Source: a virus
Virus record (IMG/VR): IMGVR_UViG_3300025280_000116
Coordinates: 1-30,093 of that record
DNA: 30,093 nt
Direction: 5' to 3' (one strand)
The notes below the pieces were generated by a model, which made no database searches, was not told the origin of the DNA, and saw only the letters and a program-made list of their open reading frames with translations. Both the position numbers and the translations under genes were made by a program. Positions within the stretch are counted from its first letter, which is position 1. Every line of letters starts with the position of its first letter. This document shows positions 1 through 30,093 of the stretch, piece after piece.

Positions 1-1
1 A

Positions 2-1309
2 ACCAGAACTATAAGTACCAAAGGTTTCGTTGTTGACGGAGGTTATGAAGGTACAGGACTGTTCGGTGAACAACTCTTTGGTAAAGGTGGGAAGTATCTT
101 ACCATAACCGAAGGCGAATGTGATGCAATGGCAGTTTATGAAATGTTTGATAAGAAGTGGGCATCAGTTTCTATAAAACGTGGTGCAGCAGGTGCTGTTA
201 GAGATATACGAGACAGTATTGAATTTGTAGAAGCATTTGATAATGTAATCATTTGTTTTGACAACGACAAGGCAGGTCGAGAAGCAGCTAGAAAAGTTGC
301 ACGTATTATAAAACCGGGAAAAGCTAGAATAGTTTCTTTGCCTACTGGTTTTAAAGATGCTAACATCATGCTTGAAAAAGGGCAGTATGCTCAGTTTACT
401 AGAGCATGGTGGGATGCCAAGACATATACTCCATCAGGAATTATGGAGTTATCAAGTGCTAAAGATAAATGGCTTCACAGGGAAATTAAAAAAAGCATAG
501 CGTATCCTTACGAAGGTTTAAACAAAAAACTTTTCGGTATGAGAAAGAATGAATTGGTTACTCTCACAGGAGGAACTGGTTTAGGTAAGTCTAGTTTTAC
601 TAGAGAACTTATTCATTATCTTATTAAAAATACAGAAGATAATGTAGGTATCATAGCTCTTGAAGAGAATTGGTTGAGAACTGCTGATGGTATTGTAGCT
701 ATAGAAGCTAATGATCGTATCTACTTAGAAGAGAAAAGAAATAAGTATACTGAAGAAGAACTTACTGAATTTTTTGATAAGATTATTAAAAAAGATAAGG
801 TCTTTATTCATGCTCACTTAGGCAGCAATGATATAGATGAAATATTTTCTAAACTTAGATACATGATTATAGGTTGTGAATGTAGTTGGATAGTTATAGA
901 TCATTTACACATGCTGGTAAGTCAATTGACCGAAGGTGATGAACGTAGAGGTATTGATAATCTGATGAATCGTTTACGTTCTTTGGTTGAAGAGACAGGT
1001 GTTGGTATGTTTTTAGTATCACATCTTAGAAGAGCAGCAGGTGAAAAAGGACACGAACAAGGTATCGTAGTTTCGTTATCCCACCTCAAGGGCTCTCAAG
1101 GAATAAGTCAACTAAGTGATTGTGTAATAGCCTTAGAAAGAAACCAACAAGCTGAAGACCCTGAAGAAGCTAACACAACTAAAGTAAGAGTTCTTAAATC
1201 TAGGTACACAGGTGATACAGGTTTGGCTTGTAGTCTACTTTATGATCCAGAAACAGGGCGTATGAGTGAAATTACAGATGAAGAAACTTTAGATGATGTA
1301 CCATTTTAG
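2..1309 (+). CDS. T7 gp4-like DNA primase-helicase, 5'-truncated
   Basis: This bifunctional replisome protein makes RNA primers and unwinds DNA at the fork. The frame is open to the left edge, so the gene starts outside the window; ATG 128 is internal because the TOPRIM motif begins before it. Counting codons from base 2, the TOPRIM motif EGECD is at 37-41 and the second acidic motif DNDKAG at about 87-92. A linker leads to a RecA-like helicase with Walker A GGTGLGKSS at about 190-198, a Walker B-like strand WIVIDHLHML with its Asp near 300, then VSHLRR and SHLKGSQGISQ. The order matches T7 gp4. By comparison with the 566-residue T7 protein, roughly 120-130 residues, including the zinc-binding domain, are missing at the left. 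The stop lies 8 bases before the polymerase gene. Confidence 0.96.
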   Translation, partial: TRTISTKGFVVDGGYEGTGLFGEQLFGKGGKYLTITEGECDAMAVYEMFDKKWASVSIKRGAAGAVRDIRDSIEFVEAFDNVIICFDNDKAGREAARKVARIIKPGKARIVSLPTGFKDANIMLEKGQYAQFTRAWWDAKTYTPSGIMELSSAKDKWLHREIKKSIAYPYEGLNKKLFGMRKNELVTLTGGTGLGKSSFTRELIHYLIKNTEDNVGIIALEENWLRTADGIVAIEANDRIYLEEKRNKYTEEELTEFFDKIIKKDKVFIHAHLGSNDIDEIFSKLRYMIIGCECSWIVIDHLHMLVSQLTEGDERRGIDNLMNRLRSLVEETGVGMFLVSHLRRAAGEKGHEQGIVVSLSHLKGSQGISQLSDCVIALERNQQAEDPEEANTTKVRVLKSRYTGDTGLACSLLYDPETGRMSEITDEETLDDVPF

Positions 1310-1317
1310 GAGGGAGT

Positions 1318-3060
1318 ATGAAAGAAATTGTAATTGATATTGAAACTAATGGTTTAAAACCGGATAAGATATGGTGTATTGCAGCTAAACCTTTAGGTGA
1401 AGCTGTTGTTTCCTTCGGACCTAACAAAATAAAAGAAGGCATAGATTATTTAAACAAAGCAGATTCGTTGATAGGTCATAACATTCTAGGCTTTGACATT
1501 CCTGTTATCAGTAAACTACATGGTATTGATTTATCAAAAACAAAGGTAATAAAAGATACATTAGTTATGTCTCGTTTATTTAATCCTGTGCGTGAGAATG
1601 GACATGGTTTAAAAACGTGGGGATACAGAGTTAATATTCTTAAGAAAGACCACGATGAATGGGATCGTTTTTCTAAAGAAATGCTAGAACGTTGTAAAAC
1701 TGATGTACTTATAAATGAAAAGACATATCAATATCTACTGGAAGAGGGTGAAGACTTTGATGAAGAATCCTTAAAACTAGAACATGCAGTAACTTTGGTG
1801 TTAAAAGAACAGGAAGATACTGGTTTTCTTTTCAATGAGAAGGAAGCACTTTTACTAGTGGCTTCTCTTAAAGAAAGAATGTTTGAAGTACGAGAGGAAG
1901 TTCAAAAGGTATTTAAACCTAAGATGGTAGATATAAAATTAGTAATACCTAAACTTAAAAAAGATGGTACTTTATCCAAACAAGGTTTAACCAAAGAAGA
2001 ATATGATGACCATATTAAAATGGATTGGTTAGCAGAATACAAACCCTTTATGAGACAAAAGTTACAAGAGTTTAATCTAGGTTCTCGTAAACAAATAGGA
2101 GAATATCTTACAGACTTTGGATGGAAACCAAATCGTTTTACACCTACAGGTCAACCAGTTGTGGATGAATCTTCTTTAGCTAAAGTAAAAAATATACCTG
2201 AAGCTAGTTTAATAGCAGAGTTTCTTCTGCTACAAAAGAGAATAGCACAGATTGATTCATGGATCACAGCAGTTGATGATGATTCCAGAGTACATGGTTT
2301 TGTTATACCCACTGGTACTATAACAGGAAGAATGTCACATCGAGCACCTAACATGGCTCAAGTTCCTAGTTCAACTAGTGAATATGGTAAAGAATGTAGA
2401 GCCTGTTGGATTGTTAAAGATGGTTATAAATTAGTAGGTGTTGATGCTAGTGGATTAGAACTACGCATGTTAGCACATTACATGGACAACAAGGAGTACA
2501 CAAAGGAGGTTACAGAAGGAGACATTCACACAGCTAATCAAAAACTTGCAGGTTTGAAATCAAGAGATAAAGCCAAGACTTTTATTTATGCCCTATGTTA
2601 TGGTGCAGGAGATCAGAAACTTTCATCTATACTCGGTGGCAGCACTAAAGATGCTAGAAGAATTAGAGAACATTTCTTAGATAATCTCCCAGCATTTAAA
2701 AAACTTAAGAACAGAGTTGGAAAAGCAGCGAAGCGAGGCTACCTCAAGGGATTAGATGGTCGTAAGATATTTATTAGAAATGATTACGCAGCTTTAAATA
2801 GTTTACTTCAAGGTGGTGGAGCTATAGTTATGAAGAGAGCATTGATTATGTTACAGGCTTTAATAAAACTACAAGCTTTAGATGCTAAGTTTGTTGCTAA
2901 CATACATGACGAATGGCAAATGGAAGTTAGAGAAGATATCGTAGACTTCGTAGGAGAGTTAGCTGTAGGCTGTATTGAAAAGGCAGGAGAGTATTATAAC
3001 ATGCGTTGTCCTTTAACAGGTGAATATAAAATAGGAGGGAATTGGAGTGAAACTCATTAA
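1318..3060 (+). CDS. Family A DNA polymerase, T7 gp5-like
   Basis: This is the replicative polymerase with proofreading exonuclease, 580 residues against 704 in T7. Exo I is DIE (D7, E9), Exo II is HNILGFD (54-60) and Exo III carries D129. The Exo III tyrosine of T7 (in MMDYNVQDV) is replaced by Arg125 here. Polymerase motif A is VDASGLELR (D376). Motif B runs from R416 through K420 to Y424, so the dNTP-selecting site is Tyr, as in T7. Motif C is HDE (530-532). The segment that holds the thioredoxin-binding loop in T7 (around 200-250 here) is clearly shorter, so thioredoxin use is doubtful. An AGGAGGG-type ribosome site sits just before ATG 1318. The 3' end overlaps the next gene by 14 bases. 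Confidence 0.97.
   Translation: MKEIVIDIETNGLKPDKIWCIAAKPLGEAVVSFGPNKIKEGIDYLNKADSLIGHNILGFDIPVISKLHGIDLSKTKVIKDTLVMSRLFNPVRENGHGLKTWGYRVNILKKDHDEWDRFSKEMLERCKTDVLINEKTYQYLLEEGEDFDEESLKLEHAVTLVLKEQEDTGFLFNEKEALLLVASLKERMFEVREEVQKVFKPKMVDIKLVIPKLKKDGTLSKQGLTKEEYDDHIKMDWLAEYKPFMRQKLQEFNLGSRKQIGEYLTDFGWKPNRFTPTGQPVVDESSLAKVKNIPEASLIAEFLLLQKRIAQIDSWITAVDDDSRVHGFVIPTGTITGRMSHRAPNMAQVPSSTSEYGKECRACWIVKDGYKLVGVDASGLELRMLAHYMDNKEYTKEVTEGDIHTANQKLAGLKSRDKAKTFIYALCYGAGDQKLSSILGGSTKDARRIREHFLDNLPAFKKLKNRVGKAAKRGYLKGLDGRKIFIRNDYAALNSLLQGGGAIVMKRALIMLQALIKLQALDAKFVANIHDEWQMEVREDIVDFVGELAVGCIEKAGEYYNMRCPLTGEYKIGGNWSETH
3033..3039 (+). promoter_or_regulatory. Ribosome-binding site for the GTG-started nuclease gene
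   Basis: AGGAGGG lies inside the end of the polymerase gene, seven bases before GTG 3047. It is the reason for choosing a GTG start that overlaps the polymerase stop. Confidence 0.7.
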
Positions 3061-3445
3061 ACAACTCGTTTTATCTGATGATTTCGAGATTGAAGAAGAT
3101 ATAAATGAACAAGATAGTGATGGTCTTAATACAAACAGAAAAGGAGACTTTGCAGAATACTATGCAGTCACTTGGTTATGGGATAGTGGTTATGAAGTCT
3201 TTCAAAATTCAGGATGTACTGGTCCTATAGATATGATAGCAATGGATAAGAAAGGAAATCTACTTCTTATTGATGTTAAGACAGCACAACCTGATCATAG
3301 AAATAGAACAGGTAAGAAAGTTATGTTTAAAAAAGGAAGAACAAAACAACAAGAAAAACTAGGTGTAAAGTTTTTAATGTTTAATCCAGATACCAGAGAA
3401 CTAAAATTTGCGGATCATGGAGTAAAGGGGAGACCTAAAAAATGA
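3047..3445 (+). CDS. PD-(D/E)XK nuclease, Holliday-junction-resolvase-like
   Basis: A 132-residue nuclease of the restriction-endonuclease fold. After an acidic N-terminus it has the layout of small resolvase-like nucleases: GDFAEYYAVTWL (E37) forms the first helix, GPIDMIAM supplies D62, and LLIDVKT supplies D76 and K78, giving E...D...DxK. A basic tail (KKGRTKQQEKLG and the terminal GRPKK) could bind DNA. In T7 the resolving endonuclease gp3 lies before the polymerase. Here a nuclease between polymerase and exonuclease probably does the same work of cutting branched DNA and helping host DNA breakdown, but that is inferred from fold and position. GTG start with a strong ribosome site. The stop overlaps the next ATG as ATGA. 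Confidence 0.8.
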   Translation: MKLIKQLVLSDDFEIEEDINEQDSDGLNTNRKGDFAEYYAVTWLWDSGYEVFQNSGCTGPIDMIAMDKKGNLLLIDVKTAQPDHRNRTGKKVMFKKGRTKQQEKLGVKFLMFNPDTRELKFADHGVKGRPKK

Positions 3446-4317
3446 AAAAGAAATTAGAAAATATAGTACAAGATATATACAAAGCACTTAAACCTCTGTC
3501 AAAAGGAGATGGTCTTAAACTATCTGATGAAGATATAGATCAGTTTGGTGAGGATATGAAAGATGCTATTCGAGGTTGGGCAACAGCACAACCAAAAGAC
3601 AAACCGACTTTGCGTATGTCTAACATAGGTAAACCTGCTCGTCAGCTTTGGTATGATAGAAATTCAAAGATAAAAGCTAAAGATTTACAGGCTACACTAC
3701 TCATTAAGTTCTTGTATGGTCATTTACTAGAGGCACTGGTTGTGTTCTTTGTTAAATTATCAGGACATAAACTAACTGATCAGCAGAAAGAAGTAGAAGT
3801 GAATGGTATTAAAGGACATATTGATTGTAAGATAGATGGTGAAGTGGTTGATATTAAATCAACATCAGGTTTTTCATTCAACAAATTTAAGAATGGTACA
3901 CTTCCAGACTATGATAGTTTTGGATACATGTCACAATTAGCAGGTTATGAAACTGCTGAAGGTACAAACAAGGGAGGTTTCCTAGTTATCAATAAAGAAA
4001 CTGGAGAATTATGGTTCTTTCAACCAGATGAACTTGACAAGCCTGATATAAAGACTAAGATTAATACAAGGAAGACCCAATTAAAAAAGCCTGAACCACC
4101 TCCGTTATGTTATCAACCGATAGCAGACGGAACTCATGGTAATTTTAAACTTCCAAGAGAGTGTGTGTGGTGTCCACATAAGATTGAATGTCATAAAGAT
4201 TCCAACAATGGATTAGGACTACGAATATTTGATTACGCTAGAGGACCTGCCTTCTTTACAGAAGTAGCAGTTGAACCTAGAGTACAAGAGATTACAGATG
4301 AATGGGAAGAAAAGTAA
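3442..4317 (+). CDS. RecB/Cas4-like exonuclease with a four-cysteine cluster (T7 gp6 position)
   Basis: A 291-residue PD-(D/E)XK exonuclease in the place of T7 gp6, the 5'-3' exonuclease that removes primers and degrades host DNA. Visible motifs are E97 in GHLLEAL, GHIDCK with D128, VVDIKS with D137 and K139, and the RecB-type Q-x3-Y motif QLAGY (165-169). Downstream are C223 and then C241-x2-C244-x5-C250. This spacing resembles the iron-sulfur staple of AddB and Cas4 nucleases, so the protein may carry a 4Fe-4S cluster; cluster binding is inference. The ATGA overlap with the previous gene suggests translational coupling. The 3' end overlaps the next reading frame by about 20 bases. Confidence 0.82.
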   Translation: MKKKLENIVQDIYKALKPLSKGDGLKLSDEDIDQFGEDMKDAIRGWATAQPKDKPTLRMSNIGKPARQLWYDRNSKIKAKDLQATLLIKFLYGHLLEALVVFFVKLSGHKLTDQQKEVEVNGIKGHIDCKIDGEVVDIKSTSGFSFNKFKNGTLPDYDSFGYMSQLAGYETAEGTNKGGFLVINKETGELWFFQPDELDKPDIKTKINTRKTQLKKPEPPPLCYQPIADGTHGNFKLPRECVWCPHKIECHKDSNNGLGLRIFDYARGPAFFTEVAVEPRVQEITDEWEEK

Positions 4318-4546
4318 ATTAATTAGAAGACGAACATTAGAACTTCAGCTTGAATGGATTAATAGTTTATTAACTAAAGATCAAAAAATTACACCTGAAC
4401 TTTTAGATCAAGCTCTACCTGATGATAAATATTATGTTAGTAGAGGAACAATTCACCTTTCTTTTATGAATCATAAATGGATAGAGAAAAAATTAAAAAA
4501 AGATATTAACTTAAAATTAGAAAATTTAATAAATTCAAATGCCTGA
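4298..4546 (+). CDS. Small basic protein of unknown function
   Basis: 82 residues from ATG 4298. An in-frame TTG at 4271 would lengthen it but lies deeper in the exonuclease gene and has no better ribosome site. The N-terminus is basic (NGKKSKLIRRR), followed by a predicted helix (LELQLEWINSLL) and a second lysine-rich helix near the C-terminus (KKLKKDINLKLENLI). No family recognised. It overlaps the exonuclease by 20 bases and the next gene by 8, so it is translated as part of the replication operon. The charge pattern would suit nucleic-acid binding, but nothing more specific can be said. Confidence 0.6.
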   Translation: MNGKKSKLIRRRTLELQLEWINSLLTKDQKITPELLDQALPDDKYYVSRGTIHLSFMNHKWIEKKLKKDINLKLENLINSNA

Positions 4547-4724
4547 GATTCCTTTCCAAGAAGCTACTTTAGAAGACTTACTATTATTAATTGGTGGCTT
4601 GATCAATAGAGGTGGTCAGTTAGAAGATATAGATATGGACTTAATCATGCGTCTACAAGAATTAATTGACTATGAAATAGAATTTAGATTAACAGGGATT
4701 CCGAGAGGAACACAAATACACTGA
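4539..4724 (+). CDS. Small acidic protein of unknown function
   Basis: 61 residues, rich in Leu, Ile, Asp and Glu, and probably two helices around a Gly-Gly turn (LLLLIGGLINRGG). No family recognised. It starts inside the end of the previous gene and stops 8 bases before the DUF3310-like gene. The tight fit in the operon is the main reason to accept it. Confidence 0.55.
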   Translation: MPEIPFQEATLEDLLLLIGGLINRGGQLEDIDMDLIMRLQELIDYEIEFRLTGIPRGTQIH

Positions 4725-4732
4725 GGAGAGTT

Positions 4733-5023
4733 ATGGAATATAAATTTAATGAAGAAGAAATACTATTATTAGTTCATAGACATATAAATAAAACATATGA
4801 ACAACATTATGCGGATGGAAAGTATCAGGCTACAGATATGATTGTTGACGCAGGACATGGAGAAGGTTTTTGTATGGGAAATATTATGAAGTATGCTATG
4901 AGATACGGAAAAAAGAATGGAAAAGATTATCAGGACTTGCTAAAAATTATACATTATGCTATAATCTTACTTTCAACAAGTCACCAATCTAAAACAAATA
5001 AAGGATTATTTACCAATGACTGA
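4733..5023 (+). CDS. DUF3310-like phage protein
   Basis: 96 residues. The centre, GFCMGNIMKYAMRYGKKNG (about 46-64) followed by DYQDLLKIIHYA, matches the DUF3310 pattern G-F-x-x-G-N-x-x-K-Y-x-x-R-x-G-K-K with a following helix, as I recall it. The family is common in phage replication regions, and its biochemical role is not known to me. The gene has a good ribosome site (TGAGGAGAG before ATG 4733) and overlaps nrdA by 8 bases, which points to coordinated expression with nucleotide metabolism. Confidence 0.72.
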   Translation: MEYKFNEEEILLLVHRHINKTYEQHYADGKYQATDMIVDAGHGEGFCMGNIMKYAMRYGKKNGKDYQDLLKIIHYAIILLSTSHQSKTNKGLFTND

Positions 5024-6890
5024 TTATTTAGGAATAGAAGTAGATTATAATAAGGAATCCAAGCTGGATAAATTTAGTTTGGATACATTAAAAGATAGAT
5101 ATTTATGGGAGGAAGAAACTTATGCTCAAGAAGCTTTTGCAAGGGCTAGTATATTTGGTGCAACTTATAAAGGTAGGACTGACTTCGCTCTTGCCCAAAG
5201 ACTTTATACGTACAGTTCCGATTGTTGGTTTATGTTTAGTACTCCTATACTTTCTAACGGAGGAACGACTCGTGGTTTACCTATTAGCTGCTTTCTCAAT
5301 TACGTACCTGATAGTAGGCGTGGTCTCTCTGATCATTATGATGAGAATATATGGTTGGCGAGTTCGGGTGGAGGTATCGGTGGATATTGGGGAGATGTTA
5401 GGAGTAATGGGATTGCAACTAGGCATGGTTCTCGTTCTACTGGATCAATTCCATTCATGCACGTAGTAGACTCTGAAATGCTTGCCTTCAATCAAGGTGT
5501 TACCAGACGAGGAAGCTATGCAGCCTATTCAGATATATCACATCCAGAGATTGAAGAATTTATAAACATGCGTAAGGAATCCGGTGGGGATATAAATAGG
5601 AAGTGTCTCAATATTCACAACGCAGTTAATATAACTGATGAATTTTTAAAAGCTGTGCGTGAAGATGCAGAATGGAGATTGATTGATCCTAAATCTGGTG
5701 AAGCTGTTAAGATAGTCAGTGCTAGAGCATTGTGGTGGCAGATATTAAATGCCAGAGCAGAGACAGGTGAACCTTATCTAATTAACATTGATCGTTGTAA
5801 TGAAGAATTACCACAAGGACAAAAAGATTTAGGTTTAAAAATTAATCAAAGTAATTTATGTTCCGAGATAGTACTACCTACTAATGAAGAACGAACTGCT
5901 GTGTGTTGTTTATCTAGTGTCAACTTAGAACATTTTGATAAGTGGAAGAAGAAGGAACAATTCATAGATGATTTAATAACTATGCTTGATAATGTGTTAG
6001 AACATTTTATCGAAGCGATTGTAGATACTTCAGGACTAGGTGGATACAATGCAAACTTTAAGAGGTTTAAAAATTATGTTAAAAAAGAAAAAGAAGGAAT
6101 GGTCAAAGCTGCTTATTCGGCTTACCGAGAGAGGTCGTTGGGGCTTGGAGCGATGGGCTTTCATGCTTATCTCCAAAGTAAAGGGCTTCCGTTTCAAGGT
6201 TTACAGTCAACTAGTAATAACCATGTCATGTTTTCGTACATCAAAAGAAAAGCTGTGGAAGCTACCAAGAGACTTGCTGAAGAGCGTGGCGAAGCTCCTG
6301 ATGTACATGGCAGCAATCAGCGTAATGCTCATTTGTTGGCTATCGCTCCTAATGCCAGTTCTAGTATTATATGTGGTGGAACTTCCCCTAGTATTGAACC
6401 ATTTCGTGCTAACTCGTTTACGCACAAGACGCTCTCAGGCAGCTATCAAGTCAGAAACAAATATTTAGATAAGCTACTAAAGAAGAAAGGACTTAACGTA
6501 GAGGAAAGAGAAAAGGTATGGAAAGATATAACAGGAACTAATGGTTCTGTACAACACTTGGATATATTAGACGAAGACGAGAAGGAGATATTTAAAACTG
6601 CTCCAGAGATTAATCAGATATATCTAGTAGAACACGCACACATGCGACAGGAATATATTTGTCAGAGTCAAAGTGTTAATCTATTCTTTAACATGCCTAA
6701 AGCTACCGAGCCACAGGAAGTGCATGATGATTACCTACAGTATGTTAATGATGTGCATTGGTATGCTATGCATAAACTTAAATCTTTGTATTACTTTAGA
6801 TCGAATGCGGCTAGGTCTGCTGAGAATGTAAATATAAAAATACCTAGAGTTAAGTTAGAAGATGTTGAATGTTTAAGTTGTGAAGGTTGA
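5016..6890 (+). CDS. nrdA: Class I ribonucleotide reductase, large (alpha) subunit
   Basis: Reduces ribonucleoside diphosphates to deoxy forms for phage DNA synthesis. The 624-residue protein has C92 (GLPISCFLN) and C297 (AVCCLSSVN) as the redox pair, and N280, C282 and E284 in NLCSEI, with C282 as the thiyl-radical site. A Tyr-Tyr pair (592-593) matches the class I radical-transfer tyrosines, and a C-terminal CLSC (619-622) is the re-reduction pair. The protein begins almost directly at the catalytic barrel, so the roughly 90-residue N-terminal ATP cone that gives dATP feedback in E. coli NrdA is absent. This suggests reduced allosteric shut-off. The partner nrdB lies 1.5 kb downstream. No thioredoxin or glutaredoxin is visible, so a host reductant is probably used. 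Confidence 0.95.
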   Translation: MTDYLGIEVDYNKESKLDKFSLDTLKDRYLWEEETYAQEAFARASIFGATYKGRTDFALAQRLYTYSSDCWFMFSTPILSNGGTTRGLPISCFLNYVPDSRRGLSDHYDENIWLASSGGGIGGYWGDVRSNGIATRHGSRSTGSIPFMHVVDSEMLAFNQGVTRRGSYAAYSDISHPEIEEFINMRKESGGDINRKCLNIHNAVNITDEFLKAVREDAEWRLIDPKSGEAVKIVSARALWWQILNARAETGEPYLINIDRCNEELPQGQKDLGLKINQSNLCSEIVLPTNEERTAVCCLSSVNLEHFDKWKKKEQFIDDLITMLDNVLEHFIEAIVDTSGLGGYNANFKRFKNYVKKEKEGMVKAAYSAYRERSLGLGAMGFHAYLQSKGLPFQGLQSTSNNHVMFSYIKRKAVEATKRLAEERGEAPDVHGSNQRNAHLLAIAPNASSSIICGGTSPSIEPFRANSFTHKTLSGSYQVRNKYLDKLLKKKGLNVEEREKVWKDITGTNGSVQHLDILDEDEKEIFKTAPEINQIYLVEHAHMRQEYICQSQSVNLFFNMPKATEPQEVHDDYLQYVNDVHWYAMHKLKSLYYFRSNAARSAENVNIKIPRVKLEDVECLSCEG

Positions 6891-6891
6891 T

Positions 6892-7623
6892 ATGGAATTT
6901 AATGCAGAAGAAGTAAACTTACAGGTACATAATTTACCTGCTGTACTTATGATGGAATGTCAATTACCTAAGAAGCTAATAAAAGATTTGAATACTTATC
7001 TAGATGTTTATAAAAAAGATAAAGATAGAAAATCTCTTTCACATACTTTGGTTGGACAGATACATCAAGGCGAACAGCTATTGATGGATCATACAGATGA
7101 AAAATTAAAAGACTACTATGAATTTATTACAGCTATGGGAGTGTTTTATTTACAAGCTTTTGGCGATGTAACAGGACATTACTTTAACAATAAAGCAGTA
7201 GATATAGACGAGCTATGGTCAGTTCACAGTTATGAAGGGGATTACAATCCTATACACGATCATGGTACTAAGACCCTTACTGGTATATCTACCACGACAT
7301 GGACTAAAGTACCTAAACAGATTGGTAAGTTAGGTGAACATGAGCAAAGTAACGAAGGACTGTATTCATTATATGGAGCTTCAGGAGCTTGTGATGGCTT
7401 CTTAGCTTTCACTTATGGTCGTAATGAGATAATGAATACTAAAAGATTAAGACCACCACAATCAGCTTCAATAAAACCAATAGTGGGTAGACAACTAATG
7501 TTCCCATCATGGATGCAACACATGGTCTATCCTTTCTTTGGTAAAGGAGAGAGAAGAACTGTGGCAGCTAATTTAAATGTATGGGATACAGAACCACAAG
7601 AAGGAGAAAAGAATGAAAAATAA
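6892..7623 (+). CDS. 2OG-Fe(II) oxygenase-like protein
   Basis: 243 residues from ATG 6892, chosen over the in-frame GTG 6880 because AAGG lies a few bases before the ATG and none is clear before the GTG. The C-terminal half resembles the phage 2OG-Fe(II) oxygenase group (TIGR02466/PF13759 type). It has NPIHDHG (119-125) with candidate metal ligands H122-H124, a TLTGIS segment, PPQ, then MFPSWMQHMVYPFFG with H210, and ERRTVAANL with an Arg suited to binding 2-oxoglutarate. The substrate is unknown. It lies directly after nrdA and before nrdB in one operon. The family match is from memory of the motif, so confidence is moderate. Confidence 0.7.
   Translation: MEFNAEEVNLQVHNLPAVLMMECQLPKKLIKDLNTYLDVYKKDKDRKSLSHTLVGQIHQGEQLLMDHTDEKLKDYYEFITAMGVFYLQAFGDVTGHYFNNKAVDIDELWSVHSYEGDYNPIHDHGTKTLTGISTTTWTKVPKQIGKLGEHEQSNEGLYSLYGASGACDGFLAFTYGRNEIMNTKRLRPPQSASIKPIVGRQLMFPSWMQHMVYPFFGKGERRTVAANLNVWDTEPQEGEKNEK
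7601..7606 (+). promoter_or_regulatory. Ribosome-binding site fixing the start of the small membrane protein
   Basis: AAGGAG lies six bases before ATG 7613, inside the end of the oxygenase-like gene. It favours ATG 7613 over the longer in-frame opening at 7577. Confidence 0.65.
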
Positions 7624-7813
7624 TTTAATAGGTTTTACAATCGGTATTAGTCTTGGATTAATTGTAGTTATACTTCTATTGTTTTCTGATTTTACGAAGA
7701 AAGAAGTATTTGTTACTACAAATCTAGACAATGTTTGTGTAATTGATAAAGAGGTTATGCAAAAATTAATGTTTGTAATGAAACCTGCTGAAGAAGGAGA
7801 AAATAATGAGTGA
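7613..7813 (+). CDS. Small single-pass membrane protein
   Basis: 66 residues. One hydrophobic segment (about 5-24, LIGFTIGISLGLIVVILLLF) follows a short basic N-terminus (MKNN). A soluble tail of about 40 residues ends in acidic residues. No family recognised. The gene overlaps the oxygenase-like gene by 11 bases and the next gene by 8, between nrdA and nrdB. Confidence 0.6.
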   Translation: MKNNLIGFTIGISLGLIVVILLLFSDFTKKEVFVTTNLDNVCVIDKEVMQKLMFVMKPAEEGENNE

Positions 7814-8018
7814 AGAACTAAGAAAAGAAAATAGAGTTGATGCTTTAAAAAGAAAGTATGAAGCAGATATAGCAATAGCTAAAGCAGAACTTGAAGTTTA
7901 TTTTGAGTCTAGTGTTGGTGTAGCAGAACACCCACATATTATAGAGTCAATGGATATACTAATGACGCAACTAGCTACTGCTGAAGAGAAACTGAAGTGT
8001 TTGTTGGATAATTTTTAA
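7806..8018 (+). CDS. Small helical (coiled-coil) protein of unknown function
   Basis: 70 residues, nearly all helix-forming. A charged N-terminal helix (ELRKENRVDALKRKYEADIAIAKAELE) is followed by a short HPH-containing break and a second helix ending LATAEEKLKCLLDNF. It has the look of a two-helix hairpin. GAAGGAG precedes ATG 7806. The stop touches the next start. Confidence 0.6.
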   Translation: MSEELRKENRVDALKRKYEADIAIAKAELEVYFESSVGVAEHPHIIESMDILMTQLATAEEKLKCLLDNF

Positions 8019-8390
8019 ATGTCTCAGATTAAAGAAAAACTTTACAGTGAAATCAAAGGCACATATGCTTTTGCTAAAGCCAAAGATTACTTAGGTAATT
8101 GGCACTACTTAGCTGCTGAGAATGAAGAACAAATTGAAAAATATTGTGAAGAGTATTCTCCTAGAGGAATGTATCCACATGAAAGTAATGGATTAGCTAT
8201 TGAAGTTTGGATAAATTATGTTGATCCAATACAGGTATGTTTCTTCTTTACTTGGGTAGGTAAAAGACATAATCCTTTTGTAGTGGCAAAACCTTTTAAC
8301 TATGATCGGACTAAGAAATATAAATGGACACCAAAGGTTAGAATGGTTGGACCATCAATGAAAACTTCATTAGTGGAGGAAAACAAATGA
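8019..8390 (+). CDS. Conserved-looking phage protein of unknown function
   Basis: 123 residues, mixed alpha/beta composition, rich in Trp, Tyr and Phe (NWHYLAAE, EVWINYVDPIQVCFFFTWVGKRHNPF). No membrane segment or catalytic motif recognised. It starts right after the previous stop and its TGA overlaps the nrdB ATG as ATGA, suggesting translational coupling with nrdB. Confidence 0.6.
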   Translation: MSQIKEKLYSEIKGTYAFAKAKDYLGNWHYLAAENEEQIEKYCEEYSPRGMYPHESNGLAIEVWINYVDPIQVCFFFTWVGKRHNPFVVAKPFNYDRTKKYKWTPKVRMVGPSMKTSLVEENK

Positions 8391-9370
8391 GCTTATTAAA
8401 AAATAGAGACTATTACAAACCTTTCGATCATCAATGGATGTTCGATTATTATGTACAGCAAAACCAAATGCATTGGCTACCTGAATCTGTGCCTCTGCAT
8501 ACAGATATCAAAGATTGGCAAGACTTATCAGACTCTGAAAAGAATTTGTTGACTCAAATATTTAGGCTATTCACACAGTCAGATGTAGATGTCGGTGCAG
8601 GTTATGTAGATAAATTTATGCCCATATTTAAAAAGCCTGAAGCTCGGATGATGATGGGTGCATTTGTTAACATGGAATCCATACATCAACATGCTTACAG
8701 TTTGTTGTTGGATACAGTAGGTATGCCGGAAACTGAATACAAAGCTTTCTCAGAGTATGAAGAGATGGCAAACAAGCATGATTACATCAAAGACTTTAAG
8801 CCTACTCGTAAGAACAAACAAGCTATTGCTAAGACTTTAGCAGTCTATTCAGCCTTCACCGAAGGACTGCAACTCTTTAGTAGCTTTGCAATCCTGTTAA
8901 ACTTTCCTAGATTTGGCAAGATGAAAGGTATGGGGCAGATAGTTACGTACTCCATACGTGATGAATCATTACATGTTGAGGCAATGACAAAGCTATTCAG
9001 GGATTTTATTAAAGAGAACTTGGATATATGGACAGATAAGTTTAAGAAGGAACTTTATGCTATCTGTCGGAAGATGGTTAAATTAGAAGATAAGTTCCTT
9101 GACCTTGTGTTTGCTATGGGCAACATTGAAGGTCTAACTAAAAAAGATATGTATGCTTATAACAGATACATAGCTGACAGGAGATTACTACAGCTTGGTC
9201 TTAGAACAAACTATGACCAACAAAACAATCCTTTGGATTGGCTTGATGAAGTAATCGGAGTTGAACACCAAAACTTTTTTGAAGGGAGAGCTACAGCGTA
9301 TATGAAAGCTGGCTTGAGAGGAGATCACGGAAGTCTAACCTTTACAGAAATTCAAAATGAAAAAGAATGA
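8387..9370 (+). CDS. nrdB: Class I ribonucleotide reductase, small (beta) subunit
   Basis: Generates and stores the radical used by NrdA. The 327-residue protein has all six metal ligands at E. coli spacing: D66, E97 and H100 (MESIH), E159 (FTEGLQ), E193 and H196 (RDESLH). The radical tyrosine Y104 lies 7 residues after E97, as Y122 follows E115 in E. coli. W30 is 36 residues before D66, matching the W48-D84 spacing. The C-terminus has FFEGRATAY, whose Tyr is a candidate for the flexible transfer tyrosine. These features indicate a tyrosyl-radical class I enzyme; which metal it uses cannot be read from the sequence. GGAGG precedes the start and the end overlaps the next gene by 14 bases. Confidence 0.96.
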   Translation: MSLLKNRDYYKPFDHQWMFDYYVQQNQMHWLPESVPLHTDIKDWQDLSDSEKNLLTQIFRLFTQSDVDVGAGYVDKFMPIFKKPEARMMMGAFVNMESIHQHAYSLLLDTVGMPETEYKAFSEYEEMANKHDYIKDFKPTRKNKQAIAKTLAVYSAFTEGLQLFSSFAILLNFPRFGKMKGMGQIVTYSIRDESLHVEAMTKLFRDFIKENLDIWTDKFKKELYAICRKMVKLEDKFLDLVFAMGNIEGLTKKDMYAYNRYIADRRLLQLGLRTNYDQQNNPLDWLDEVIGVEHQNFFEGRATAYMKAGLRGDHGSLTFTEIQNEKE

Positions 9371-9575
9371 AGCCGTTTTAGTAAGCTATAAATTATTGAT
9401 TGATACGAAAGGAAAAGTTATTACTGAACGAAGCGTCAGTGATATAGATCAATTAGAAGAAAAATTTAATCCTGTTATTTTTAATACTTTAAAGACTACA
9501 ATAAAATTAGCTCAAGTAGAATTTGATAAGATACACAATCTTATTGAAGCAAATCTTAATGCTCGAATACAGTAG
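9357..9575 (+). CDS. Small protein of unknown function, last gene of the plus-strand operon
   Basis: 72 residues: a beta-like N-terminus (EAVLVSYKLLIDTKGKVITERSV), then a long helix (NTLKTTIKLAQVEFDKIHNLIEANLNARIQ). No family recognised. It starts inside the end of nrdB. Its stop (9573-9575) is immediately followed by the reverse-complement stop of the first minus-strand micro-ORF, so the two coding blocks meet with no spacer. Confidence 0.55.
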   Translation: MKKNEAVLVSYKLLIDTKGKVITERSVSDIDQLEEKFNPVIFNTLKTTIKLAQVEFDKIHNLIEANLNARIQ

Positions 9576-9695
9576 TTACTCTTTAACTTGTTGTAACTCT
9601 TTCCAAGTTTTGAAAGTTTTTGTGGTGTGCTCCCAAAACTTTCCCTGATAACAAGGTTCGCAATTTTTAGACGTAGTTATCCTACACTTCTCCAT
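9576..9695 (-). CDS. Micro-ORF with a CxxC motif
   Basis: 39 residues starting at 9695. Composition is Lys/Thr-rich with Cys4 and NCEPC (Cys12, Cys15), then aromatic and basic residues (YQGKFW). Three cysteines in the first 15 residues could bind metal or be redox-active, but no family is recognised. The ribosome site is weak (GTGGA). The complete fit between the plus-strand stop at 9575 and the 51-residue gene upstream argues for coding. Confidence 0.4.
   Translation of the reverse strand: MEKCRITTSKNCEPCYQGKFWEHTTKTFKTWKELQQVKE
9613..9642. repeat. Inverted repeat near the convergence point
   Basis: AAAGTTTT (9613-9620) and AAAACTTT (9635-9642) form an 8-bp perfect stem with a 14-base loop. 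It lies inside the micro-ORF, just past the end of the plus-strand operon. There is no clear T-run after either arm, so it is at best a weak terminator or an RNA-processing structure. Confidence 0.3.
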
Positions 9696-9722
9696 TGTGA
9701 TTCCACTAAATTAATTTAAAGT

Positions 9723-9878
9723 CTACGAGTATGTCAATAATGAGATAAATAAAGAGGACACGCATAATAATCCTGTGCCTACGAGCACGACTAATTCGAT
9801 CTCTCTCTCCTTTTTTCTTTTCTTTAATTTCCGTTCTTCCGTTATACCATTTACCAGCCATGTCTGAACTGATTTCAT
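9723..9878 (-). CDS. Small membrane protein directly after Hsp20
   Basis: 51 residues. Its ATG (9878) follows the Hsp20 stop with no spacer (TAGATG), which favours translational re-initiation. A very basic segment (RKLKKRKKERE, about 16-26) precedes one hydrophobic segment (about 28-49, ELVVLVGTGLLCVSSLFISLL). Basic residues before a single helix suggest the N-terminus stays in the cytoplasm. It could be a small holin-like or accessory lysis protein, but no family is recognised. A rival frame (ATG 9861) also gives a 51-residue hydrophobic-ended peptide; this frame is preferred for its start position and cleaner helix. Confidence 0.5.
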   Translation of the reverse strand: MKSVQTWLVNGITEERKLKKRKKEREIELVVLVGTGLLCVSSLFISLLTYS

Positions 9879-10307
9879 CTACGATTCAATCTTAATTTGT
9901 TTAGGTTTCTTTTCCTCTGGAATGAACCTAGTTAAGTTAATACATAGAAGACCATTCTTCAAGCTCGCACCAACAACTTCTATATCGTCAGCCAATTTAA
10001 ATTGCCGTCTGAAAGAGCGTTGGGCAATTCCTTGATAGAGTTTGCCTTCCTCCTTTTTTTCAGACGATTCGTGCACTATTGTTAAAGTATTTTCTTGTAC
10101 TTCAACGTCTATGTCGTTATCGTCAAGCCCTGCTAGAGCCATTTCGATAGTGTAGTTCTCTCCATCTCTACTCACATTGGTAGGTGGATAGGTAGGTACT
10201 GATACTTCAGTAGCCCTTGATAAGCTGTCGAACAACCTATCAAATCCAACGAACATAGATGCAAATGAGGGTGAATAAAAATCCACCAAGTTATGTTTTA
10301 TAACCAT
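9879..10307 (-). CDS. Small heat-shock protein, Hsp20/IbpA family
   Basis: A 142-residue ATP-independent holdase. The N-terminus has the IbpA-like GFDRLFDSLS (21-30). The alpha-crystallin domain runs from about YPPTNVSRDGENYTI (40-54) through LAGLDDNDIDVEV and GIAQRSFRRQFKLADD to GASLKNGLLCINL (113-125). The terminal IKI (138-140) is the I-X-I motif used in oligomer assembly. Phage-borne Hsp20 is known from marine cyanophages and related phages, where it is thought to help protein folding or scaffolding during infection. Here the huge virion proteins are plausible clients (inference). AAGGAG precedes the ATG, and a hairpin-rich 127-bp leader separates it from the upstream membrane-protein gene. 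Confidence 0.93.
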   Translation of the reverse strand: MVIKHNLVDFYSPSFASMFVGFDRLFDSLSRATEVSVPTYPPTNVSRDGENYTIEMALAGLDDNDIDVEVQENTLTIVHESSEKKEEGKLYQGIAQRSFRRQFKLADDIEVVGASLKNGLLCINLTRFIPEEKKPKQIKIES

Positions 10308-10343
10308 TTCTTTTCTCCTTAATTATAAGCGAGTTATTAATAC

Positions 10344-10374
10344 CTCTTAGACGCCCATAGAGCCGTTCTAAGAG
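10344..10374. repeat. Perfect 8-bp inverted repeat upstream of hsp20
   Basis: CTCTTAGA (10344-10351) and TCTAAGAG (10367-10374) are exact reverse complements around a 15-base loop. Directly beside it is the 10-bp palindrome CTTTATAAAG (10377-10386). It could be an RNA hairpin or a protein-binding site. Confidence 0.5.
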
Positions 10375-10385
10375 AACTTTATAAA

Positions 10386-10418
10386 GCTAGACGTACCTGT
10401 GTATGCCTAGCAGTTTTT
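10386..10418 (+). terminator. Candidate intrinsic terminator, plus-strand reading
   Basis: The arms 10386-10396 and 10401-10411 pair at 10 of 11 positions (one G-T wobble, one A-C mismatch) with a 4-base CTGT loop, followed by AG and TTTTT (10414-10418). In the plus direction it would stop transcripts that read past the nrdB operon into the opposing genes. On the minus strand the hairpin is followed only by TTTAT, so it is weaker there. Confidence 0.4.
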
Positions 10419-10435
10419 GAGCCTTAAACAGGCTC
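10419..10435. repeat. Short hairpin GAGCC/GGCTC
   Basis: A 5-bp GC-rich perfect stem with a 7-base loop, directly after the T-run of the neighbouring hairpin and touching the stop codon of the 37-residue gene. It may protect or define the 3' end of the upstream minus-strand transcript. Confidence 0.3.
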
Positions 10436-10548
10436 TATTTAGACTTCTTAAAAAAGCCTAAAATCTTGTCAAACCACTCTGGCTTTTTAGTATAGATTAT
10501 AAATCCTACTAAAGCCAAAATGATTATCAATCCTATTAAATTATCCAT
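10435..10548 (-). CDS. Small single-pass membrane protein
   Basis: 37 residues from ATG 10548, with AGGA about 8 bases upstream. An N-terminal hydrophobic helix (about 4-19, LIGLIIILALVGFIIY) is followed by a basic, aromatic tail (TKKPEWFDKILGFFKKSK) that would lie as an amphipathic helix at the membrane surface. It sits 8 bases after the three-helix membrane-protein gene in the lysozyme cluster. The shape suits a small holin or lysis accessory, but no family is recognised. Confidence 0.6.
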   Translation of the reverse strand: MDNLIGLIIILALVGFIIYTKKPEWFDKILGFFKKSK

Positions 10549-10556
10549 AGTTTTTC

Positions 10557-10988
10557 CTATCTTCTAACTAAACTGCCTCCAAAATACATACCCACTATAG
10601 CTGCTACTAAATTAGTATCCAGTGGTGTTATCACCAAGCCTGTAAAAGAAATCCATTTCAATACTTCTTTCTCAGCCACAAATAAAAATCCGGGTTTGAA
10701 TTGAAGGTAACCTACAGTAACTTCAATGTCTGGATAGAATATTACTACAACTTTAGGTAATAATACAATAGCAAAAATAGCAGTTAAAGCTATAATTCTT
10801 CTAGTCCATTGAAAGCCTGTGTTCTCATATTCTCTCGCAGCTTTAAAAGCTTTGTGTTGAATATCTGCTCTTGCCAATAACAACTGTTGCTGTAGTTGTC
10901 TAGCCTTTAATGACTGCGACCACATGCTCATAAACCCTGATATCAGAGTTGAGCCTAACATGGTTATTATTTCAAAAGGAAAAGACAT
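10557..10988 (-). CDS. Three-helix membrane protein near the lysozyme (candidate holin)
   Basis: 143 residues. Hydrophobic stretches are at about 4-24, 64-86 (RRIIALTAIFAIVLLPKVVVIFY) and 116-140 (TGLVITPLDTNLVAAIVGMYFGG). A Gln/Lys/Arg-rich amphipathic helix lies between the first two (RQLQQQLLLARADIQ). The size, number of helices and position 170 bases after the lysozyme fit a holin or a membrane-bound virion protein. I recall similar proteins in marine podoviruses without a proven role, so holin is a candidate call only. Confidence 0.65.
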   Translation of the reverse strand: MSFPFEIITMLGSTLISGFMSMWSQSLKARQLQQQLLLARADIQHKAFKAAREYENTGFQWTRRIIALTAIFAIVLLPKVVVIFYPDIEVTVGYLQFKPGFLFVAEKEVLKWISFTGLVITPLDTNLVAAIVGMYFGGSLVRR

Positions 10989-10991
10989 TGT

Positions 10992-11144
10992 TTACTCTTC
11001 TTCTTCTGTGTATATTACTAACATCATATCTTCAAACATTATTCTAAAGTCTTCCAACTGCATAAAAGAAAAATCTTTTTTTATCTGATAATAACAATAC
11101 TTTCGGTACGCATCTTCAAGTTGTTTCTCTGTATATAGTACCAT
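10992..11144 (-). CDS. Small acidic protein of unknown function
   Basis: 50 residues starting at ATG 11144, with GAGG 7 bases before it. The sequence has many Tyr, Met and Glu residues (YRKYCYYQIKKDFSFMQLEDF) and ends in four Glu. No membrane segment and no family recognised. It fills the gap between the lysozyme and the membrane protein, with 14 bases on the lysozyme side and 3 on the other. Confidence 0.6.
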   Translation of the reverse strand: MVLYTEKQLEDAYRKYCYYQIKKDFSFMQLEDFRIMFEDMMLVIYTEEEE

Positions 11145-11158
11145 TATAGTACCTCTTA

Positions 11159-11623
11159 CTAATTTGTCAAGGTCTCGATAGCCTTAACAAAATCTTCCAC
11201 CCTTACTGGTGTCTGTTCCTTCCATTTAGATTGTCCATTTGTACCAGAACCTGTAGAAATTTGGTTGATGGCTTCCTCATAATCCCTAGCTTTCAAAGCT
11301 TTATAAGCTGAAGGAAACTTATGCTGCCAATTTGTACCAAGTTGAAAATTCACTGAGCCTAAAGCCAATAAGAAATCCAGATTATTTATACCTAAGTCAT
11401 GGAGTTGTTGGGCTGCTGAGTACCATGCTTTTTCAGCATCCTTTGATAGCCAAGTATCTAGTATGTCTGCTTCAATGACCTCACCTACAGCATACTGATC
11501 ATTCTCTGCAGAGCTTAGTACGTGTCCAACACCACAGGTAGGATTGCCTAGTGTATCTAAATAGACCTCTTCCCTATAGCCTTCCCTGAGTTTAAGATGG
11601 TCTAAGAAGGTTTGATAGATCAT
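11159..11623 (-). CDS. GH24 lysozyme (T4-type endolysin)
   Basis: 154 residues. The N-terminus holds the T4-lysozyme catalytic triad at exact spacing: E14 (REGYR), D23 (VYLDT) and T29 (GNPTCGVGH), matching E11, D20 and T26 of T4 lysozyme. It cleaves the peptidoglycan sugar backbone to release virions. No signal peptide or N-terminal anchor is evident, so it needs a holin to reach the wall. T7 itself uses an amidase (gp3.5), so this phage differs. The gene lies 36 bases after the giant ejection protein and before a set of small membrane-protein genes, one of which may be the holin. Confidence 0.9.
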   Translation of the reverse strand: MIYQTFLDHLKLREGYREEVYLDTLGNPTCGVGHVLSSAENDQYAVGEVIEADILDTWLSKDAEKAWYSAAQQLHDLGINNLDFLLALGSVNFQLGTNWQHKFPSAYKALKARDYEEAINQISTGSGTNGQSKWKEQTPVRVEDFVKAIETLTN

Positions 11624-11659
11624 TCACCACCTTTGTCAAAGTCTTCTCTATCTTGGTCT

Positions 11660-14600
11660 TTAATCATTGTATGTAATTTTAGATTGATAAGACTTCCAAG
11701 TGTCTTCGTCCATAATGTCCGACACAGGAATATTTATTTTTATAGGAACATAGTTAGCTTTTCGATTTTCTTTCTTTGCAGTCTCCTCATCAGGTAATAC
11801 ATAAGCACCATATTTTTCAGCTAGTCTCATTGCTCTTCGTTCTACAGCTCTGTAATCTCCAGTAAACATACTTTTTAATAAATTTATCCCTTGTTTTAAA
11901 AAATTATCCCTGCCACCCTGCCTATAATTAAAATCATATTCATCATAAACTTCTATATTTGCAGAGTTATAAGGTTTTTTGTGTGCTATTTTTATAATGC
12001 TTGTTCCAAGAACTTGATACACAGGAAGAGTTCCTTCGCTCTGATACAGCCACTTATGAGGTATACTAATTGTATTAGCACTTGGGTCTATGTTTTTACT
12101 TCGGGTGGCAAAAGAACTTCGATATCTGTCTGGTCCAAATAGGGATGCTACGTCATCCTGTATTGATTCAAGCTCTTCTTTAGTAAACCAATCTTCTGTA
12201 ATAGTTTCTTTTTTTCTTTTTATAACAGCATCTGAATATAATCTAAAATCTGTACTTGATAGTATATCTTTAGTAGTTTGTGTGAACTCTTTACCTTTAT
12301 CCAGTGATCGTTTTATGGTAGCAAGAAACTTATCTAAAACATTATCTTCTTCTGCTGAACTAGTTCCTTCAGCAAAGCCTAACCTATCCATCTGTCCTAC
12401 TAGTCCACCTTCTTTCTTAAATAAACGAGCTGGTTTAGTTAATAAGTTTCTTCGTAGTTCATCAGTTAAAGTTATATAAGGTACTTCATAGGCTTCTGCA
12501 CCTGTTGATTCTAAGAAATCAAACCAATCCATAATATCATCTATATTTTTTTGAGTTGTAGGTGGACTTAATGGTTGCCACAAGCCAGAAGGTGTTTCTC
12601 CAAAGTTTATGAGATCAGATAAAAATCTTACTTCTTCTCTAGTTAGGTTAAGTAAATGATAATCATCACCAAATTCTTTTTTAGCGTTTACTAGAATTTC
12701 TAATTCTCTTTTATCACGTTCTACATAAGGTACAATAGTATCAGCTAAATCACGATCTCTTCTTCTAGTAGCTCTTTCCGAGCGTGTAGTACCTTCAAGA
12801 AAACCTGCTTGTTGTTTTATTCTTGCATCTAAATCATTTCTAGAAATCTTAAGCTCTTTACGTACCTTTTGTAGTCTTTGTAAAGTTCTGCGACCATCTT
12901 CTGAATCTTTGATAGCTTCTTCAAGCTTGTTTGGAGTACTTCCACGTGGGGCAGTTTCCTGCAATTTATTTTGTCTTGCCATCAAGCCAGCTAACTTCCT
13001 TTCCCACTCTGTAATAGCATCATCCAAACCGGGTATCATATATTCTTCAACAGGTCCAGTGTTCTTATAGACAAAAGCAGGAGCATCTTTTGTAGGGAGG
13101 AAAGGATACGTTTTGTATTGTACCTTACCACCAAACTCTTTGGCAACATCTCTCATATCAGCTACAAACTGTCCTTTGGTTGGATGATACCACTGTGTTA
13201 ACGATGCTTGAGGCACATGAATCCCTCCCATTGTATTAACAAGGTCCATATGATTAAGAGCTACTTCATCTATGGAGGGATCGTTAGCTTCATGTCTCAA
13301 CCGAGCCAGTAAAGCCATACGATAATCGTTGGATTTAAAAGGTTCTTTAATCAATCTATCTGTGCCATCACGTTGCAGTTCATCTATGAACTTGACATAG
13401 CCCTCTTTCTCAGTATCACCTTTCTTTCGTTTAGTTGCTCTGGTCCAACCGATTGTCTTTGCACCAAAATGTGTCATCGGCATCTCCGACACACCTCTAG
13501 ATTGCTTCCATAACTCTGCATCATTTAAATAGATTCTAACCACATCATAGTCTGCTATATCTGCAGAGACTCCACCTAAGATAGCTTCTTCACCAGCACC
13601 TTGCTCTCTTAGTGCATTTGCTCTGTTTATGTGTTGTACTTTAATATCTTTTAGCTTATTAAAGACTCCTTGTGATGCTGCTACGATTTGTTCTTTAGTG
13701 AACTCTGGTTTAGGTGCTGTTTTTATTTGGTCCAATACTTGTATATTTTCTTTTACTTTTAGTAATCTTAGTTTCTCAAATTGCTTTGCTCCTGTTCCAA
13801 GCCTATCACCAAAGGTAATAGTTTCTATACTTTCATAAACAGAAGGTAAGTCCTCTGCACCTTTAGTTGTTCGTATAATTTCTTTAAACGCAGGTACTAA
13901 AGCCCTATATTCTCTCTCTAAAACTTCACCTAATCTACGTTCTTCTCGTGGTGCATAATTATATTCATCACTCAATTGATACATTTCATCTAAAATCTTA
14001 ATCTCGTTTTGAATTTTTTCTGCCTTTTTAGGAAGTGTATCTGCTGCCAGATAATCTTTAACACCCTCAATCTCAGCTTTCTTTAGACCTGCCTTGCCTA
14101 ATTGTTTTTCCATTCTCTCTACAGTTAATACTGGAATACCTTCTTTATTCTTTATAAAGATTTTACTATTCTTTGGCAAGTTCTGCAGAGCTTCAAACGA
14201 TTTTGAATACAAACCTAGTGGTGCTCCTTGAGTCCATTCAGTAAACCTTCCCCAACCTTCATCCCACTTGGCTTCAGCATATATATCCAAATCAGTTAAA
14301 TCGCCCTCATAATACCCTTCCTCTCTTGCCATTATCTCTAATTCTTCGAGGTTTCTTTCGTACCACTCATCGAAAGACTCTGTGCCTCTTCCTAGTCTAG
14401 CTTCTTTTTCAGTTATTGGCTTATAACGAGTCATCTCGCCTTTTTCTTCTAGGTATTTACCAGTCTTTGTTGTTCTAAATTGGTTATTGTTGAAGAGGAC
14501 ATAGTTAGGTCTAGTACTTCCGGCAGTCGTATACCTGATACCATCGTAACCTAATTCCTTTAAAGCGTTTCTTGCTTTAATACTTTGTTGGATATTGAAT

Positions 14601-17600
14601 AGGTGTTGGTTAGCTTCAGTAGCTTTTCCTTGCCTAATAAGAAATTCAGTCTCATCATACTCATCAAGAAGATCAGAGACTATTCTTGAAGCAGTCTTGT
14701 TGGGGAGTAATGAGTTTTCTATAATATTGTTACGTCTTGTAACATTTGGGTTGAGAGAACGAACAAACTCTGCACCTAGTAACTCGCCTTCTTTTATTGG
14801 ACCTAGATTTAAAGGATTAACCAGTCTCACTTTACCTGTGTGTACATTAGTCTTTGGAGCTCTTGTGATATCTCCGGTGAGGTCAACTGTTTCTGCTCGT
14901 AGATAAGGTCTAATTATGGAAGTACGTTCTCTTACTGCGTAGTCTAAATCAGATTTTTGTCGACTGAGCATATCATCTAACCTTTCTTTATTCAAAGGAA
15001 ATCTACTCTTCCCTTTCAACTCATTCATCTCTCTTATGTCTCCACGAATATGGTTTATTCTTTTATTTAGCCGTAGTATTTGTTTCTTATCTTTTTCAGA
15101 TAATTCTTTGCTGATTTTTAAACCTACTTTACTAACTGTACTTTTGTAGTTTTTGAAATTGTAATCCCGCATAAGACTATGCTGATAATGCTGAAGTTCT
15201 GCTCGTTCTAGAAGTGGGTCCAGATGTTGAGCTATGCCTTCAATAAAATCTGCTTCTATTCTGTTCCCTACTCTTGTTAGTAGTTCTTCAGTACCCGGCT
15301 GACCTGCTATTCTTGAGCTAATTTCTTGTTGATCTCTTCTTATTATATCACTTATTTCTGGAATAAATCCTTTTTCCTTATCTACATAAGATTCAACACC
15401 CTCTCTAAAAGTTTTCCCTACCAGCATACTTTCATCGCCCACGTGTGCTCCAACCATAGTGGAATATCTTAACTCTTCTTCCAGATCAGAAATTTTATTA
15501 CTATACGAATAACGTAGCACATCGTCTTCATCAAAGTAAGCCGAGTCGTCAGCAAACTTCTTAGCTTCTTTAGGTGTATAAATACTAACTGTATCTTCAG
15601 ATTGGAGAACTGGTGTATCCCTTCTCACATCTTGAGTTAAGTGTTGCGTGAGTTCATCCAGTTCTGGTTCTCTATCTAAACCGAGTAAAAGTTTTTTTAG
15701 TGACTTAGTAGGTGCAAAACGAGCTAAACGACTGGCAACTCCACCAAAAATAAAACCTAATCTTTCTTCTTCATCTTGGGCTAATATTCCTCCTTGTTCA
15801 GTATAAGGTCTACCAGTCATACGATCTATACGTTCATCAGGTTCAACAGGTACATTAGGTACATTATGAACTTCACCACCTTTTGCATAAAAAGCCTGTG
15901 TAACTTTTTTAGGTTTCTTATCTTTAGAACCTCTAGCAAATTTTCTTATTGCTTCTCTCCATTCATAAGGATAGGCACTATAAAAAGGTAAATTTGTAGC
16001 ACCAATTTCAGTAAATCCTTTTCGATAAAGAATAGCATCTACCACATCTTGAGCTACTGGACCGAAGGGAGTTTTAACCATTGCTCCGACTTGTCCACTA
16101 CCATATTCTTTGTTTCTAATAAATCTTTCAACGTAATCAAAGGGACCTAAACCTCCCCATCTTTGTACAGCTTCAGTTATAACACGACCATCCTCTCGTT
16201 CTAAACTCCTGCCCTGACTCCTCATTGCATTGGTAAAAGTTGCCACAGCCGTCATAGCTAAAGCAGTACCAATAATCTTAGGTGATGTTTGTAATTTATG
16301 TTCAAAAGCTCCTTCATTGATCCAGCGTTTAAGAATCGTGTTATTAAATACAGTTGGGTAACCTGCAAACTGTGAAAATATTTGTCCGGCTGGATGTGAG
16401 AACCACAAAGGTCTGTTCGCCTCTGCTGTGGAGGGATTCAAAATAATCTCTTTAGTAAATCTGCCAGCTCCTCTCAAATAACTATTCATATAAAAAGCAG
16501 CTCCTTTAGCTACGCCTTCATCAAATGTACCATCTGGTGTTAATGAATTTTTATACCATTTCATTCCCTCTTTTTCATCAATACCCAATTCCCAAAGTTG
16601 TTTAGTTAAATATTCTCTTTTACTATTACTTAACTTAGCAGTACCTTGAACATCATCATGAAGTTTCTGTATATTCTCTCTGATTAAACGTTTACCAGTT
16701 GTGAAGGATGCTACTTGTACTGCTCCTGTCCACTGAGTTAAGAAGTTAGTTTTAAAGAAAGCATTTTGTACTTTTCTTAATCTCGGACTATGAGCAGCTT
16801 CACCATATAAACCTTCAATAAGACTTTGCACAGCTTGTTCCATTGCCAAGCCTGATTTGTACGCTTCTTCCCAATATTCATCACCAATATCTTTAAAACC
16901 TTTAACGTCTTTTCCACTGGTTCGTCTTACAAAGTCTGTGAATTTATCTATATCTTTTTTAACTCCTTTTACTAAAGCTTTACCTACTTCTTTAGCTGCT
17001 GGTAATTTACCGGTATCAATTCTAGTTAAAAGAATCATAGGCTCAGTTAAACTTGATATAGTTGCAAAAGGTAAGTGAGCCATCTGTTGTGATAACTTAA
17101 GAAAATCTGTGCCCCAACGTAAACCTCCTTTAAAAGCAATCTTATCAGTATCTAAACCAGTTATCCTTTCATGCATAATTCTAAGTCTTCTAATTGCTTC
17201 ATTAATTTCATCTACTTCTACACCAGAATCTCCTAATTCTCTGCGTATTGGATCAAGCCAATCTCTTTCAAAATCCTGTACAGTTCTACCGAAAAACTTA
17301 GTTCTGGTAGTAGCTCTGGCTGCGTCTGTTATGTAGTTGGTAAGTACGTCTTCAACATCTCCTTCTAAAAAAGGAGCTAGGTCCTGATCTGAAATTTTAT
17401 CAAAGACTCTGTGTTGTAAAAAACTATGCCCTCCACCAGCATTATTTTTTGAACTGTATTGGAAGGGGCTAGTTTTACGATCTATGATATCTTGAACGAT
17501 TGCTTCAGATTTTAAGCGTTTAGCTTTCTCCATATTACCTTCTGCATCCTTTAAGAAGTTTCTACCAAAAGATTCTTTATCAATTAAATCAGCATCGGCT

Positions 17601-19279
17601 CGAAGACCTTTTACTTTATTACCTACAATTTCTGTTTCTGTAGCATGAAGAATTTTATCAGTATCTATATCTTTTGCAAAGATTTCTATATAATCTTTTT
17701 GAGAATAAGAATTTTTAATATCAGCATGACCAGACTTATAGATTAAATTTTCCAAGTCTTTTCTATTATCAACAACAGCCTGATATTTAAAGAAACGAGG
17801 AAAATATCCCTTAATATGTTGAGAATTAAATCTACCGGAAGCTAATAAGCCCTGATCAGCAGCCTGTTTAAAGATATTATCTAATAAGAGTCTAACATCT
17901 TTAGCTGCATCAATAACAACTCTATCTATAAGTTGTCCTTCATATTTAACATTACCAGTACTTATAGCACGATCTAATAACTTTTTATCTCTTAATAAAT
18001 AAGCAAGAGCATCGTTCTGATCTTGTCTAAGAGTATTTCTCCAAACATCACTTCCTCTATAGAGATTATTTAATGCCTTTCTCATCTCATATAAATTTGT
18101 ATGTAGAACATTACTTAGGTCTAAACCATAAGAGTCAGCCTCTACAGCTTGAGCACCTTTAGTAAATGTCCTAGCCCAATCATATCTAAACTTACCTAAC
18201 AATTCCTGCATCTTAGCAGAGTTATCAGCAAAGCCTAAGAACTGTGCAACAGGTTTACCAAAAGTTAGAGAAATAGCTCGTTTACCTTTTTCTAATTTTT
18301 TAGGAGGTTCTTTAACAGCATTATTTGCTGATAGAAGATCATAAGCTTCTGCTTCTGCTTTACGATCTACTTTTGTTGTTATAAGTTCACCTTCATTCGA
18401 AAATTTATTTAATTTTCTATAAAGAGCAGGAGCTAATACAGTTAAACCTCCAATAGTACCACCAAAAAAACCTCCAAGTGTTGTACCTAAAGCTGTAGAA
18501 ATTGCAACTTGAGATTTATCCAGACTCTCTCTTAAACCTAATTCAACATCTACATTTTGTAAAAAATAATCGTGTGATCCAACCCACGCTGCTCCTTCGG
18601 CTGCTCCTAATATAGCAGGTCTTTTAGCAGCTTCTAAAACTTCTTTAGTTGCTTTGGATTTGACGTATTTCTTGAGTCCTTGTTTGGCAGTCTGTTTAGC
18701 TGCAACGGCTGCAGCACCTGACATACCTCCAGTTAAAGGAAAGAAAGCGACAGCTAACCAGTTAAAAGGATCAGCTAACAGATCAACTGTAGCGTTGCCC
18801 ATTAATTTCATGAATTGTCTGGTACTGCCTAGATCGGCATTTTGAAAGGTATCTTTAAGATAAGTATAATCTTGTTTTGCTTGGTCTGACCATTCTCCAA
18901 CTTCAGAAGCTAGGTCCATTGCGGAGTAGATGCTGAACTCAGGATCACGGAGATACTCAAAGATTTCTTCATCTTTACCTATCTCCTCCATAAAGCGTTC
19001 AGCACGAAGTTGAAACTCAGGGTCTTTTTCTAAATCATCTAAGGTATAAGCTCCTCTGCGAGTGGAGGGCTGTAGTGGGGCATTTAGACTTTGAGAATAT
19101 TTGTCTAAATAATTTTGAGTACCTATGTCTCGTGTAGGTCTATCTACTTCTGGTGTTATAGAATTTTGATAAGCACTATAAGCAGCTATAAAGTGAGGAC
19201 TCTCTTTTCTTTTTTCTTCTTCTTCAGGTTCAGTAGATTGGAGAGCATTAAGGTAATCGTTTAATACGTTATTTGGCAT
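11660..19279 (-). CDS. Giant internal virion/ejection protein with polyvalent-protein-like domains
   Basis: 2539 residues. Position after the other internal proteins and the Gly-rich hydrophobic stretches (about 165-200 and 257-283) suggest a T7 gp16-type role in carrying DNA through the envelope. Residues 800-1120 resemble the LPD38-type region of large polyvalent proteins, ending in GGEVHNVPNVPVEPDERIDR (about 1131). An ADP-ribosyltransferase-like segment covers about 1480-1600 (RLVNPLNLG, then LGYDGIRYTT and NYVLFNNNQF). About 1930-2080 matches the phage pattern HF-x-IGWTRAT followed by FIDELQRD. The C-terminus has GAYVLPDEE and KANYVPIKINIP. I saw no lytic transglycosylase motif. Domain names are pattern recognition from memory, and enzymatic activity is unproven. 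Confidence 0.75.
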   Translation of the reverse strand: MPNNVLNDYLNALQSTEPEEEEKRKESPHFIAAYSAYQNSITPEVDRPTRDIGTQNYLDKYSQSLNAPLQPSTRRGAYTLDDLEKDPEFQLRAERFMEEIGKDEEIFEYLRDPEFSIYSAMDLASEVGEWSDQAKQDYTYLKDTFQNADLGSTRQFMKLMGNATVDLLADPFNWLAVAFFPLTGGMSGAAAVAAKQTAKQGLKKYVKSKATKEVLEAAKRPAILGAAEGAAWVGSHDYFLQNVDVELGLRESLDKSQVAISTALGTTLGGFFGGTIGGLTVLAPALYRKLNKFSNEGELITTKVDRKAEAEAYDLLSANNAVKEPPKKLEKGKRAISLTFGKPVAQFLGFADNSAKMQELLGKFRYDWARTFTKGAQAVEADSYGLDLSNVLHTNLYEMRKALNNLYRGSDVWRNTLRQDQNDALAYLLRDKKLLDRAISTGNVKYEGQLIDRVVIDAAKDVRLLLDNIFKQAADQGLLASGRFNSQHIKGYFPRFFKYQAVVDNRKDLENLIYKSGHADIKNSYSQKDYIEIFAKDIDTDKILHATETEIVGNKVKGLRADADLIDKESFGRNFLKDAEGNMEKAKRLKSEAIVQDIIDRKTSPFQYSSKNNAGGGHSFLQHRVFDKISDQDLAPFLEGDVEDVLTNYITDAARATTRTKFFGRTVQDFERDWLDPIRRELGDSGVEVDEINEAIRRLRIMHERITGLDTDKIAFKGGLRWGTDFLKLSQQMAHLPFATISSLTEPMILLTRIDTGKLPAAKEVGKALVKGVKKDIDKFTDFVRRTSGKDVKGFKDIGDEYWEEAYKSGLAMEQAVQSLIEGLYGEAAHSPRLRKVQNAFFKTNFLTQWTGAVQVASFTTGKRLIRENIQKLHDDVQGTAKLSNSKREYLTKQLWELGIDEKEGMKWYKNSLTPDGTFDEGVAKGAAFYMNSYLRGAGRFTKEIILNPSTAEANRPLWFSHPAGQIFSQFAGYPTVFNNTILKRWINEGAFEHKLQTSPKIIGTALAMTAVATFTNAMRSQGRSLEREDGRVITEAVQRWGGLGPFDYVERFIRNKEYGSGQVGAMVKTPFGPVAQDVVDAILYRKGFTEIGATNLPFYSAYPYEWREAIRKFARGSKDKKPKKVTQAFYAKGGEVHNVPNVPVEPDERIDRMTGRPYTEQGGILAQDEEERLGFIFGGVASRLARFAPTKSLKKLLLGLDREPELDELTQHLTQDVRRDTPVLQSEDTVSIYTPKEAKKFADDSAYFDEDDVLRYSYSNKISDLEEELRYSTMVGAHVGDESMLVGKTFREGVESYVDKEKGFIPEISDIIRRDQQEISSRIAGQPGTEELLTRVGNRIEADFIEGIAQHLDPLLERAELQHYQHSLMRDYNFKNYKSTVSKVGLKISKELSEKDKKQILRLNKRINHIRGDIREMNELKGKSRFPLNKERLDDMLSRQKSDLDYAVRERTSIIRPYLRAETVDLTGDITRAPKTNVHTGKVRLVNPLNLGPIKEGELLGAEFVRSLNPNVTRRNNIIENSLLPNKTASRIVSDLLDEYDETEFLIRQGKATEANQHLFNIQQSIKARNALKELGYDGIRYTTAGSTRPNYVLFNNNQFRTTKTGKYLEEKGEMTRYKPITEKEARLGRGTESFDEWYERNLEELEIMAREEGYYEGDLTDLDIYAEAKWDEGWGRFTEWTQGAPLGLYSKSFEALQNLPKNSKIFIKNKEGIPVLTVERMEKQLGKAGLKKAEIEGVKDYLAADTLPKKAEKIQNEIKILDEMYQLSDEYNYAPREERRLGEVLEREYRALVPAFKEIIRTTKGAEDLPSVYESIETITFGDRLGTGAKQFEKLRLLKVKENIQVLDQIKTAPKPEFTKEQIVAASQGVFNKLKDIKVQHINRANALREQGAGEEAILGGVSADIADYDVVRIYLNDAELWKQSRGVSEMPMTHFGAKTIGWTRATKRKKGDTEKEGYVKFIDELQRDGTDRLIKEPFKSNDYRMALLARLRHEANDPSIDEVALNHMDLVNTMGGIHVPQASLTQWYHPTKGQFVADMRDVAKEFGGKVQYKTYPFLPTKDAPAFVYKNTGPVEEYMIPGLDDAITEWERKLAGLMARQNKLQETAPRGSTPNKLEEAIKDSEDGRRTLQRLQKVRKELKISRNDLDARIKQQAGFLEGTTRSERATRRRDRDLADTIVPYVERDKRELEILVNAKKEFGDDYHLLNLTREEVRFLSDLINFGETPSGLWQPLSPPTTQKNIDDIMDWFDFLESTGAEAYEVPYITLTDELRRNLLTKPARLFKKEGGLVGQMDRLGFAEGTSSAEEDNVLDKFLATIKRSLDKGKEFTQTTKDILSSTDFRLYSDAVIKRKKETITEDWFTKEELESIQDDVASLFGPDRYRSSFATRSKNIDPSANTISIPHKWLYQSEGTLPVYQVLGTSIIKIAHKKPYNSANIEVYDEYDFNYRQGGRDNFLKQGINLLKSMFTGDYRAVERRAMRLAEKYGAYVLPDEETAKKENRKANYVPIKINIPVSDIMDEDTWKSYQSKITYND

Positions 19280-19282
19280 GTA

Positions 19283-21079
19283 TTAACTCTCTAAATATTT
19301 TCTAACCATTTCTTGCGTAGCGTTTCTAGGTAATCCTGCTCTTTCTAGTGCCTCATAAAATCTAGTCTCCCTACCATAAGAGCCTGTAGTTTTACCAGTA
19401 GTAGCAAACTTTTCTAAAGCTGCTCTATCTCCTGCTTCCCACTTAAGGTTTTCCCAGCCTTCACTTACTATTTTTCTACGTCTTGCTCCTTCCTCTGGAG
19501 AAGGACCAAAAGGTGTTACATTTCTATGGTATTCATCTTCTTCACCAAATAAAAATTCATCATCTTCTTCAGCATCTAAATCTCTTATTGCTTTATCTCT
19601 TGTTACTTGAGATAGATCAGGGATAGTATCTAAAATTTTATCTTTCTCTTCTGTAGTAAAAGGTATCTCTTGATCTTGATGAAGGTCTTGAACATATCCT
19701 ATTTGGTCCTCTTCTGTAACATTCCCGGATGGATTAGTAGGTGTTAATTTACCATCCTTAAGTTCATAAGCAGGTTTGAGCAGGTTAGTTATGATTGAAA
19801 AATCAACATCAAAATTATCACCTTTATGTGGTTTTACATCCCACCTCCACATACTTTGTTTATCTTTAAATGATGTTCCTATTACTGTCATAATAGCTAT
19901 TTCTCGTGCTCCTATTGGAGTAGTTATTCTCTGTTCAAAGAGTTTAACTTCATTAGAACTTGGTATTTCTTGAGTGTACTCTCCAGCAGCATATCTTTTT
20001 GTTATCTCTTTTCTGAAATTAGAATCACGTAAAAAACGATTAGCTAATCCTCCAGATTTAGTAATTATATCAGATTTCAAAGAAGGATTATAATCTATTT
20101 GTGCTTTAGCTTCATCCCATCTATTTTTTCCTATAGAATGTGATAGATTATTTCTTTCAAATTTCTCTTCATTTCCAGAAATCGAATCAAATAAGGTTTC
20201 TACTTTTCCATAATCTTCGACTGTTATATTTTCCCAGTTTCGATGAGTTGCTAATTTTGTACTAACTACTTCCATTAGTAATGCATCATGATCTATAAGT
20301 TTAACAACATTTTGAAAAGCAGCAATTTCAGGAGGAACATCACTTATTCGACTAAATATATTTCCTTCTTCTGTAGGTTTAATTAGTCCAAAACTTAATT
20401 TAGAAAATAAATTTCTAAGATTAGCTGGGCTAACAGGTGTTCCAGTCATACGACTAACATGCTCATTAAAAATCTGAGCTTTACGAATATCAGTATCTGC
20501 AGGGTCCAGTGAAGTATATAGTTTAAGCATTTCATCATTACTTAATTCAGTTCCAGTAAATTCCAATAATCCTAAACGAAAAGCATCCCAATGTTTAAAA
20601 CTTTCTTTAGCCATTTTTTCTGCTCCTGCAATTTCAAGAGGTCTATAACTACTTACAAGGTCTGTTTTCTCGTATATACCAAAACCTTGTTGTCCTTCTA
20701 TTAATGTATGAATTTTAGGTATAGTAAGATTTATAAATTCCTCTTTACCCACATTATCTTTTTTCCAATTCTCATAGTTCGTTTCCCAATCTTGTCCTTC
20801 TTTTATATATGGTAATAAACTTTGATATAACTTAGATTGATAATTAATTCTAGGTGTCTGTGCTTTAGTTCTTAACTGCGATAATTTATTAACTGAATCA
20901 TATTCTTTCATACGTCTAGATAACGCACTTTGAAAAACACTTTGTCCAGCCATTAGAACTCCTAATGCCTGATTAATACGTTCATTCTTTCGACTTCGCT
21001 TGCGTTGACTTTTACGTATACTAGCCTGTTTAGCTAATAACGATTTTCCTATTTCATCTATGCTTCTTACTTCTGCCAT
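19283..21079 (-). CDS. Probable internal virion protein (T7 gp15 position)
   Basis: 598 residues with a strongly basic N-terminus (KSQRKRSRKNERIN, about 22-35), then a mostly helical soluble protein with an acidic stretch near the C-terminus (DAEEDDEFLFGEEDE). No membrane segment or catalytic motif recognised. It sits just before the giant ejection protein, with a 3-base gap and in the same order as gp15-gp16 of T7. The assignment therefore rests on position, size and charge rather than on sequence similarity. Confidence 0.6.
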   Translation of the reverse strand: MAEVRSIDEIGKSLLAKQASIRKSQRKRSRKNERINQALGVLMAGQSVFQSALSRRMKEYDSVNKLSQLRTKAQTPRINYQSKLYQSLLPYIKEGQDWETNYENWKKDNVGKEEFINLTIPKIHTLIEGQQGFGIYEKTDLVSSYRPLEIAGAEKMAKESFKHWDAFRLGLLEFTGTELSNDEMLKLYTSLDPADTDIRKAQIFNEHVSRMTGTPVSPANLRNLFSKLSFGLIKPTEEGNIFSRISDVPPEIAAFQNVVKLIDHDALLMEVVSTKLATHRNWENITVEDYGKVETLFDSISGNEEKFERNNLSHSIGKNRWDEAKAQIDYNPSLKSDIITKSGGLANRFLRDSNFRKEITKRYAAGEYTQEIPSSNEVKLFEQRITTPIGAREIAIMTVIGTSFKDKQSMWRWDVKPHKGDNFDVDFSIITNLLKPAYELKDGKLTPTNPSGNVTEEDQIGYVQDLHQDQEIPFTTEEKDKILDTIPDLSQVTRDKAIRDLDAEEDDEFLFGEEDEYHRNVTPFGPSPEEGARRRKIVSEGWENLKWEAGDRAALEKFATTGKTTGSYGRETRFYEALERAGLPRNATQEMVRKYLES

Positions 21080-21081
21080 AA

Positions 21082-21714
21082 TTATTTCCTTTGTAATAGA
21101 CTATCTACATCTTCAGTAACTTCTTCTTCTTCAACTGGTCTACCTAAAAGACTTGCTTCAATTTTACTGGTATCCACTTCTTCTAGTTTTTCTATCAACT
21201 CTGGTGGAATAGTTGCTGAACTAACTGTTGGTTTTAAATCAGACAAACTTTGTGGTCTTCTTAATTCATCTTGAAAATTTTTAGTTATTCTTACATCTTC
21301 TGCAATATCTTCAGCATCCATTTCTTCTCTATCCATATGCTCATTTTTATATATAGTTGGATTAGATATGCCTACTTTTTCTGCAATAGCTAATAACATA
21401 TACATAGTTGGTTCAATAAGTAATGTCATTAGGTCAGGATTAAATTTACCTTTAACAAAGCCTGTAAATAATAACATCTGAGCAATATCACTTATTGGCA
21501 TTTCTTTAGCCATTAAGTCCACCACAGTTTCTAAATTTTCTTCTTCTAATAAAGATAAGAATACTTTTTCAGTAGCTTCAGTTAGTCCTGTCATTTCTGG
21601 AGGTTGTTCCCAAGCCTGTTTACTATTAGGACTATTTGTTAAAGAACCACCAGGAATCGGTCCATCCAAAGGATTAACTAATTCTAAAGCTTCTTGACTT
21701 AATTCTCTTGCCAT
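21082..21714 (-). CDS. Acidic virion-module protein of unknown function
   Basis: 210 residues, acidic (EEEEVTEDVDSLLQRK at the end) and Leu/Met-rich in the middle (KEMPISDIAQMLLFTGFVKG, then LIEPTMYMLLAIAEKVG), which could form amphipathic helices. No family recognised. It lies between two likely ejection proteins with 2- and 4-base gaps, so it is expected in the virion or its assembly pathway. The counterpart by position would be T7 gp14, but that is only inference. Confidence 0.5.
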   Translation of the reverse strand: MARELSQEALELVNPLDGPIPGGSLTNSPNSKQAWEQPPEMTGLTEATEKVFLSLLEEENLETVVDLMAKEMPISDIAQMLLFTGFVKGKFNPDLMTLLIEPTMYMLLAIAEKVGISNPTIYKNEHMDREEMDAEDIAEDVRITKNFQDELRRPQSLSDLKPTVSSATIPPELIEKLEEVDTSKIEASLLGRPVEEEEVTEDVDSLLQRK

Positions 21715-21718
21715 TTTA

Positions 21719-22645
21719 TTATCCTATATTACTTATAAAGTACTCATCAAAATTAGTACCATAAGGAGTTATATCATTTATACTATTTCTTAATTGTAAG
21801 GATGGTAAAAATCCATTAGCCGTTATAAATCTATCCTTATAAAAATCAATTTGATTATTTAATGGTTGTGCAAAATCTAAACTTATTGGAGTTGTTGGTA
21901 AAGTTCTTGAGCCCTGATCACTCGCAAGTGAGAGCATATTATTAGCATCATCTAGATTTCTATTCCACCAACCACTTCCTAAGTCTGCATCAGTAGGATT
22001 AAAAGCATTATAGATTCCATAACCTTTAAAAGCTGTTGATGTTCCCCACATAGCATCACCAACTGTTGTTTTAGTTCCTAGTATTGGTTTTTCTTTAATT
22101 CTTTTTGCCAAGTCACCTTTACCTGTAAAGAAGTCTTTTGCTTTCGCTAGTACACCTTTTTCTTCAATCCATTTTCCTGTTGTTTCATCTTTGACTAAAC
22201 CAGCGTCTTCTGCTTCAAACTCATAAGGACTTTTATAAGATTCTGCATCTATTAAAAATCCTTGCTCATCATATTTACCAGTATAATCACCACTAATAGA
22301 ATCCCAATAGCTTCCTTCACGACCCAGTTTAGTTGTCATACCATTCCATGCAGAACTTACCATATCAGTAATACTATCCCAAGTTCTCTTTGGAGCTTTA
22401 GCTACCCAATTCATTGCATCACCTGTAAATTTTACAAAGTTTCCAAAACCTGTGGCTGCTTCACCTCCCCAAGTAGAAAAAGCCTGACCTGCCGGACCCA
22501 TGAACATCATTAAAGCCATAGTTCCTAGAGGTCCTAATTTATTAGTGATACCTCCAAAAACACCTTTAAAAGCTTTACCTATTTTCTTACCAATTTTCTT
22601 TATACCTCTACCAATTTTCTTAGCGAGTTTTTTTATTTTTCCCAT
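21719..22645 (-). CDS. Virion protein with a cationic amphipathic N-terminus
   Basis: 308 residues. The first 29 residues repeat Lys/Ile/Gly (MGKIKKLAKKIGRGIKKIGK onward), resembling a membrane-lytic cationic helix. A hydrophobic segment follows (LGPLGTMALMMFMGPAGQAF, about 38-57) and then an aromatic, Gly-rich region. The C-terminal half is rich in Asn, Asp and Gly, as in structural proteins. With the basic amphipathic start, a role in contacting or opening a membrane during DNA delivery is plausible (inference). It lies between the Pro-Ala/Gln-rich structural protein and the acidic protein. Confidence 0.55.
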   Translation of the reverse strand: MGKIKKLAKKIGRGIKKIGKKIGKAFKGVFGGITNKLGPLGTMALMMFMGPAGQAFSTWGGEAATGFGNFVKFTGDAMNWVAKAPKRTWDSITDMVSSAWNGMTTKLGREGSYWDSISGDYTGKYDEQGFLIDAESYKSPYEFEAEDAGLVKDETTGKWIEEKGVLAKAKDFFTGKGDLAKRIKEKPILGTKTTVGDAMWGTSTAFKGYGIYNAFNPTDADLGSGWWNRNLDDANNMLSLASDQGSRTLPTTPISLDFAQPLNNQIDFYKDRFITANGFLPSLQLRNSINDITPYGTNFDEYFISNIG

Positions 22646-22646
22646 T

Positions 22647-25601
22647 TTAACCTCCTCCTTCTAGAAAGCCATCAAACAACGAGGTAACAGCTTTCATTCT
22701 TGTTTCCCAATCAGCTTCTTCATAATTATCACTTTCGTTGCCAAGCATAGCTATATACATGGAAGCTTTTCGTTGTTCATAGTTATCATAAGTTCTAAAT
22801 GCATAGTCTGCTTGATCTCTTAATTCCTGCCACATAAATGCTTGAGCCTGTGTAGACAATTGAAAAGCATTCTGTGCATTGAATTGAACTACAGCATTTT
22901 TAGCTGCTGTATCTAATGTACTAATATCTCTTCGCCATTTTAAATCAGCTTGTAAAATTTGATTAGCAGAGGTAGTATTAAATTGTTCTCTAGCAAAATC
23001 TTGTTTAGCATTAAACTCATTTATAGTATTTTTCATTTGTGCATTAAATTTCTCAACATCAGTTTCGTTAGCAACTCGTCTAGCTTCTGCAGCATTTTCT
23101 TGTTGCGTATTAAATTGTTCCATTGTATTAAGCTGTGTCTTATTATATTGATCTGTTTGTGCAGCTAAATTAGCCATAAACTGATCTGTTTGCATTTGAC
23201 TTGATGAATTAAATTGTTCAGCAGCATTAGTAGCAGATTGATTACTTAACAGTCTTTGTTGATGTTGTTGTCCTCTTAATATTTCTGATTGTTGTCTTCT
23301 ATCCAAATTTGACATATCCATAGCTAAGAAACTTTGAGCGTTCTGTGCAGCTAGTCTGGTATTAGAATCTAATTGAGCTACATCTAATTGTGCCATTGAC
23401 GCAGCGTTTTGTAAAGTAGCCTTCTGTTCATTATCAGTATCAGTAAGTGTTACAGTCTGTAAAAATTTCTTATTAGATAATTCTCTTTGAACATCAGAAC
23501 TAAACTGAGCTAAGTCTAAATCAAATACATTATCAGCATTAGATATAGCTGTCTGTGTTCCTAATTGTGCATCTAAACGTGAAGCCTGTGCTTCGATATC
23601 TCTTTGTTGTAAAACACTCTCTTTAATAGATGTTGCATTTGACTGTGCCATAGGCATAGCTGTTTGTACAATAGCATTAAATAAAGCATCTCTACCAACT
23701 GTAGAAACATCTAGTCCTCTCTCTGCCATAATCTGATTAACAGCAGCCACAGCAGGATTTGCCCATTGTGGAATATTACCATCTTGAAGACCTGATAATA
23801 AATTATCCAGTTGTGTACTTACTAAAGCTTCGTTAGGTAATCCTTCTACCATACCTCGTTCTGCTTCAGTAAAGTCCATTAAACGAGCTTCTAAGTCTGC
23901 AGGATTATTGCCAAGCTCTGCTATCATTTCTTCAGATAAACCTGCTCGTCTTAATTGTTTCTTAGCTCGTAGAACTTTAGGTAAGTTTGTACCAGTAACA
24001 CTAACAGCAGTTGCTATAGCTTCAGGTCTAAACGTACCAACAACTCTATCAGCTAATGCACCAGCAGCTTGTTGAGTATCTACATCTACGCCAGTGGCAG
24101 CTAAAGTCATAGCTTGTGTTTGCATATTAGCTACTGCCTGAGGGCTTACATTACCAGTTACATCGTCTATAATAGGAGCTTCAGCTTCAGTAACTTCTTT
24201 AGCAGTATAAGTATCTGCTGTTACTTCTCTAGGTGCAGCAGCAGTTACTGCTGTACCAGTTTCAACTTGTTCTCCAACAGTAGGTAATTGAGCTGTTTCT
24301 GCGTCAGGTCTATAAGTAGGGTCCATTGTTTCATAAGTACCTGCTTCTCCTTCTGGCACTTTATAGACACCTGTTTCAGGATCAATAACAGCACCTGCAG
24401 GTAAACCTTCTCCTCTAGCAGCAGCTTCTAAACCTTCTGCACTTCTAGCATATCTTTCTTGACGTTCTTTTATTTGTTCAGGAGTTAAGCCAGTATCTTG
24501 ACCAAAACCAATATCAGGTTTTATAAATGTTCCAGAAGTTGAATCCCAAAGATAACCTTTCTCACGTTGTAAATCTATCATTGCTGGAGTTGGTACATGC
24601 TTTCCAGCTTCTGCATCCCAAGTCCAATAATCATCACTTTCACCTTCAACAGGTGTAGTAACTATAGAGCTTGATCCAGTTTCTTCCCATCTTGCACGAC
24701 CTTCTAAAAATTCTATTGCTTCATCTTGAGTTCTAAAAACTAAGTTATGTGATTCTCCCGGAACTCTACTCCAACCTTCATCCGTAAAACCAATCTGACC
24801 ATTAGTAGGATCAATCCAGAATATATCCATTAAATAGCCAGAAGAACGATCACCTTCTATATTATATAAATTTCTGTTACTATTACCTTCCTCACTCAGC
24901 CATTGTCCTAAAGATGAACCTGTGTCATATGGGTCTTTTTCAGGTTCTACTGCTGCAGGTGCAGGTGCAGGAGCTGGTGCAGGTGCAGGAGCTGGTGCAG
25001 GTGCAGGAGCTGGTGCAGGTGCAGGAGCTGGTGCAGGTGCAGGAGCTGGTGCAGGTGCAGGATCACGAACTGGGTCCCATAAAGGATGCCCCGGTCCGAA
25101 AGGTATTGGTGGTGGTAGTGTATCTATAGGTGGTGGAGCTACTGGAGGTGGTGGAGCCACAGGTGGTCTTTCAACTGTTTCAGGACCAGTAGTAAGAGCT
25201 GTGGTTGGTGTTGTACCACCACTAGAAACTATAGGAGCTGTAGGAGCTGCTGGTTGTTGAGATAAAAAAGTAGAACCCGGCATTCTTGCTTCCTGTTCTT
25301 GTGCAGCTTTAAGATGTCTTTGGTATCCTTCAGGGTCTGCTGCTACAGCTTTAGGGTCTACACCCGGTGGGAGTGTAGGAGCTGGTGTAGTAGGAGCAGT
25401 AGGCTGAGTTTGAGTAGGTCTAGGTTTTCTTCTTTGAGCTTGTTGCTTTAACTCTTCTTCTTCTGCTCGACCTCTTGGTCCACCACGTTGTAAAGCCACA
25501 CGACCACCCTTACGCATGTCTAAACGTGCAGTACTATCTTTACGAGAGCGTAGTTTTTTATTCTTTCTAGCTATTTTTTTATTTTTACTATTTCTTGCCA
25601 T
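22647..25601 (-). CDS. Large structural protein with Pro-Ala tract and QFN-rich helical region
   Basis: 984 residues. A basic N-terminus (KNKKIARKNKKLRSRKDS, then RLDMRKGGRVALQRGG) is followed by a Pro/Thr/Ala-rich region with 18 consecutive Pro-Ala dipeptides, then an acidic Gly-rich part. The C-terminal third is long Ala/Gln/Asn-rich helix with recurring QFN or EFN about every 11-14 residues, a likely extended coiled coil. It ends with the pattern WRRDISTLDTAAKNA...LWQE-like RDQADYAF that I recall from marine podovirus virion proteins. Function is probably structural, in the tail or inside the capsid. Confidence 0.65.
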   Translation of the reverse strand: MARNSKNKKIARKNKKLRSRKDSTARLDMRKGGRVALQRGGPRGRAEEEELKQQAQRRKPRPTQTQPTAPTTPAPTLPPGVDPKAVAADPEGYQRHLKAAQEQEARMPGSTFLSQQPAAPTAPIVSSGGTTPTTALTTGPETVERPPVAPPPPVAPPPIDTLPPPIPFGPGHPLWDPVRDPAPAPAPAPAPAPAPAPAPAPAPAPAPAPAPAPAPAAVEPEKDPYDTGSSLGQWLSEEGNSNRNLYNIEGDRSSGYLMDIFWIDPTNGQIGFTDEGWSRVPGESHNLVFRTQDEAIEFLEGRARWEETGSSSIVTTPVEGESDDYWTWDAEAGKHVPTPAMIDLQREKGYLWDSTSGTFIKPDIGFGQDTGLTPEQIKERQERYARSAEGLEAAARGEGLPAGAVIDPETGVYKVPEGEAGTYETMDPTYRPDAETAQLPTVGEQVETGTAVTAAAPREVTADTYTAKEVTEAEAPIIDDVTGNVSPQAVANMQTQAMTLAATGVDVDTQQAAGALADRVVGTFRPEAIATAVSVTGTNLPKVLRAKKQLRRAGLSEEMIAELGNNPADLEARLMDFTEAERGMVEGLPNEALVSTQLDNLLSGLQDGNIPQWANPAVAAVNQIMAERGLDVSTVGRDALFNAIVQTAMPMAQSNATSIKESVLQQRDIEAQASRLDAQLGTQTAISNADNVFDLDLAQFSSDVQRELSNKKFLQTVTLTDTDNEQKATLQNAASMAQLDVAQLDSNTRLAAQNAQSFLAMDMSNLDRRQQSEILRGQQHQQRLLSNQSATNAAEQFNSSSQMQTDQFMANLAAQTDQYNKTQLNTMEQFNTQQENAAEARRVANETDVEKFNAQMKNTINEFNAKQDFAREQFNTTSANQILQADLKWRRDISTLDTAAKNAVVQFNAQNAFQLSTQAQAFMWQELRDQADYAFRTYDNYEQRKASMYIAMLGNESDNYEEADWETRMKAVTSLFDGFLEGGG
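24954..25061 (-). repeat. 18-bp tandem repeats encoding (Pro-Ala)18
   Basis: 108 bases encode 18 uninterrupted Pro-Ala dipeptides. The plus strand repeats GGTGCAGGTGCAGGAGCT as an 18-base unit (three dipeptides), so codon choice repeats as well as the amino acids. Pro-Ala tracts form stiff extended linkers. The number of units probably varies by slippage. Confidence 0.9.
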
Positions 25602-25602
25602 A

Positions 25603-25845
25603 TTACTTCGCCTCGAAAAGCCTATCTAACTTCTCTTCAATCTTGTCTAGAATGGCAAACACTCTTTCCATATCGCTTTCTAGTTCTGTTTTGGTTACAT
25701 AGTCTTTTGCCATCTCTTCTCTTGTTTTGTTTAATAGTATATCTACCCTTTTAGTCTCTGAAGCATTACTACGTATAGTGTACAACAGTGGTGCTACCAC
25801 CAAAGTTAATAGGATATTCCAGACTATATAAGGGGATAACTCCAT
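25603..25845 (-). CDS. Small membrane-anchored coiled-coil protein
   Basis: 80 residues. One N-terminal hydrophobic helix (about 6-24, YIVWNILLTLVVAPLLYTI) is followed by a charged helix to the end (TELESDMERVFAILDKIEEK, then LDRLFEAK) with heptad-like spacing. I recall similar small proteins beside tail genes in marine phages, without a known role. It could be a holin-type or spanin-type component, or a minor virion protein. The stop is 1 base before the next gene, so it belongs to the virion operon. Confidence 0.65.
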   Translation of the reverse strand: MELSPYIVWNILLTLVVAPLLYTIRSNASETKRVDILLNKTREEMAKDYVTKTELESDMERVFAILDKIEEKLDRLFEAK

Positions 25846-25863
25846 TTAATTATCTCCCTTATA

Positions 25864-26199
25864 TTATTCTGTAGGTACTACAAAATCATTATCTGGTGTG
25901 CAAACTTCAGGTGGATTCGTTATTACTGAATCATACTGACTATCAAATATATCATCCCATTGACTGATCGGACATAAAGCTAAAAGGTCAGCGAGTGACC
26001 AAGCAGTTTTGTCTAACTCAGTAAAATTGGTAGTACCATCATCATCTTCAGCATGAACAGTTTCGCTAAAACTACTTTCATAGTAATCAGCCGTACCTTC
26101 AGTGCCTTGTGTGTATACCACCTGTAATTCCCAGCGTTCTACTTCATCACTGGTATTTTCATAAGGTATCGCACCTGTTAATGTTTTAGTTATTGCCAT
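25864..26199 (-). CDS. Small acidic protein beside the tail fibre, function unknown
   Basis: 111 residues, acidic, beta-rich at the start (ITKTLTGAIPYENTSDEVERWELQVVYTQG, split here by a turn) and ending in an aromatic, acidic part (SQWDDIFDSQYDSV). No transmembrane segment or known motif. It starts 3 bases after the tail fibre stop. It may be a fibre-assembly or tail-tip component, by location only. Confidence 0.6.
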   Translation of the reverse strand: MAITKTLTGAIPYENTSDEVERWELQVVYTQGTEGTADYYESSFSETVHAEDDDGTTNFTELDKTAWSLADLLALCPISQWDDIFDSQYDSVITNPPEVCTPDNDFVVPTE

Positions 26200-26202
26200 T
26201 TT

Positions 26203-29200
26203 TTACTCCTTATTATTAAGTTGTTTTTCTAAATCTTCGACTTTTGCCGAGAGTTCTTTTATTGCATTGATGAGAGGTGTTATAAACATTTCTCTGGATA
26301 CTGATTGTCCATCTACAGTTTCATCCCACCCATTAAAAGTTGTATTACCTACTTTGTTCATAGCTTCTTTAACATCTTGTGCTAAAAGTCCATGAATTAA
26401 AGTTTCTGTGTCTTTTTCGCCTTTATTTAAACGAGTTGCTTGAAACTCAGGATCAACTTCTGCTTGTGGTTTCCAATTAAATGTAACTGGATTTAATTCA
26501 TTGATAAAAGCAAGACCTAAAGTATCATCATTAATATTCTTTTTTAATCTTTTATCAGATGTTTGAGTCCATGTATTATTAGAAGTAAAGTCATTATAAA
26601 CATGCCCTCCACTTGATCCTATATGTGTTCTATCGTTTGCCGTTCCAGTAAGAGAAAAACCTATAACATTTTGAGTGTTTGCTCCAGAAGCAGAAGGATC
26701 AGTTCCATAGCCTATACAGATGTTATGACCTCCAGTGGTTACAACATCTCCTGCGGAATGACCCAAATTAACATTATAATTACCTGTTGTGGTGTTTCTT
26801 CCAGCACCAATACCAACAGAAACACTCTCTGTACCTGACGTTAAGTTTTCCAAAGCACTCCAGCCTACTGCTACGTTAGATACAGTCGAATTTTGATTTT
26901 TTAAAGCATAATAACCAATAGCTACACTGTTTGCACCTGCTGTATTTGTTGACAGTGCATAAGTACCAATCGCTGTATTACTAGCACCAGTAGTTATTGC
27001 TGCTCCTGCGGCTATTCCCACAGCCGTATTACTTAGAGCTGATGTTAGTGAATCCAAACAATAAGCACCAACAGCAGTATTGTTGCCATAAGTGGCTAAT
27101 GTTAAAGCGTTATAACCAACTGCTGTATTATTATTAGCAGTTACATTTGCTGCTAAAGCACTCTTACCAACGGCTACGTTGGCTGTTCCTGTCGTGTTTG
27201 CTCCTAAAGCTGCATAACCCATTGCTGTATTATTATCTGCTGTGGTATTAGCGTCTAAAGCTAAAGTACCAACAGCAACATTAGAAGCACCAGTGGTGTT
27301 TGATAATAAAGCATTTTTACCAACGGCTGTGTTATTAGAAGCTGTGCTATTGCTATATAAAGTATTATTACCATAGGCTGTATTGCTAGCACCAGTGGTA
27401 TTTACTCTCAAAGCATCTCTACCAATAGCAGTATTATCATTTGCAGTTGTATTAGCACCTAAAGCATTAAAACCGATTGCTGTATTATAATCACCAGTTG
27501 TATTAGCGTCTAAAGCTGTAGAACCCACAGCTACATTACCTGTACCTGTCGTGTTTGCTGTTAAAGCAATATTACCCACAGCCGTATTACCATCTGCTGT
27601 CGTATTGGCATCTAAACATTGATAACCAAGTGCTGTATTACCAGCACCTGTCGTGTTTGCATATAAAGCCTGAGAACCTATACCAGTGTTGTTTGATCCT
27701 GTGGTATTTGCATACATAGCCTGAGAACCTATACCAGTGTTCTCTGTACCACTTGTATTTGAGGTTAATGCAACATGACCCATAGCAGTATTATAATTTG
27801 CTGTGGTAGCAGCATCTAAGGCTTGTACACCGATTGCTGTATTTCCAGTACCTGTCGTATTAACTAATAAAGAGTTCATACCAACTGCTGTGTTATTTGA
27901 TGCTGTTGTATTATCTCTTAATGCATTAACTCCTAAAGCAGTATTTAAACCACCAGTAGTATTTGCTCCTAAAGCATCAACACCTATAGCAGTATTATCT
28001 TCTCCTGTTGTATTAGCATCTAAAGCTTGATAACCCATTACTGTATTTTTATCACCAGTAGTTAAAGCTGCAAATACATCAATACCTAAACCAGTATTAT
28101 AATTTGCTCCACTAATAGTTCCTGTTGTAGCATCTCCCAACATAATTGAACCAGTACCAAAAGTCTTAGCATCTGATAAACCATCTAAATCTGATGCACC
28201 ACCACTTGCAGCATTTTCCCAAGCTACCCCACTTCCTGTTGAAGTAAGTACTTGTCCATCACTACCTTGTGCTCCACCAACTGTTAAATTATCTGTTTCT
28301 AGTGTTCCATCAACATCTACATTTCCAGATATATCTAAAGACCCTGCATCTAATTCACCTGCAATAGTTAATAAACCACTTGAAGGATTATAGGTAAATC
28401 CAGTATCTGTTTCAGCTCCTTGAGAACCTGTTGCACCATCTACGAATACAGGATATACAGTTTCATCTGTTGAGTTATTAGCACTAACTGTTACACTAGT
28501 TGCTAAGTCTGCTGTACCTGTAACATCTCCTGTTAATGGACCTGCAAAGGCATCTGATGTTACTGTACCATCAAAGAACGCATCTTTGAACTCCAAAGAA
28601 CTTGTACCTAAGTCTATTTCATTATCTGTTACTGGATATAATGCACTAGATGTTAATGTTAATCTAGCTGCGTTGTCTGCTTTGAAATCAATTTCATTTG
28701 CTGTTCCAAAGTCAATAGCAGTTTGAGAATCTTCTCCTAAGATTAAATCTGTAGCATATATTGAAGTTATACCTGTTTGAGCTGCGTCTACAGCAAGATC
28801 AACTGTATTATCTCCATCTTGATATGTTACTGTAATACCACTTTCAGTATTACTTGAGAACATAGCACCTGCTGTATCAGCTATATATTCTGCTAAAGTT
28901 GTACCATCTACTGTAATCGCATCAGCTTCTAATGTTCCGTCAATATCTGCGTTACCTGATACATCTAATGTAGTTAAATCTAACTCTCCTGCTATAGTAA
29001 CATTACCATCTGCTAAAGTTATTAAGTCTGTATCAGAAGTATGTCCAATAGTTGTTCCATTAATGATAACATTATCAACTGTTAAAGTTGTTAGTGTACC
29101 TAAACTTGTTACATTTCCTTGAGCTGCAGTATTTAATGTACCTGCAAAAAGTGTAGAAGTTAATAAACCACTAGAAGGATTGTATGTTAAACCTGTATCA

Positions 29201-30093
29201 CTCTCAGCACCTTGCGATCCTGTAGCTCCGTCAACAAAGATTGGGTATACTGTTTCATCTGTACTATTATTTGCAGAAATTGTAATATTATCTGCTGTTC
29301 CTGTTGTATCTTGGTTTAATGTTCCAATAACAAAGTCTAAAGTATTGTCTCCATCTTCGTAAGTAACTGTTATATTAGTTTCAGTATTCGAGCCAACCAT
29401 AGCACCGACTGTATCGGCTATGTATTCATTTAAAGCAGTTCCATCAACTGTATATGCATCTGCTTCAAGTGTACCATCTATATCGGCATTACCTGAAATA
29501 TCTAAACTTGTAGCATCAACTTCACCAGCAACTGTAACTACACCACTTGATAGTGTTATTAAGTCTGTATCGCTTGTATGTCCAATTACTGCACCATCAA
29601 TTGCAACATTATCTACAGTAAGTGCTGTTAATGTTCCAAGACTTGTTACATTTCCTTGTGCTGCTGTATTTAGTGTACCTGCTAAAAGTGTAGTAGTTAA
29701 AAGACCACTAGAAGGATTATATGTTAATCCTGTGTCGCTTTCTGCTCCTTGACTTCCAGTAGCACCATCTACAAAGATTGGATAAACTGTTTCGTCTGTG
29801 GAGTTATTAGCTGAAATTGTAATGTTATCAGCAGTACCTGTTGTGTCTTGATTAAGAGTACCTATAACAAAGTCTAGAGTATTATCTCCGTCTTCATAGG
29901 TAACTGTAATATTTGTCTCGGTATTAGAGCCTACCATTGCTCCAACTGTGTCAGCTATATATTCATTAAGAGCTGTTCCGTCTACTGTATAAGCATCGGC
30001 TTCAAGAGTTCCATCTATGTCTGCATTACCACTAATATCTAATGTGGCTGCATCTAATTCACCTGATATAGTGATGTTAGTACCACCTGTCAT
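26203..30093 (-). CDS. Trimeric tail fibre with collagen-free repeats and S74 autochaperone, 5'-truncated
   Basis: Host-recognition fibre, at least 1296 residues. The frame reaches the right edge, and the first in-window Met starts a GGTNITIS segment that looks internal, so the true N-terminus (tail attachment) is probably outside. Residues 11-368 are two 179-residue repeats, followed by a diverged third. Residues about 666-1140 are 28 tandem units of NTA-x-G-x-x-AL-x-x-NTT, 17 residues each, like the repetitive stalks of trimeric adhesins. From about 1175 the C-terminus is a Peptidase_S74 chaperone: SDKRLKKNI supplies the Ser-Lys active site that releases the domain after trimer folding. It ends in a coiled coil (AIKELSAKVEDLEKQLNNKE). 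Confidence 0.93.
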   Translation of the reverse strand: MTGGTNITISGELDAATLDISGNADIDGTLEADAYTVDGTALNEYIADTVGAMVGSNTETNITVTYEDGDNTLDFVIGTLNQDTTGTADNITISANNSTDETVYPIFVDGATGSQGAESDTGLTYNPSSGLLTTTLLAGTLNTAAQGNVTSLGTLTALTVDNVAIDGAVIGHTSDTDLITLSSGVVTVAGEVDATSLDISGNADIDGTLEADAYTVDGTALNEYIADTVGAMVGSNTETNITVTYEDGDNTLDFVIGTLNQDTTGTADNITISANNSTDETVYPIFVDGATGSQGAESDTGLTYNPSSGLLTSTLFAGTLNTAAQGNVTSLGTLTTLTVDNVIINGTTIGHTSDTDLITLADGNVTIAGELDLTTLDVSGNADIDGTLEADAITVDGTTLAEYIADTAGAMFSSNTESGITVTYQDGDNTVDLAVDAAQTGITSIYATDLILGEDSQTAIDFGTANEIDFKADNAARLTLTSSALYPVTDNEIDLGTSSLEFKDAFFDGTVTSDAFAGPLTGDVTGTADLATSVTVSANNSTDETVYPVFVDGATGSQGAETDTGFTYNPSSGLLTIAGELDAGSLDISGNVDVDGTLETDNLTVGGAQGSDGQVLTSTGSGVAWENAASGGASDLDGLSDAKTFGTGSIMLGDATTGTISGANYNTGLGIDVFAALTTGDKNTVMGYQALDANTTGEDNTAIGVDALGANTTGGLNTALGVNALRDNTTASNNTAVGMNSLLVNTTGTGNTAIGVQALDAATTANYNTAMGHVALTSNTSGTENTGIGSQAMYANTTGSNNTGIGSQALYANTTGAGNTALGYQCLDANTTADGNTAVGNIALTANTTGTGNVAVGSTALDANTTGDYNTAIGFNALGANTTANDNTAIGRDALRVNTTGASNTAYGNNTLYSNSTASNNTAVGKNALLSNTTGASNVAVGTLALDANTTADNNTAMGYAALGANTTGTANVAVGKSALAANVTANNNTAVGYNALTLATYGNNTAVGAYCLDSLTSALSNTAVGIAAGAAITTGASNTAIGTYALSTNTAGANSVAIGYYALKNQNSTVSNVAVGWSALENLTSGTESVSVGIGAGRNTTTGNYNVNLGHSAGDVVTTGGHNICIGYGTDPSASGANTQNVIGFSLTGTANDRTHIGSSGGHVYNDFTSNNTWTQTSDKRLKKNINDDTLGLAFINELNPVTFNWKPQAEVDPEFQATRLNKGEKDTETLIHGLLAQDVKEAMNKVGNTTFNGWDETVDGQSVSREMFITPLINAIKELSAKVEDLEKQLNNKE
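26674..28098 (-). repeat. 28-unit, 51-bp tandem array in the tail fibre
   Basis: 475 codons form 28 consecutive units of 17 residues (one of 16). Consensus N-T-A-h-G-x-x-A-L-x-x-N-T-T-G-x-x. The arithmetic is exact: 27 x 17 + 16 = 475. The last seven units are more degenerate. Such repeats build a trimeric beta-roll shaft whose length scales with unit number. Confidence 0.92.
28990..30063 (-). repeat. Two tandem 537-bp repeats in the tail fibre
   Basis: Copy 1 is 29527-30063 and copy 2 is 28990-29526, each encoding 179 residues. About 115 residues in a row are identical in protein, but many third positions differ. A third, strongly diverged copy starts at 28989. Confidence 0.9.

Follow-up and report, generated by a model that had tools for sequence, protein, structure and literature searches.

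A probable ROSE-like RNA thermometer in the leader of a phage hsp20 gene

The DNA analyzed here (the window) is a stretch of 30,093 nucleotides, positions 1 to 30,093 of the IMG/VR virus record IMGVR_UViG_3300025280_000116. The DNA polymerase it encodes is closest to those of the Pelagibacter phages HTVC115P, HTVC104P, and HTVC103P, at 49% identity. A leftward run of genes ends with hsp20, upstream of which lie a 37-amino-acid ORF, an ORF of unknown function, and a lysozyme gene (Table 1). A preliminary description of the sequence had contrasted the hairpin-rich gap before hsp20 with gaps of a few bases between the neighboring genes; same-strand neighbors are indeed mostly 1 to 8 bases apart, with the exception of two wider gaps of 18 and 36 bases. 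Elsewhere in the window, positions 26203 to 30093 hold a long ORF (1,296 amino acids to the window end) with many short repeats of the type NTxxGxxNTAxG, tail-fibre-like by eye, and a proline-alanine repeat (PAPAPAPA) at 24914 to 25260, within a 984-amino-acid minus-strand ORF, is mirrored by repeat-bearing ORFs on the opposite (plus) strand.

Table 1. Features of the hsp20 locus in the window
Feature	Position	Strand	Basis or remark
hsp20, 142-aa small heat shock protein	9879-10307	-	Pfam HSP20, E 1.2e-18; PHROG 432 "Hsp20 heat shock protein", 6e-34
hsp20 leader	10308-10434	-	gap of 127 bases between the 37-aa ORF and hsp20; four hairpins
Shine-Dalgarno sequence AAGGAG of hsp20	10315-10320	-	sequence
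Hairpin D, putative thermometer hairpin holding the Shine-Dalgarno sequence	10315-10333	-	MFE and centroid structures; ROSE_3 match; relatives
Hairpin C (ROSE "hairpin I")	10344-10374	-	perfect 8-bp arms CTCTTAGA/TCTAAGAG
10-bp palindrome CTTTATAAAG	10377-10386		between hairpins B and C; AT-rich
Hairpin B	10386-10411	-	folding; compensatory changes at two pairs among relatives
Hairpin A	10419-10435	-	folding; starts inside the stop codon of the 37-aa ORF; two compensatory pairs
37-aa ORF, upstream neighbor of hsp20	10435-10548	-	ORF list
ORF of unknown function	10557-10988		upstream of the 37-aa ORF
Perfect sigma-70-type promoter, TTGACA-16-TATAAT (12/12)	11143-11170	-	about 700 bases upstream of the leader, ahead of several genes

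The leader folds far better than expected by chance. On the minus strand, the sense of hsp20, its minimum free energy (MFE) was −43.4, compared with −28.2 ± 3.3 for shuffled sequences (z = −4.6), and none of 200 shuffles folded as well; the plus strand gave a z of −3.5. The three hairpins and the palindrome reported earlier were correct in their stems and distances, and the perfect arms of hairpin C lie 36 bases before the hsp20 ATG, within one base of the 37 first given. Hairpins A, B, and C were thus all present as described, but the most important one, hairpin D, had gone unnamed. Hairpin C consists of the 8-bp stem, a bulged A, a single pair, a G that is either bulged or faces another G, and a small loop. 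We rejected hairpin A as a standard intrinsic terminator because no T run follows its stem, the minus strand having an A run instead, and no terminator-like site was listed within 10308 to 10440. No tRNA or tmRNA was found.

In both the MFE and the centroid structure of hairpin D, CUC-[G]-CUUA pairs with UAAG-GAG, so that the Shine-Dalgarno sequence is wholly masked and G10330 is left unpaired. The masking strand is CUCGCUUA, which lacks four consecutive U residues and so does not fit a fourU thermometer. Within the hairpin, UCGCU (10332 to 10328) lies opposite AAGGAG (10320 to 10315), and this corresponds to the U(U/C)GCU motif by which ROSE-type thermometers are recognized. Published definitions (PMC3669281, PMC11182007, PMC11342760, and PMC9450479) describe ROSE-like elements as leaders of two to four hairpins, the last of which contains a U(U/C)GCU sequence that pairs imperfectly with the Shine-Dalgarno sequence and is predicted to leave a G bulged; their typical site is before small heat shock genes. 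All of these sequence features are found in the window: the U(U/C)GCU:Shine-Dalgarno pairing, the bulged G10330, four hairpins, and a small heat shock gene downstream.

We then compared the leader with the Rfam models. ROSE_3 (RF02523) gave a single match in the window, scoring 18.1 bits (E = 0.004, or 0.091 when all Rfam families were run on 161 bases); it spans 10302 to 10352 and so falls precisely on the hsp20 start. ROSE_3 shares with the window leader a pair of hairpins whose 5′ arms both have a bulged G, and its second hairpin (ACUcGCu...aGgAG) masks the Shine-Dalgarno sequence directly before the start codon. The window leader differs in having two extra upstream hairpins, a further bulged A in hairpin I, and a phage location, and its 18.1 bits lie below the curated cutoff of 43 bits; it is therefore not filed as a member of RF02523. 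Among 21 other phage records, 12 had a ROSE_3 match at E 10, 9 had none, and none passed the cutoff; in Melnitz-3 (E = 1.6e-6), C48C1 (1.3e-4), and syn9 (0.031), the model placed its best match at the hsp20 start. Every one of the 14 control genomes likewise gave a match at E 10, and ROSE_3 E values therefore carry meaning only when low. Some matches lay away from hsp20, that in the L039 record being in a dnaK leader. Rfam found nothing at the gathering cutoff in the window or in 20 phage loci, and 20 cellular relatives gave nothing at E 0.05, so its models perform weakly across this entire group of leaders. None of 22 records matched the older ROSE model, RF00435, at E 10. A freshwater-2 match (19.4 of 49.9 bits, E = 0.43) was set aside, as it rests mainly on the Shine-Dalgarno sequence and the start codon.

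Covariation in relatives, which had been proposed as a check on the stems, was found. The window-type alignment had 10 rows, 6 of them distinct, and the remaining window-type loci were identical to these. Across the 6 distinct leaders and 37 pairs, 96.4% of cells pair, and two-sided changes occur at four pairs, two each in hairpins A and B. The covariation score was 0.177 versus 0.128, a value reached by none of 500 shuffles. Hairpins C and D showed one-sided changes only among these 6 leaders. For hairpin D we used a wider set of 43 unique phage leaders, in which the shuffles ignore relatedness. On that basis, pair −1:+1, outside the motif, is C-G, A-U, or U-G in all 43 leaders (52 of 2,000 shuffles as high); pair −2:+2, beside the motif, forms in 18 of 43, against 12.7 when shuffled (1 of 2,000); and pair −4:+4 forms in 27 of 43, against 18.7 (2 of 2,000). 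Pair −3:+3 gave no signal in the same 43 leaders (871 of 2,000). Two loci, L014 and L066, encode an Hsp20 almost identical to that of the window and have a similar Shine-Dalgarno hairpin, with a different hairpin I. MAFFT misaligned hairpin I among divergent leaders, and for that reason hairpin features were tallied leader by leader in place of a covariance model.

Similarity to Hsp20 identified 69 viral loci, 66 of them usable and three without upstream sequence. The motif TYGCT...AGGA preceded the hsp20 start codon in 58 of the 66. By eye, the other eight comprised two with TCGCT before a variant Shine-Dalgarno sequence (AAGGGG), three in which AUC-G-UC pairs with the Shine-Dalgarno sequence otherwise, and three with neither arrangement clearly present. 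Loci L038, L040, and L045 have, before hsp20, a different Shine-Dalgarno hairpin, AUC-G-UCUAAGGA-GAU, with outer pairs that appear compensated by eye (GUAUC/GAUAC versus UUAUC/GAUAA); judged from its sequence, this may be another bulged-G form of thermometer. Nine of 10 named phages that we fetched carried the motif (HTVC103P, HTVC104P, HTVC115P, Mosig, HTVC008M, Melnitz-3, C48C1, P-TIM40, and syn9), and the exact motif was absent from the tenth, S-TIM54. Across the loci examined there were 264 unique ORFs led by a Shine-Dalgarno sequence; 53 had the motif, namely, 48 hsp20 genes, 2 dnaK genes, and 3 others.

We also searched viral contigs for the motif followed by AAGGAG and ATG without reference to hsp20. 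With CTTGCTTA...AAGGAG...ATG, 108 of the 121 matches listed led into hsp20, and with CTCGCTTA, 94 of the 119 listed did so. Pooled, this is 202 of 240 listed matches, compared with none of the 120 listed for the scrambled motif CTTCGTTA. Five more of the listed matches (four and one in the two scans) led into dnaK, as judged by N-terminal sequence. The leaders found in this way were largely independent, only 2 overlapping the first leader set. A selection of 53 leaders used elsewhere in the analysis excluded loci that were nearly identical or lacked the motif. After leaders within 9 mismatches of another were dropped, the 5′ arm of the upstream hairpin I had one bulged G in 105 of 184 nonredundant held-out leaders (72 of 98 and 33 of 86), and another 10 and 35, respectively, had a G:G mismatch instead. 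Among control leaders, 2 of 88 had a bulged-G upstream hairpin, and 6 more had a G:G mismatch. The motif was also seen before small proteins of 69 to 90 amino acids (L089, L204, L212, L218, L243, L251, L277, L280, and L307), several with a bulged-G-like upstream hairpin. These gave no convincing Pfam match where tested; the small helical proteins behind some of the matches are somewhat reminiscent of phasins. At L206, the leader motif precedes a peroxiredoxin gene (AhpC-TSA, 4e-30).

The motif is found beyond phages. TYGCT...AGG[AG] was present in 70 of 80 bacterial relatives, including SAR86, SAR116, Maricaulis, and Photobacterium. A tree was built from 66 of 117 Hsp20 proteins, 34 viral and 32 bacterial. 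Viral and bacterial labels switched on it at least six times, and well-supported branches required two of these switches; the window protein grouped with viral and SAR86 proteins. The motif in bacterial relatives and the label switches therefore make it probable that the gene and its leader moved together, more than once. Some viral contigs hold dnaK as well. In L039 (939 to 1008) and L046 (about 950 to 1006), dnaK has its own ROSE_3-like leader and is followed by hsp20 with a leader of its own. The dnaK leader in the L039 record scores 34.6 bits with ROSE_3 (E = 2.5e-7), and in L046 dnaK (Pfam HSP70, 4e-260) and hsp20 are followed by clpS. In L095, dnaK and hsp20 are followed by heme oxygenase and bilin reductase genes. 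These contigs seem to represent a cyanophage-like protein-quality cassette.

How hsp20 is transcribed bears on where its control would lie. No sigma-70-like site was found on the minus strand of the leader, and to that extent the phage promoter suggested for it is not supported; the perfect site lies far upstream instead, and only 0.043 sites of this type would be expected by chance in the window. Most window-type relatives in which this region is present keep its −35 and −10 elements, with differing spacers. The ATG of a small ORF falls within the overlap with its −10 box. This promoter probably drives a transcript ending in hsp20. In L014 and L066 a perfect sigma-70 promoter stands directly before the leader, and by eye the same seems true of HTVC103P and HTVC115P. 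Since the window leader lacks a sigma-70 site and the conserved promoter is far upstream, any separate control of hsp20 is probably translational. Of the earlier proposal that hsp20 is expressed separately, the part that holds up is thus a probable translational control of its own, within a probably shared transcript, and not a sigma-70 promoter in the leader.

We consider it likely, from sequence and modeled structure, that this marine phage carries a ROSE-like RNA thermometer in the form of its hsp20 leader. The hsp20 mRNA would probably start near 11143 and cross two or three small genes before reaching the leader. There, hairpin D, whose structure comes from folding and comparison, would keep ribosomes off by holding AAGGAG against its partner strand with one G bulged. 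Judging from tested bacterial ROSE elements, warming, or another loosening of this imperfect helix, would expose the Shine-Dalgarno sequence and allow Hsp20 to be made. Hairpin C probably assists the folding of hairpin D; hairpins A and B, seen only in near relatives, appear to be extras; and hsp20 and its leader seem to pass jointly between bacteria and phages. The temperature- or stress-responsive structure suggested in the preliminary description is thus supported by anatomy and comparison: the Shine-Dalgarno hairpin, the ROSE_3 match, the association with hsp20 across phages, and the covariation.

The closest tested counterparts are the short ROSE-like thermometers of Pseudomonas ibpA, in which U(U/C)GCU likewise pairs with the Shine-Dalgarno sequence in a 3′ hairpin before a small heat shock gene. 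They differ from the window leader in lying on a bacterial chromosome, in having two hairpins, and in having been tested experimentally, and in them hairpin II alone suffices for thermoregulation (PMC3669281). Thermometers in phage gene leaders are described for lambda cIII, SPbeta blyA, and a sigma-70 gene of a gut Caudoviricetes phage. Unlike the window leader, the cIII thermometer switches between two states and closes on heating, those of blyA and the sigma-70 gene are of the fourU type, and none of the three controls a small heat shock gene (PMC11182007, PMC4166951). The Synechocystis hsp17 thermometer, like that proposed here, is a leader hairpin controlling a small heat shock gene, but it is a single short hairpin, and the portion of the source available does not mention a ROSE motif (PMC4166951). 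Among the matches listed in the open-licence literature on phage RNA thermometers and on phage, pelagiphage, and cyanophage small heat shock proteins, we found no ROSE element in a phage, and a word search of the text of three papers on cyanophage small heat shock proteins gave no mention of thermometers. The phage thermometers that we found in print are of other kinds than ROSE.

Other readings of the leader deserve weighing. The element might be mainly a sensor of protein stress, with Hsp20 bound to its own leader and repressing translation until unfolded or aggregated protein titrates it away, in which case the trigger would be overproduction of phage proteins and not heat. Open-ocean hosts experience only small temperature swings, which counts in favor of such a sensor. 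The form of hairpin I is conserved among unrelated sequences, as would suit a shared fold or binding site, and one review describes E. coli IbpA as bound to its own mRNA and released on heat shock (PMC8155344). Against this, we found no binding data for any phage Hsp20, and a Shine-Dalgarno hairpin alone would explain the conservation of U(U/C)GCU. We regard Hsp20 sensing as the main function as possible though doubtful; it is also compatible with a thermometer.

A plain hairpin that masks the Shine-Dalgarno sequence might simply hold hsp20 translation at a constant low level within the operon, sensing nothing. The nearest-neighbor energies are in keeping with this and count against a sharply melting thermometer: the sequence remains masked from 4 to 42°C, and although the cost of opening it drops over that range (7.8 kcal/mol at first, 3.8 kcal/mol at the end), no abrupt melting is predicted. 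In many relatives the computed ensemble masks it poorly. Such a hairpin would require neither a fixed U(U/C)GCU nor a bulged G, yet phages and bacteria alike retain both, in association with hsp20 and dnaK, and we think it unlikely. It is more improbable still that the region is a promoter or RNA-processing site splitting hsp20 from the operon, with incidental hairpins: the long gap, the AT-rich palindrome, the position of hairpin A right at the upstream stop codon, and the promoters before the L014 and L066 leaders would fit, but the window leader has no sigma-70 site on the minus strand and its stems covary as RNA.

Returning to the thermometer, a broader and rather speculative extension, which we hold to be somewhat improbable, is that several marine phage lineages share a mobile cassette of gene plus switch (hsp20 and, in some, dnaK, each with a ROSE-type leader). 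Through Hsp20 acting on its own leader, the switch would report the folding load of infection no less than temperature, and the amount of chaperone made would then track the demand of virion assembly. If the thermometer reading is true, ROSE-type thermometers would be common in phages of marine bacteria, including pelagiphages, pelagimyophages, a Methylophilales phage, and cyanophages. This raises the testable question of why an open-ocean phage would keep a heat-controlled chaperone, and the leader alone would allow chaperone and stress genes to be located in viral contigs.

What the first reader, a model, noticed from the sequence alone, without database searches (positions are those of the whole stretch)
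11660..19279. A 2539-residue ejection protein that is also a polyvalent-type protein
The protein has the position and hydrophobic segments of a T7 gp16-type ejection protein. Its C-terminal 1400 residues, however, carry segments resembling domains known from polyvalent proteins that phages and conjugative elements inject to disarm host defence. If correct, this virion delivers effector domains into the cell together with its DNA.
Basis: partly seen in the sequence, partly recalled or inferred. Interest (0 to 1): 0.75.

Follow-up and report, generated by a model that had tools for sequence, protein, structure and literature searches.

The report
Phage ejection protein carrying effector-like domains
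A marine podovirus related to SAR11 phages has doubled the length of the protein that short-tailed phages push into the cell ahead of their DNA, and the added tail carries domains related to the "polyvalent" effectors that mobile elements send into hosts, so the DNA-injection machine probably also delivers effectors.

Summary
The gene is real: 2539 aa, minus strand, 11660-19279, with an intact near-identical copy in a second IMG/VR contig. Residues 1-1187 are a conserved, nearly all-helical core. Its AlphaFold model's only PDB match below E 0.05 is the ejectosome protein of phage ΦM1 (8vb2_A, E 0.006), and its sequence matches PHROG virion proteins.

About half of 71 non-redundant relatives stop just after a linker at residues 1131-1187. 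The others carry swappable C-terminal cargo: lysozymes, glucosaminidase, LysM, methyltransferase, cpYpsA and Pfam-certified ART-PolyVal. This protein has the longest tail, 1380 aa.

Within that tail:
- 1188-1640 is a divergent ART-like domain (profile match to ART-PolyVal-type ARTs, E 1.3e-6; histidine and tyrosine of the catalytic H-Y-D set replaced, D kept).
- 1860-2290 is the uncatalogued "EEIQSDW" domain, found elsewhere beside ART-PolyVal, LPD1, LPD39 and InPase (E 1.9e-6).
- 2330-2531 is a third phage module.

No Pfam LPD was found, ART chemistry is doubtful, and a counter-defence role is unproven. The architecture is a new variant of a known kind (N4 vRNAP is the precedent). Packaging and delivery remain untested.

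The parts
11660..19279 (-). Complete gene, 2539 aa: ejection-protein core plus C-terminal cargo
   Evidence: identical-length ORF in L002 with 2 nt differences
15890..19279 (-). Residues 1-1130: conserved all-helical ejection-protein core (hydrophobic stretches 174-194, 258-286)
   Evidence: 38 relatives, 29-54% identity; PHROG virion proteins; Foldseek top hit 8vb2_A ΦM1 ejectosome, E 6e-3
15719..15889 (-). Residues 1131-1187: linker 'AKGGEVHNVPNVPVEPDERIDRMTGRPY...DEEERLGF..GG' where relatives either stop or begin their cargo
14360..15718 (-). Residues 1188-1640: divergent ART-like domain (R1256, H1279, NPL 1488-1490, D1579, Q1600)
   Evidence: family alignment A4; hhalign to ART-PolyVal-type profile E 1.3e-6, prob 90.7; AF2 pLDDT 80-97 over the motif segments; residue table
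14870..15427 (-). Residues ~1285-1470: long helical insert within the ART-like domain, absent from all relatives except a shorter one in L231
12410..13702 (-). Residues ~1860-2290: 'EEIQSDW' polyvalent-associated domain (THF..1936, FIDELQRD 1964-1971, EPFKSN 1979, WYHPTKG 2030, YITLTDELRRNL 2268)
   Evidence: L231 homolog E 1.9e-27; hhalign E 1.9e-6, prob 89.6, score 43 vs shuffled maximum 22
12362..12424 (-). Residues ~2286-2306: second GG linker 'KKEGGLVGQMDRLGFAEG'
11687..12292 (-). Residues ~2330-2531: third module ('VYDEYDFN'), shared with cargo of L053/L138; weakly with HTVC115P gp40, L097, L151, L236
   Evidence: phmmer E 1e-9 range; hhalign E 0.003, above 60 shuffles
11159..11623 (-). 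Free-standing phage lysozyme gene; the homologous domain is fused to the ejection protein in L034/L057/L161
19283..21079 (-). 598-aa gene in the position of a T7 gp15-like ejection protein
   Evidence: gene order and size only; no significant family match
21082..21714 (-). 210-aa gene in the position of a T7 gp14-like ejection protein
   Evidence: gene order and size only

Best explanation
The gene encodes the large (gp16/TEP-type) ejection protein of a marine, SAR11-phage-like podovirus, to whose C-terminus effector modules have been appended after a conserved linker. In the virion it sits in the internal core. On infection it is unfolded, threaded through the tail and assembles the trans-envelope conduit. 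Because the C-terminal half of T7 gp16 is thought to project into the host cytoplasm, a C-terminal extension would arrive in the cytoplasm with, or just before, the DNA. There the ART-like domain (predicted to act on a host macromolecule with NAD+, if it is still active) and the EEIQSDW domain would condition the cell at the earliest phase of infection. The linker serves as a graft point where relatives gain, lose or exchange cargo. Shown here by sequence: the fusion, the core, the graft point, the mosaic cargo and the relationship of two segments to polyvalent-protein domains. Inferred: packaging, delivery, catalysis and target.
For: Core homology to virion structural proteins: phrog_7348 2e-48, phrog_6958 1.4e-17, phrog_30152 1.3e-09. 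The best PDB fold match of the core model is the ΦM1 ejectosome protein 8vb2_A, E 6e-3, prob 0.94, 1048 aligned columns, the only PDB match below E 0.05. Gene order with 14/15-like genes resembles pelagiphages HTVC104P, HTVC115P and Eistla. Of 71 non-redundant relatives with a stop codon, 32 end within 50 aa of the linker and 39 carry cargo. Relatives' cargo passes curated Pfam cut-offs: ART-PolyVal (L087, L097, L045), cpYpsA + DUF7831 (L129), Methyltransf_23 (L063), Glucosaminidase (L089), LysM (L151), Phage_lysozyme2 (L031), Phage_lysozyme (HTVC104P gp54). P0001's ART-like family matches the ART-PolyVal-type profile at E 1.3e-6, score 46 vs shuffled maximum 19.5. P0001+L231 matches the EEIQSDW profile at E 1.9e-6, score 43 vs shuffled maximum 22. 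Cross-controls are clean. EEIQSDW co-occurs with ART-PolyVal, LPD1, LPD39 and InPase in prophage proteins. T7 gp16-C is presumed to enter the cytoplasm (PMC8954989). Polyvalent proteins are typically encoded near late virion genes (PMC5512222).
Against: No Pfam model reaches its cut-off anywhere in P0001. The ART-like domain has R and H where polyvalent ARTs have the catalytic H and Y. Foldseek of its model found no ART. The core's match to ΦM1 has an E-value of only 6e-3 and a low TM-score from a model of mean pLDDT 61. No virion proteomics. The ART profile match rests on one 35-column block.
Confidence: 0.72

Rival explanations
1. The C-terminal 1380 residues are a structural or encapsidation module (as the 1400-aa C-terminus of N4 vRNAP is needed for packaging) built from degenerate, catalytically dead effector domains; they work in the virion or ejection channel, not as effectors.
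For: Two of the three catalytic ART positions are replaced across the ART-like family. Several relatives have lost the last strand, and L154/L242 have the cargo split into two ORFs. The N4 precedent is given in PMC5512222.
Against: Close core relatives do without any cargo (32 of 71), so it is not needed for assembly or ejection in general. Cargo elsewhere includes intact, curated enzyme domains. D1579 is invariant and R1256 nearly so.
Confidence: 0.3
2. The tail is mainly an envelope-penetration or lysis accessory: cargo serves peptidoglycan crossing, with other modules as passengers.
For: Many relatives' cargo is peptidoglycan-directed (lysozyme, glucosaminidase, LysM), and the lysozyme domain moves between fused and free forms.
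Against: P0001's own tail has no recognisable peptidoglycan-hydrolase domain. Its modules align with ART-like and EEIQSDW families. The lysozyme is a separate gene here.
Confidence: 0.12
3. The N-terminal 1187 residues are not a gp16-type ejection protein but some other virion or tail-associated protein, so the cargo is not injected.
For: No sequence match to any solved ejection protein. T7 gp16's N-terminal transglycosylase domain is not found. The hydrophobic stretches are N-terminal, whereas T7's are placed C-terminally.
Against: Fold hit to the ΦM1 ejectosome, gene order, PHROG virion-protein matches, and weak but significant match of residues 116-277 to the 1283-aa protein of pelagivirus Eistla that follows its 'internal virion protein D'.
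Confidence: 0.12

Closest known systems
Tetrameric ejection protein of T7 (gp16) and ΦM1 (8VB2)
   Same: Predicted helical core, size of the core (~1150 aa; ΦM1 chain 1103 aa), gene position after smaller ejection-type genes, best fold hit.
   Different: 2539 aa against the 609-1337 aa reported for gp16-like proteins (PMC8954989); cargo at the C-terminus; no N-terminal transglycosylase match; lysozyme is a separate gene.
N4-type virion RNA polymerase
   Same: Giant ejected virion protein with an N-terminal injection part and extra enzymatic domains, some with ART (PMC5512222).
   Different: No RNA polymerase or metallopeptidase domain found in P0001; the carrier core is of another family; cargo is swapped at a C-terminal linker.
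Polyvalent proteins (Iyer et al. 2017, PMC5512222)
   Same: Several unrelated domains in one polypeptide beside late virion genes; ART-like and EEIQSDW domains of that repertoire.
   Different: No LPD, MPTase, ParB or methylase/helicase model matches in P0001; the carrier is an ejection protein.
ART-PolyVal (PF18760)
   Same: Shared 'R..L..LGYDGI.Y...YVLF..NQF' block and NPL strand; profile match E 1.3e-6.
   Different: Below Pfam detection; catalytic H and Y replaced by R and H; ~185-aa helical insert.
Pelagibacter phages HTVC103P, HTVC104P and HTVC115P
   Same: Closest isolates by DNA polymerase (48.8% identity), same Hsp20-to-ejection gene layout, ejection proteins of 1638-1893 aa with C-terminal extensions.
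   Different: Their cargo differs: methyltransferase-like plus lysozyme in HTVC104P gp54, other modules in HTVC115P gp40.

Membership tests
Podoviral large ejection protein (T7 gp16 / ΦM1 TEP) | Structural similarity of the core to a solved ejectosome protein | tested here: met
   8vb2_A top hit, E 6e-3, prob 0.94, only PDB match below E 0.05; modest model quality, so a weak pass
Podoviral large ejection protein (T7 gp16 / ΦM1 TEP) | Gene directly follows two smaller ejection-type genes in the late operon | tested here: met
   210-aa and 598-aa genes precede it; same trio sizes in HTVC103P/104P/115P and Eistla
Podoviral large ejection protein (T7 gp16 / ΦM1 TEP) | N-terminal lytic transglycosylase domain (T7 gp16; not universal, absent in P22) | tested here: not met
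   no Pfam match in P0001; review says it is not conserved in P22 or Sf6
Podoviral large ejection protein (T7 gp16 / ΦM1 TEP) | Packaged in the capsid and ejected | not testable with these tools
   needs virion proteomics
Polyvalent protein (Iyer 2017) | Two or more domains of disparate type in one polypeptide | tested here: met
   ejection core + ART-like + EEIQSDW + third module
Polyvalent protein (Iyer 2017) | Contains domains of the polyvalent repertoire | tested here: met
   by profile-profile only: ART-like E 1.3e-6, EEIQSDW E 1.9e-6; no Pfam LPD/ART hit in P0001 itself
Polyvalent protein (Iyer 2017) | Encoded among late/virion genes (phage type) | tested here: met
Polyvalent protein (Iyer 2017) | Transferred into the host with the DNA | not testable with these tools
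   inferred from the ejection core only
ART-PolyVal PF18760 | Score above Pfam gathering cut-off (31.2 bits) | tested here: not met
   no hit in P0001; met in relatives L087, L097, L045
ART-PolyVal PF18760 | H-Y-D active-site set (strands 1, 2 and 5) | tested here: not met
   R1256 / H1279 / D1579 at the aligned positions; R in 14 of 16, D in 16 of 16 family members
ART-PolyVal PF18760 | ART fold | tested here: inconclusive
   AF2 strand order is compatible, but Foldseek finds no ART in PDB or BFVD, helical insert dominating
EEIQSDW polyvalent-associated domain (no Pfam entry found) | Ordered blocks HW/HF..R..R, EE[IL]QSD, PFK.W, TPEMR | tested here: met
   first three blocks aligned by hhalign E 1.9e-6; the last (YITLTDELRR) by eye only

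The most novel reading that the evidence does not exclude
Marine podoviruses use the large ejection protein as a general effector-delivery carrier: a conserved conduit core with a C-terminal graft linker onto which ART-like, EEIQSDW, YpsA/SLOG, methyltransferase, metallopeptidase-like and muralytic modules are swapped, so that the effectors enter the cytoplasm as part of the DNA-injection machine itself, before any phage gene is expressed.
Probability: 0.5. Interest if true: 0.8.

Novelty: new variant of a known kind. Interest (0 to 1): 0.62.

Why it matters
How phages act on the host before their first gene is expressed is mostly known from T4 Alt and N4 vRNAP. A modular cargo site on the ejection protein of very abundant marine phages would give a readable catalogue of early effectors, a way to predict them (sequence after the linker), and a natural experiment, since about half of the relatives carry no cargo. 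It would also make a testable case for ejection proteins as protein-delivery devices and give functional context to an uncatalogued domain widespread in prophages.

Tried and rejected
Direct Pfam, PHROG and PADLOC scans of the C-terminus found nothing useful. tblastn of C-terminal slices against phage records at E 10 gave no match. Single-sequence HMMER and hhalign tests of the EEIQSDW resemblance were not significant; only a deeper family profile plus the L231 homolog made it so. A re-alignment of full EEIQSDW domains from six loci was poor and was discarded. A5, a small profile of canonical ARTs from sister loci, did not match the P0001 ART family (E 0.23); the larger ART-PolyVal-type profile did. 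Foldseek of the ART model against PDB and BFVD: no significant match. Considered and rejected: chimeric assembly (independent contigs) and muralytic identity of P0001's own cargo. GG enrichment as a processing-site signal was left as a lead: 172 observed vs 106 expected in linker plus tail, but only 67 vs 54 beyond the first linker.

Full report
OBSERVATION. The gene is on the minus strand, 11660-19279, 2539 aa. The window is an IMG/VR virus record of 30,093 bases. Its DNA polymerase is nearest to Pelagibacter phages HTVC103P, HTVC104P and HTVC115P (48.8% identity). Those phages share the layout Hsp20, giant gene, ~600-aa gene, ~190-aa gene. A second contig carries the same ORF with two nucleotide differences.

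CORE. phmmer against 80 loci fetched through the neighbouring ribonucleotide-reductase gene showed that residues 1-1187 are conserved while the rest is not. A profile search with the core fetched 80 more loci. The alignment A7 holds 38 cores at 29-54% identity to P0001. PHROG matches are virion structural proteins and a 2564-aa 'endolysin' family whose C-terminus matches HTVC115P gp40. The AlphaFold model is nearly all helical (mean pLDDT 61, residues 340-950 well defined). Its best PDB match is 8vb2_A, the ΦM1 pre-infection ejectosome (E 6e-3, prob 0.94, 1048 columns); no other match is below E 0.05. ΦM1's ejectosome is made of a tetrameric and octameric ejection proteins that must pass a ~30 Å aperture (PMC11440229). 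I therefore take the core as a gp16/TEP-type ejection protein, with moderate confidence.

GRAFT POINT. The core ends in a recurrent linker, GG.V..VPNV..EPDERID..TG.PY...DEEDR..QM.RLGF.EGG. Among 71 non-redundant relatives with a stop codon, 32 end within 50 aa of it, and 39 continue for 119 to 1380 aa, P0001 being the longest. The cargo differs from phage to phage: ART-PolyVal above the curated cut-off in L087, L097 and L045; cpYpsA with DUF7831 in L129; Methyltransf_23 in L063; Glucosaminidase in L089; LysM in L151; Phage_lysozyme2 in L031; Phage_lysozyme in HTVC104P gp54. L087, L063, L045 and L089 carry a core of another subfamily, one the P0001 core did not detect at E 1e-3, in the same neighbourhood and with the same type of linker. 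The lysozyme that is a separate gene in the window (11159-11623) is fused to the ejection protein in L034, L057 and L161 (E ~1e-56).

CARGO OF THIS PROTEIN. (a) Residues 1188-1640 belong to a family of at least 15 relatives, most of them fused directly after the same linker. The trimmed family profile matches an ART-PolyVal-type profile built from prophage proteins at E 1.3e-6, probability 90.7, score 46.2; 60 column shuffles reached at most 19.5. The significant block is 35 columns (S..lR..LG YDGI.Y..Y.LF..NQF); a global alignment also pairs the first strand and the NPL strand. The AlphaFold model is confident (80-97) over the motif segments, but a ~185-aa helical insert dominates Foldseek, which found no ART. 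Polyvalent ARTs are defined by H-Y-D (PMC5512222). Here the aligned residues are R1256, H1279 and D1579; R is kept in 14 of 16 and D in 16 of 16 members. I call it ART-like, not a member of PF18760. (b) Residues 1860-2290 have one homolog, L231, which follows the ART-like domain in the same order (E 1.9e-27). Together they match a deep profile of the 'EEIQSDW' domain at E 1.9e-6, probability 89.6, score 43.2 vs a shuffled maximum of 22.3 over 80 shuffles. In five prophage-type proteins checked, Pfam has no model at that domain, but ART-PolyVal, LPD1, LPD39 and InPase flank it. A cultured pelagiphage, HTVC028P, has it in a 954-aa protein lying between two internal-protein genes. (c) Residues ~2330-2531 match the cargo of L053 and L138 (E about 1e-9) and weakly a module of HTVC115P, L097, L151 and L236 (E 0.003, above 60 shuffles). 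Cross-comparisons between unrelated profiles gave nothing.

MECHANISM. [quoted passage not shown] A C-terminal extension on such a protein would be delivered to the cytoplasm with the DNA. Polyvalent proteins are predicted to act in exactly that phase (PMC5512222). Steps shown here: fusion, core, graft point, mosaic cargo, domain relationships. Steps inferred: packaging, unfolding and refolding, cytoplasmic exposure, ART activity (I would give 35%), and a counter-defence role rather than takeover (25%).

NOVELTY. N4 vRNAP with ART or lysozyme domains is the established precedent for a giant ejected polyvalent protein (PMC5512222). Held papers gave no report combining pelagiphage ejection proteins with ART or polyvalent domains; subscription papers are not covered. 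I rate it a new variant of a known kind.

Noticed in passing
L246-L317 (72 genome loci), L175-L228 (54 viral loci), HTVC028P gp34 (L091:10054-12918): The 'EEIQSDW' domain is widespread in prophage and phage proteins of many bacterial phyla, yet no Pfam model covers it in the five proteins scanned; it sits beside ART-PolyVal, LPD1, LPD39 and InPase.
   Followed up: partly
L154 / L242 against L151 / L241: In near relatives the same ejection gene is intact (1899 aa) in one contig and split into 1130-aa and 356-aa ORFs inside the ART-like cargo in the other, a natural disruption of the cargo or a sequencing error.
   Followed up: no
L094, L095, L142, L233 (C-terminal ~250 aa): Closest sisters of this protein carry a second ART-type module with intact YHGG and VYTS motifs after the ART-like domain (weak profile match, E 7e-4).
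   Followed up: partly
L031:16815-18176 (-): After a Phage_lysozyme2 domain the tail contains EPHEYMHRGM, an HExxH metallopeptidase-like motif.
   Followed up: no
window 15719-15889 and 12362-12424 (-); N-terminus of 22647-25601 (-): GG-V linkers recur at module borders and also near the N-terminus of the 984-aa structural-type protein; GG is enriched in linker plus tail (172 vs 106 expected), but only marginally beyond the first linker (67 vs 54).
   Followed up: partly
window 22647-25601 (-): 984-aa protein with a long proline-alanine repeat; the opposite strand shows the matching GAGAGA open frame (24922-25260, +).
   Followed up: no
window 26203-30093 (-): Fibre-like protein running off the contig, with near-identical long repeats and a C-terminal 'SDKRLKKNI' segment typical of self-cleaving intramolecular chaperones (from memory, not tested).
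   Followed up: no
L129 (L243) tail: Ejection-protein cargo with cpYpsA (SLOG family, E 5e-27) and DUF7831, suggesting a nucleotide-sensing module as injected cargo.
   Followed up: partly
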